Below are positions 1 through 44,984 of a stretch of DNA of 44,984 nucleotides, piece after piece. The DNA comes from a bacterium (GTDB lineage Bacteria; Acidobacteriota; Thermoanaerobaculia; Multivoradales; JAHEKO01). The position numbers and the translations under genes were made by a program. Within the stretch, counting starts at the first letter, position 1. Every line of letters begins with the position of its first letter. Under the pieces are notes generated by a model that was not told the origin of the DNA, ran no database searches, and saw nothing but the letters and a program-made list of their open reading frames with translations. The stretch spans positions 1-44,984 of the forward strand of contig JAAENP010000477.1 of assembly GCA_024224155.1 (NCBI GenBank), read 5' to 3'.

Positions 1-155
1 ACCGGCAGCAGCGACGCATCGGCGCTTCGGAAGACCTTGACGAAAGGCTCGTCCACTTCCTTCTCTTCGGGAAGCTCCGAAACCAAAGGGGTTCCGCAAT
101 CCGGGCACGTTGTGACCTCGTCGACGAACTCGCCACGACATGTTGGGCACCACAT
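1..155 (-). CDS. Zinc-ribbon / DUF2007-type protein, N-terminal part (runs off left edge)
   Basis: Reading the minus strand from an ATG at 155, the frame is open to the window edge (51 codons). It begins with a compact zinc ribbon: CPTC at residues 3-6 and CPDC about 13 residues later. An acidic linker (ELPEEKEVDEP) follows, then VKVFRSADASLLP. A CPxC ribbon at the extreme N-terminus followed by an F-x-S-x-D-x-x-L-L-P segment is the usual opening of small bacterial DUF2007 'putative signal transducing protein' family members, so I infer that family; the rest lies outside the window. A GAGAG stretch just upstream is a weak ribosome site. The molecular role is not known. Its upstream neighbour is a symporter remnant on the same strand. 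Confidence 0.7.
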   Translation of the reverse strand, partial: MWCPTCRGEFVDEVTTCPDCGTPLVSELPEEKEVDEPFVKVFRSADASLLP

Positions 156-228
156 TCTGCTCTCGACCCCCCATCTTTCTCGTTGTGATCAAAACCAGCG
201 TCTCGTCGACTCTAGCAGGCGATTCTTC

Positions 229-597
229 TCAACGAAGCCCACTCGAGCCGGCTCGAACCACACTGGCGATGGCCAGCACGACGGCAACGGCGATCCAGGC
301 CCATCCGGTCGTGGTGCGGCCAAGAACGACCGCGCCGATCCCGAACAGCCCGCCGAACACGACCGCAAGCCCGGTCGCGAACCGCACCACCGAGGGAGCA
401 AGTGACTCCGCCGGGGTTTCCAGATACCGGCTCCAGCCGGGCCCGGGCGGCCTCACCCTGCGCGCGAACGACACGAGCGTTGTCGGAGGGTTCTGCGGCC
501 CCCAGAGCGCGGTCGGCACCCACGCGACCAGGCTCACCGCCGCAATGATCACGATCTTCGTCCAAGCGGGGACGGCCAGCCGGCCGAGCTTACTCTG
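229..597 (-). pseudogene. C-terminal remnant of a Na+/solute symporter (SSS family)
   Basis: The minus-strand frame ending in TGA at 229 encodes three hydrophobic segments. Between the first and second is the motif FARRVRPPGPGW, close to the FYRRVRPGGPGW signature near the C-terminus of many SSS (sodium:solute/proline symporter) proteins. The tail (VVFGGLFGIGAVVLG, then a last membrane helix) also fits the end of that family. Full symporters have 12-14 helices and 500-600 residues; only about 110-120 residues are present. The first usable start is a GTG at 552. The reading frame continues upstream to about 597 with plausible membrane-protein sequence and then meets the 3' end of the hybrid kinase. 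I therefore call it a truncated pseudogene, with the break near 590-600. A short expressed membrane protein is less likely. Confidence 0.6.
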
Positions 598-2614
598 ATG
601 CCATGCCGGTATCGACGGGCGCCTCTCCCTGCGGACCGCCCCACAGCCGGCCGCACAGGAGCCTCAGCGTCCGGCTCAGTCCCGCTCCCTTCTGAATCAC
701 CGCCGCGGTCTCGCGGCTCAGCGCCTCCAGCTCGGAGCCGTCGAGATCTTTCGCCGTGACCAGGATCACGGGCAGGTCCGCGTAGCCGGGCGTTTCTCGC
801 AGCCTGGCGATGAACTCGGCGCCGTTCATGCCGTGCATCACGAGGTCGACGACCACCATGTCCGGTGAAAAGTCGTCGAGGCGTGCCAGCGCCTCCGGAC
901 CGCTTGCCGAGGTCTCCACAACGGCTCCGAACTCCTCCAGGTACCCTCGGACGAGGTCACGGTCGTCCTCGCTGTCGTCCACGACCAGCACTCGTCCCTG
1001 GAAGCTGGCCAAGCCCTGAATAACCGCTTTACGAAAGCCTTCGAGGCTCACCGGCTTTTCGAGGACTTCGAGAGCGCCGACCGCCGACTGCCCGTTTTCT
1101 CTTGCCGCGTTGCTCACCACGACGACGGGCGCATGCCGCAGATCCGGTTCTGCCCGGAACTGAGTCAGTAAATCCCAGCCGTTCACCTCCGGCATCAACA
1201 GGTCCAGGGTGATGAGATCGGGACGGTGCTCGAGTGCCAGGCGCATGCCCTGGCTGCTGCTACTCGCAGTCAGAACCTGACACCCCAGGTCATGCAGGGC
1301 GTGGGTCAAGAGCATGCGAGAGTCGGCATCGTCGTCGACCACGAGCACCAGCTTGTCCGAGAACTCGATCGCACCCTTCGATGCTCGAGACCGCTCCTCC
1401 GCCCGCGCCCGTACCACGACCGGGGCTGCCGCCGGCATGGGCTCCAACTCGCGCTCGCTGCCCGGCTCCAGATCAATGCGAAACGTCGTCCCCTCGTTCT
1501 GCCGGCTTCGAACCGACAATTCATAACCCAGGAGCTCGCAAAGAGATCGGCTGATCGCCAACCCCAGCCCGGTGCCTTCGAAGCTCCGCGACGTTCCGTG
1601 GTCGACCTGCTCGAAAGTCTCGAAGATCGTCGCCTGCGACTCTTCGGGTATACCAATACCCGTATCCTCGATCTCGACAAACACCGGAACCCCGGGCCGA
1701 GCTCGGTCCACCCCGACCCGAACGATCACCGTCCCTGCCTCGGTGAACTTGACCGCGTTACCGATGAGGTTGATCAGGACCTGGTTGAGCTTCTGTGTGT
1801 CGCTCCGGATGGGATCCAGATTCTCGGGCACCTCGAGCTTAAGCTCGATCGGTCGACCGGAGATCTGGGCCTCGAACTGGACCGCCACGGCCAGAACAAG
1901 CTCGCTCAGATCCACATCCGCGATCTCGAGCTCGACCTTGCGCGCCTCGATCTTGGCGAGATCCAAAACCTGGTTGATCAAGGCCAGCAGGTGTTTGCCA
2001 TTGGCGCGGACCCGCGTGAGGTAATCCTTCTGCACCGGGCTCAGCTGGCCCCCCTTGCCATGTAGCAGAACATCCGAGAAGCCGATCACCGAGTTCAAAG
2101 GGGTTCGAAGCTCATGGCTCATGCGCGCCAGAAATTCACTCTTGGCCGCGTTGGCGGCCTCGGCGGATTCCTTGGCTTCCCGCAGCTCCACTTCGAACTC
2201 CTTGCGCTCCGTGATGTCGCGCGCCACCGCCAGCGTCACTTGCTGATCCATATCCGGAACAGCGCTCCAGTAGAGCCAGCGGTACCGACCGTCCTTGGTG
2301 CGATAGCGATTGTCGAAAGCGATCGTGATCGCACCGTCGACCAGCCTGGCCGCCTCTCGCGCGGTCGCCCCCCGGTCATCCGGATGCACGAACTCGATAA
2401 AAGGGCGCGACCGTAGCTCTTCGAGAGAGTAACCAAGCGCCTTTTCCCAGGAAGGGCTCAGCAGCTTGAAGTAGCCGTCAAAGCCCGCAATGCAGAGCAG
2501 ATCGAAGGAGAGCTCGAAGAACCGATCGTAGTGTTGAAGAGCGCGGTCGTCATTCGCCACGAGACCGCGCGAGCTCTTACGCTGCTCGGACGAGTCGATC
2601 CTGTCTCTGCTCAT
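590..2614 (-). CDS. Hybrid sensor histidine kinase (PAS-HisKA-HATPase-REC-REC)
   Basis: A 674-residue cytoplasmic sensor kinase with no membrane segments. Order: PAS domain at about 28-140, HisKA dimerisation/phosphotransfer domain with H-box MSHELRTPLN (phospho-His H167), HATPase_c with N-box asparagine N286, G1 box DTGIGIP at 317-323 and G2 box GTGLGLA near 348. Two receiver domains follow, with phospho-acceptor aspartates at about D471 (LDLLMP) and D590 (VDLVMHG). The family autophosphorylates on His and passes phosphate to internal receivers; two RECs in tandem and no Hpt domain suggest a multistep relay with a partner elsewhere. I chose ATG at 2614. An in-frame TTG at 2662 would add 16 residues but lies inside the likely -35 box. 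No output domain is present. The gene stands alone, downstream of the 2.7-kb small RNA. Confidence 0.95.
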   Translation of the reverse strand: MSRDRIDSSEQRKSSRGLVANDDRALQHYDRFFELSFDLLCIAGFDGYFKLLSPSWEKALGYSLEELRSRPFIEFVHPDDRGATAREAARLVDGAITIAFDNRYRTKDGRYRWLYWSAVPDMDQQVTLAVARDITERKEFEVELREAKESAEAANAAKSEFLARMSHELRTPLNSVIGFSDVLLHGKGGQLSPVQKDYLTRVRANGKHLLALINQVLDLAKIEARKVELEIADVDLSELVLAVAVQFEAQISGRPIELKLEVPENLDPIRSDTQKLNQVLINLIGNAVKFTEAGTVIVRVGVDRARPGVPVFVEIEDTGIGIPEESQATIFETFEQVDHGTSRSFEGTGLGLAISRSLCELLGYELSVRSRQNEGTTFRIDLEPGSERELEPMPAAAPVVVRARAEERSRASKGAIEFSDKLVLVVDDDADSRMLLTHALHDLGCQVLTASSSSQGMRLALEHRPDLITLDLLMPEVNGWDLLTQFRAEPDLRHAPVVVVSNAARENGQSAVGALEVLEKPVSLEGFRKAVIQGLASFQGRVLVVDDSEDDRDLVRGYLEEFGAVVETSASGPEALARLDDFSPDMVVVDLVMHGMNGAEFIARLRETPGYADLPVILVTAKDLDGSELEALSRETAAVIQKGAGLSRTLRLLCGRLWGGPQGEAPVDTGMASE

Positions 2615-2633
2615 TTCGGCTGAGAGCGATACT

Positions 2634-2662
2634 ACTGTAACCCTGGTTCGACCCGCCTGCAA
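2634..2662 (-). promoter_or_regulatory. Candidate sigma-70 promoter of the hybrid kinase
   Basis: On the minus strand TTGCAG (2662-2657) and TACAGT (2639-2634) are separated by exactly 17 bp. This places a start site near 2627, about 13 nt before the chosen ATG at 2614. The -35 box is only a half match, so this is a modest call; its position between the upstream terminator hairpin and the kinase start supports it. Confidence 0.4.
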
Positions 2663-2684
2663 TTGCTTTCCCGAACCATAAGGA

Positions 2685-2714
2685 AGAGCCCCGGCCTTTT
2701 ACGGCCGGGGCTCT
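2685..2714 (-). terminator. Strong stem-loop terminator of the small RNA unit
   Basis: Twelve perfectly paired bases (2685-2696 with 2703-2714, nearly all G/C) enclose a 6-nt loop. On the minus strand the stem is followed by CTTCCTTATGG, a weak U-rich tail; on the plus strand by CGTTGGTTTGTTT. It ends the unit that starts near 2960 and separates it from the hybrid kinase. The stem is symmetric and may work in both directions. Confidence 0.75.
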
Positions 2715-2793
2715 CGTTGGTTTGTTTGGGTGGCGTTGGGTTTCCCCTTGCTCGGGGTCACCTCCAGTGCGCCACGGCGCTTTGGAGTGCCCT

Positions 2794-2838
2794 CTAAGAG
2801 GACGCCACCTCCATCAAACCGCGTTTATCAATTTCCAC
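2794..2838 (-). CDS. 14-residue micro-ORF with near-perfect Shine-Dalgarno
   Basis: GTG at 2838 opens MEIDKRGLMEVASS and ends at TAG (2794-2796). The start is preceded at short spacing by AAAGGAGGTGGTCCA, which matches the complement of the 16S rRNA 3' tail almost completely and is much stronger than any other ribosome site in this window. The peptide has no membrane segment, no run of one regulatory amino acid and no cysteine. The function is unknown. The site strength suggests the ORF is really translated, either for the peptide itself or to let ribosome occupancy control the downstream fold (see the overlapping ncRNA entry). Confidence 0.5.
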   Translation of the reverse strand: MEIDKRGLMEVASS

Positions 2839-2964
2839 TGGACCACCTCCTTTCTGGGCGTATCCACAAATTGGCGGGACCCAACCCGCCCGGCCCTACC
2901 AGCCGCCCAAGCCTAGAGGGCCGCCGCGATACGATCCTGAGAACGTTCGCAGACACGATGCCTT

Positions 2965-2993
2965 ATGTTGCAGAAAGTCTGGCGGCTTGTCAA
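2965..2993 (-). promoter_or_regulatory. Candidate promoter of the micro-ORF / small RNA unit
   Basis: A consensus TTGACA (2993-2988, minus strand) is followed after 17 bp by CAACAT (2970-2965), which overlaps CATAAG. The -35 box is perfect and the -10 box weak. Transcription would start near 2958 and end at the 2685-2714 hairpin, giving an RNA of about 270 nt that includes the micro-ORF. It lies just downstream of the aminotransferase stop at 3032. Confidence 0.45.
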
Positions 2994-3031
2994 ACGACGG
3001 GCACCGGGCAATGACCCCTAAACCCCGATTT

Positions 3032-3967
3032 CTAAAAGGGAAGTGGCTCGCCCTCGACCCTGGTGAGAGCGCCGAACAACGTCTGCAATCTCCTGGTGAC
3101 CGGGCCCGGTCCGGCCTCGGAATCGAGCCGATACGGCCCGATCGTCCGCCCGTCCACCTCGACCACCGGGACCAATCCCCCGGCCGTGCCGGTGGTAAAG
3201 GCCTCATCGGCGCAGTAGAGCTCGGAGAGGCTGAGATTGCGTTCGGTCGTCGGAATACCGTCGCCTTGTGCCAAAGACAGCACGACTCCTCGGGTGATCC
3301 CGGGCAAGCAGCTGTCGGCGCGAGGAGTCAATAACTCCCCCCGTCGAACGATGAAGATGTTGGTGGCGTTGGTTTCGGAAAGAAATCCCTGCAGGTCCAG
3401 CATCACCGCATCATCGACACCGGCGACGTTGGCTTCGATCTTCGCGAGGATGTTGTTGATGAGGTTGTTGTGATGGATCTTCGAGTCCAGAGTCTGAGGC
3501 GAGTTGCGCCGGCCCGACGCGGTGATCAGGCGGATGCCGCCTTCGGAATACACAGCACCCTTCCATTCCGCCAAGACGATGAGACAGCACCCCCCTCTGT
3601 TCATGTCCGGGCTCATCCCCGAGCTCACTTTCGGACCGCGAGTCAAAGTCAACCGGATGTGAGCGCCATCGCGCATGCCGTTCGCCTCGAGCGTCTGAAA
3701 GATCGCGGCCTTGATCTCCTCCCGCCGGGGCACCCCTTCGAACGCCATCGTGTGCGCCGACGCTTCCAGCCGATCGAGATGCGCGTCGAGCTGGAAGATC
3801 TTGCCATCGTAGAGGCGCAGCCCCTCCCAAACCGCATCACCCCCTTGCACCGAGCTGTCGAACACCGAGACCTTGGCTTCGCGCCGCGGCAGAAGCTCGC
3901 CGCCCACGTGCACGAGGATCTCGGCGTTGCGGGGGTCAGGAAGCTCGTCGGCGCTGTACTCTCGCAT
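3032..3967 (-). CDS. Class IV PLP aminotransferase (branched-chain / D-amino-acid type)
   Basis: A 311-residue fold-type IV aminotransferase, a normal length for this family. The internal-aldimine lysine is K163 in LDSKIHHNNL. The segment FLSETNATNIF (about 195-205) carries the glutamate that contacts the PLP pyridine nitrogen, and LPGITR and TGTAGGLVPV are the usual cofactor-phosphate and substrate loops. The family transfers amino groups between branched-chain or D-amino acids and 2-oxo acids in the cytoplasm; the exact substrate cannot be read from sequence. The ATG at 3967 follows AAGGCGAG. The gene lies 18 nt after the sulfotransferase-like gene, in the same order as the fused plant proteins described in the findings. 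It is the last gene of the minus-strand run starting at 6515. Confidence 0.9.
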   Translation of the reverse strand: MREYSADELPDPRNAEILVHVGGELLPRREAKVSVFDSSVQGGDAVWEGLRLYDGKIFQLDAHLDRLEASAHTMAFEGVPRREEIKAAIFQTLEANGMRDGAHIRLTLTRGPKVSSGMSPDMNRGGCCLIVLAEWKGAVYSEGGIRLITASGRRNSPQTLDSKIHHNNLINNILAKIEANVAGVDDAVMLDLQGFLSETNATNIFIVRRGELLTPRADSCLPGITRGVVLSLAQGDGIPTTERNLSLSELYCADEAFTTGTAGGLVPVVEVDGRTIGPYRLDSEAGPGPVTRRLQTLFGALTRVEGEPLPF

Positions 3968-3985
3968 GGCTACTCGCCTTGACTC

Positions 3986-4708
3986 TCAAGCGCGAATCGC
4001 GCGTTCATAGAGGCGATCATAGTGGGGGCGACACTCCTCGAGCAGTGGAAGCAAGTGACTTGCGAGGGGCTCGGTCTTGGGGCGGTAGCGACGAAAACCC
4101 GTCGAGCGATGCACGTTCGCGTACCAGTGTGGGGCCCAGACTCCATCTTCGGGCCGCGCGCCCTCCGACCACGACAGCATCGCCGGATCGAACTCGAGAT
4201 CGATCCTCTCGCACAGCTCCCTCAGCACCTTGGCCGGATCGAGAAGCAGCTCGCGGGAGTCGAGCACCGGCGGCGCTTGTCCCATGGCCTCGAGCTGATC
4301 AAGGAGCTCGCTTTGCACCGCCATGCCCGTATCCACGAGACTCGGATCCGGCAGCTGGTTGACCAACGATGCCAGGACCTCTCTCGGATGTCGGATCAGC
4401 AAGATATTGACGGTCTCGTTCAAGAACCCTCGGTCCAGCGCGATCAGATGATGCGCCATCTGCTTCATGAACAGAACCGGATGCCGACATGGTCCAAGAA
4501 TGACTTCCCGAACGACCCGGTCGCCGTCCGTGTCCACCGCCTCGAGAACTTCCTCGCAACCGGGGTGCTCGACGCCGCTCACCCGCAGGTAGTGCCCGTA
4601 CAGCGGCTCGTCGACGACCCTGGTGTCCTCGCGCTGAGCGAACGAATACATCAGGGCGGTCGATACGTTCCGCGGCCCCGACCAGAGACACACTCGCACG
4701 GTCTTCAT
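3986..4708 (-). CDS. Sulfotransferase-like P-loop protein
   Basis: 240 residues from the ATG at 4708. The N-terminus VCLWSGPRNVSTAL is the 5'-phosphosulfate (PAPS) binding loop of sulfotransferase-like proteins, here GPRNVST instead of the commoner GxPRSGTT. IRHPREVLAS about 110 residues later matches the 3'-phosphate-binding R-H/D-P segment, and RRYRPKTEPL near the C-terminus resembles the final binding strand. The family moves sulfuryl groups from PAPS, but many members of this subgroup are uncharacterised. A longer frame upstream to 4873 is antisense-like in composition and overlaps the phosphatase, so I rejected it. The start lies 25 nt after the phosphatase stop and has no clear Shine-Dalgarno, which suggests translational coupling. 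Confidence 0.8.
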   Translation of the reverse strand: MKTVRVCLWSGPRNVSTALMYSFAQREDTRVVDEPLYGHYLRVSGVEHPGCEEVLEAVDTDGDRVVREVILGPCRHPVLFMKQMAHHLIALDRGFLNETVNILLIRHPREVLASLVNQLPDPSLVDTGMAVQSELLDQLEAMGQAPPVLDSRELLLDPAKVLRELCERIDLEFDPAMLSWSEGARPEDGVWAPHWYANVHRSTGFRRYRPKTEPLASHLLPLLEECRPHYDRLYERAIRA

Positions 4709-4733
4709 CGCGACATCGTATAGCGGGCTCGCG

Positions 4734-6515
4734 TCAATCGACTCGGAGAGCCAGGATGGTGCGGTCGTCCGAGATCTCGGCGCCGTGCGCGAATGTGCGC
4801 ACCGAGTCCAAGAGGCCCTCCGCGAGCTCGATCGGCGGTCGATCTGCCAGCCTTTCCAGCGCTCCCCGAACACGGTCGAACGAGAATTCGTTCCCGCTCG
4901 TGCTCAGACTCTCCTCGACCCCGTCGGAAGCGATGACCAAAGAGTCTCCCGGCTGGAGCTCGATCTCGACTTCCTCGTAGGAGCGGTCCGGCAGCAATCC
5001 GAGGGGCACCCCCGCCACCTCGATCTGCCGAACCGTGCGGCCCCGGACGAGATACGGGTAGGGCAGACCAGAGTTGGCCAGCGTCAGCATCCGGCTGTCG
5101 GCGTCGTACACGGCAAAAGCCATGGCCACGAAGCGGCTGGAAAATCCGAGCCGCCCGAGCTTGTCGTTCATGGCCGCGAGAATGCGCCCGGGTGGCAGAT
5201 TGCTCTGCACAGCGAACTCGCGCAACGTACCGATCGCCAGGGAGCCAAATAGCGCCGCCGACGTCGCCTTGCCGGCAACGTCGCCCACCGCCACCGCGAC
5301 ACACTTGTCGCCGTAGGGCAGGAAGTCATAGAAATCTCCGCCCAGGTGCCGAGCGGGCTCATAGGCGACACCGAGCTGGACCCCCCGTACCCACGGCGTT
5401 TGCTTGGGCAGGAGCTGCTTCTGAACCTCCCGCGCCGTCGAGAGGTCTTTCTCGAGCCTCTGTTCGTCCCGGCGCAGCTTCTCGTAGAGGCGCGCGTTTT
5501 CGAGAGCGATCGCCAATGACGAAGCCATGGTCGAGAGCAATTGCTGATGCCGGTTGGAGAACGCGTTGTAGCGCGAGCTCTCCAGATCCAGGACCCCGAT
5601 CAATCGGTCCTTGAACAGAAGCGGCACCACCAGTTCGGAGCGAACACGAATATCCGATACGCAGGCGATATAGCGCGGGTCGAGATCGACGTTGGTTACC
5701 CGCACCGGTTGCCGCAGAGCCGCGGCGGTACCGCAGATCCCGTGACCCAGACTGATCGGCTCGACCCAGTCCACCTTGCGGCCGTCTCGGTAGACCGAAA
5801 ACCACGGCTCCAGAATCTGCTTGCCTTCATCCCAAAACATCACGGAGAACAAGTCATAGTCGATGATCTGCCTCAGCCGGCCGGCTACTCTTCGCAGGAG
5901 CTGCCGGCGGTTCAGAATCGAGGTCATCTCCCGGCTGATCTCGTGAAGCAAGGAAAGCGAGCTCGCCTGGTCGCGCATGTTCTGGTGCACTCGCACGCTC
6001 TCGATCGCGCTGGCGAGATGGTCGGCCAAAAGCTCGAGCAGCTCGACGTCGGTGTCCGAGAAGAACGCCGGCCTCATTGAGCCGACATCCAGAACTCCGA
6101 TCACCCGATCCTTGACCACCAGGGGAATCGCGACCTCGGAACGAATACTCTGGACCGCCGAAATGTACCGAGACTCGATCTGTGCATCGGGAACACAAAT
6201 CGTTCGACGGCTCTCGGCCGCGCTTCCGACGACCCCCTGACCGATTCCGAACCGCCAGTGCTCGACGACCTCCTCGGGAAATCCCGTGGCATAGGCGAAT
6301 CGCAGCTCGCGCGCCATATCATCCAGCAACAAGACCGAAAACGTGTCGTAGGAGATGATCGGGCGGACCTGTTCCGCAACCCGTTCCAGACGCTGATCCA
6401 GGTCCAGACTCGAGTCAAGAGCATGAATCGCTCGCAGTAACGTCCGCAAGGCCCGGTCGGGCGAATGCGAGTTCTCTTCGGGCGTTTGGGGTGTGGCTAT
6501 CGTGGGCTCGGACAT
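4734..6515 (-). CDS. GAF-GAF-PP2C (RsbU/SpoIIE-type) protein phosphatase
   Basis: 593 residues. GAF domain 1 at about 40-175, GAF domain 2 at about 205-345, a short coiled linker (YEKLRRDEQRLEKDLSTAREVQKQLLP), then a PP2C/SpoIIE catalytic domain from about 385 to the end. Metal-binding acidic motifs are intact: GGDFYD (D394), GDVAGK (D412), IASDGVEE and DDRTI near the C-terminus. Such proteins dephosphorylate a phosphoserine on an anti-anti-sigma (STAS) partner after the GAF domains sense a small ligand. No STAS gene is visible in this window. The ATG at 6515 has GAGAGAG about 10 nt upstream; a TTG at 6524 would add three residues. The gene is divergent from the membrane kinase at 6627 and heads the run with the sulfotransferase-like and aminotransferase genes. 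Confidence 0.94.
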   Translation of the reverse strand: MSEPTIATPQTPEENSHSPDRALRTLLRAIHALDSSLDLDQRLERVAEQVRPIISYDTFSVLLLDDMARELRFAYATGFPEEVVEHWRFGIGQGVVGSAAESRRTICVPDAQIESRYISAVQSIRSEVAIPLVVKDRVIGVLDVGSMRPAFFSDTDVELLELLADHLASAIESVRVHQNMRDQASSLSLLHEISREMTSILNRRQLLRRVAGRLRQIIDYDLFSVMFWDEGKQILEPWFSVYRDGRKVDWVEPISLGHGICGTAAALRQPVRVTNVDLDPRYIACVSDIRVRSELVVPLLFKDRLIGVLDLESSRYNAFSNRHQQLLSTMASSLAIALENARLYEKLRRDEQRLEKDLSTAREVQKQLLPKQTPWVRGVQLGVAYEPARHLGGDFYDFLPYGDKCVAVAVGDVAGKATSAALFGSLAIGTLREFAVQSNLPPGRILAAMNDKLGRLGFSSRFVAMAFAVYDADSRMLTLANSGLPYPYLVRGRTVRQIEVAGVPLGLLPDRSYEEVEIELQPGDSLVIASDGVEESLSTSGNEFSFDRVRGALERLADRPPIELAEGLLDSVRTFAHGAEISDDRTILALRVD

Positions 6516-6626
6516 CTTCTCCAACTCTCTCTACGGAAACGTCCCGAGCCGGCCTTTTCTTCCCCAGGGAGATCCGCCGGCGGTTGACCCGTTTGACAGA
6601 ATCGTAGTCTCCCGGCCCGGGAAGTC

Positions 6627-8165
6627 ATGAGCGATCCTACAGCCACGACCTCGATACTGCTGTATCTCGTTGCCGAAACGGTTCTGGTCGCCGCCATCAC
6701 CTTCGGCCTCTTCCGGTTTCGCCGCCGCGTCGGACTGGGTCCACTACTCGTGCTCCTGGGTTCGAACCAGGTGCTCAGCGTCATCCTGGCCACGAGCATC
6801 TACTACCGGCTCACGCCGACGCTGCTCGTCTCGCCCGGATCGGCGGTGCTCTTTACCGGCGTTGTCGCCACAGCGCTCCTTGTCTATCTTCGCGAGGACA
6901 TCCCAAAGACCCGAATGCTCATCTTCGGCCTGGTCGGCGTGAATTTCGCTCTCGCCGCATTGCTCTGGATCACCGGGTGGCAGATGACCCGCCTTCCGAC
7001 CATGAACCTACTCGAGATTCCGACCGCGGTGTTTCTGGTCAATCCCCGTCCGTTCGCCGCCGGCACTCTGGCGCTGCTGCTCGACCTTTTCCTGATCGTC
7101 ATCGTGTACGAGTTCATGCGCCAGTCTCTCGCGGGGCTGCCACGCTTCATGCGCCTGGTCGTAGCGCTGGAAACGGTGCTTGTCATCGACGCATTCGTCT
7201 TCACGCTGGGCGCTTTTCTGGGAACCGGCCGAGTTGCTGAGATCCTGGCCGGCCAGCTGGTCGGAAAGCTGCTATTCGGCCTGATCTGGGCGACCTTGTT
7301 ATGGGCATACCTCCGCCTGGCCGAGCCTGACGTCGAACCTGGCATGCAGGAAACCGGTGGCTTCGCCGTGCTTTCCATTCTCACCTATCGTGAACGTTAC
7401 GAGATAGTCAGGGAGCAGCTCGAGGTCGAGCGCGCCGCGAATCTGGCCAAGAGCCGCTTCCTGGCTCACATGAGCCACGAGCTGCGAACGCCTCTCAACG
7501 CGGTCATCGGCTTCACCAGCCTTCTGCTGTCCCCGTCGGCTCCCAGCGATTCATCCAAAGCGCGGATCTATCTCGAACGCGTCGCCGCCAACGGCCGTCA
7601 CCTCCTGCATCTGATCAATGGCATTCTCGACCTCTCCAAGATCGAGGCGGGGAGGATCGAGCTCGATCTTCAACCGGTTACGGCGAACCAGCTGGTTTCG
7701 GAAACCGTCGACCAAGTACGCAGCCAAGCGGTGGCTAAGAAGATCCGTCTGGAGACCGATCTGCCCGACTCTCCGGTCCAGCTCGTCACCGATGTAGTCC
7801 GGCTCAAGCAGATAATCTTCAACCTCGTCGGCAACGCCATCAAGTTCACCGACGAAGGCGGTGTCACGGTGAGGCTTCTCGAGGCGGGCGTCAAGCACCC
7901 GGTTCGGCTCGAGGTCGCCGACACCGGAATCGGCATCCCGACTGATAAACTCGATTCTGTTTTCGACGCATTCACTCAAGCCGAGTCCGGCACGAGTCGC
8001 CGCTTTCAGGGCACGGGCCTCGGTCTTGCCATCTCGCGGGCGCTTTGTGGCCAACTCGGCTACGAGATCGAAGTCGAGAGCAACGCCGGCGGCGGCACGA
8101 CTTTTCGCGTTTTCGTACACCAGACCGGGGAACTTGCACAAACCTCGAGACAAGAGCTAGGTTGA
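6627..8165 (+). CDS. Membrane-bound sensor histidine kinase
   Basis: 512 residues. The first ~230 form a polytopic sensor with about seven membrane helices (for example 9-29, 39-58, 71-87, 97-116, 142-162, 176-197, 208-229). A short coiled linker at about 255-275 follows, then HisKA with H-box MSHELRTPLN (H284) and HATPase_c with N-box NLVGNAIKFT, G1 DTGIGIP and G2 GTGLGLA. There is no receiver domain, so phosphate must go to a separate regulator. The REC-HATPase protein encoded at 10049-10942 is a nearby but unproven candidate. I do not recognise the membrane domain as a named sensor family. GGGAAG precedes the ATG. The acyl-CoA reductase gene begins 18 nt after the stop, so they are probably co-transcribed. 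Confidence 0.92.
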   Translation: MSDPTATTSILLYLVAETVLVAAITFGLFRFRRRVGLGPLLVLLGSNQVLSVILATSIYYRLTPTLLVSPGSAVLFTGVVATALLVYLREDIPKTRMLIFGLVGVNFALAALLWITGWQMTRLPTMNLLEIPTAVFLVNPRPFAAGTLALLLDLFLIVIVYEFMRQSLAGLPRFMRLVVALETVLVIDAFVFTLGAFLGTGRVAEILAGQLVGKLLFGLIWATLLWAYLRLAEPDVEPGMQETGGFAVLSILTYRERYEIVREQLEVERAANLAKSRFLAHMSHELRTPLNAVIGFTSLLLSPSAPSDSSKARIYLERVAANGRHLLHLINGILDLSKIEAGRIELDLQPVTANQLVSETVDQVRSQAVAKKIRLETDLPDSPVQLVTDVVRLKQIIFNLVGNAIKFTDEGGVTVRLLEAGVKHPVRLEVADTGIGIPTDKLDSVFDAFTQAESGTSRRFQGTGLGLAISRALCGQLGYEIEVESNAGGGTTFRVFVHQTGELAQTSRQELG

Positions 8166-8183
8166 AACCCTCCGGAGCACGAG

Positions 8184-10052
8184 ATGACAGACCCCACACC
8201 CCAGGAGCGCCCGGCCGAGATGTCTCCGGCTCGGTACATCGAGAAAGTCAGCCTGGCCACCGGCGAAGTCCTCGAAGACGATTTCGAGCCCCGGCGGCTA
8301 CTGGTCCACAGCCATCGCGACTATCACCTGGTCGACGTCCAGGCCCGCTTCATGATGAGCCGAATCATCAAGGCTACCGGTGACGAGAATTTGGCGCGCA
8401 AGAAGATGAAGGAAATGCGCCGGCTCGGACACCGCACCTCGCGCGCATTGGCCAGGATGATCGGCCATAGGGACCCGAAAAAACTGGCACGCACACTCTT
8501 CGGCCTCAAGGATCGCGAGTACTATTTCCGCTACAAGCGCCACGGTTTCTCGCGCGACGACATCGAGTCACGGCTGGCCAAACTCAAGGACCAGGCTCGA
8601 GAGCAGCTCGAGGCCACCCGCAAGGAAGGTCACCTGAACCTGCGGGTCCTGCTCACGGGCGGCACCGGTTTCGTCGGCAAGGAGATTCTCTGGCAGGCCG
8701 CCCACGACCCCGAGATCGCCGAAGTCGTCGTCGTCATCCGTCCCAAAGTGATTCGCGACCGCAAGACCAAGGAGATCATCGAGACCCTGTCACCGGCGGA
8801 GCGCGGCCGGCGCTTGCTCAAGGAGCTCTGGCTGTCCGAAAGCGAGTCGGCCGGGAAGTTCCGCTTCGTTGCCGGCGACGTCGAGCAGCCCGACCTGGGC
8901 ATCGCCGCCGAGGAACTGGACGCGCTACGGACCACTTTGACTCATGTCATTCACTGCGCCGCCAGCGTCGCCTTCGACGACCCCTACGAGAAGTCATTCC
9001 GCGCTAACGTCACCGGCACGCTCAATGCCCTCGAGTTCTCTCACGGCCTGCAATCAGCTCCAGAGGGTCCGTTTGTCGCCCACGTCGGAATCGAGACTTC
9101 ATACATTCATGGCCGCCAGACCAAGGAACCGGCGCTCGAAGACGAGATCGTCTTTCCGCGGAACTTCTACAACAACTACTACGAGCTCACCAAGGCGATG
9201 GCCTCGATCGAGACCGAGCGTTTCATGCTCGACCGGGGACTTCGCGTGGGCCAGCTCTGTCCCGCCATCGTGATCGGCGAATCGCGCGCCGGCAACAACC
9301 GCGGCGACACCAAGGTCGTCAACGCCCCGGTCAACGTGTTCGGGCGAGCCAGGCAGGCGCTGTCGCCCACCAGCGGAAGATGGCGCGACCGCTCCAAAGC
9401 CGCGGCCATCGCTCGACTGGCGTGCGTTTTCCCGGGCGATCCCTCGGCACAGATCAACCTGATCCCAGTCGATCGCGTGGTCCAAGGGATCATCGCGTCG
9501 CTCAAGAAGGCCGAGGCCGTGGGCGAGCGCGTACACCTCGCTACAGACACCCGCGTTACGTCTCATCAGATCAAAACGATCGTCGCCGAAGAGCTGGACG
9601 TGGAGATCAAGCTCGCCGAGCCCACCATTCATCGCACGGTCACGCTGCCGCTCCTGACCAAGGTACTCACGCGCGTCGGCCAGGGCCGGACGGCGAGTGC
9701 GCTCGAGAAACTCGGCGGCATTTTTTCCGGCTACAGCGAATGGGGCCAGCCGATCCACGAGGTCGGCAAGGACGTCGAGGTACTCGGCCTGTCACCCGAA
9801 CGGCCAAGTGCCGAACACTCGTTCCGCATGCTTTGCCGACACAACAAGTGGGTGCAGAACTTCGGCCAGCTCAAGGACTCAGAAGAGATCTCACGGCGCG
9901 AGAAAGTCTGGTGGGATTTTGTGGTTGGACTGGAGCAGCGGCTTGCCAAGCCCGCCGGAGCCCTCACGGGTGCCGACTTCCGCGCGGCTCTGGAATCGAA
10001 CCTGGACACCGAGGCCTTCGTGCTCAAGCCGGCCGACCAGGCCGGAGCCTAG
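8184..10052 (+). CDS. Fatty acyl-CoA reductase-like SDR (NAD-binding 4 / male-sterility type)
   Basis: 622 residues. An extended SDR Rossmann domain starts near 150: GGTGFVG at 159-165 binds NAD(P), and the catalytic pair Y333/K337 sits in NYYELTKAM. Downstream segments (PAIVIGES, NLIPVDRVV) fit thioester/fatty-acyl reductases, which turn acyl-CoA or acyl-ACP into aldehyde or alcohol. The first ~148 residues are a basic helical extension (RKKMKEMRRLG, KRHGFSRDD) that I do not recognise; it may bind partners or substrate. There is no signal peptide, so the enzyme is cytoplasmic. GGAG lies 6 nt before the ATG. Its TAG stop overlaps the TAG stop of the convergent REC-HATPase gene. The substrate is not readable; storage-lipid or wax chemistry is possible. 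Confidence 0.8.
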   Translation: MTDPTPQERPAEMSPARYIEKVSLATGEVLEDDFEPRRLLVHSHRDYHLVDVQARFMMSRIIKATGDENLARKKMKEMRRLGHRTSRALARMIGHRDPKKLARTLFGLKDREYYFRYKRHGFSRDDIESRLAKLKDQAREQLEATRKEGHLNLRVLLTGGTGFVGKEILWQAAHDPEIAEVVVVIRPKVIRDRKTKEIIETLSPAERGRRLLKELWLSESESAGKFRFVAGDVEQPDLGIAAEELDALRTTLTHVIHCAASVAFDDPYEKSFRANVTGTLNALEFSHGLQSAPEGPFVAHVGIETSYIHGRQTKEPALEDEIVFPRNFYNNYYELTKAMASIETERFMLDRGLRVGQLCPAIVIGESRAGNNRGDTKVVNAPVNVFGRARQALSPTSGRWRDRSKAAAIARLACVFPGDPSAQINLIPVDRVVQGIIASLKKAEAVGERVHLATDTRVTSHQIKTIVAEELDVEIKLAEPTIHRTVTLPLLTKVLTRVGQGRTASALEKLGGIFSGYSEWGQPIHEVGKDVEVLGLSPERPSAEHSFRMLCRHNKWVQNFGQLKDSEEISRREKVWWDFVVGLEQRLAKPAGALTGADFRAALESNLDTEAFVLKPADQAGA

Positions 10053-10942
10053 TCCGACCCGGCCAGATTCTTGGTCATGACGATCTCGGTCCCCGAGTCG
10101 CTGTGTCCGACGCTGTCCATGAACATGGAAATCAGATACATCCCACGGCCGCTCGTCTTCAACAGATTCTCGGGATCGGTCGGGTCGGGTATCGACGCCG
10201 AATCGAAACCCGGCCCCTCGTCTCGCACCGCGCATCGAAAATCCTGCCCCGTGAACACCGCCGCCACGGTCACTCTTCGACCCGAATAGGTGTCGTCCGC
10301 CAATCGCTCCTCGACCTTGGCGTTGTAGAGGGCGACGGATTTCTGCCGCAGCTCCGAGCTTACTTCCAGATTGCCGTGATGCATGGCGTTGCGGATCGCC
10401 TCCTGCACCGCGATTCCGACTTGCATCAACAGGTTCTCGTCGCAGTCGGGGTTGCGGTAGCAGATGCGATCTTGAAGGAAGTCGACCAGCCCGGGGATCA
10501 GATTCTCCTCGTTCGGTAGAACGAACCGAAATCGAGACTCGACGAGTGACTCGAGCAGGTGCGTCTTCCGCCGGGTCTCGCGAGCCAGCGCAAGCACGTT
10601 CTCGACAGTGCCCGGCAGATCGTCCACCAGTCGCTGCTTGGGCACGTAGCTTGCGGCGCCCTTCTTCAAGGCTTCAACCGCAATCTCCCCACTGCCGAAT
10701 GCCGTGACCAGAAGCACCGGCAGATCCGCGTACCTGGTCCTTACCGCTTCGACCAGCTCGAGGCCGTCCATTCCGGGCATCATCAGATCGGTCACCACGA
10801 GATCGGGGCGAGCCGCTTCGATCTGATCGAGAGCCGCCGCTCCGCTCTCGACAACCGTCGCCGAGTGCTCCGACTTCTCCAAAAGCGCGGCAATGAGCAG
10901 CGCCTGGTCCGGGCTGTCCTCGACCACGAGTATCTCGGCCAC
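10049..10942 (-). CDS. Response regulator fused to an RsbW-type HATPase domain
   Basis: 297 residues. A receiver domain fills about 1-120 (acidic pocket VVEDS, phospho-acceptor D52 in VTDLMMP, conserved T80 and K102). The C-terminal half (about 130-297) is an HATPase_c of anti-sigma/serine-kinase type: N-box EAIRNAMHHGN (E181, N185), DEGPGFD at 241-247 and GRGMYLI at 266-272. It lacks a HisKA domain. Such REC-HATPase_2 proteins probably act as phosphorylation-controlled switch kinases or anti-sigma factors; that is family knowledge, not shown here. GTG at 10942 was chosen because AAGGAAAG lies 10 nt upstream and the REC fold begins at once; a longer frame to 11344 runs through the esterase gene and is not coding. 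Confidence 0.88.
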   Translation of the reverse strand: MAEILVVEDSPDQALLIAALLEKSEHSATVVESGAAALDQIEAARPDLVVTDLMMPGMDGLELVEAVRTRYADLPVLLVTAFGSGEIAVEALKKGAASYVPKQRLVDDLPGTVENVLALARETRRKTHLLESLVESRFRFVLPNEENLIPGLVDFLQDRICYRNPDCDENLLMQVGIAVQEAIRNAMHHGNLEVSSELRQKSVALYNAKVEERLADDTYSGRRVTVAAVFTGQDFRCAVRDEGPGFDSASIPDPTDPENLLKTSGRGMYLISMFMDSVGHSDSGTEIVMTKNLAGSD

Positions 10943-10969
10943 CTGTCGTGCTTTCCTTCGAAGCGAGTC

Positions 10970-10975
10970 TATACT
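10970..10975 (+). promoter_or_regulatory. Candidate -10 element of the esterase gene
   Basis: TATACT in the 75-bp divergent gap between the REC-HATPase start (10942) and the esterase ATG (11018) would give a leader of about 36 nt. I see no good -35 hexamer at 16-18 bp spacing. Confidence 0.25.
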
Positions 10976-11017
10976 GCCATCGGGCCTACACCTCTTGCCT
11001 CTGACCCCACCGAGCTC

Positions 11018-12565
11018 ATGAAGACCGTCACCGTTGATACGCCCGGAGGGCGGCTGCGCGGTCGAGCTCGAGCTTCGGGCCTCTATTTCGGAGGAATCCC
11101 GTTTGCGCGTCCTCCTACCGGCGAGCTGCGCTTCGCTCCGCCGCTCCCTCCGGAGCCCTGGACGGGAGTGCGTGACGCCGTGGGCCCGGGGCCGGCTGCG
11201 CCCCAGCTCGCCGTAACGCGTCTGGGCCCGATCAGCCAGATCTCCCGGCTGGTCCGTGGACCGATGAGTGAGGACTCTTTGACTCTCAACGTTTCGACGC
11301 CGGCGATCGACGCGGACAGGCGGCCCGTTCTGGTCTGGCTCCACGGCGGCGCCTTCGTTCTGGGCGCCGGCTCCACTTTCCTCTACGACGCCGAGTCGTT
11401 AACCAGCAAGGGCAACGTGGTGGTGGTTTCGCTCAACTACCGCCTCGGTGCTCTCGGATTCTTGAACCTGTCCGATCTCAGCTCGCGGGCCAATGCGCCT
11501 TCCAATCTCGGCATTCGCGATCAGATCGCAGCGCTGGAGTGGATACGAGACAACATCGGCGCATTCGGCGGCGACCCCGAGAACGTCACCGTGTTCGGAG
11601 AATCCGCGGGCGCCATGAGCCTCGGTGTTCTGGTCGCGACAGCACCGTCTCTTTTCCGGCGAGCGATTCTGGAAAGCGGCGCCTGCGCCAACGTATCGAC
11701 GCGGAACGAAGCCGCCTATATAGCCGAGCGTTTTCTCGACACGGTGGGTCTCACCGCGGACGATCTCGAAGGTCTCCGCTCTCTGCCGGTCGCGACCCTC
11801 TTGCGCGCTCAACGATCGGCGCTTGCGGGCGACAGCGGCAAGATGGGACGGCTACCCTGGCAACCGGCCGTCGACGGTGACCTCTTGCCACAACACCCAC
11901 TGACAATGATCGGACAGAGCGGCGTCGTGCCTCTCGAGGTCATCATCGGAACCAATCGCGATGAGTGGAAGCTCTTCACCTCCGCTTCCATAGCGCTCCG
12001 CGCCATGAGCTTCGACGAGCTCGAGCGGCGAGTCGGCCGCCTGCTCGAGCGCAGCGGCCGGAGCGGCAAGTCGGCCGCGGCGGCGACCGAGATCTACCGT
12101 GAGATCACCAGGGTCCGAGGCTGTCGACGGACCGCCTACGAAGCCTGGGTTGCTTGCCGTAGCGACGAATACTTCCGGATGCCTGCCATCGAGCTCGCCG
12201 AGGCACTGACACGAGCAGGCTCGAATTGCTACATGTATCGCTTTGATTACCCCATCCCGGCATTCCGCCAGGCCCTGGGCGCCTGCCACGCTGCGGAGGT
12301 GCCGTTGGTCTTCGGCACCCAGCGCACGCGCTGGCTGAGACCGCTCTATCTGGCCAGCAAGAAGGCCGATCGACTGTCGGAGGTGATCCAGGAAGCCTGG
12401 CTTGCGTTCGCCAGCAGCGGAGTCCCGAGCGATTCCGAACTGTCAGCGTGGTCCCTATACGAAGCTGCCGGCCGATCGACGAGAATTCTCGGCGCAGCCG
12501 GAGCCTCCGAGCCGATTCTGATGGATCCCGAGGCCGACGCACGCCGGTTCTGGCTTGACTTGTAG
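11018..12565 (+). CDS. Type B carboxylesterase / lipase
   Basis: 515 residues, full length for the carboxylesterase type B (alpha/beta-hydrolase) family. The oxyanion-hole motif HGGAF is at 109-113. The nucleophile elbow is GESAG with S196, the acid is E316 (GTNRDEWKLF) and the histidine is H424 (GACHAAEVPLVFGT), so all three catalytic residues are present. These enzymes hydrolyse carboxylic esters of varied acyl and alcohol groups. There is no signal peptide, which points to the cytoplasm. I chose ATG 11018 because the family fold starts there (VDTPGGRLRG); the open frame further upstream is antisense to the REC-HATPase gene. Directly after the stop begins a truncated di-heme peroxidase. Confidence 0.93.
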   Translation: MKTVTVDTPGGRLRGRARASGLYFGGIPFARPPTGELRFAPPLPPEPWTGVRDAVGPGPAAPQLAVTRLGPISQISRLVRGPMSEDSLTLNVSTPAIDADRRPVLVWLHGGAFVLGAGSTFLYDAESLTSKGNVVVVSLNYRLGALGFLNLSDLSSRANAPSNLGIRDQIAALEWIRDNIGAFGGDPENVTVFGESAGAMSLGVLVATAPSLFRRAILESGACANVSTRNEAAYIAERFLDTVGLTADDLEGLRSLPVATLLRAQRSALAGDSGKMGRLPWQPAVDGDLLPQHPLTMIGQSGVVPLEVIIGTNRDEWKLFTSASIALRAMSFDELERRVGRLLERSGRSGKSAAAATEIYREITRVRGCRRTAYEAWVACRSDEYFRMPAIELAEALTRAGSNCYMYRFDYPIPAFRQALGACHAAEVPLVFGTQRTRWLRPLYLASKKADRLSEVIQEAWLAFASSGVPSDSELSAWSLYEAAGRSTRILGAAGASEPILMDPEADARRFWLDL

Positions 12566-13544
12566 TACAAACCCAGTGCGCGTAGACGGCAGCTCGCCGG
12601 TCCCGGGCGGCATGGACGTTTCGAATAGCTTTTTCGGTGCTCACGCCAACAACGGGCATTTCGACCCCCTGGACATACCGGATCTGCGCGGTTTGCGCTT
12701 CACGGCTCCCTACGGGCGCAACGGGCGCTTCGACTCCCTGCGTGATTTCACCCGCAACGTCATCGTCAACGAGTTCTCGGGCGACGAGCCCGAACCGATT
12801 CTGCTCGATGCCCTGGTCGCCTACATGCTCGAGTTCGAGTTCCTCCCCAACCCGGCGCTCGGGCCGGATGGCATCTTGACCGACTCGGCCCCAGCCTCGG
12901 CGCGCCGTGGAGAGGCCCTCTTCAACAGACCTTTCGCGCAGATGGCCGATCGTTCGTGCGCCAGCTGCCATGTGCCGTCGGACCACTTTCTCGACCGCAA
13001 GCGGCATGACATTGGTACGGTCCACGGTTCCGAGGTCGATTCACGCGATCGGGCGCTCGACACACCGACGCTCCTCGGCATTCGCCACACCGCACCGTAC
13101 TTTCATGACGGCCGACTGGCGACCCTGGCCGAAGTCGTCAATTGGTTCGACGAGCGATACTCGCTCAAGCTGAGCGCAGACCAGCGCGCGGACTTGACCG
13201 CATATCTCGAGACCGTCGGCGACGGCGTCGAAGCCTACGAGGACACCGTGCATACGCTGGCCTCCGAGCTCGAAGAGTTCGACTTCTTTCTCGCACCCTA
13301 CGAGCTACTCAAGGAACGGCGGGAAACCAATCTCATCGACACGACCTTCGGCACCGTGGCCTTCGAGATTCGCGCCCACAAGTGGGACGTGCAAGATCCC
13401 GAAAACCTCCCCCTGCTGGACCGGCTCGCCGGACTGATGGACCAAGCTCGAGCGTCGCTCGCCGAAGGCGATTTCGAGTCGACCGACGAGATCGTGAACC
13501 GATACCGGGCCCTCTATCGCAGCGACGTGGAGAGCCTCCAATGA
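12566..13544 (+). pseudogene. 5'-truncated di-heme cytochrome c peroxidase (MauG/MbnH type)
   Basis: About 325 codons are open. The C-terminal heme domain is complete: CASCH (C135, C138, H139 counting from a TTG at 12555), then DTPTLLGIRHTAPYFHDGR, the usual tail of di-heme peroxidases. Upstream is only the end of the first heme domain (DIPDLRGLRFTAPYGRNGR), and the first CxxCH plus the export signal are missing. Intact relatives carry two hemes and are periplasmic. In-frame starts are a TTG at 12555, inside the esterase end, or ATG 12612. Neither restores the missing region, so I call a 5' deletion with the break at about 12566. The stop overlaps the next ATG as ATGA, as in an intact operon. 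Confidence 0.75.
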
Positions 13545-13741
13545 GGCACCCGAGTCTTCCGCGGCTGATTGCCGTCGCCGCTCTGGCCACCGTCGCGGCC
13601 TGCGGCGGACCGACCCCCGACGACGACGGGCGGTCCGAAACCCAAGCCGCCGTCGAACCCCTCAGAATCGCCTTCATTGCCTACCAGAACCCCGACCAGC
13701 TGCTCGAGAGAAGATCGCGCTCAGGTGCCGCTCGCGCGTGA
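13541..13741 (+). pseudogene. 3'-truncated PhnD-like substrate-binding lipoprotein
   Basis: ATG at 13541 overlaps the peroxidase stop by 4 nt. The 66-residue product begins with a clear lipoprotein signal (LIAVAALATVAAC, lipid-anchor cysteine at 22). After a linker comes LRIAFIAYQNPDQLLE, which matches the first strand and helix of PhnD-type phosphate/phosphonate-binding proteins (R-I-G/A-x-I-x-Y-x-x-P-x-x-L-L). Directly after LLE the sequence turns into a short arginine/serine-rich tail and stops at 13741; a full protein would have about 300 residues. I infer a deletion or junction near 13710. Together with the peroxidase fragment it looks like the middle of a two-gene redox/binding-protein operon. 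Confidence 0.65.
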
Positions 13742-13812
13742 TCCCTCTGCACCTTGGAGAGTCCAGCGATCTGCGCCGACTAGCGATTCGGCAGCAGTGA
13801 TCGGAAAGCAGC

Positions 13813-14026
13813 GCACCGCCCCCGAGCCCTCGCCAAGTGAAGCGTTGGCATCTGGGCGAGGATCCGCTTGGCGAGAGAAGGCGAGCGGAGGTGCCTTTCA
13901 CGGCTGCCCGTCCCCGGAGGGGCGACCGCAGGGAGTTTTGCTGCCGTCCAAGGCGAGCCCCGAGCGAGCCCTAGCGGATCGCCCGAGAGCGCCGGCGAAG
14001 TGAGGCGACGAGCTCGGGGGTGGTGC
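13813..14026. repeat. ~215-bp imperfect inverted-repeat element
   Basis: The outer ends match as inverted repeats in 14 of 15 positions: 13813-13827 (GCACCGCCCCCGAGC) against the complement of 14012-14026. Inside, a second exact 8-bp pair (GATCCGCT at 13861-13868 with 13973-13980) and several looser matches extend the pairing, so the whole stretch could fold into one long hairpin. It contains no plausible gene. It fills the gap after the truncated PhnD-like gene and ends 42 bp before the DUF6526 stop. Part of it (about 13856-13888) recurs in inverted orientation near 16158-16196. I infer a non-autonomous mobile or REP/MITE-like element. The rest of the 13742-14067 interval shows nothing else. 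Confidence 0.5.
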
Positions 14027-14067
14027 CTCATGGGGCCGGCGCCGACGCGCTCTACAGCTCTGAAGTA

Positions 14068-14508
14068 TCAGACCCGATAGTAGTCGGGCCGCCAGTTCTT
14101 GATCGCCTTCTTGATGTCCTCACGCCCCTTGAGCTTGCCGTCCAGGACCTGGCGCACCAGATCCGGCACCTCCTCGTCAGAGGCGAACCGCAGCCCGATC
14201 AGGTGGCCCTCCTTGAGGTCGCCGATTCGACCCTTCAAGTCCTCGGGCAGAATCTCGGCCAGCCGCAGTCGCTCTTCGAGACGAATCAGTCGATCCTGGG
14301 CCGCCAGTGGAAAGGTGCGCGCGTAGAGAAAGAGGATGCCGAGGCCAAAGGCGACCAGCAGGTTCATCGTCGCCGCTACGCCGGGCTGTTTGTACAAATG
14401 CCAGGCGGACCAGACCAGATTGACGACCAGAATCAAGAACAACACGACGTGGTACATGGGCACGAAGCGCCGGTGATTGGCAAGGCTCTGCGGCTTCTTC
14501 TCGGCCAT
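14068..14508 (-). CDS. DUF6526 family membrane protein
   Basis: 146 residues. The N-terminus (PQSLANHRRFVPMYH) and two membrane helices at about 19-38 and 45-64 are followed by FPLAAQDRLIRLEERLRLAEILP, which I recognise as the core of the DUF6526 family. The C-terminal half is soluble and charged and probably cytoplasmic. The function is unknown. The ATG at 14508 is preceded by AAAGGAGAG, a good ribosome site. It ends facing the inverted-repeat element and is followed upstream by a 120-bp gap before arsM. Confidence 0.75.
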   Translation of the reverse strand: MAEKKPQSLANHRRFVPMYHVVLFLILVVNLVWSAWHLYKQPGVAATMNLLVAFGLGILFLYARTFPLAAQDRLIRLEERLRLAEILPEDLKGRIGDLKEGHLIGLRFASDEEVPDLVRQVLDGKLKGREDIKKAIKNWRPDYYRV

Positions 14509-14629
14509 TCAGCTCTCCTTTGACGACTCGTTATCGAACCGAAATGATCGTACCGCAGTCGCGAGCCGAACAGCCGGCCGAACGGTGCGCCCGACCGGCT
14601 CGAGTGCCTCGTTGCTCCGATCGGGCTTC

Positions 14630-15511
14630 CTACGCCGCTGAGGCCGTCTCGACGCGTCTACGCCCCGAAAACCGCGCGCTCCAGATCTTGCCCTCTAGCC
14701 TGCGAGCGACGAAGCGTACCAGCCCGGTCAGACCGAATCTGCGCACGAATGTCTTGAGCCGGCCCGGAACCTCCGAGAGCACCAGGTTGGTCATCTGGCT
14801 GGCGTCGTAAACCAAGCGGTCAAGCACCTCGACATCCTCGAGACCCGCTGCTTCGAGACCAGCGACGTAACTCCTCTCGCTAATGGCTCCGCCGACGCAC
14901 GAGTTGTAGACACTGGGAATCCTGCGCAGCCACCAGGGCATCTCCTCAACGACGATATCGGAGACGGACATACGACCACCCGGTCGCAGCACTCGGGAGA
15001 TCTCTTGAAAAACCCTGGGTTTGTCGGGCGACAGATTGATGACGCAGTTGGAGATCACCAGGTCGACCGAGGAGTCGGCAACCGGCAGTTCCTCGATGAA
15101 GCCCTTGCGAACCTCGACGTTGTCGGCACCAGCCGAAGCAATCGCCTGCCTGGCTCGCGCGATCATCTCGTCGGTCATATCGATGCCGATCACCTTGCCT
15201 GTCGAGCCCACCTTCTGCGCCGCAAGCAGCAAGTCGATGCCGGCACCCGAGCCGAGATCGACCACGACCTCGCCTTGCTTGACGCCCGCGAACGCGGTCG
15301 GGTTGCCACAGCCAAAAGAGTTGACGGCCGCTTCTGCCGGAAGCGAAGCCAGCTCCTCCTCGGTGTAGCCGGCGGTCTTGGCCGCTACCCCTTTCGGGGT
15401 CTTGTCGGATGGCGCGCAGCTGCTCGAGCCACCACAACAGCCCTCGCCGGAAGTGACCGCTTCGGCGTAGGCACGCGAGACGTTCTTGCGGATTTGATCT
15501 TTCTTGCTCAT
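14630..15511 (-). CDS. arsM: Arsenite S-adenosylmethionine methyltransferase
   Basis: 293 residues, the normal length for bacterial ArsM, which methylates As(III) to volatile or less bound forms using SAM and thiols. The SAM-binding motif DLGSGAGID is at 85-93. Cysteines expected for arsenite binding are present: the N-terminal CCGGSSSC cluster (C25, C26, C32), C68 in FGCGNP, C156 in SNCVINLSPDK and C205 in YNSCVGGAI. The C-terminal helical part (LSEVPGRLKTFVRR) is less conserved. Its ATG at 15511 overlaps the ArsR stop by 4 nt (ATGA), so the two form one operon controlled from the 15.9-kb promoter. The order arsR-arsM is typical of arsenic detoxification islands; no arsB/acr3 or arsC is seen here. 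Confidence 0.93.
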   Translation of the reverse strand: MSKKDQIRKNVSRAYAEAVTSGEGCCGGSSSCAPSDKTPKGVAAKTAGYTEEELASLPAEAAVNSFGCGNPTAFAGVKQGEVVVDLGSGAGIDLLLAAQKVGSTGKVIGIDMTDEMIARARQAIASAGADNVEVRKGFIEELPVADSSVDLVISNCVINLSPDKPRVFQEISRVLRPGGRMSVSDIVVEEMPWWLRRIPSVYNSCVGGAISERSYVAGLEAAGLEDVEVLDRLVYDASQMTNLVLSEVPGRLKTFVRRFGLTGLVRFVARRLEGKIWSARFSGRRRVETASAA

Positions 15512-15885
15512 TCGGAACCTCCGTTAGCCTCCGGGGCGGGTCGCCATTCGCCCGGCCCCGCACAACACTCCTCGATGGCATCCGCCATTCGGCGCAGCGA
15601 GCTCGCCACCTGGTCATAGCGCAATCGGTAGAAGACCTCGCGCCCACGTTTCTGGGATTCGACAATGCCAGCCTCGCGCAGGGTCGCGAGATGCCGGGAC
15701 ACGACCGAGAGATCGGTCGGGCAGCAGTCGGAGAGCTCCGACACCGTCTTCGAGTCACAGCAGGTCGCCAGTCGCGCCATCAACGCGATCCGATTGCGAT
15801 CTCCGAGTGCCTTGAAAAAACCCGATGGAAACAGGTCTTCGAGGTCCGAACAGCATGCCGCCTGACTATTGCTTGTTTGCGTCAT
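15508..15885 (-). CDS. arsR: ArsR-family arsenic-responsive repressor
   Basis: 125 residues with a winged helix-turn-helix: FKALGDRNRIALMARL, then VSELSDCCPTDLSVVSRHLATLREAGIVE as the recognition region and REVFYRLR as the wing. It is cysteine-rich, with vicinal pairs near residue 7 (ACCSD), in ATCCDSK, in SDCCPTD and at ECCAGPGEW. This differs from the single CVC(D) site of E. coli-type ArsR and fits an As(III)-binding regulator placed with arsM. The start is fixed by the promoter: the -10 box ends 7 nt before the ATG at 15885, so the message is predicted to be leaderless. A longer frame up to 16035 would begin upstream of the promoter and is rejected. Confidence 0.9.
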   Translation of the reverse strand: MTQTSNSQAACCSDLEDLFPSGFFKALGDRNRIALMARLATCCDSKTVSELSDCCPTDLSVVSRHLATLREAGIVESQKRGREVFYRLRYDQVASSLRRMADAIEECCAGPGEWRPAPEANGGSE

Positions 15886-15891
15886 AATGCA

Positions 15892-15920
15892 AGTATAGGC
15901 GTTCCCCGGCAGACTGTCAA
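15892..15920 (-). promoter_or_regulatory. Consensus promoter of arsR-arsM (predicted leaderless)
   Basis: TTGACA (15920-15915) and TATACT (15897-15892) on the minus strand are spaced by exactly 17 bp. Transcription should start about 7 nt after the -10 box, which is the A of the arsR ATG at 15885. No Shine-Dalgarno can therefore be on the mRNA. The ArsR operator probably overlaps this site; an imperfect dyad around TGCA (15887-15890) is visible but weak. Confidence 0.8.
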
Positions 15921-16020
15921 GCGATGGACCCGATGGCGGCGCATGCAGCCGGTCTCGGCCCTGCCGCCGCTCGAGCTTTTCGGCTCGTGCGATCCGGCGG
16001 GCTCTTGGAGAGGTCGTCTC

Positions 16021-16135
16021 GGGCATCGGGGACACGATTCCTTCGTGTCCCCTCCCAACTGATTCTCAGCCGCGAAAAGGGGACACCCATTAAAAGACTC
16101 CGGGTCAAGAGACGGTCCCCCTTTTCTCACCCCGC
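16021..16135. repeat. REP-like palindromes (GGGGACAC family)
   Basis: The first palindrome, 16028-16037 with 16043-16052, is a perfect 10-bp stem (GGGGACACGA) with a 5-nt loop. A second, looser stem pairs AAAAGGGGAC (about 16075-16084) with the GTCCCCCTTTT stretch at about 16114-16124. The sequence between them (ACCCATTAAAAGACTCC) is A/T-rich. GGGGACAC/GTGTCCCC palindromes in tandem resemble elements that often flank REP-associated Y1 transposases; no transposase is present here. I see no gene in the 15921-16466 interval. Confidence 0.5.
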
Positions 16136-16157
16136 TGCGGTGCGGGCAAATCGCTCC

Positions 16158-16196
16158 TCCTCGCCTTCCCCTCCACTCGCCACGCCGGATCCTCGC
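16158..16196 (-). repeat. Partial inverted copy of the 13.86-kb repeat core
   Basis: Read on the minus strand, this stretch gives GCGAGGATCCGGCGTGGCGA, then a 7-nt insertion, then GAAGGCGAG. It corresponds to 13856-13888 on the plus strand (GCGAGGATCCGCTTGGCGAG then AGAAGGCGAG). The order of blocks is kept with small indels. It sits directly beside the REP-like palindromes and suggests the same dispersed non-coding element at two sites 2.3 kb apart. Confidence 0.4.
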
Positions 16197-16322
16197 ACCG
16201 CCTCAAACGGCTCCGCGCCGGCAGGGCCGAGACCAGCTTTTCGCATCGACACGAAGAACGCTGAGAACAAGCCGATCGGCAGGCAGCCGGCCAGGGGGCT
16301 CGCCGCAAGTGCTCAAGAGGGT

Positions 16323-16378
16323 GGGTCAAAGGCCTCAGGTGGTCTGCGCGAAGCGGCGCGCAGCCGAGGGCCGGACCC
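16323..16378. repeat. Nested stem-loop in the arsR/DUF885 gap
   Basis: Three concentric helices: GGGTC (16323-16327) with GACCC (16374-16378), GGCCTC with GAGGGCC (one bulge), and a perfect 7-bp CTGCGCG (16344-16350) with CGCGCAG (16357-16363) around a 6-nt loop. It could be a small structured RNA or another palindromic repeat. No adjoining gene boundary explains it. Confidence 0.35.
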
Positions 16379-16442
16379 AGGCAGACTGAGAAGCCCGAGG
16401 CGGCCCCTGGACGTCTGCTCTGCCTAATCGGCGACGAAGCGC

Positions 16443-16462
16443 GCCGGCACGGGCGTGCCGGC
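16443..16462 (-). terminator. Stem-loop after the DUF885 gene
   Basis: A 9-bp perfect stem, GCCGGCACG (16443-16451) with its complement (16454-16462), ends 5 bp downstream of the DUF885 stop at 16467. Further pairing is possible outside. There is no long U-tract, so it may protect the 3' end or act as an imperfect terminator. Confidence 0.5.
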
Positions 16463-16466
16463 GACG

Positions 16467-18269
16467 CTAGCCCAATGGCGCCATGGTCATCGCCTTCGAC
16501 TCGATGTAGCGCTCGATGTTCTCCTCGAGCACCGGCAGCGGCACCGAGCCGCTCAGGAGCACGGCGTCGTGGAACTCGCGCACGTCGAAACCCTTACCGA
16601 GCCGCTCTTCGGCTCGCCTGCGCAGCTCCTTGATCCTGAGCTCGCCGAGCTTGTACGAGAGCGCCTGCCCGGGCCAGGAGATGTAGCGGTCCGTCTCGGT
16701 CTCGACCTCGTGCAGCGGCAGGGCGGTGTTGGACGCCAGGAAGTCCATCACCTGCTGGCGCGTCCAGCCCATGGCGTGAATGCCGGTGTCGACCACCAGC
16801 CGGCACGCTCTCCACATCTCGTAGGTCAGCCGTCCGAAGTTCGAGTACGGATCGGTGTAGAAGCCGGCCTCGAGCCCAAGCCACTCCGAGTAGAGGCCCC
16901 AGCCCTCACCAAAGGCCGAAATGTACGAAAAGCGACGGAACTCGGGCAGGCTCTCGAGCTCCCGGTTGAGCGACACCTGGAAATGGTGTCCGGGTACCGC
17001 CTCGTGAAGCGACAGCGCCTCCAGGTTGTAGAGCGGCCTCGATTTGAGATCGTAGGTGTTGACCCAATAGCGGCCCGGTTCGACGCTGCCCAGCGGCGGG
17101 CTGACATAGCGACCGGTCGTGTACTTGGGTGCTAGATAGTCGGGGACCGGCTCCACGGTGTACGAAAGGCGCGGCAGGGTCTTGAAGAGCGCCGGAAGCT
17201 TGCCGTCCATGCGCTTCGAGATCCAGGCGGCTTCCTTGAGCAAGGCCTCGGGCGAGTCGACATAGAAACGCGGATCGGTGCGCAGGAAAGTCAGGAACTC
17301 CTCGAAGCTGCCTCCGAACTCGACGGCTTCGATGATCTCATCCATCTCGGCACGGATTCGCTCGACTTCGGACCTGCCGATCTCGTGGATCTCGGCCGCC
17401 GTCAAATCCAGCGTCGTGAAGTTCCGGATCGTGTACTGATAGTAATCGGATCCGGAAGGAAGCTCGGAAGCACCCAACGAGTCTCTTGATCCGGGAATGT
17501 ATTCGTCGGTCATGAACTCGAGAAACGCCGCGTACGCCGGCACCACGCTCTCGCGGATCGCCTTGCCGCCCGAAGCGCCGAGTCGAACGCGATCTTGTTG
17601 CTCTAAGGTGCTCGGGAACCGCGTGAACGGCTCCCAGAAAACGCTGTCCTCGACGCGGTCGACAATGTGCGACGAGATCGTGCCTTCGATCCCCTGCAGG
17701 ACCACCCTGGGTAGGGTTCGACCGCTTGCCAGACCCGCTCGCATGTTCTCGATCTGCTGCTGCATGTAGCTGGCGAAACGCCTGAGCCGCGCGATGTAGT
17801 TGTCGTAGTCCTCGACCGCGGCAAGCGGCACGTTCTTGCCCAGGCGAGCGAAGCCGCTGTGAAAACCCGAATCGGCATTGATCGGGATCTGGTACTCGTG
17901 AAACGCGTGGCTGGCGATTCGCAGCTCGAGTTGCCGTCTAAAGATGTCGTAGTTGACCTGATCCATTCGCGCGAGCGTCGAGCGATCGATTGTCTCCAGC
18001 TCGGCGAGGAACGCCCGGGTCGCGTCCATCTGCCGTTCGAGCGCAGCGGGTGATACGTCGGGAAGGAGGTGGTTCCACTCGTGCCGGCCGACGCTGGTCG
18101 CGAACAGTGGGCTCGACTCGAGTCGAAACTCCCACTCGCGGTCGAACAGGTCATGAAGGCGGGCGGCCTCCGACACTTGGGCCATCGCCGGCGACGCCGC
18201 CGCCAGGACCACGCAGCCCGCCACCAGGCCGGCGACCAGAAGTCCGAAAGGGGTCTTCGCCTGTCTCAT
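16467..18269 (-). CDS. Secreted DUF885 family protein (putative metallopeptidase-like)
   Basis: 600 residues with a signal peptide ([21 protein letters not shown], cleavage near 30), so exported. It is full length for DUF885. The region HEAVPGHHF (422-430) is the conserved family motif and resembles a zinc-metallopeptidase helix (H-E-x-x-x-G-H-H); a downstream glutamate sits in [13 protein letters not shown]. The family is usually described as uncharacterised or peptidase-like, and activity here is inferred. ATG at 18269 starts 15 nt after the stop of the sortilin-like gene, so the two are probably one operon. Peptide turnover in the periplasm or outside would fit the GGT and acylase genes elsewhere in the window. 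Confidence 0.88.
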
Positions 18270-18284
18270 CGGGGGGCTCCTGCT

Positions 18285-21200
18285 TTACTCGGGTTGCCAG
18301 CTCGGAATCCTGCCCGGCGTCCACGGCGCGCCGGCCGCTTCCATTTCCGACTCCAGGACCTCGAGCTCGTCTTCGACCAGCCCGCGCAGATCGGTCAGCA
18401 CGGGCGCAAACGCCTCGGCCGCGATCTCATACGCGCGCAACTGGGTCGCGGTGGGCGCCGAGCTCGACGTCCAGCTCCGCGACGCCGCTCTTTCGACACG
18501 ACCTGTGATCGATGGTGGGGCCGGCTCGCTGCGGCTGGAGACCGTTTCATCACCCTGTAGCTCGGTCTTCAACTCATCGACGGCAGTCTCCGCCACTTCG
18601 AGGCGGGACAGCCATTCGGGATTCCCGTTGGGAGTGTCGAGCGCCGCTCGCCGGAGATGTTTGATCCGCTGCTCCGTCTCTTCGATGACCCGGTTGGCGC
18701 CCAAGATCGCCCGCTGCAGCCGCGCCAGCTTGGTTTGAAACGCGAGCAGCTCGGTGCGATCCGCCGCCGCGAGCTGCGCCGCTCCTGTCGGCACGGTCTC
18801 GAACGCCTGCCCCGCCGCGAGCTCGACGAGCCGGTTGTCCTGCCACTTCGAAAGCGAGACCGAGTAGGTGCCGGGCACGACCATCGGCCCCATCGGGTCT
18901 GTGGAGAAGGCGTTCTTCTCTCCCGGCTCGAGGCGCGTGGGCTCCGGCGAGGGATAGCGCAGATCCCAGGCAATCCGATGAATCCCTTTCTTGGCAGGGC
19001 CGGTGAGGTGTCGAACCACGTATCCGTCGGCGTCGCGCACCGTCAGCACGATGACCGGATCCTCGGCGCGATCCTCGGCGCGCAGCTTCTCCCAACTCGG
19101 ATAGACGAGCGCTTTGCCTGCTTCACGCTTTTTCTTCTCCTCTTCTTGACGAGCCTCCTTGGGCGACTTGAGCCCCTCTTTCAAGTAGTAGGTGAAGACC
19201 GCTCCCAAAGGCGGATTCGGCGCCGAGTAGAAAGAGTCTCCCAGGAAGGCGACGTTGTTATAGCCGAGCTCGAAGGTTTTCTGGAACATCCAGGTACGAC
19301 GCGTCGGAAAGAGAATCACCTCGGCGGCCAGCGACTCCTCGCTCATCTGCCGCAGTGGCGAGTAGTCGTCGAGAATGAAGAAGCCTCGCCCGAACGTGCC
19401 GACGACTAGGTCGTTCTCCCGCCGCTGAATCTCGAGGTCACGCACGGAAATGACCGGCAGCCCGCCGATCTTTACCCAGTTTTCACCGCCGTCGACACTC
19501 GCGTAGACGGCGAACTCGGTTCCGGCAAAGAGCAGGTCGGCTACCTCCTGGTCCTGAGCGACCGTGTAGATCAGCCCCTTCTCGGGCAGATTCCCGGTGA
19601 TCGAGCGCCAGGTGCGCCCGCGATCCGTCGACTTCAGCAAATATGGCTTGAAGTCGCCCGACTTGTGGTCTTCCAGAGCCGCAAACACCGTATCGGGATC
19701 GTGGAGCGAAGCCTCGAGGTCGCTCACATAGGACATGTCGGGCACGCCCGGAAACGAATCGACCTTGCGCCAGTTCGCACCGCCGTCTTCGGAGACTTGA
19801 ATCAAGCCGTCGTCGGTACCGACGTAGAGAAGGTCCTCGACCAACGGCGACTCGGACACCGAAACGATATTGCCGTAGAACGACGTCGACTTGTTCTTGG
19901 CAACGGTGTCCACCCCCCAGACCTGCCCCATGACCTCGAGCTGGTTGCGGTCCAGGTTGCGCGTGAGATCGGGACTCACCGGGCGCCAGGAATCGCCGCG
20001 GTCATCGGATCGATAGAGGCGCTGAGACCCAAAATAGAGCCGCGTCGCTGAGTGCGGCGAGATCCGAAACGCCGAGTCCCAGTTCCAGCGCGGCGGGTCC
20101 TCACCGGGCTCGGTCTGGGGCTGGATGTCGGTCTGCTCCCAGCTCCTCTTGTCCAGGCGTATCAGGTTGCCGTACTGCGCCTGCGAATAGACTATCTCCG
20201 GGTTCTCGGGATCGACAGCAGGATCAAAGCCGTCGCCACCTCGGGTCACGTACCAGTCCCGATTGGTGATGCCGTGCTCGGATGTATTCCGGGACGGACC
20301 GCCCAGGGTCGAGTTGTCCTGGGTGCCACCGTAGACGTTGTAAAACGGCGAAGCGTTGTCGATCGCGATCTTGTAGAACTGGGTGATCGGCAGGTTGGCT
20401 TTGAACTCCCAGGCTCGACCGCGATCCCAGGTCTCGTAAACACCGCCATCACAACCCGCGACCAGATGGTCGGTATCGTCCGGATCGATCCAGAGGGCGT
20501 GGTTGTCGACATGTTTGGCGAGCTCGGGAACCTTCTCGAACGACTTGCCACCGTTTTCGGTCACATGCAGCCAGGTATCGTTCGAATAGACGCGGTCGAC
20601 GTGCAGCGGATCGGGGATGAGCTCGTTGTAGTACTGCGGGCTTCTCGACGTGTAGTCGGACTGCTTCTCCCAGCTGGATCCACCGTCCGTCGATCGGAAG
20701 AAGCCGCCCTTCTCGTCCAGCGCTTCCACGATCGCGTAGAGGACGTCTGGGTCTGCTGGTGATACCGCCAGTCCGATCTTGCCCTTGTCCTCCTCCGGCA
20801 AACCCTTGTCGATCTTCCGCCAGGTCTCGCCGGCATCGCTTGATTTGAAGATGGTCGACTCGGGGCCGCCGTTGATCAACGTCCAGACACGCCGGCGACG
20901 CTGATACGAAGAGGCGTAGAGAACATCCGGATTGCGGGAATCGATCCAGACTTCGTTGACGCCGGTGTGCTCGCTGATCTCGAGCACCTTCTTCCAGTTC
21001 TCGCCACCATCCAAGGTCTTGTAGAGGCCGCGATCGCCACCCGCTCGCCAGAGGGGTCCCTGGGCGGCCACGTAGACGACGTTCGAGTCTCGCGGGTCAA
21101 TCACGATCCGGCCGATGTGCTCCGACTCGGCCAGGCCCATATTCTTCCAGCTCACACCGCCGTCGACGGACTTGTAGATGCCATCGCCGTAGGACACCGA

Positions 21201-21581
21201 TCGCTGCGAGTTGTTCTCACCGGTTCCCACCCAGACAACCTTTGGATCGTTCGGGTCGAGGGTGATACAGCCGATCGAATAGGAGCCCTGGTCGTCAAAG
21301 ATAGGAGCCCACGTGATGCCCGCATTCTCCGTTCTCCAGACGCCCCCGGAAGCGGCAGCCACGTACCACGTGCTCGAGTGCTCCGGATGAACGCCGATAT
21401 CACTGATGCGACCCGACGCGAGCGCCGGCCCGATCGCCCGCAGTGGCAGCCCGGCCAGCAGATCTTCGTTGAGTAGGGCCTTCGGTTCGGACTCGACTTT
21501 GTCCGCCTTTTTCTTAGCGGCTACACCCTCGCCTGCGGCCAGCGTCGCCAGTACGACAAAAACCAGGGCCAAGCGCTTCAT
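18285..21581 (-). CDS. Secreted VPS10/sortilin-type beta-propeller protein
   Basis: 1098 residues. It starts with a signal peptide (KRLALVFVVLATLAAGEGVAA). From about 60 to 730 there are many BNR/Asp-box-like repeats of the form S-x-D-G-G-x-x-W (SVDGGVSWKN, TLDGGENWKK, SSDAGETWRK, STDGGSSWEK, SEDGGANWRK, SVDGGENWVK), as in sortilin/VPS10-type and BNR-glycosidase-like propellers. A beta-sandwich-like region (PVIVLTVRDADGYVVRHL) and a helical C-terminus follow. Such proteins are common in Acidobacteria and Bacteroidetes; their role is unknown and may be binding or hydrolysis of exported polymers. ATG at 21581 has GGGGAGG 9 nt upstream; a TTG nine codons earlier lacks this spacing. The gene runs into DUF885. 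Confidence 0.9.
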   Translation of the reverse strand: MKRLALVFVVLATLAAGEGVAAKKKADKVESEPKALLNEDLLAGLPLRAIGPALASGRISDIGVHPEHSSTWYVAAASGGVWRTENAGITWAPIFDDQGSYSIGCITLDPNDPKVVWVGTGENNSQRSVSYGDGIYKSVDGGVSWKNMGLAESEHIGRIVIDPRDSNVVYVAAQGPLWRAGGDRGLYKTLDGGENWKKVLEISEHTGVNEVWIDSRNPDVLYASSYQRRRRVWTLINGGPESTIFKSSDAGETWRKIDKGLPEEDKGKIGLAVSPADPDVLYAIVEALDEKGGFFRSTDGGSSWEKQSDYTSRSPQYYNELIPDPLHVDRVYSNDTWLHVTENGGKSFEKVPELAKHVDNHALWIDPDDTDHLVAGCDGGVYETWDRGRAWEFKANLPITQFYKIAIDNASPFYNVYGGTQDNSTLGGPSRNTSEHGITNRDWYVTRGGDGFDPAVDPENPEIVYSQAQYGNLIRLDKRSWEQTDIQPQTEPGEDPPRWNWDSAFRISPHSATRLYFGSQRLYRSDDRGDSWRPVSPDLTRNLDRNQLEVMGQVWGVDTVAKNKSTSFYGNIVSVSESPLVEDLLYVGTDDGLIQVSEDGGANWRKVDSFPGVPDMSYVSDLEASLHDPDTVFAALEDHKSGDFKPYLLKSTDRGRTWRSITGNLPEKGLIYTVAQDQEVADLLFAGTEFAVYASVDGGENWVKIGGLPVISVRDLEIQRRENDLVVGTFGRGFFILDDYSPLRQMSEESLAAEVILFPTRRTWMFQKTFELGYNNVAFLGDSFYSAPNPPLGAVFTYYLKEGLKSPKEARQEEEKKKREAGKALVYPSWEKLRAEDRAEDPVIVLTVRDADGYVVRHLTGPAKKGIHRIAWDLRYPSPEPTRLEPGEKNAFSTDPMGPMVVPGTYSVSLSKWQDNRLVELAAGQAFETVPTGAAQLAAADRTELLAFQTKLARLQRAILGANRVIEETEQRIKHLRRAALDTPNGNPEWLSRLEVAETAVDELKTELQGDETVSSRSEPAPPSITGRVERAASRSWTSSSAPTATQLRAYEIAAEAFAPVLTDLRGLVEDELEVLESEMEAAGAPWTPGRIPSWQPE

Positions 21582-21738
21582 GGAAAACCTCCCCTGTTGC
21601 ATTGCCAAAACGGCAAGTAGGGTATCACCACACGGTTATCCTCCCCCCACCCCCTGAGGCGGCGAAGATCCTCCCGGAGAACGGTGCCGAGGGACGCGAG
21701 AGTGCCGGCGATCTCGAAGAAGCCGAGCTGGGCCCGAA

Positions 21739-22674
21739 TCAGTCTTCGGCTCGCTCACCGACTACGGCCAGCCGGTCGCCATGGGGCGACGGCGACAGGC
21801 GAGTGAGACCCCGGACTCCCGCTTCGGAAAGGTCGGCAACCTCACGCCAGTCGTCCCCGATCCCAACGTCGAACACATAGAGCTTCGAACCCTGACCGAT
21901 CAGGATCTCGTGATCGCTCCACCAGACGAAGTCCTCGCTCCCGGAAGGGGTCTCGACGATCTTCTGCGATCCGCCGGAGTCGAGGTCCAGTATCGTGATC
22001 GTCCAGTGTTCGGGATCGCTTTTGTCGACGAAGCTCACGGCGTTGCGACTCGGCACCGAGTGAAGCGCCCGACCGATGCCCGTCGAAACCGTCCGGCCTT
22101 CTTGCGATAGCAATTCGCCGATGACCAGCTCATTGGGCTCCCCGAGCAAGAACATCGCCACACTGTCAGGATCGATCCAGGCGTGATATCCAACGGGCGC
22201 GATCTCGTGAAAGATGACCTCGGGTTGCCGCCCCGCGCCCTTGGCAGGAAATCGCCAGAGACGTTGGGTCCCGTCGGCCTCGACTCGAACCGTCGAGAAT
22301 CCGGGCCAGCCGGTGATCGGTGTCGGTGAGTACTCACTCTCAGCGGTCTCGGTGAGCCGTTCGATGTCGTCGGAGCCGATCCGATAGCGAAAGATATCGG
22401 TCTGGCCATCGCGCGCCGAGGCGAACAGGAATCCTCCGCCGTCGGCCTCGAAATAGGGCTGGTTGTCGTAGGCATCGCGATCGGTGACCCGTTGCACCTC
22501 GGTCACCCGCCATGTCGAAGCGCGCGTGTCGAATTCGACCAGGAAGCTATCGGGCGCCCGCGGCGGATCGACTTCGGTCTCGGCTTCCGGGGATGCCGGT
22601 GCATGTGCACATCCCCACACCAGCAAGGCCGCCATTGGTTTCAGCCAAGGCCGAGGTCCGAACGATCGCTTCAA
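21739..22674 (-). CDS. PD40/TolB-like beta-propeller lipoprotein
   Basis: 311 residues from a TTG at 22674. The N-terminus KRSFGPRPWLKP plus a short hydrophobic stretch ending LLVWGC is a lipoprotein signal. The body contains WD40-like PD40 repeats (DNQPYFEADGGGFLFASARDGQTDIFRYRIGS; STVRVEADGTQRLWRF; FVWWSDHEILIGQGSKLYVFDV), so I infer a TolB-type propeller in the envelope. The start TTG overlaps the stop of the upstream 34-codon lipoprotein ORF (TTGA). An ATG 13 codons later would leave almost no n-region. The true substrate or partner is unknown. The gene is followed by a 157-bp gap before the sortilin-like gene. Confidence 0.75.
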   Translation of the reverse strand: MKRSFGPRPWLKPMAALLVWGCAHAPASPEAETEVDPPRAPDSFLVEFDTRASTWRVTEVQRVTDRDAYDNQPYFEADGGGFLFASARDGQTDIFRYRIGSDDIERLTETAESEYSPTPITGWPGFSTVRVEADGTQRLWRFPAKGAGRQPEVIFHEIAPVGYHAWIDPDSVAMFLLGEPNELVIGELLSQEGRTVSTGIGRALHSVPSRNAVSFVDKSDPEHWTITILDLDSGGSQKIVETPSGSEDFVWWSDHEILIGQGSKLYVFDVGIGDDWREVADLSEAGVRGLTRLSPSPHGDRLAVVGERAED

Positions 22675-22775
22675 GAAGAGTTGCTTTCGCTGCTTGCGTC
22701 GCCTTCGCCGCAGCTGGTCATGAGAAGAACGGCGGCCACAGTCGCGATCGAAACGGTCAGTGTCCTCCGCTGCAC
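22671..22775 (-). CDS. Very small lipoprotein ORF
   Basis: GTG at 22775 encodes 34 residues: QRR, then a hydrophobic stretch LTVSIATVAAVLLM, then lipobox LMTSC with the lipid cysteine at 22. Only about 13 polar residues (GEGDASSESNSS) follow before TGA. The TGA overlaps the TTG start of the PD40 lipoprotein. The signal sequence is convincing by itself. It may be a real micro-lipoprotein, as with entericidin-like proteins, or the displaced signal peptide of a neighbouring gene after a frameshift. No clear Shine-Dalgarno is seen. Confidence 0.45.
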   Translation of the reverse strand: MQRRTLTVSIATVAAVLLMTSCGEGDASSESNSS

Positions 22776-22812
22776 GAAGCGATCGTAGCAAAGGGCTCCG
22801 GACCCGTGGTGA

Positions 22813-23811
22813 TCAGAGATCCAGTTCCAGAAGAACACCGTAATGGTCGGAATCGAAGCGCGTTTCCGACGAGCCACTCGGCTTCATGCCATAGGGCTCG
22901 ACCCGACGAATGAACGGCTCCAACTCCCGCGACACGAAGAGGTAGTCGATACGTCGCGGCGCCGACTGGGAGGGATCTCCGCCTCCCGCCTCGGTCATCC
23001 GTGCGGCCAACGGATTGGCCCAGGGGTCGTAGGTCACGAACTCCTTCCCCAGCTTCTCGCTCGCGTCAACGAATCCCGCCGAGCGCAAGCGCTCGATCGG
23101 TTCTGAGTCGCTCATGTCGTTGAAGTCACCACCCAGAATCACTCCGAAGATCTGCGGATCGCTCCTCCGTGCCTCGTCAATCGCATCGATCACCGCGGTG
23201 ACCTCGCTCAACCGGCGCTCGGTGCGAGCAGCCCCGCCGACGGTCGAGGAATGAAGATGAGTCGTCACCAGCAGCAGCCGACGGCCGTCCCCGATCACGA
23301 TCCGTCCCAACAGGGCGCGGCGGGCTTCCTCCAACTGCAGCCCCAGCCAATCGCTGCAGAACCCGAATTGCCCGCTCAGCTTGGGAGCGCTCAGACGCTC
23401 GAGGGCGAGATCCTTGTTCGCTGTGAGCACCAGCCCGGAGCGAATCGCCCACGGAATCCCGAGATGGAAGAACCGCAGACCGCAGCTCACCAGCTGATGA
23501 ATCGGCTTGTGCCCGAGGGCCTGCGCCAGCTCTCGAGCTCGCCAGGGCAGTGGGTGAACCTCCTGGGCCATCACGACGTCCGGACCCAAGCGGCCGAGCT
23601 CTCTCTTCTGCAGCTCGGACCGGCGGCTGCGAGCATCGGCGGATTCGGACGGCAGAATCAACAACTCTCCCTCCGGCGTGCGCCAGAAACCGTGCCAGAG
23701 GTTGTAGGTGAGAACCCTGAGAGACTCGGCCGACGCGGGCCCGACGCTACCCTCAGTGGGTGTCAGGCCGAGCGCCAAAGCGATCAGCAGTGCTCGACAC
23801 CAGCGGCTCAA
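22813..23811 (-). CDS. Secreted endonuclease/exonuclease/phosphatase family protein
   Basis: 332 residues. Signal peptide CRALLIALALGLTPTEGSVGPASA, then LRVLTYNLWHG, the typical first strand of the EEP (DNase I-like) superfamily. Catalytic motifs are present: QEVHPL (metal-binding Glu), TTHLHSS (His), GGDFNDMSDS (Asp/Asn), RRIDYLFVS and SDHYGVLLEL (final catalytic Asp-His). These proteins cleave phosphodiesters in nucleic acids, sphingomyelin or phosphoinositides; the substrate cannot be assigned, but export favours lipid or extracellular nucleic acid. The start is a TTG at 23811 with no strong ribosome site. It begins 28 nt after the CBS gene's stop and is probably co-transcribed with it. 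Confidence 0.88.
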   Translation of the reverse strand: MSRWCRALLIALALGLTPTEGSVGPASAESLRVLTYNLWHGFWRTPEGELLILPSESADARSRRSELQKRELGRLGPDVVMAQEVHPLPWRARELAQALGHKPIHQLVSCGLRFFHLGIPWAIRSGLVLTANKDLALERLSAPKLSGQFGFCSDWLGLQLEEARRALLGRIVIGDGRRLLLVTTHLHSSTVGGAARTERRLSEVTAVIDAIDEARRSDPQIFGVILGGDFNDMSDSEPIERLRSAGFVDASEKLGKEFVTYDPWANPLAARMTEAGGGDPSQSAPRRIDYLFVSRELEPFIRRVEPYGMKPSGSSETRFDSDHYGVLLELDL

Positions 23812-23839
23812 AGCGTCGATGCGTCGAGGATCGTAGGCA

Positions 23840-24298
23840 TTAGTCGCCGATAAGACTGTAGGGGTCGGTGAGCTCTTCGCGACGCAAGTCGACGCTGGCT
23901 TTCTCGATCAGCTCTTCGAGCTCATTGATGACATAGCTCAAGAAATCGCGAGAGGACAAGATCCCGACGGCTCGTCCCTCATCGTCGACGAGCGGCACAT
24001 GCCGAATCCCGTGCCGCTTGACGAGATTTACACACTCTTTGACGTGTGAATCCCGGCGCACGGCCAACGGCTCGCGCGTGCAGACCTCGCCGAGCCGGGT
24101 TGTTCTCGGATCGCGCTCGCGGGCGACGACTCGTTGCAGGACATCGCGCTCGGAGAAGATCCCGACCAACTTGTCGTCTTCAACCACCAGGATGGCGCCG
24201 ACCCTGCGGCGCGTCATGCGCTCGACCGCTTCCAACACCTTGTCGTCCGGATGAGCAATCACCAGGTTCTTCATCGCTAGGACTTCGACCGAGCTCAT
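23840..24298 (-). CDS. CBS-pair regulatory protein
   Basis: 152 residues made of two CBS domains: about 10-60 (VEVLAMKNLVIAHPDDKVLEAVERM...VGIFSERDVLQRV) and about 72-128 (REPLAVRRDSHVKECVNLVKRHGIRHVPLVDDEGRAVGILSSRDFLSYV). Stand-alone CBS pairs bind adenine nucleotides such as AMP, ATP or SAM and act on partner proteins. There is no membrane segment or fused enzyme. The ATG at 24298 follows AAGGGGAA. The gene is divergent from iorA, so the 170-bp gap holds both promoters; a TTGACA at 24425-24430 has no convincing -10. Confidence 0.9.
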   Translation of the reverse strand: MSSVEVLAMKNLVIAHPDDKVLEAVERMTRRRVGAILVVEDDKLVGIFSERDVLQRVVARERDPRTTRLGEVCTREPLAVRRDSHVKECVNLVKRHGIRHVPLVDDEGRAVGILSSRDFLSYVINELEELIEKASVDLRREELTDPYSLIGD

Positions 24299-24471
24299 AG
24301 GTTCCCCTTTGCGGGATGCTAACAGCCACTCGCAGAGTACGGATATCTCCTTTTAGATAGGGCATTTGCAGAGGTTTTCCAACCCAAACAGGTAGCGTCT
24401 TTCGACTGCCTCGCTGCTAGGCTTTTGACAGAGGCGGCGAGCCTGAAACACCTCGCCTGGAGGATACATTC

Positions 24472-26106
24472 TTGGTTACCGAACCGCTGAAATACCCGGC
24501 CCACAACGAGCACTTGCTGATGGGAGACGAGGCCGTGGCCCTCGGGGCCGTGCACGCCGGGCTCACCGCAGCCTACGCCTACCCCGGCACGCCATCGACC
24601 GAGGCCTTCGAGTTTCTTCTTCGCTACGCCGATCGTCACGGTCATCCGGTGGCCTCCTGGTGCGCGAATGAAAAGACCGCTTATGAGCAGGCCCTCGGTG
24701 TCTCGATGGTCAGCAGGCGCTCCCTGGTAGTGATGAAACATGTCGGCTTGAACGTCGCGGCCGATCCCTTCATCAATTCGGCGATCGTCTCCGTGCATGG
24801 TGGTCTGGTGCTGGCGATTGCCGACGACCCCGGTATGCACAGCTCCCAGAACGAGCAAGACAGCCGGTTCTACGCGGACTTCGCCCGGATCGTCTGTTTT
24901 GAGCCGGCGAATCAACAGGAGGCCTACGAAATGACCCGCGAGGCCTTCGAGGTCTCCGAGCGCTTCGAAATCCCGGTCATGGTGCGTCTGGTAACCCGGC
25001 TGGCTCACAGCCGCTCGATCGTGGAGGCTCATCAGGGCGAAGCGGAGAGACCGCTGGACAAGGCTCGTGACCCCGCCTCATGGACCTTGCTGCCGGCTCA
25101 TGCGCGAGGCCTCTGGCGCCGGCTTCTTGATACTCAGTCCGAGATGCTGAGCCTGTCCGAGGAGTCTCCGTTCAACCCCCTCGAGCTTTCCGACGACGAC
25201 CGAGGCCTGGGCATCATCACCACCGGTATCGCGCGTGGCTACCTCCGGCAAAACCTGAGCGACCTCGACTACACACCGTCATTGCTGCACCTCGGTGTGT
25301 ACCCGATCCCGGTCTCCAAGGTCCGCGTCCTCGCGGAGAAATGCGACCGTATTCTGGTTCTGGAGGAGGGCTATCCCCTGGTAGAGCGCCAACTGCGTGG
25401 CTTGTTGCCGACGTTGCTTCCGATCTCCGGCAAAGAAACCGGTGAGCTGCCGCTCGATGGCGAGCTCACGCCCGAGTCGGTTCGGCGCTCGCTCGGGCTA
25501 CCCACACGAGCCCAGGTACAGATCGCTGCCGACCTGCCGGCGCGTCCACCCCAATTGTGTCCGGGCTGTCCGCATCGCGATTCCTACGACGCCCTGCGCG
25601 AAGCACTCGGCGGCTACGAGCTTTCGATCGTCAATGCGGACATCGGCTGCTACACGCTCGGAGCGGCACCCCCCTATCAAGCCATCGAGTCCTGCGTATG
25701 CATGGGCGCGGCGGTGGGCATGGCCAAGGGTGCGGCGGACGCCGGCCTGTTTCCAGTGGTAGCGGTCATCGGCGACTCGACGTTTCTCCATTCGGGAGTG
25801 ACGCCTCTCATGGACGCCGTTGCCGCCGACACCGATATGACTCTCATGATCCTTGACAACGAAGCTGTCGGCATGACCGGTGCCCAGCACACGGTGCTCG
25901 CGTCCTCGAGGCTCGAACCTCTGGTCCTCGGCCTGGGTGTCGATCCCGACCACTGTCACGTGGTCGAAGCGCGCCCCAACAAAGTGAACGAACTCACCGC
26001 CGTTCTGCGCCGTGAGCTGGAGCACCGTGGGCTCTCGGTAGTGATCCCGGTTCGCGAATGCATCGAGCACGTGCGCAGACGTAAGGCGGAGGCAAAAAGA
26101 TCATGA
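24472..26106 (+). CDS. iorA: Indolepyruvate:ferredoxin oxidoreductase alpha subunit, lacking C-terminal ferredoxin domain
   Basis: 544 residues. The N-terminal half is the pyruvate-oxidoreductase-type domain (AYAYPGTPSTEAFEF, NEKTAYEQALGVSM). The C-terminal half is the thiamine-diphosphate domain: CPGCPHRDSY at 363-372 and GDSTFLHSG (434-442) to LDNEAVGMTG (461-470). The enzyme turns aryl-2-oxo acids plus CoA into acyl-CoA, CO2 and reduced ferredoxin. Well-known IorA proteins end with two [4Fe-4S] ferredoxin motifs; this one stops at CIEHVRRRKAEAKRS with no CxxCxxC cluster, so electrons may leave by another carrier. GGAGG lies 8 nt before the TTG start. It overlaps iorB by 4 nt and heads the operon. 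Confidence 0.88.
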   Translation: MVTEPLKYPAHNEHLLMGDEAVALGAVHAGLTAAYAYPGTPSTEAFEFLLRYADRHGHPVASWCANEKTAYEQALGVSMVSRRSLVVMKHVGLNVAADPFINSAIVSVHGGLVLAIADDPGMHSSQNEQDSRFYADFARIVCFEPANQQEAYEMTREAFEVSERFEIPVMVRLVTRLAHSRSIVEAHQGEAERPLDKARDPASWTLLPAHARGLWRRLLDTQSEMLSLSEESPFNPLELSDDDRGLGIITTGIARGYLRQNLSDLDYTPSLLHLGVYPIPVSKVRVLAEKCDRILVLEEGYPLVERQLRGLLPTLLPISGKETGELPLDGELTPESVRRSLGLPTRAQVQIAADLPARPPQLCPGCPHRDSYDALREALGGYELSIVNADIGCYTLGAAPPYQAIESCVCMGAAVGMAKGAADAGLFPVVAVIGDSTFLHSGVTPLMDAVAADTDMTLMILDNEAVGMTGAQHTVLASSRLEPLVLGLGVDPDHCHVVEARPNKVNELTAVLRRELEHRGLSVVIPVRECIEHVRRRKAEAKRS

Positions 26107-26687
26107 AACAAGATATCGCGCTGGCGGGAGTCGGGGGCCAGGGCGTGGTCTCGTTGGGCTTGGTGCTGGCTACCTGTGCCCGCGCCGAGGGACTTCAGGT
26201 CAAGATGGCCGAGGTCCATGGCATGGCGCAACGCGGAGGCTCGGTGCACGCGACCCTTCGCATCAGCGACGAGCCGATTCACGGCGCCCTGATTCCACGA
26301 GGTGATGCCGACTTGGTGCTCGCAACCGAGCCTCTCGAGGCACTCCGTTATGCCGACGAACTGGCTCCCGGCGGGAGGCTCCTCACCGCCGCCGATCCCC
26401 ATGAGAACATTCCCGACTATCCCAATCTGGAAGATCTCCTCGAACGCTTGCACTCGATCCCCGGCGCCGTTGTCATCGAGGCGCGCCGGCTGGCCAGTGA
26501 GGCGGGCACGGCCAAGGCGGCCAACGTGGTGATGGCGGGTGCCGTTTCAGCATTGCTACCCATCAGCGTCGAGACCTTCGAGGCCCAGATTCGCAGAGTC
26601 TTCAAGGCCAAGGGCCAGCGGATCGTGGACACCAACCTCAAGGCGTTCCACATGGGGCGCGAGGCGGCCCGGTGCGCGACCGTCTAG
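26103..26687 (+). CDS. iorB: Indolepyruvate:ferredoxin oxidoreductase beta (gamma-domain) subunit
   Basis: 194 residues, normal length for IorB. The start IALAGVGGQGVVSLG is the family's glycine-rich opening, and KMAEVHGMAQRGGSVHATLRI is the conserved CoA-domain signature of the pyruvate/ketoisovalerate oxidoreductase gamma domain. It pairs with IorA. Its ATG overlaps the iorA stop by 4 nt (ATGA), which indicates coupled synthesis in equal amounts. The last 16 nt overlap the start of the acyl-CoA synthetase gene. Confidence 0.92.
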   Translation: MKQDIALAGVGGQGVVSLGLVLATCARAEGLQVKMAEVHGMAQRGGSVHATLRISDEPIHGALIPRGDADLVLATEPLEALRYADELAPGGRLLTAADPHENIPDYPNLEDLLERLHSIPGAVVIEARRLASEAGTAKAANVVMAGAVSALLPISVETFEAQIRRVFKAKGQRIVDTNLKAFHMGREAARCATV

Positions 26688-28969
26688 AGCCCGACAGACA
26701 ACTGTCTCTCGCCCTGGATGCCGCCATGCGGAGCCGATCCGAGGTTCTGCCGGAGAGCCTGGGCTTCGCGGTCGCCCGCAGGCTCGGACTTCAGGTTCCG
26801 CATCGAGTCGAGCTCGCCGATGTCGCCGACGCCGATTCGATTGATCTCGAAGCATTTGCGGGCAACCGATTGGCCGTCAAGCTCGTATCGCCCGCGATCG
26901 CTCACAAAACCGACGCGGGCGCCGTCGCCTTCTGCGCCAAAGAGCGCGAGGAGCTCGCAGAAACCCTGGCGGCTCTAGAGCGGCGGCTTCCAGACGACCT
27001 TCCCGTCGACGGCTTCGCGGTGCACGAGTTCATCGAGCACGATCGGGCTCTGGGCGGCGAACTGCTCCTTGGGGTGCGCTGGACCGACGACTTCGGACCG
27101 GTGGCCGTGCTCGGCCTGGGCGGCCTCGAGGTCGAGCGACTAACGGCCGAGGGTGCCTTTGCTCCGGTGCTCGTGACCGCGCCGACGCGAACCGGTGACG
27201 GCAAGCTCCTGCCTCACGATCACGACCTGATCCGTTTTCTGACCGATTCCTATCGCGGTCAGCCACCCCGCGTCGAGACGGCCGCGCTCGAAGAGCTCCT
27301 GGTCCGACTCCTGGCCTTCGCCGACCGCTGGATGGCTCCGGCCGCCACCTCTGAAACCGAGAACCAGCGACGAATCGCTGAGTTCGAGGTCAACCCATTG
27401 GTCTGGACCGATCGCGGACCCGTAGCTCTGGATGCTCTGCTTCGGCCAGCGACGAAAACGCCCGCCGTCGCACCACCGCGGCCGCTCGAGAAGATCGGTC
27501 GCCTTCTCGAACCCTCTTCGATCGCCGTCGCCGGCGTCTCGAAGAGGCTCAACATCGGACACATCATCCTGCAGAACATCCTGCGCCACGGTTTCCCGCC
27601 CGAGCGAGTGTGGGTGGTTAAAACCGGTCTCGAGGAAATCGAAGGTTGCAGCTGCTTTCCCGATTTCGGCTCTCTGCCGGAGGGGGTAGACCTCGCCGTT
27701 CTGAGCGTCAATGCCGCTCAGTTGCCGGATCTCGTCGAAGAAATAGTCCGTGAGCGGCGAGCCGAGAGTCTTATCCTGATTCCCGGCGGCCTGGGTGAGC
27801 GCGAGGGTTCGGAAAGTCACGCGGCACGACTGGAGACCGTCGTCCGGCGATCGCGCGCCACCGAGGGCGGCGGTCCGGTGATCAATGGCGGCAACTGCCT
27901 TGGCGTGCGATCGATTCCCGGTGGTTTCGATACTCTCTTCATTCCGGGTCACAAGCTCGCCTTTCCGTCCGGCGACACCGCCCCCTTGGCGCTGCTGTCG
28001 CAAAGTGGCGCCTTTGCCGTGGCTCGAGCCTCGAAGCTCGCTTTGTTCAACCCGACCTACGTCGTGACCTTCGGCAATCAGGTCGACCTGACCATCGGCG
28101 ATTACCTGACCTTTCTCGCCGAGGACCCGAGGATTTCGGTTTTCGCCTGCTATGTCGAGGGCTTCAAGCCCCTGGACGGCCGGCGCTTTCTAGCGGCCGC
28201 GAGGAAGATCAGGGCCTCGGGCCGAACCGTCATTCTCTACCGCGCCGGGCGCACTCGCGCCGGAGCCCGCGCCGCGGCTTCCCACACAGCCTCGGTCGCC
28301 GGCAGCTACCGCGTCACGCGCGAGCTCGCGCGAAGAGCGGGGGCGGTGACGGCGGAGTCGATCGAGGAATTCGAGGATCTGGTACGGACCTTCACGCTGC
28401 TCGGCAGCCGGCGGACGAACGGGCTGCGGTTGGGAGCTCTCTCCAACGCCGGATTCGAAAGCGTTGCCATCGGCGACAACCTGGCCGGCCTGGAGCTGTC
28501 GGAGTTCACCCAGGAAACCGGAACCAAGCTCGCCGACCTCTTTCGCCATCACCGCATCGAGACGATCGTCGCACCGCGCAATCCCTTGGATGTAACCCCG
28601 GTTCTCACCGATGGGGCATTTGCTGAGGCTGCCCGTACCGTGCTGAAGGACCACAGGGTCGACGTGGGTGTGATCGGCTGCGTGCCGCTCACCGGTGCGC
28701 TCCAGACCTTGCCGGTTGGTCAGGGCCATGGCGAGAATCTTGCCGCTCAGGACTCGGTCGCCCAGCAGCTGATCGAGATCTGGCGAGGCGAGATCAGCAA
28801 GCCCTGGGTCGCGGTGATCGACGCCGGCAAGCTCTACGATCCGCTTGCCAACGCCCTCGACGAGGCGGGTATTCCGACCTTCCGATCTGCGGACCGAGCG
28901 CTGCGCGTACTCGGACGCTGGACAAGATTCCAACTCAATCAGCGACCACAGGAGAGCCCCGATGCATGA
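26672..28969 (+). CDS. ADP-forming acyl-CoA synthetase, fused beta-alpha
   Basis: 765 residues. The N-terminal ~260 are an ATP-grasp beta subunit (AVKLVSPAIAHKTDAGAV, LLLGVRWTDDFGPVAVLGLGG, EFEVNPLVW). Residues from about 275 on are the CoA-binding and succinyl-CoA-synthetase-like alpha part (LEPSSIAVAGVSKRLNIG, NGGNCLGV, LLSQSGAFA, FGNQVDLTIGDYL). The phosphohistidine is H538 in ASHTASVAGS. The order beta then alpha is the reverse of many acetate-CoA ligases, which are alpha-beta. The enzyme makes ATP from acyl-CoA, ADP and phosphate, so with IorAB it would recover energy from aryl-2-oxo acids. The GTG at 26672 overlaps iorB by 16 nt. Confidence 0.9.
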   Translation: MRDRLEPDRQLSLALDAAMRSRSEVLPESLGFAVARRLGLQVPHRVELADVADADSIDLEAFAGNRLAVKLVSPAIAHKTDAGAVAFCAKEREELAETLAALERRLPDDLPVDGFAVHEFIEHDRALGGELLLGVRWTDDFGPVAVLGLGGLEVERLTAEGAFAPVLVTAPTRTGDGKLLPHDHDLIRFLTDSYRGQPPRVETAALEELLVRLLAFADRWMAPAATSETENQRRIAEFEVNPLVWTDRGPVALDALLRPATKTPAVAPPRPLEKIGRLLEPSSIAVAGVSKRLNIGHIILQNILRHGFPPERVWVVKTGLEEIEGCSCFPDFGSLPEGVDLAVLSVNAAQLPDLVEEIVRERRAESLILIPGGLGEREGSESHAARLETVVRRSRATEGGGPVINGGNCLGVRSIPGGFDTLFIPGHKLAFPSGDTAPLALLSQSGAFAVARASKLALFNPTYVVTFGNQVDLTIGDYLTFLAEDPRISVFACYVEGFKPLDGRRFLAAARKIRASGRTVILYRAGRTRAGARAAASHTASVAGSYRVTRELARRAGAVTAESIEEFEDLVRTFTLLGSRRTNGLRLGALSNAGFESVAIGDNLAGLELSEFTQETGTKLADLFRHHRIETIVAPRNPLDVTPVLTDGAFAEAARTVLKDHRVDVGVIGCVPLTGALQTLPVGQGHGENLAAQDSVAQQLIEIWRGEISKPWVAVIDAGKLYDPLANALDEAGIPTFRSADRALRVLGRWTRFQLNQRPQESPDA

Positions 28970-30209
28970 TTCCGTAGACCACCGGCGAACCTGGCTCCGT
29001 GCCCTGGTTCTCGTCGTCTCGGGCCTGCTTCTGACCGATTCCGCCAACGGCAGCCCGGCGGCGCCCGCGAGCACCACCGGCAAAGACACTCCCAACGCCG
29101 AGAGTGGCAAGGAACCGGACAAGCCGAAGTTCAAGGCCGACTGGTACGGATACGTCAAGCTCGACGCGGCCTGGGACGACTCGCTCATCGAGCCGGGTAA
29201 CTTCGCTCGCTGGGTCGCCTCACCCTCGATTGTCGAAGAGCACGCCCACTTCAATATGACCGCGCGTCAGTCACGGCTGGGGATCGACATCACACATGAG
29301 ACCGAGGACGGTCCTCCGGTGAGCGCGAAGCTGGAGATCGATTTCTATGGAGGGGGCGCCGAGAACAAGAACCTGCCTCAGCTGCGCCATGCCTACTTCG
29401 ATTTCGGCTGGCCGGAACACGGATGGGCGATCCGGGCCGGACAAACGAGCGACGTCATCTCTCCGCTGGTTCCAACCACTCTGAACTACACCGTCGCCTG
29501 GTGGGTCGGCAACATTGGGTATCGTCGACCCATGGTTCGAGCAATCAAGACCTTAAAGTCGGAATCGGGAAACGAAACCCTGTTCACGGCTGCTCTTTCA
29601 CGCACCATCGGCGACGACTTCGGCTCCGTCGAACCCGGCGATTCCGGTGTCGACTCCGGTGTTCCGACCTTGCAGCTCGCGTTCTCGCGTTCCCTGGGAG
29701 GCCCCGGCGGACGGCGAGGCAAGATCGGGCTGTCCGGACACTGGGGTCGCGAGCACCTCGAGGAGGGGCTCGGTCTTCCCGCCCCGAACTACGACTCCTG
29801 GTCAGCGAATCTTGATTTCCTGGTGCCGGTGGCGTCTAGAGGGACGCTCAAGGGCGAGGCCTGGGCGGGTCAGAACCTGGACGACTACTTCGGCGGCGTT
29901 GGCCACGGCATCGACTTCGATCGGGAGCGAGAGATCGAAGCCATGGGCGGCTGGCTGGCCTTCGAGATTCGCGCTCGTCCGGACCTTCTGGCCACGATCG
30001 GCCTCGGGCTCGACGATCCGGACGACGTCACACTACCCGGCGGTGCCCGCAGCCGAAATCGAGCTCTTTGGGCCAACTTTCTCTGGGACTTTCGGCCCGC
30101 GCTGCGCTTCGGCCTCGAGGGCTCCTGGTGGCAGACGGATTACCTCGATCTTGAAGACGGGAGCAGCTTCCGGCTGCAGAGCTCGCTGATCTTCAGCTTC
30201 GCGGGGTAG
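28962..30209 (+). CDS. Outer-membrane porin (DcaP-like)
   Basis: 415 residues with a signal peptide (TWLRALVLVVSGLLLTDSANGSPA). After a Lys/Pro-rich linker comes WYGYVKLDAAWDDS, then MTARQSRLGIDITHE, KLEIDFYGGG, LRHAYFDFGW and AIRAGQTSDV. This beta-strand pattern fits DcaP-type trimeric porins, and the last strand ends with aromatic/hydrophobic alternation (SLIFSFAG). GGAGAG precedes the ATG, which overlaps the synthetase stop by 8 nt. Placement at the end of the ior-acd operon suggests it takes up a substrate of that pathway, but specificity is not readable. It is convergent with the flavoprotein gene, 13 bp away. Confidence 0.8.
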   Translation: MHDSVDHRRTWLRALVLVVSGLLLTDSANGSPAAPASTTGKDTPNAESGKEPDKPKFKADWYGYVKLDAAWDDSLIEPGNFARWVASPSIVEEHAHFNMTARQSRLGIDITHETEDGPPVSAKLEIDFYGGGAENKNLPQLRHAYFDFGWPEHGWAIRAGQTSDVISPLVPTTLNYTVAWWVGNIGYRRPMVRAIKTLKSESGNETLFTAALSRTIGDDFGSVEPGDSGVDSGVPTLQLAFSRSLGGPGGRRGKIGLSGHWGREHLEEGLGLPAPNYDSWSANLDFLVPVASRGTLKGEAWAGQNLDDYFGGVGHGIDFDREREIEAMGGWLAFEIRARPDLLATIGLGLDDPDDVTLPGGARSRNRALWANFLWDFRPALRFGLEGSWWQTDYLDLEDGSSFRLQSSLIFSFAG

Positions 30210-30222
30210 TGAGCCGAGCTGC

Positions 30223-31176
30223 TCAGGATGAGGGCAGAACCTCTTTACGGCGCAGATACTGATCGATCATCACGGCCGCGATGTTGCCCGTTCCCATCGC
30301 GACGGCGACCTGTTGAGTCATCGGCCTCAAGTCGCCGGCGATCCAAACTCCCTCGACGTTGGTGTCGCCTCGCTGCGAACGTGGCTGCGCGTGGTTCTGT
30401 GTCGCCGCCATCTCGACGCCGAGCTGCTGCGCCAGGTCGGTCCTGCCGACGGCCGGACTCGAAACAAAGAACGCCTCGGCGTCTAGCTTGCGCTCGTTCT
30501 GCTGCTGGTCTCGGATTCGAAGTCCTTCGAGACGGCGCCCTTTGCCGATCATCTCGATGATCTCGGCCACCTCGATGGCGATGCTCTTTTCCTCCAGTTG
30601 CACTGCCCGCTCGCTCGACAGAGAGCGATCGCCGGTGACCAGCACCGAGAGATCGTCGGTGTAGCGAGACAACCCCAGAGCCATGCCCGCGGCACCATCG
30701 GCCGAGCCGACACCAATGACTACGGTCTTCTTGTCCCGAATCTCGGGTGCTTCACAGTCGGGGCAATAGAAGAGGTTGCCCTTGCCTGCGTACTTGAAAC
30801 AGGGCCGGTAATCGCCGTCGATCGTGGGATGGTATCTCGCCACCCCGGTCGCCAGCAGCACGGTCTCGGCCGACCATTCCTCGCCGTTTTCCCCCCGCAG
30901 CTGGAACCCGCCGGCCTCCCCGGACACCGAAACCACATTGGCGCGCATCACTTCGACTCCGAGCTCCTCGGCCTGTGCCCTCAGCTGCTTTTGGAGATCG
31001 ATCCCTCGCACCGCCGGCATTCCCGGCACGTTGTAGAGCCTCTCGAGAGTGAAGAACAACGGTCCGCTGCGCCGATCGATCACAATGACCTTGCGCCGGT
31101 GCCACGCCAAGTGGATAGCTGCCGTCAAACCCGCCGGACCACCCCCGACGATCGCTGCTTCGTAGGTACTCGTCAT
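30223..31176 (-). CDS. Thioredoxin-reductase-like FAD/NAD(P) oxidoreductase
   Basis: 317 residues from ATG 31176. FAD-binding GGGPAG is at 11-16 and a second dinucleotide motif (VVIGVGSADGAAG) is near 153. A CPDC pair at 138-141 lies where thioredoxin reductases carry CAxC, so a redox-active disulfide is likely. The C-terminus has VWIAGDLRPMTQQVAVAMGTG, the FAD-contact segment of the class. It could reduce a thioredoxin, a glutaredoxin-like protein or another disulfide; no thioredoxin gene is next to it. An alternative GTG seven codons upstream exists, and neither start has a strong ribosome site. The protein is cytoplasmic. Confidence 0.88.
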   Translation of the reverse strand: MTSTYEAAIVGGGPAGLTAAIHLAWHRRKVIVIDRRSGPLFFTLERLYNVPGMPAVRGIDLQKQLRAQAEELGVEVMRANVVSVSGEAGGFQLRGENGEEWSAETVLLATGVARYHPTIDGDYRPCFKYAGKGNLFYCPDCEAPEIRDKKTVVIGVGSADGAAGMALGLSRYTDDLSVLVTGDRSLSSERAVQLEEKSIAIEVAEIIEMIGKGRRLEGLRIRDQQQNERKLDAEAFFVSSPAVGRTDLAQQLGVEMAATQNHAQPRSQRGDTNVEGVWIAGDLRPMTQQVAVAMGTGNIAAVMIDQYLRRKEVLPSS

Positions 31177-31404
31177 GGCGCCGAAACATATCGACACTCA
31201 AGGCGCAATCGCAAGTCACGACTTCCGGTCGCCAGATTGGCCGGAATCAGAGCCAAGCTGACCTTCCCGAGCGCTAACTATTGGTAATGAAAGCGAATCC
31301 CGCTCGCAGAAACGCCAACCTTGGCCCTCGAGGACCCTTAACCCCAGCGGCAATGCTCTTGCATATTCATCCGCGGGTTTTTCTTTCGTCAAGGCCTCGA
31401 ACCC

Positions 31405-31599
31405 GTGCGTTATCCAAAGATCCGCGTTCGCACCGACAGCGAAAACCCGCTCGCCCTAGTGGCTGCGGTGCGCGAAGAGCTGCGCCTGGCCCGAGTCAAA
31501 GCGAGCGAAATAGACCTGTTCTCCGAGCAAGCGCTCTCTCAGGCGCGCGCCGATGCGATCCGCGACGTCTGCAAAGCCTGGGTCAACCTCGGCGACTGA
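31405..31599 (+). CDS. Small hypothetical protein
   Basis: 64 residues from GTG 31405: MRYPKIRVRTDSENPLALVA, then a helix-rich body (VREELRLARVKASEIDLFSEQAL) and a tail RDVCKAWVNLGD. The composition (charged and helical with few low-complexity runs, third-position G/C) looks coding and the fold looks compact. I do not recognise the family, although the pattern R-N-P-L-A-L-V-A-A-V-R looks like a conserved small protein. There is no signal or membrane segment. It stands alone in the 31177-31783 interval, which otherwise shows no gene. AAGG lies about 11 nt upstream. Confidence 0.5.
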   Translation: MRYPKIRVRTDSENPLALVAAVREELRLARVKASEIDLFSEQALSQARADAIRDVCKAWVNLGD

Positions 31600-31783
31600 T
31601 CGCGCCAAGTCGATCGCCAAGCCATAGTGCGAACTGCTCAGTCTCCGGTCCCAACCCCCTGACAACAGGGCGGTTACGGTGACACCCTGTGATAGGGTTC
31701 TCGACCCGCCTGTTGTTGAACAGGAGCTAGTCACCGAAGGCGAGCCGCGTCTTCGCGAGACCGGCGAGTGACTTCGAAGCGCC

Positions 31784-32920
31784 ATGGCTGAACCGCTGCC
31801 CAAGCAATACATCCAGGTAGGGGAGCACCAGGTTTCCCTACCGCCGGGCGTCAGCGTGGCGGCATGGTCTCTCGAGCGGGTCCGATCCCAGAACCCACGC
31901 ATCCGCGCCTACCTGGGCTCACTCAGACTGCTGGAGCAGACCGATGAGAGTAACTACGCCATCCTTCACTGCTCTCCCGGCCGATTGCTACAGATCTGGC
32001 GGCGCGTGCGCAGAGTTTGTCAGATCATCCAGACCCGTTTGGCTCCGACGCTCGCCGAGCCCTCGATCATTCCGGTGCTCGACACCGCAAGACGCAACGC
32101 CGAGCTTTCCTACTTTGCCCTCAACAACACGGTGATCTCTCGCCTCGAGCAGTACCCCTATCGCATCGCCGACAGCGACATCATGGCGGTTCGCCGGTTG
32201 CTCTGCCACTCCATCGGAAAGATCTACGAGTTCCTCCGCGACACTTTCGGCGAGATCGTAGCGTGCGATCCCCGCAGTCTGCACGATTCGGACTACTACC
32301 TGTCGAAGCGCTTTCCCCAGGACATCGAAGAGGCCGAGTGGCTGTACGCATCCGTCGACAAACTCAACGACTACATGCAGGAAATCGGCCTTGTGCTCAT
32401 GCGCGACCTGCAGGAAGTCGCCGAACGCCTGAGGAGCCAACCGCAGCTGCCAACTCCGAGGAGTTGGCAGAACGTCGAGGAGTTCCTGACGGAAGTCATA
32501 GAAGGCCTCTCTCCAAAGCTCAAGGAAGTGCTGGCGATGACCGGCATTCGATACGACGAAATGGAGCCCTTGGACGAATACGCCTTCAAGGTCCCGCACA
32601 ACTGCTATCTCTTGAGAGAGACCTACGAGCTCGGGCGGCGGTCGATCGACGAGCTGATGGCGCGCCCGGTGAAAACCATCGAAGACCGCGCTCGCCGGGT
32701 CGATGACCTGCTCGCCAGCCACCGTGTAATCAGCGGCTTTCTTCTCGATGTCATGACCCGAATCGAACAATCGATCGAGGATCTCCTGGCCTATGTGCCG
32801 ATATGGCTCAACGCAATCGAAAGGCGGCGCGCGTTGATGCTGACCAAGAACCCGGACGAGATCCCGCAGCGCACCACTCGCGCGGCGCGCGACAAAACGG
32901 TAGAAGGAATGGAGCGTTAG
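31784..32920 (+). CDS. Uncharacterised all-alpha protein
   Basis: 378 residues from ATG 31784, with no signal peptide or membrane helix. It is helix-rich: LERVRSQNPRIRAYLGSLRLLEQ, RLLQIWRRVRRVCQIIQTRL, VDKLNDYMQEIGLVLMRDLQEVAERLRS, SIDELMARPVKTIEDRARRVDDLLASHR. I do not recognise a domain. No metal-binding, nucleotide-binding or catalytic signature is visible. The length and coding-like composition make the ORF reliable. It is convergent with the small coiled ORF at 32917, with stop codons overlapping by 4 nt. A scaffolding or regulatory role is possible but unsupported. Confidence 0.75.
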   Translation: MAEPLPKQYIQVGEHQVSLPPGVSVAAWSLERVRSQNPRIRAYLGSLRLLEQTDESNYAILHCSPGRLLQIWRRVRRVCQIIQTRLAPTLAEPSIIPVLDTARRNAELSYFALNNTVISRLEQYPYRIADSDIMAVRRLLCHSIGKIYEFLRDTFGEIVACDPRSLHDSDYYLSKRFPQDIEEAEWLYASVDKLNDYMQEIGLVLMRDLQEVAERLRSQPQLPTPRSWQNVEEFLTEVIEGLSPKLKEVLAMTGIRYDEMEPLDEYAFKVPHNCYLLRETYELGRRSIDELMARPVKTIEDRARRVDDLLASHRVISGFLLDVMTRIEQSIEDLLAYVPIWLNAIERRRALMLTKNPDEIPQRTTRAARDKTVEGMER

Positions 32921-33084
32921 CCTTCGGTTCGGAGCTCGAGTCGCGATTCGATTCGGTCCAAACGGCGCTCGATCTCCAGCAGCTTCTGGATGATCAAGAC
33001 ATGTGTCTTTTTGGCGTCGATACCGACCGGACTCGCGTCGCTCGCAATGAGTTCCTCGATACGCTCAGCTTCGGTGTCGGTCAT
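32917..33084 (-). CDS. 55-residue helical/coiled small protein
   Basis: ATG at 33084 overlaps the thioesterase fragment's stop by 4 nt (ATGA). The product (TEAERIEELIASDASPVGIDAKK) ends in a heptad-like helix LIIQKLLEIERRLDRIESRLEL, consistent with a short coiled coil. There is no known family. It is the last member of the GGT-thioesterase run. Confidence 0.5.
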   Translation of the reverse strand: MTDTEAERIEELIASDASPVGIDAKKTHVLIIQKLLEIERRLDRIESRLELRTEG

Positions 33085-33290
33085 GAACGAATCTCCTCGC
33101 GGAAGATGACCGGCCCGAAGTTGTCCTCGGCGAACCGGGCCTGCGGAAAGCCATTCTCGGCTAGGTAGGCGAAGCGAACCTCGGTCGCATAGTCGAGATA
33201 GGCAGTGTTGCGCATATGCCGGTTGGGGTCGAGATCGGCCCACCGAACGTGGAAGGTCTGGGCGAAGCGTGCAGCGCTCATCGGGGTCAC
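33081..33290 (-). pseudogene. 3'-truncated 4HBT (hot-dog) thioesterase
   Basis: 69 residues. FHVRWADLDPNRHMRNTAYLDYATEVRFAYLAENG is the classical first half of a hot-dog acyl-CoA/acyl-ACP thioesterase, with the D-x-N/D-x-H-x-x-N-x-x-Y-L motif of the active-site helix. A complete domain needs about 130-140 residues; here the frame ends at VIFREEIRS directly after the central helix and second strand, so half of the sheet is missing. The GTG at 33290 overlaps the GGT stop by 4 nt (GTGA); an ATG three codons later is also possible. It could be a pseudogene or a shortened protein that works only as part of a complex. Confidence 0.6.
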
Positions 33291-35167
33291 CAGGCGATGC
33301 CGTAGTCTTCGCCGAAGTTACTGGCTCCTCCCCACATCGTGCCGTGCTCGCGGTCGAAAAAGATCGCCGTAATCGGTCCCGAAGTGCGTCTCCGGGTTTC
33401 CACACGGTAGCCAACTTTGCGTAGCTCGGCTCGAACCCACGCCGGGACGTCGTCGCGAACCACCAGCCTGCCGGGCTCGGCTCTGTGAGCGCCGAAAGAC
33501 GACTGCATCTGATAGCTGGTGATGTTGGCCGCCTCAGCCGCTTGCTGCACGTTCATGCCAAACTCCACCACGTTCAGGAAGAACTGCAGAAGGTTCTGAT
33601 CCTGAGTGTCGCCGCCCTGAACGGCGAATGACAGATACGGCTCGCCGCCCTTCAGCGCCAGGCCCGGGGTCAGGGTCGCTCGCGGGCGCTTGCCCGGCTC
33701 GACCAAGTTGTACGGATTCATGCGCTCGTCGAGAACGAAGCTCTGCATTCGTTGCGAGAGGCCGATGCCGGTGGAGCCCGCGATGAATGCCGGAACCCAA
33801 GCGCCGCTGGGAGTGATCGAAACCACCCAACCCTCTTCGTCCGCGGCCTGGATCGAGGTCGTGCCGGCACGGAAAGCCTCTTCATCGGTCAGCAGAAGCG
33901 ACTGCTGAAACCCCTCCTCGCCCTCGGCTTCGGCGGCCGGGGGGATCGGTGTCCATTGCTCGAGCAGCTCCGGGAACGGATGCTCGCCTTCCTGGAACTC
34001 GTAGGGGTTGCCGGGCCTAACGTTCTCGTTGTTGTTGTCCCAGTCGATGGTCTCGAAGCGCTCTCGGGCGTACTCCTTGGAGAGCAACCCGGCGATAGGC
34101 TCCTGCGGTGGGTAGTACGGATCACCGTAGTAGAAATCCCGATCGGCGAAGGCTAGGTTCATCGCTTGATACAGAGCGTGAATGTAAGCCGAGCTGTTGT
34201 ATCCCAACGCCGCCAGGTTCATGTTCTCGAGAATGTTGAGCGTTTGCAGCATCACCGGGCCCTGCACCCAGTGGGTCAGCTTGTACACCTCGATGCCCTT
34301 GTAAGTCGTCGAGACGGGCTCCTCGACATAGACTCGCCAACTCGCAAGGTCGCTCCTGGTGATCAGTCCGCCGTGCTCTTGCGTCGCGCGCACCAACTCC
34401 TCGGCAATGTCGCCGCGGTAAAAGCGCTCATACGCCGCTTGAATCGCCTGGCTGCGGCTCTTGCCGGCGGCCAGCGCCTCGCGCTCGGCCGCGACTAGCT
34501 TCTCGAGCGTTGCCTTGAGCTCGGGCTGACGGAAGATCTCGCCCGGATGTGGCGCGGCGCGGGCCTTTGGATCGTCATCGTTCCAGTGCGGCAGGAACAC
34601 CTTCTTGGAATCGGGCCACTGCGCCAGAATCTCTCGGCGCCGCTCCATGTTGTCGGCCTGAGCAGCTTCGATCGGGTAGCCCTCGGCCATCCGAATCGCG
34701 GGCTCGAGCACTTCCGCCAAGCTCAAGGTTCCATACTCGGCCAACATCAAGAGAAGTCCGCCTGGGGTTCCCGGCGTCACCGCGGCCAGGGGTCCGAACT
34801 CGGGTGGATAGCGCATGCCCCGAGCTCGGAAGAACTCCGGCGTCGCGCCGGTCGGAGCGACGCCGAGCGCGTTGATGCCGAGGACCTTTTTGGTGTTCGG
34901 GTTGTAGATCAGAGCCTGGGTCTCGCCCCCCCAGCCCAGCGTGTCCCACATCGTCGAGGTCGCCGCGAGCATGGCGCACGCGGCATCCACCGCGTTGCCC
35001 CCGCGTGCGAAGGTCATCGCGCCGGCGGTCGCGGCGAGCGGCTTGCCGGTGATCGCCACCCAGTGCTTGCCGTGAAGAACCGGTTTGACCGTGCGTTGGG
35101 CGGAAAGCGGGAGCGCGGTCAAGAGGACCGCGACGGTGAGCGCTGAACAACCGAATGATCGCTTCAT
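33287..35167 (-). CDS. ggt: Gamma-glutamyltransferase (Ntn hydrolase)
   Basis: 626 residues with a signal peptide (CSALTVAVLLTALPLSAQ), so periplasmic. The fold markers of GGT are present: GKPLAATAGAMTFARGGNAVDAACAM near 42-66, GGLITRSDLASWRV and LALKGGEPYLSFAVQGGDTQDQ. The autoprocessing threonine is most likely T436 in RAGTTSIQAAD, which becomes the N-terminal nucleophile of the small subunit. GGT cleaves gamma-glutamyl bonds of glutathione and related peptides. Compared with E. coli-type enzymes the cleavage site is GTTSIQ instead of the usual TTH-containing form. The ATG at 35167 is clear. It heads the run with the thioesterase fragment and the coiled ORF. Confidence 0.9.
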   Translation of the reverse strand: MKRSFGCSALTVAVLLTALPLSAQRTVKPVLHGKHWVAITGKPLAATAGAMTFARGGNAVDAACAMLAATSTMWDTLGWGGETQALIYNPNTKKVLGINALGVAPTGATPEFFRARGMRYPPEFGPLAAVTPGTPGGLLLMLAEYGTLSLAEVLEPAIRMAEGYPIEAAQADNMERRREILAQWPDSKKVFLPHWNDDDPKARAAPHPGEIFRQPELKATLEKLVAAEREALAAGKSRSQAIQAAYERFYRGDIAEELVRATQEHGGLITRSDLASWRVYVEEPVSTTYKGIEVYKLTHWVQGPVMLQTLNILENMNLAALGYNSSAYIHALYQAMNLAFADRDFYYGDPYYPPQEPIAGLLSKEYARERFETIDWDNNNENVRPGNPYEFQEGEHPFPELLEQWTPIPPAAEAEGEEGFQQSLLLTDEEAFRAGTTSIQAADEEGWVVSITPSGAWVPAFIAGSTGIGLSQRMQSFVLDERMNPYNLVEPGKRPRATLTPGLALKGGEPYLSFAVQGGDTQDQNLLQFFLNVVEFGMNVQQAAEAANITSYQMQSSFGAHRAEPGRLVVRDDVPAWVRAELRKVGYRVETRRRTSGPITAIFFDREHGTMWGGASNFGEDYGIAW

Positions 35168-35246
35168 GATCCGCCAAGGATACGTCGAGTGTGACCCAGT
35201 TCACAGCCGTGCCCTGGGCCGAGGCGTATGAAGTAGCGACCTGTCG

Positions 35247-36986
35247 ATGCCAAGCGCTGCCCACAATCCGGGACCGGGACGACAAGCTCTCATGGAGGCC
35301 AAGTCCCGCGAGCACGAAATGCCTCCGACTGGGGAGGAACCGAAGGCTCGCTCGGTCCGCAGGATCTTCGGCCAAACCGCCATGCGGCGCCGTGGCGCCG
35401 CCGGGCTGACCGCGCCACCCCCCGTGCCTCATCCGCCAGCGACCGCCCCGTCTGTGGCCGTTATCGCAATGAACCGACTCGGATTCGGCCCGCGCCCCGG
35501 CGATGTCGCCGCATTCAATGCGCTCGCGGGCAACGACACCGATCGCCTCCAGGCCTATGTCGACCAACAGCTGCAGCCCAGTGCGCTCGACGACAGTGCC
35601 GCCGACGCGCGCGTCGCCGCCTCCGGCTACACCACCCTTAACAAACCTCTGGCACAGCTCTGGGCCGATCATGTCGTCGCCGACCCGGTCTGGAGCGAGC
35701 GCATCCGCCCCGCGGATGAAACCACTCTCATGACTCTCCTTCGCGCCGTATACAGCGAACGGCAGCTGTTCGAGGTCATGGTCGACTTCTGGCACAACCA
35801 CTTCTCGATCTACGGCTGGGAGTTCTACGAGGCGCCGACATGGGTCCACTACGACCGTGACGTAGTTCGCGCCAACGCTCTCGGCAACTTCCGCACTCTG
35901 CTCGAAGCCGTGGCCAAGAGCACCCCGATGCTCTTCTATCTGGACAATTGGCTCAGTTCACTTGACGGGCCGAACGAGAACTACGCCCGTGAGTTGATGG
36001 AGCTCCACACGCTCGGCGACGAGAACTACTTGGGCGCGGTTCCGCGAAACCAGGTCCCGACCGATGCCCAGGGTTTTCAGCTCGGCTTTGTCGACGAGGA
36101 CGTCTTCGCTGTGACCCGCTGCCTCACCGGTTGGTCGATCGACGGCAACCCGTGGTGGGACCCGAAATCAGGCAATGGCGGCTATCTCTATCGGCCCGAC
36201 TGGCACGAAGCTTCGGCCAAGAATGTTCTCGGCCATCAGATACCAGCAGGCCAGCCGGCCGAGAAAGACGGTCAAGACGTCCTGGACATTCTGGCGACCC
36301 ACCCGGGAACAGCTCGCTTCGTGTGTCGCAAGCTCTGCCGCCGGTTTATCGGGGACTTTCCGCCGGAAAACCTGGTCGATTCCGCGGCGCAAGTGTTCCT
36401 GGCGCAGTCCGCCGCGCCCGACCAGATCGCTCAGGTCATTCGCAGCATTGTTCTGTCGAACGAGTTCAGTCTGACCTGGGGCGCCAAGATCAAACGACCG
36501 CTCGAGATCGTGGTCAGCGCGATGAGGGCTGCCGGAGCCGACTTTCCTTTCATCCTGGGAGATCCCGACACCGGCACCTTCGACTGGCTTTTCTACAACA
36601 CCGGCCACTACCCTTTCGCCTGGCACCCTCCCAACGGATACCCGGATTTCAGCGAAGCCTGGGTGAGCTCGAGCCCTCGTGTGCTGAGCTGGAAGCTGAC
36701 CAATTGGCTGATCGACGTCGAAGATCCTTCCGGTGCCTACCGGCTGGACGCCTTCGCTCAGACACCCCCGAGCGTGCGCTCGGCCGATGACCTCGCCGAC
36801 TTCTGGATCGATCGCGTTCTCGGGCGCCCAATGAGCGCCGCCGATCGCCAGGAAGTGGTGGACCTGATGGCACAGGGCGTCAACCCGAGCTTCGACCTGC
36901 CGCTCGACACCGACCCCGAGCTACGCGACAGGCTGCAGACCATGGTCGGACTCCTTTTTCTTTCCCCGGATTTTCTGTGGCGATGA
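35247..36986 (+). CDS. DUF1800 family protein
   Basis: 579 residues at most. The DUF1800 domain starts near 72 (IAMNRLGFGPRPGDV) and includes MVDFWHNHFSIYG, NENYARELMELHTLGDENY and CLTGWSIDG. The family is of unknown function and nearly always precedes a DUF1501 protein, as here. The start is not certain: ATG 35247, 35292 or 35319 would only change a basic, proline-rich N-terminus (RRIFGQTAMRRRG) that is not a typical signal peptide, although it contains an RRIFG stretch. The DUF1501 gene begins 27 nt after the stop. An export-linked partnership is inferred from the Tat signal of its neighbour. Confidence 0.88.
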   Translation: MPSAAHNPGPGRQALMEAKSREHEMPPTGEEPKARSVRRIFGQTAMRRRGAAGLTAPPPVPHPPATAPSVAVIAMNRLGFGPRPGDVAAFNALAGNDTDRLQAYVDQQLQPSALDDSAADARVAASGYTTLNKPLAQLWADHVVADPVWSERIRPADETTLMTLLRAVYSERQLFEVMVDFWHNHFSIYGWEFYEAPTWVHYDRDVVRANALGNFRTLLEAVAKSTPMLFYLDNWLSSLDGPNENYARELMELHTLGDENYLGAVPRNQVPTDAQGFQLGFVDEDVFAVTRCLTGWSIDGNPWWDPKSGNGGYLYRPDWHEASAKNVLGHQIPAGQPAEKDGQDVLDILATHPGTARFVCRKLCRRFIGDFPPENLVDSAAQVFLAQSAAPDQIAQVIRSIVLSNEFSLTWGAKIKRPLEIVVSAMRAAGADFPFILGDPDTGTFDWLFYNTGHYPFAWHPPNGYPDFSEAWVSSSPRVLSWKLTNWLIDVEDPSGAYRLDAFAQTPPSVRSADDLADFWIDRVLGRPMSAADRQEVVDLMAQGVNPSFDLPLDTDPELRDRLQTMVGLLFLSPDFLWR

Positions 36987-37013
36987 AGCTCGACCTGCGC
37001 GAAGGAGTCGGCC

Positions 37014-38354
37014 ATGTGTGAGATCAGTCGCCGAGGGTTCATGGTCGGCTGTTCGGCCGCCATCGCCGGCCTTGCGGGTTCCAGGTTCAACACCCTGGCC
37101 TTCGCTCAAACCCCCGCCGACCAAGAGGTGCTTCTAGTCCTGTTCCTGCGGGGAGGTATGGACGGACTCACCCTGCTGCCGCCCGTCGCCGGAGCCGACC
37201 GCGGTCACTACGAAGCGGCCCGGCCCGCTCTCCAGGTTCCCGTCACGGGGCCCAACGCGGCTCTCTCGTTGACCCCCCAGTTCGGGCTCCACCCCGCCGC
37301 GGCACCGCTCCAGGAGCTCTACCAGGACAACAAGCTCTCGGTCGTTCTCGCCTCGGGTCTGGACGAGGCCAATCGCAGTCACTTCGAATCCATGGAGTTC
37401 ATGGAGCTCGGCACGCCCGGGGTCCGATCGACCCCGACCGGCTGGCTGACCCGCCATCTGCAGAGCTCGTCGAGCCTACCGGATACGATGATCATGCCCT
37501 CACTGGCGATGGGCGGTCTTCAACAGACCTCCCTGCGCGGCGATCGGCAGACGGTCAACCTCTCGAACCCGGGAATCTTCGCGCTCAACACCGGCCCCTG
37601 GCGCTGGCGAGACGCCCAAAGGACGGCCCTGCGCAAGCTCTACGAGGCCGACTCATCTCTACTCCACGTTACCGGTCTCCAGGCGCTGGACGCCGTCGAT
37701 GTGCTGGACTTGTTCGTGACCGAGAACTACACGCCCGCCAACGGCGCGGTTTACCCGTCGGGAGAGTTCGGTGAGCACCTTCAGGTGATCGCCCAGATGA
37801 TCAAGCTCGACCTCGGGCTTCACGTCGCGACGCTCGATCTCGGCGGCTGGGACACACACGCCAACCAGGACGGCTATCTGCCACCGCTTCTGACCGAGCT
37901 GTCACAGGGTCTGCATGCCCTGTACACCGATCTCAACGGCTCGGGCTCGAGCGACTACACCCAGAGACTAACCGTCGTAGCGCAAAGCGAGTTCGGGCGG
38001 CGCTTCGAAGAGAACGCCGACGATGGCACCGACCACGGCCATGGCAACGTCATGCTGGTCTTGAGCGGCAACGCCACCGGTGGAATGCACGGCACCTGGC
38101 CCGGCCTCGCTCCCGGCCAGCTCTTCGAGGGCGACGATGTCGCCGTAACGACCGACTACCGCAGAATCCTTTCGGAGATCCTCATCCGGCGGCTGGGCAA
38201 CAACAAGCTGGGTATCGTCTTTCCCGGCTACACGGACTACTCTCCGCTCGGTGTGGTAGCCGGCGCGGATACGCCCCCCGATTACAAAGGCGGACCTGGA
38301 TCGACCATCTTCTCGGACGGCTTCGAGTCCGGGGACACATCGGCTTGGGGCTAG
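37014..38354 (+). CDS. DUF1501 family protein, Tat-exported, with DGFESGDTSAW tail
   Basis: 446 residues. The N-terminus CEISRRGFMVGCSAAIAGLAG is a twin-arginine signal. Conserved DUF1501 elements follow: LVLFLRGGMDGLTLLPPV, NRSHFESMEFMELG, LDLGGWDTHANQDG, VVAQSEFGRRFEENADDGTDHGHGNV. The D/H/N pattern in GGWDTHAN and DHGHGN resembles the metal site of the sulfatase/alkaline-phosphatase superfamily to which DUF1501 is usually assigned. The last 12 residues are DGFESGDTSAWG, after a G/P-rich spacer. GAAGGAG precedes the ATG. Its paired DUF1800 gene is upstream and a secreted protein follows 4 nt later. The reaction is unknown. Confidence 0.92.
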   Translation: MCEISRRGFMVGCSAAIAGLAGSRFNTLAFAQTPADQEVLLVLFLRGGMDGLTLLPPVAGADRGHYEAARPALQVPVTGPNAALSLTPQFGLHPAAAPLQELYQDNKLSVVLASGLDEANRSHFESMEFMELGTPGVRSTPTGWLTRHLQSSSSLPDTMIMPSLAMGGLQQTSLRGDRQTVNLSNPGIFALNTGPWRWRDAQRTALRKLYEADSSLLHVTGLQALDAVDVLDLFVTENYTPANGAVYPSGEFGEHLQVIAQMIKLDLGLHVATLDLGGWDTHANQDGYLPPLLTELSQGLHALYTDLNGSGSSDYTQRLTVVAQSEFGRRFEENADDGTDHGHGNVMLVLSGNATGGMHGTWPGLAPGQLFEGDDVAVTTDYRRILSEILIRRLGNNKLGIVFPGYTDYSPLGVVAGADTPPDYKGGPGSTIFSDGFESGDTSAWG

Positions 38355-38358
38355 GCGG

Positions 38359-39189
38359 ATGACACGGGTCCCAAAGAGTCTGAAGGTAGCGCTGGCTGTC
38401 TGCCTTTCTTCTCTGGTCTGCCCTACCCCGGGGTCGCCCGGGAGCTTCACGGTGAACCCCCAATCCGCCACGGTGGGCGCCTATGGTCTCGAGGTCAGAG
38501 TCGGAGACGAGTGCTCGTCGCCCGACACGCTGTCGCTGTCGGCTCCGCCAGGGCAGATCCAGGGGGACTTCGAAGCCTGCTTCACCCTCACGGCCGAGAA
38601 CGTAGAGGTCATGGGCGCCGGCGCGACCTTTCGCTCCGGCGGGACCATCCAGCTCGGCGACGGTTTCAGCGTGGCCTCCAACGTCGACTTCACCGCCGCG
38701 ATCGTGCCGGCCCTGGGCACCGACTTCGCCTCGGTGGACGACCCCTCGCCGATCGCCGAGGTCGTCTACAACGCGACGTTCTACCTCCGGCTCGATGACC
38801 TCGTTCTCGCCACGGGCGACTCGATCGAGCATTTCACCGCCTACTCCGGTTCGGGAGAATCCCAGTTCATCCTGACGGTGCGTAAGAACCCGAGTGGCCA
38901 GAACTCACTCCATCTGGCGGCTCGCGAGAACGGCGGAGGCCTGGTTCAGATGATTCCGGGCCAAGAGCTACCGCTGACCACGGCCTGGAACAAGATCGAC
39001 ATCGAATGGACGGCCGGAGACGGCAACGGCGCTTTTCTCGTCGCCGTCAACGACGGCTCCTTCTCGGGATTGACCAATCTCTCCAATAGCGCGGCGCTCG
39101 TCGAAACAGTCCGCTGGGGAGCGATCAACGGTTCCATATCGACCACCACCGGCCTGATGCAGCTCGACAGCTTCAACTCCTGGCGCTAG
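38359..39189 (+). CDS. Secreted hypothetical protein
   Basis: 276 residues with a signal peptide (LKVALAVCLSSLVCPTPGSPGS). The segment from about 55 to 115 (QIQGDFEACFTLTAENVEV, then GTIQLGDGFSVASNVDFTA) resembles the repeated turns of beta-solenoid '3-coathanger stack' domains. The C-terminal half is strand-rich (FYLRLDDLVLATGD, WNKIDIEWTAGDGNGAFLVAV) and may be a sandwich domain. No catalytic motif is visible. It begins 4 nt after DUF1501 without a good ribosome site, so it is probably translationally coupled and part of the same exported system. Confidence 0.65.
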   Translation: MTRVPKSLKVALAVCLSSLVCPTPGSPGSFTVNPQSATVGAYGLEVRVGDECSSPDTLSLSAPPGQIQGDFEACFTLTAENVEVMGAGATFRSGGTIQLGDGFSVASNVDFTAAIVPALGTDFASVDDPSPIAEVVYNATFYLRLDDLVLATGDSIEHFTAYSGSGESQFILTVRKNPSGQNSLHLAARENGGGLVQMIPGQELPLTTAWNKIDIEWTAGDGNGAFLVAVNDGSFSGLTNLSNSAALVETVRWGAINGSISTTTGLMQLDSFNSWR

Positions 39190-39243
39190 AGCCCGGCGAT
39201 CTCTTCGTTCACCGGGTCTTCTCGAGCTGCCAGATACCGGTGC

Positions 39244-40107
39244 CTAGTCGCCGACCCCGGAAACGCCCGGTATGGCGTCGCAGTCGGCTTCCTCGCCGTT
39301 GATTGAGCAGGTGCAACCGCCGGCCTTGCACTCGACCCTGACCTCGCACTCCTCGGAACCGCCACAGTCGAACTCGTTCAGACCGGCGATCTCGAGGTTG
39401 GGCTCACAGTTCTTGTCCTCACTGTCGCAGTGAACCATGATCTTGCGCAGGTGGCTCACGTCTCCCACATGCCCAAGGTGACCGATGTGTCGAAACCCGA
39501 GATCCTCGTCGCGCTCGTCGATCGCTACCGTGATCGATCGCGCGGATCCGTTGCGCCAAAAGCCGAGCAGCACCTCTTCACCCTCGGCATGGCCGCGAAT
39601 CATCTTGGCCAGAGCTGCGCTGTTGGCAACGCTGTCACCGTCGACCTCAACGATGATGTCTCCGGGCTCGAGCCCGGCCTTGAACGCCAGGCTGTCATCC
39701 ATCACCTTCGAAACCATGACTCCCGCGTCAGCCGGCACGCCGAAGTGCTCGCGCAGCTCGGGCGTGAGCTCCGTCAGTCCGACTCCGAGGTAGCCGCCGC
39801 CTTCGCCGAGTCCGCGCAGATGGGTGACCCAGGCGTGACCGTCGTCTCCGGTCATGACCTTGATGTCGCCGCCCCCGCCAACAAAGACCATGTTGTGCGC
39901 ACCCTCGTGCTCCTCGCACCCCTCGCCTTCGCAGTGAATCTCGCGAATTACGATCCTCTTGGCCGCATCGTCACCGACGACGACCTCGGCCCGCGCGTCC
40001 TTGTCTACTTCGATTCCAGGGTCGGTGAGGGCCGGCCGGGCAAGAGCGACGAGGGCCACCGCAACGGCCAGGCAAAGCCCGAGCCTTCTCCAGGTGTTCA
40101 TTCGCAT
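39244..40107 (-). CDS. Secreted PDZ-domain protein with Cys-rich C-terminus
   Basis: 287 residues, with a signal peptide (RLGLCLAVAVALVALARPALT). One PDZ domain covers about 104-200: YLGVGLTELTPELREHFGVP binds C-termini, and FKAGLEPGDIIVEVDGDSV is the standard PDZ turn. There is no trypsin-like protease domain, so it is not a complete DegP. The last ~65 residues contain eight cysteines, and two more lie in IHCEGEGC near residue 60, so disulfides in the periplasm are likely. ATG 40107 has GGAGG 8 nt upstream, and the longer MRMN start is preferred. A role as adaptor or inhibitor is possible but not supported further. Confidence 0.82.
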   Translation of the reverse strand: MRMNTWRRLGLCLAVAVALVALARPALTDPGIEVDKDARAEVVVGDDAAKRIVIREIHCEGEGCEEHEGAHNMVFVGGGGDIKVMTGDDGHAWVTHLRGLGEGGGYLGVGLTELTPELREHFGVPADAGVMVSKVMDDSLAFKAGLEPGDIIVEVDGDSVANSAALAKMIRGHAEGEEVLLGFWRNGSARSITVAIDERDEDLGFRHIGHLGHVGDVSHLRKIMVHCDSEDKNCEPNLEIAGLNEFDCGGSEECEVRVECKAGGCTCSINGEEADCDAIPGVSGVGD

Positions 40108-40225
40108 TGAGAATCCTCCAGCTTCGTCTCGGGGGTTTCTTGCCCCGGTCTCGGGGCTTCAGCTCGTATAACGACCCGATACGAGGAAAGTTCCCACTTT
40201 CGATGCAAACTCGGTCTCGCCCGCG

Positions 40226-40414
40226 TCAGCCGCCTTCGGGAGCCAGCTTCTGGCCGACCCACCCCAAAACCGCTCCGCCCGGCAAGTAGTAAATGAACTG
40301 CTCCAGGCCCCACCACATCCAAATCTTCTCGGGCAGGTTGAAGACGCCGGACCAGCCGGCCATGAAGCAGCAGCCCACAATCGAGAGCAGCAGGCCGAAC
40401 TTCAGACCTTTCAG
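40226..40414 (-). CDS. Small two-helix membrane protein with a CTG or altered start
   Basis: The frame after the DUF434 stop is open for 62 codons: LKGLKFGLLLSIVGCCFMAG, then WSGVFNLPEKIWMWWGLEQF and IYYLPGGAVLGWVGQKLAPEG, then TGA at 40226. Two hydrophobic segments, a central aromatic loop and codon use like neighbouring genes make it look real. No ATG, GTG or TTG lies before the first helix; the only candidate is CTG at 40414, with GGAG 8 nt upstream. The frame is the same as the DUF434 gene and is separated from it by that gene's TAG stop plus six codons. Either CTG is used, or the ORF is the end of a longer lost gene. Confidence 0.5.
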   Translation of the reverse strand: MKGLKFGLLLSIVGCCFMAGWSGVFNLPEKIWMWWGLEQFIYYLPGGAVLGWVGQKLAPEGG

Positions 40415-40432
40415 CCAGGGCGCTCCGGATGG

Positions 40433-41179
40433 CTACGAAGCCCGATCCGCGAGTCGGAGATCGATCATCCACGCACTCGGCAAGCGGTCTTCCACCAACC
40501 AGCGGGCCAGGTTCACCCAGCGGTCGCAGACATCCAGAATCGCGCTATCCGCGGTTGCGACGATATGCGGCGATCTCTTGAGCTCCCGGTCAGTTTGAGC
40601 CGACAGACGCACCTCCCAGCTCGGGCCGTGTGATCTCGCAATCTCCTCGATCAGCTTCTTGAGGCGGGCACTGTTCGAGATCGGCCGATCCAGAACGCAC
40701 TCGACGCCGGCAACCTTCTGCTCCACGAGCGCTCGCACCAGGAGCTCGACCGCGGGTCGGGTCACCGATAGACGCCGGTAGTGAGCACTCAACGATGCCA
40801 GATCCCGGAGGACGCCGTCCCGGGCCAGCAGCAAGACACCTCCCGAAAGCGCGGCTTCGAGGGTCAAGATGACATTGTAGCCGTCGATGATGGCGGTCTC
40901 GCCCGCTAGCTCATCGACTCGCACGACCTTCTCGGCGCGCAGCCGGCACTCCTCATCGCTCGCTGCGCACCTCTGCAACGCCTTGCGCTGCCGATCCCTG
41001 AGAGCGTAGCGGTCTCCGACCAACTTGAGCGACGCCTTGGGTGAGTAGCCCCGTCCCAGAAGCCAGGACAACTCCTCCATCGCCCGCCGGAGCGTCGGCA
41101 GGTTGTCGGCGCCGAAACAAGCAAAGTCCTTCGGGTGCGGCCCGCGCCGCCTGCGAGTGTCGGGCATCCAGAGCATCAT
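40433..41179 (-). CDS. DUF434 (NYN/PIN-like) protein
   Basis: 248 residues. The N-terminal part (KDFACFGADNLPTLRRAMEELSWLLGRGYSPKASLKLVGDRYAL) is the DUF434 domain. Residues from about 90 on contain AIIDGYNVILTLEAAL, the first strand of an NYN/PIN-like nuclease fold, with D98 and N101 near the expected metal site, followed by LLARDGVLRDLASL and HIVATADSAILDV. Family members are uncharacterised; an RNase-like activity is an inference from the fold. ATG 41179 or an ATG four codons later could start it. It is divergent from the TPR gene; about 60 bp separate the starts. Confidence 0.8.
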   Translation of the reverse strand: MMLWMPDTRRRRGPHPKDFACFGADNLPTLRRAMEELSWLLGRGYSPKASLKLVGDRYALRDRQRKALQRCAASDEECRLRAEKVVRVDELAGETAIIDGYNVILTLEAALSGGVLLLARDGVLRDLASLSAHYRRLSVTRPAVELLVRALVEQKVAGVECVLDRPISNSARLKKLIEEIARSHGPSWEVRLSAQTDRELKRSPHIVATADSAILDVCDRWVNLARWLVEDRLPSAWMIDLRLADRAS

Positions 41180-41238
41180 TCCACAGCTGCTCGCTCGTTC
41201 GCCGCTGTAAGATCTGTGGTCTAGGTAGGCGGCGGTCA

Positions 41239-41736
41239 GTGAAAGCCCAGGACATAACGACTCAAGACATAGACGTTGGCGCTGCCATCAACGAGGGTCT
41301 TCAGCTCTGCCGGGCCGACGAGTGGCAGTCAGGCTTGGAGATCCTCTGGAAGATCGCCCGTAAGCAGGAGCGGGACGAGGCCCTGCCCTCGCTCTACTAC
41401 TCCTATGCCGGCTACGGGGCCGCCAAGTTCGACGGCAATCTCAAGGAGGGCATGAAGCTCTGCCGGCACGCGATCAAGCTCGACCCCCTGGAGCCCGACA
41501 ACCACCTCAACCTCGCCCGGGTCGAAATGCTGCGACACAACCGCAAGAACGCGGTCCGGGCACTCCAGCGGGGACTCCGCGTCCGACCGGACCACCCCCG
41601 TCTCCTCGATTTCAAGCATGAGATTGGCTTCCGTCGACTTCCTGTGATTCGGTTCCTGTCGCGCGATAACCGGCTCAACGTTTGGCTAGGAAAACGACGG
41701 TACTTGCGCGAGCTCGAACGAGAAGCCCGCTCATAG
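41239..41736 (+). CDS. Tetratricopeptide-repeat protein
   Basis: 165 residues from GTG 41239. TPR-like helices: INEGLQLCRADEWQSGLEILWKIAR, SLYYSYAGYGAAKFDGNLKEGMKLCRHAIKLDP, DNHLNLARVEMLRHNRKNAVRALQRGLRVRPDHP. A basic tail follows (LLDFKHEIGFRRLPVIRFLSRDNRLNVWLGKRRYLREL). It lacks a signal peptide and probably mediates protein contacts in the cytoplasm. The longer frame upstream to 41041 is antisense to the DUF434 gene and was rejected. An amidohydrolase gene follows after 105 bp. Confidence 0.8.
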   Translation: MKAQDITTQDIDVGAAINEGLQLCRADEWQSGLEILWKIARKQERDEALPSLYYSYAGYGAAKFDGNLKEGMKLCRHAIKLDPLEPDNHLNLARVEMLRHNRKNAVRALQRGLRVRPDHPRLLDFKHEIGFRRLPVIRFLSRDNRLNVWLGKRRYLRELEREARS

Positions 41737-41841
41737 ACGCCCCCTGAATCCGAACTCGGATCGCAGCACAGGCGGCTCTGCTGACCATCCGGTTTGGGGG
41801 TCGAGCAGCCCGGGCGATGGAGAAGATAAGATCCCTCAACC

Positions 41842-43017
41842 ATGCGCGCGAACATCTTCTTCACCTTGTCGGCGCTGCTGTTCATCTTCTCCGCGCCGAA
41901 TGCGAGCTCCGAGGAAATCACCGAACACTACGACGGCGACTGGCCGCTCTTTTACCAGTACGATCCGCCCTCGACGCTCGTCGTTCCCGGCCGTCAGTTG
42001 ACCCGGGCCAAGTACCCCTTCGTCGACGTCCACAGCCACCTCTTTCAAATGGCCGACCAGGATCTTGCCGAGGTCGTGGCCGAGATGGACAAGCTCAACA
42101 TGGCGGTGATGGTCAATCTCTCCGGTCGCAGCTTCAACCGGGTAACCAACCCCGACGGCTCGATGCGCTTCTCTCTGCGAGGCGGCGACTACCTTGAGCG
42201 TTCCGTAGAGAACGGCCGCAAATCCGCTCCCGGCCGCTTTCTCGTCTTCACCAACTTCGATCCGAGCGGCCTCGGCGAGCCCGGATGGCTCGAGCGCACC
42301 CTGAGCCAGCTCGAGACCGACGTCGCCAACGGCGCTCTGGGCCTCAAGGTCTACAAGAGCCTGGGCCTTGAGTCGGTCGATTTCGAAGGCAAACGGATCG
42401 CGGTCGACGACGAGCGACTCGATCCGATCTGGACCAGATGCGGCGAGCTGGGCATTCCGGTGCTGATTCACTCGGGCGAGCCGGCAGCCTTCTGGCTCCC
42501 CAGGGACAAGAACAACGAGCGGCTGTTCGAGCTGATCCAGAGGCCGGAGCGCTACCGCGACCCCGAGAGAGTCCCCTCATGGGAACAGATCATGGGCGAG
42601 CAGAGAAGCGTCTTCGCCAAGCACCCGGAGACGACCTTCATCGCCGCCCACTTAGGGTGGATGGGCAACGACCTGGCCCGATTGGGACGCCTACTCGACC
42701 AGCTTCCCAATGTCTATACCGAGATCGGCGCTGTTCTGGGGGAGCTCGGCCGCCAACCGCGGACCGCCCATGAGTGGTTCGTAGAGTATCAAGACCGGGT
42801 GCTGTTCGGTAAGGACGCCTGGACGCCTTCCGAGTACCACGTCTATTTTCGAGTGCTCGAAACCGAAGACGAGTACTTCGACTACTACCGGCGCCGCCAC
42901 GCCTTCTGGAAAATGTACGGCATGCAACTGCCGGACGAGGTTCTGAGGAAGCTCTACTACAAGAACGCCCTCAAGCTCCTCCCCGGGCTGGATTCCTCGC
43001 TCTTCCCAGCGGACTAA
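41842..43017 (+). CDS. Secreted amidohydrolase-family (TIM-barrel) hydrolase
   Basis: 391 residues with a signal peptide (NIFFTLSALLFIFSAPNASS). Metal ligands of the amidohydrolase superfamily are in place: H64 and H66 in VDVHSHLF, H210 in LIHSGEP, H270 in AAHLGW and an aspartate in FGKDAW near 325; K169 or K172 lies in GLKVYKS. The fold resembles amidohydrolase 2/PTP-type family members, which hydrolyse amides, decarboxylate or cleave C-N bonds. The substrate is unknown. The ATG at 41842 lies just after ATGGAGAAGATAAG-like sequence, a fair ribosome site. It is convergent with the penicillin acylase gene. Confidence 0.85.
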   Translation: MRANIFFTLSALLFIFSAPNASSEEITEHYDGDWPLFYQYDPPSTLVVPGRQLTRAKYPFVDVHSHLFQMADQDLAEVVAEMDKLNMAVMVNLSGRSFNRVTNPDGSMRFSLRGGDYLERSVENGRKSAPGRFLVFTNFDPSGLGEPGWLERTLSQLETDVANGALGLKVYKSLGLESVDFEGKRIAVDDERLDPIWTRCGELGIPVLIHSGEPAAFWLPRDKNNERLFELIQRPERYRDPERVPSWEQIMGEQRSVFAKHPETTFIAAHLGWMGNDLARLGRLLDQLPNVYTEIGAVLGELGRQPRTAHEWFVEYQDRVLFGKDAWTPSEYHVYFRVLETEDEYFDYYRRRHAFWKMYGMQLPDEVLRKLYYKNALKLLPGLDSSLFPAD

Positions 43018-43030
43018 CGACACCCCACCT

Positions 43031-43053
43031 CGGTCGAGGACAGAGCTCGACCG
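43031..43053. terminator. Stem-loop between convergent genes
   Basis: A perfect 8-bp stem (CGGTCGAG, 43031-43038, with 43046-43053) and 7-nt loop lies in the 90-bp gap between the amidohydrolase (ends 43017) and the acylase (ends 43108). There is no U-tract on either side, so termination would be weak or Rho-dependent. Confidence 0.35.
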
Positions 43054-43107
43054 CTAACCGGGAGGTGCCGCGAGACGGTCGACCTGCCGGCACCGGATCC
43101 GGCGCGT

Positions 43108-44984
43108 CTATCGGGTGGGCACCAGCTTCAGGTAATGCACCGCCTCACCGGGCAGAAAGGGCGTCGGATCCCCGTTGGCCCAGGCGTTGTGTCCGGCGCG
43201 ATAGAACGGCGACAACGGGTGGGCGCTCTGGCCGGTGGGCATGTGAAATAGACCATCCTTTTCCCGGCCGGGTGACACCACGAACCGCTCCGAGGCGCCG
43301 AAGCTCGGGCCCTGGACTCGGGGCATGTTCGAGTCCCCGGGCAGCGGCTCACGGGGCATGTCGAGACGCTTCGCCAGGAACCCCGGCAGGGAGCGACTCA
43401 TCGGATGCCGGATCGCGGCGGCGTTGCGCTTGCCCCAGGTCTGCTCGGCGAGAGCGCCGTCCTTTTCTCCGAAGTACTCGAGCAGCTCCTCGACCGCGGC
43501 CTCGAACTGCTCGTCCCAGCCTTCGAACTTCGGGCTCAGGAAGTTCATCGGCCGTTCCTCGACCAGGCGCCACAGACCGCCCTCGAGCTGGTTGAGGTAC
43601 CGGCTCTCGCAACGCTCATCGGCTTTCCTGCAGGTCGCCAGAATCGTGCCGTAAACCTGATCGATCAAGAAGGTCCGATAGGCGCGGACCATTCGGTAGC
43701 CGGCCGAATGCACCGAGGCCCGTCCGCCCCAGGTCTCCACCAACCGGGTGAGCTCGCGCCGCTCCGGGTCTGCGCCGGCTCCGTCGGTCGCAAGCACTTC
43801 CAGCAGCAGCGCGCGCCATCGCTCCAGAAACAGTGCCCGGTCGTCCAGCTGCACCTCGAGCAACGCGCGCTCATCGGGCTGCTCGAGCCGGCGCAGGTGG
43901 TCGCGGATCTGACCGGCCCTGGCGCCCAGACGAAATCCGGTTCCGATCTTCTCCAGCATCGGGCCGTCGATCACCCGGTTGTTTGCGGTCCAGATCCGCC
44001 CCTCCTCGGGATCCAGCAGGCGCGGGTACTCTTCGGGCGCGAGATAGCTGGCCCATCCCGAGCTGCCGTCACTCCACGAACGCGGGGTGCGACCACTGTG
44101 TCCGAAACGGCCCGGAATTGGGCCCATTACGGTCCAGGCGATGTGGCCGTCCACATCCGCGGCCACGAAGTTCTGCGGTGGAGCGCCGATTCGGTTGGCC
44201 ACCGCCACGGCTTCTTCGACCGTCGAGGCCTTCTCCAGAGCCAGCGAAGCGAAGGTCACCGCCTGCGGGTCGTGGGCGATCCAGCGATAGGCGCGTTCGC
44301 GGCCGGCGTGGTCCCTGTCCAAAACCGGGCCCCAGATGGTCTCCCGCACCTCGAGAGCCAGGTCACCGCCGTCCTTCACCTCGATTCGTTCGTCGAAGCG
44401 GGCGAATGGCCTCGACCCGCCCGGCGCCAGATACCGATTCGGATCCGCAGGGTCGGGCTCGAGAACCACCCAGTCTTCCCAGTCGCCCCAGGTATTGGTG
44501 AAACCCCACGCCACTTCCCCATTCGAGCCGGCGATCAAGAGCGGCACGCCCGGAAGAGACACACCGACCACCCGGCGAACGCCCCCCGGAGCCGACTCGT
44601 CGGGGAAGACCATGGCCACTCGGTACCAGATGTTGGGTACCTGGAGGCCCAGGTGCATGTCGTTGGCAAGAAGCGCGCGGCCGTCGCCGGTGAGCGAGCC
44701 GGCCAGCGCCCAGTTGTTACTGCCTCGAACCGGCCGGCTCGACTCGGCCGCTCCGGAAACCCGCCCGGCGACCTCGAGCTGCCCGTCGACCGAAGTCGAA
44801 GCCCGGCGCAGATCGAAGCTCTCGGGCCCCGGAATCGGCGGCGTCTGGAAAGGCCCTCCGACCAACGGCGCATCCCACTCGGTACCGGAGGGATCCAGGA
44901 AATCGAGTACTTCCGAGCCCAGCAGATCCTCGATCGCGCCCCGCGCCGCCTCGTATTCACCGAAGGCGTCGTTGAGATCCAGAT
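43108..44984 (-). CDS. Penicillin acylase family Ntn hydrolase (5' end outside window)
   Basis: The frame is open to the right edge, giving about 625 residues of the C-terminal part. Before the visible TTG (44865) the sequence reads LNDAFGEYEAARG, then LLGSEVLDFLDPSGTEWDAPL, as expected in the middle of a penicillin/7-ACA-type acylase. The autocatalytic nucleophile serine is in RGSNNWALAG, where the beta chain begins after processing. ANDMHLGLQVPNIWY, AWGFTNTWGDWEDW and TANNRVIDGP are typical beta-chain segments, and the C-terminus GHNAWANGDPTPFLPG also fits. Relatives cleave beta-lactam side chains, acyl-homoserine lactones or N-acyl amino acids; the natural substrate cannot be chosen here. 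It is periplasmic in the family; the signal lies beyond the window. Confidence 0.93.
   Translation of the reverse strand, partial: LDLNDAFGEYEAARGAIEDLLGSEVLDFLDPSGTEWDAPLVGGPFQTPPIPGPESFDLRRASTSVDGQLEVAGRVSGAAESSRPVRGSNNWALAGSLTGDGRALLANDMHLGLQVPNIWYRVAMVFPDESAPGGVRRVVGVSLPGVPLLIAGSNGEVAWGFTNTWGDWEDWVVLEPDPADPNRYLAPGGSRPFARFDERIEVKDGGDLALEVRETIWGPVLDRDHAGRERAYRWIAHDPQAVTFASLALEKASTVEEAVAVANRIGAPPQNFVAADVDGHIAWTVMGPIPGRFGHSGRTPRSWSDGSSGWASYLAPEEYPRLLDPEEGRIWTANNRVIDGPMLEKIGTGFRLGARAGQIRDHLRRLEQPDERALLEVQLDDRALFLERWRALLLEVLATDGAGADPERRELTRLVETWGGRASVHSAGYRMVRAYRTFLIDQVYGTILATCRKADERCESRYLNQLEGGLWRLVEERPMNFLSPKFEGWDEQFEAAVEELLEYFGEKDGALAEQTWGKRNAAAIRHPMSRSLPGFLAKRLDMPREPLPGDSNMPRVQGPSFGASERFVVSPGREKDGLFHMPTGQSAHPLSPFYRAGHNAWANGDPTPFLPGEAVHYLKLVPTR

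Follow-up and report, generated by a model that had tools for sequence, protein, structure and literature searches.

A structured acidobacteriotal RNA with a micro-ORF and full complementarity to the 16S rRNA tail

Described RNAs closest to the window locus

In rnTrpL/peTrpL and SgrS, a small translated ORF lies inside a regulatory RNA, and ribosome passage remodels the fold. CC2171 (RF01867), an sRNA family of Caulobacter and other Alphaproteobacteria, reportedly stems from a 2008 paper on Caulobacter sRNAs. According to passages in the respective papers, the CC2171 of Mesorhizobium huakuii is MH_s33, whose sequenced product is 215 nt long (PMC5596092), and the family is among those improved with R-scape in Rfam 15 (PMC11701678). 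Ms_IGR-5 (RF02471), described for Actinobacteria, is reported as validated by RNA-seq in Streptomyces lividans (PMC8079986); in S. avermitilis, two sRNA units are reported to match Rfam, and Ms_IGR-5 is one of them (PMC8780764). Ribo-seq of Mycobacterium abscessus and M. smegmatis is reported to have given significant ribosomal reads on Ms_IGR-5 homologues, with the warning that most known E. coli non-coding RNAs show footprints too (PMC4974804). For Staphylococcus aureus ribosomes, two extra pairs upstream of CCUCC have been described, where a G-U pair restores function (PMC13009471). In the literature searched, which was mostly judged from titles and had most subscription journals outside its scope, we found no description of a 16S-tail complement or micro-ORF of such RNAs, and for CC2171 no published ORF or 16S complementarity.

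The window is the whole stretch of DNA that was analysed, the 44,984-nt contig JAAENP010000477.1 of an acidobacteriotal genome (GCA_024224155.1). Its minus strand encodes a putative RNA that is autonomous and structured and probably translated. A sequence-only reading had described here a small transcription unit with a micro-ORF. The feature is real and larger than described. That description lacked the conserved 5' domain at 2952-2855, the GGTTTG/CAAACC extension of the long-range helix and the near-perfect complementarity of the SD to the whole 16S tail. We take the full complementarity to the 16S rRNA tail as the central feature of the RNA. As in rnTrpL/peTrpL and SgrS, a small ORF lies within a candidate regulatory RNA; unlike these, the window RNA has neither a conserved downstream gene nor a sign of peptide selection in codons 2-9, and it has the full 16S-tail complementarity. 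As in the S. aureus case, the RNA would pair with 16S rRNA upstream of CCUCC by a GUG start, and G-U can replace A-U; whereas that case concerns two extra pairs on ordinary mRNAs, the window family has 14 constrained nucleotides, and up to 19, in a stand-alone structured RNA (PMC13009471). The best explanation, which we consider probable on balance, is an autonomous, structured and translated sRNA of ~280 nt that is gated by the ribosome and acts in trans through its RNA and not through its peptide. The features of the locus are as follows.

2965-2993, minus strand: promoter with -35 TTGACA (2993-2988), a 17-bp spacer and a weak -10 CAACAT (2970-2965); RNA start placed near 2957 from sequence and conservation
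2924-2952, minus strand: hairpin P0, CTGCGA (2952-2947) with TCGCGG (2929-2924); by eye, relatives have CCGCA/TGCGG, CCACG/CGTGG and other variants
2891-2923, minus strand: hairpin P1, CGGCCC (2923-2918) with GGGCCG (2896-2891); changes on both sides in five of six pairs
2855-2909, minus strand: pseudoknot, P1 loop TGGGCG (2909-2904) with CGCCCA (2860-2855); 94.2% of cells paired, two of six pairs changed from GC to AU on both sides
2873-2890, minus strand: hairpin P2, GGCGGG (2890-2885) with CCCGCC (2878-2873); changes on both sides in three of six pairs
2840-2865, minus strand: alternative SD-hiding hairpin, GGATACGCCC with GGTGGTCC, mutually exclusive with the pseudoknot (MFE and RNAalifold)
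2837-2855, minus strand: 16S-tail complement that doubles as the SD for the micro-ORF; 19 consecutive pairs, two of them G-U, judged from the 16S tail of four relatives and substitutions in 41 loci
2794-2838, minus strand: micro-ORF with GTG start, 14 codons (VEIDKRGLMEVASS) and UAG stop; 40 of 41 loci retain its start, frame and stop
2806-2812, minus strand: second SD-like motif GGAGGTG, inside the ORF and partly in P3; GAGGTG in 40 of 40 in-frame loci
2719-2820, minus strand: long-range helix P3, GGTTTG (2820-2815) with CAAACC (2724-2719) and GGTGGCG (2809-2803) with CGCCACC (2735-2729)
2791-2801, minus strand: hairpin P4 around the stop codon, CCTC-TTA-GAGG; 79.3% of cells paired, changes on both sides in one of four pairs
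2741-2790, minus strand: hairpins P5 and P6, enclosed by P3 (MFE fold); they align poorly among relatives and stand outside the counts
2681-2715, minus strand: intrinsic terminator, a GC stem followed by CTCTTCCTT; changes on both sides in 11 of 12 pairs

Promoter, fold and covariation

The promoter proposed by the sequence-only reading is present, and its -35 element is conserved. Of the 26 loci, 22 have TTGACA and 25 have TTGACA/T; when the same 150-nt stretches were shuffled by mononucleotide, TTGACA appeared in 11 of 520 shuffles. The -35 element lies 135-154 nt ahead of the SD motif in 24 of these 25 loci (176 nt in L023). Because the promoter position is conserved, the RNA includes ~100 nt ahead of the SD that had been missed. 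The GC terminator stem is also present as proposed and covaries. The independent transcription unit is supported. The fold of 2860-2683 has a free energy of -86.6 kcal/mol (z -6.35 against dinucleotide shuffles, none of 200 as good). Comparison among the loci shows a putative promoter and terminator of its own, conserved folds on either side of the SD, and changing neighbours.

Compensatory changes were counted in an alignment of 23 loci (A2) over seven helices, namely, P1, the pseudoknot, P2, P3b, P3a, P4 and the terminator; L019-L021, whose 3' part aligned badly, were excluded from this alignment and from that of the core (A3). Changes on both sides occur in 26 of the 47 pairs compared with 13.5 in shuffled alignments, although the counted structure was derived from the very sequences tested, which somewhat favours structure. 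In A2, 91.8% of cells are paired (86.4% shuffled) and the covariation score is 0.293 (0.186 shuffled, and at most 0.150 when the partners are slid by 1-3 columns); none of 500 shuffles reached any of these measures. The terminator contributes 11 of the 26 pairs, P1 five, P2 and P3b three each, the pseudoknot two, and P3a and P4 one each. The long-range helix had been proposed to use the end of the ORF, as 2809-2803 with 2735-2729 does, and to enclose two hairpins, which the MFE fold also gives. P3a is paired in 100% of cells, with changes on both sides in one of seven pairs, and P3b in 87.7%, with three of six. P3a is nearly invariant, so its support comes from complete pairing more than from covariation. 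The core alone (A3, comprising P2, P3b, P3a and P4) retains seven pairs with changes on both sides compared with 2.5 in shuffles (0 of 500); 92.2% of its cells are paired compared with 90.6%, and its further pair types were matched by four of 500 shuffles. These compensatory changes support a predicted pseudoknotted 5' domain, the long-range helix and the terminator.

RNAalifold, a method unable to draw pseudoknots, pairs GGNNACGCCC with GGUGRUCC as a local hairpin. Over the 23 rows, the pseudoknot helix was estimated at -9.0 to -16.0 kcal/mol without loop cost, and the best fold of the hairpin stretch, which differs between rows, at -4.7 to -10.2 kcal/mol. When covariation was sought for the SD-hiding hairpin, the changes were one-sided and gave no confirmation. 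Because the hairpin and the pseudoknot both need CGCCC, their predicted competition for it is a possible switch of SD access.

The 16S-tail complement and the micro-ORF

The SD AGAAAGGAGGTGGTCC (2855-2840, minus strand) precedes the 14-codon GTG ORF (2838-2794), as the sequence-only reading had it. A pattern search did not find an assembled 16S 3' end in the window's own genome. The end is present in four of 40 genomes, with the same sequence, GGCTGGATCACCTCCTTTCT, in each. The window RNA can pair with an unbroken run of 19 16S nucleotides, GCUGGAUCACCUCCUUUCU, and the pairing stops where AAGGG follows. In 16S rRNA, this stretch is the single strand after helix 45, up to the mature end. The predicted 18-nt duplex with the 16S tail has an energy of -32.0 kcal/mol, compared with -11.6 kcal/mol for a made-up ordinary AGGAGG site.

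Substitutions were examined in 41 loci, which comprise 24 from the DNA search of 40 genomes, 14 from the search of the phylum with the covariance model R1 (below) and three named ones, and which are the 43 rows at E < 1e-5 after removal of the L020 near copies L169 and L172; L048, L054, L062 and L040 were scanned yet stand outside this set. At positions 3-16 of AGAAAGGAGGTGATCCAG, the only changes are A>G (positions 3, 4, 5, 8 and 13) or C>T (15 and 16), all of which keep a G-U pair, and G6, G7, G9, G10, T11, G12 and T14 are invariant. If positions were equal, the chance that all seven variable positions coincide with the wobble-capable ones is 1 in 3432; outside the core SD (11-16), the split is three of three against none of three positions (chance 1 in 20). 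Positions 1, 2, 17 and 18 carry 18 non-pairing changes (A>T nine; G>A, G>C and G>T three each), so the constraint spans ~14 nt. This comparison is biased to some degree: the stretch that best matched the complement was used as the site of a locus, and the exact motif had served to find the three named loci; all 41 were found via similarity to the motif-bearing core. Part of the conservation is what any good SD shows. The comparison shows apparent selection on 16S-tail pairing beyond an ordinary SD. In 15 genomes searched with up to two mismatches, the 18-mer has 17 sites, of which 12 are this RNA, one is 16S antisense and four are others with two mismatches each; the reversed 18-mer pattern has nine sites. 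The RNA is single copy in the genomes checked.

This complementarity bears on two other explanations. Over 17-18 nt, the motif is identical to the reverse-complemented 16S 3' end, as an antisense 16S fragment or an assembly error would give. However, the similarity ends at the tail, the flanks are an unrelated covarying RNA, and the loci occur in many genomes, including isolates such as Bosea and Paracoccus. We therefore rejected an antisense fragment, and an artefact of either kind is most improbable. Alternatively, the RNA might mainly mask the 16S tail of idle 30S subunits as a non-translational decoy or cap (a hibernation-type factor), with the ORF incidental. A complementarity that spans the whole tail and ends where the precursor sequence after TTTCT begins is in line with such a decoy, as is the predicted duplex energy. 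The frame and the stop position are strictly kept, though, which is needless for a pure decoy, and we consider this explanation unlikely.

The micro-ORF is kept in 40 of the 41 loci. The sequence-only reading had named the absence of compensatory base changes and of ORF conservation among relatives as refuting; both are present. Their start codons (GTG 34, TTG four, ATG two) are in frame with GAGGTG, and the stop lies exactly five codons past GAG; the ORFs have 13 (four loci), 14 (34) or 15 (two) codons. Two loci with an ATG displaced by three bases retain the frame. The exception is L099, where the GTG frame differs and a nearby ATG opens a frame ending in SEVASSD. The stops are TAG in 28 loci and TAA in 12; TGA is never used, so all stops (2796-2794 in the window) are of the release factor 1 kind, which the P4 loop may explain. 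The surroundings of the internal GGAGGTG give a predicted duplex with the 16S tail of -17.5 kcal/mol.

A dual-function gene, in which the RNA fold does no more than adjust translation of a 14-residue peptide product, would account for the conserved start, frame and stop and for the almost constant EVA near the C-terminus, and the Ms_IGR-5 consensus likewise reads EVAAR-stop. The codons argue against it. The 34 ORFs with 14 codons gave 17 nearest-neighbour pairs, which have members in common, and in these pairs codons 2-9 differ by nine synonymous and 30 non-synonymous single changes, that is, 9/39 or 23% synonymous compared with 23.3% expected without selection. The other two frames gave 5/37 and 11/28, and the differences by codon position (22, 29 and 22) show no third-position excess. 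E and V are always GAG GTG (40/40) without synonymous change, as an RNA constraint from P3 and the SD-like motif would give. The near-constant EVA and S/A/T-S/P end overlie P3, the SD-like GGAGGTG and the 5' strand of P4; therefore, RNA constraint can explain them. The alphaproteobacterial forms (below) have unrelated peptides of 14, 18 and ~25 residues. We rejected a conserved peptide on the neutrality of codons 2-9, and a peptide product is left with a small chance. Because start, frame and stop are kept and codons 2-9 are neutral, translation appears to be selected and the peptide not; in these comparisons, evolution has seemingly kept the position of the tiny reading frame. The sequence-only interpretation hence stands in part: the independent unit, the structured RNA, the ORF end in the long-range helix and the lack of a fixed downstream target are retained, and the conserved small-protein family is dropped, its shared EVA-S C-terminus coinciding with paired, SD-like RNA.

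Data on likely relatives speak for the ribosome-gated sRNA that we favour: one CC2171 homologue has been detected by RNA-seq, and Ms_IGR-5 has both RNA-seq support and ribosome footprints. The footprints also make the decoy somewhat less likely. A mechanism for the gated sRNA can be outlined. The 5' pseudoknot and the local hairpin would compete for CGCCC and set whether the SD is open. An open tail site would capture a 30S subunit, which would then translate the micro-ORF. An 18-bp duplex reaching the start codon is not known to be compatible with ordinary initiation, so capture and translation would have to be separate steps. A ribosome at the stop codon would open the long-range helix P3 and free the 3' sequences, and it would also meet the second SD-like motif; the output would be the freed RNA or a held ribosome. 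With capture at the open tail site, translation of the ORF and opening of the helix at the stop, the RNA would report, or hold, free initiating ribosomes. Action in trans through the RNA is what we infer, and none of the results points to a trans target.

Distribution, neighbouring genes and related families

A DNA search found the interval in 26 of 40 genomes (its own included), from the same genus out to other families of the order; the other 14 genomes gave no match with the DNA query. A covariance model of the core (R1), built from 23 sequences with the window as founding member, was run on 198 genomes across the phylum and matched 31 at E <= 0.01. Twenty-two of these, including the window, are full-length at 56.9 bits or more, seven of them from the genus g11, whereas the remaining nine score at most 27.7 bits and may be chance. 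The window match is full-length, with the tail motif, micro-ORF and P3. New R1 loci include 14 outside g11 at 56.9-121.3 bits, and four new g11 genomes score 97.3-100 bits. The distribution is patchy: the genomes designated as the same class (10 listed) gave no R1 match, and G211, a near-complete g11 genome, is without one although seven other g11 genomes have the RNA.

In the window, a class IV aminotransferase gene lies upstream and a hybrid histidine kinase gene downstream, both on the strand of the RNA. The sequence-only reading had stated that after the micro-ORF no gene comes before the terminator, which holds up to that point; the kinase gene begins just after it. By ORF clustering, a histidine kinase gene is downstream in four of the 26 loci (L001, L002, L004 and L005), several loci ending soon after the RNA. 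Ten other loci were searched with Pfam, with the two longest ORFs downstream as queries. The families recovered were DUF5995 (opposite strand), CPSase (two loci), M48 peptidase, Tle1-like and molybdopterin-binding, and four of the ten loci (L003, L006, L017 and L022) gave no family. A conserved neighbour was rejected, as the downstream families differ among loci, which makes a cis target unlikely. These data bear on a cis-acting attenuator or leader, in which micro-ORF translation would decide read-through to the next gene. The kinase gene close after the terminator in the window, L002, L004 and L005 and an ArfB-like gene that follows in Rhodobacterales (L111) would suit it, but the next genes differ between relatives and the terminator is strong and covarying. 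An attenuator is improbable, less likely than the strongest rivals, the pure 30S decoy and the peptide product. Two plus-strand genes of the window were also noted: 6627-8165, near the RNA gene, encodes a histidine kinase whose N-terminal domain is VUPS (a vitamin-uptake-like sensor), and 8184-10052 encodes a thioester-reductase-like protein with an extra N-terminal part, whose NCBIfam matches all fall below the cut-offs.

The exact motif GAAAGGAGGTGRTCCWGTG occurs in at least 119 stretches of named genomes, of which 80 matches were listed and analysed. By title, which can mislead for MAGs, 68 of the matches listed are alphaproteobacterial, four are unspecified Proteobacteria, and eight are others (Gemmataceae, Phycisphaerales, Planctomycetaceae, Acidobacteria, Gemmatimonadota, Nitrospirae, Nitrosomonadales and one unnamed). 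Among the matches listed, 78 loci have enough sequence, and 68 of these carry a terminator-like site at 40-260 nt downstream, compared with 28 of 341 random windows from the same contigs. ORFs from GTG (73 among the matches listed) have 18 codons in 31 cases, 25 in 12 and 14 in 11. The 17-mer was found once in 10 of 11 such genomes and twice in the other. Among the matches listed, the 25-codon group (12 loci) has a long-range helix that joins the ORF interior to a strand immediately ahead of the terminator and has changes on both sides in seven of 27 pairs, and the Bradyrhizobium-type group (nine loci) likewise has one, with 12 of 50 pairs; the Rhodobacterales 18-codon group (34 loci) has a weak consensus of -15.9 kcal/mol without a long-range helix. 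L071, with a 57-codon ORF resembling a signal peptide, is perhaps an ordinary gene whose SD is strong. By eye, the RNA follows a YhhQ-like transporter gene in L111 (near 3777-3500, minus strand) and L041 (near 5002), and in L111 it precedes an ArfB-like ribosome-rescue gene, which would make arfB read-through an interesting special case. UpsM of Rhodobacter was rejected as the identity of the RNA; the Rhodobacterales loci sit between YhhQ-like and ArfB-like genes.

No Rfam family matched the window at the gathering threshold. In a scan of 16 motif loci at this threshold, four matched CC2171 (Rhizobium, Bosea, Brevundimonas and Falsiroseomonas) and one Ms_IGR-5 (L048), and the other 11 had no sRNA match at the motif. 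Full-length CC2171 matches below the cut-off were obtained for L041 (Rhodobacterales, 45.6), L073 (Bradyrhizobium, 41.7), L164 (31.3) and L040, L107, L054 and L062 (28.3-30.8); in a further scan of 16 loci, matches to either family at E <= 0.1 were confined to L164 and L115, the other 14 having none.

The window aligns to the full CC2171 model (1-159) at 33.9 bits, below the cut-off of 75; the scores in the genomes G000 and G001 are 33.9 and 31.4 bits. The 5' motif GAAAGGAGGUGAUCCAGUG, with which CC2171 opens, is present in the window with one A to G difference. The motif and the terminator align, and several model pairs are non-standard in the window. CC2171 also has a micro-ORF that starts with GTG (21-25 codons long in the four above-threshold loci), a terminator and, in the 25-codon group, long-range pairing, but its model has no 5' domain, and its ORF and helix sequences differ from those of the window.

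Against Ms_IGR-5, the window has no match at E <= 10 or E <= 1 and so stays below the cut-off of 45 bits; none of the 40 genomes has a match over the cut-off, two have weak matches elsewhere, and none of 14 control genomes has one. The Ms_IGR-5 consensus has GGAAGGAGGUGGUCC near its 5' end, a later CACCC and a GC terminator, and it reads GAG GUG GCU GCC CGC UAG, with the stop five codons past GAG and a start codon that is not visible. The window and 39 other loci keep the GAG GTG and the stop register of Ms_IGR-5, with GCN in 37 of 40. The Ms_IGR-5 model starts a few nucleotides before GGAAGG, whereas the ~100-nt 5' pseudoknot domain of the window has no counterpart in it. In named contigs first found by the tail motif, R1 scores 39.7 bits in the Nitrospirae MAG L115, 34.5 in L100 and 27.3 in the Planctomycetaceae contig L099. 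The Ms_IGR-5 and R1 scores are 39.7 and 34.5 bits for L100, 29.5 and 39.7 for L115, and 47.7 and 20.7 for L048. L100 and L115 match both models and thus form a bridge between the window family and Ms_IGR-5. Homology of the window RNA, CC2171 and Ms_IGR-5 appears likely from these alignments but is not proven; their likeness could instead come from the shared demands of a 16S-tail site. The Ms_IGR-5 match of L048 (2623-2818, minus strand) lies above the cut-off on a contig titled Acidobacteria, in a family described for Actinobacteria.

A broader and more tentative proposal, to which we give somewhat less than an even chance, is that CC2171, Ms_IGR-5 and the window RNA belong to one RNA class, present in several phyla, whose members bind the complete 16S rRNA tail and in which translation of a meaningless micro-ORF is the switch. 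Such an RNA would be a ribosome-availability sensor or a 30S-parking RNA, gated here by the pseudoknotted 5' domain, which possibly binds a ligand. If this is true, many bacteria have a dedicated RNA that addresses the ribosome itself via the full 16S tail, and translation serves as a mechanical switch instead of producing a peptide. It would offer a handle on how cells sense free 30S subunits, and the orphan sRNAs CC2171 of Caulobacter and Ms_IGR-5 of mycobacteria and Streptomyces would join one testable class. The RNAs would also probe how far 16S tail pairing extends upstream of CCUCC, a question recently raised for S. aureus (PMC13009471).

Other arrangements around the SD were seen in individual loci. 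In L099 (minus strand), GGGATCACCTTT, ~110 nt past the tail motif, is similar to the 16S tail, and the SD of this RNA could be its pairing partner. In L073 (near 7247-7320) and other Bradyrhizobium-type loci, CACCUC in the ORF imitates the 16S anti-SD and is able to pair with the SD of the same RNA, and the neighbouring CUCGCUGG has its partner far downstream; this would make a second, different switch of SD access.
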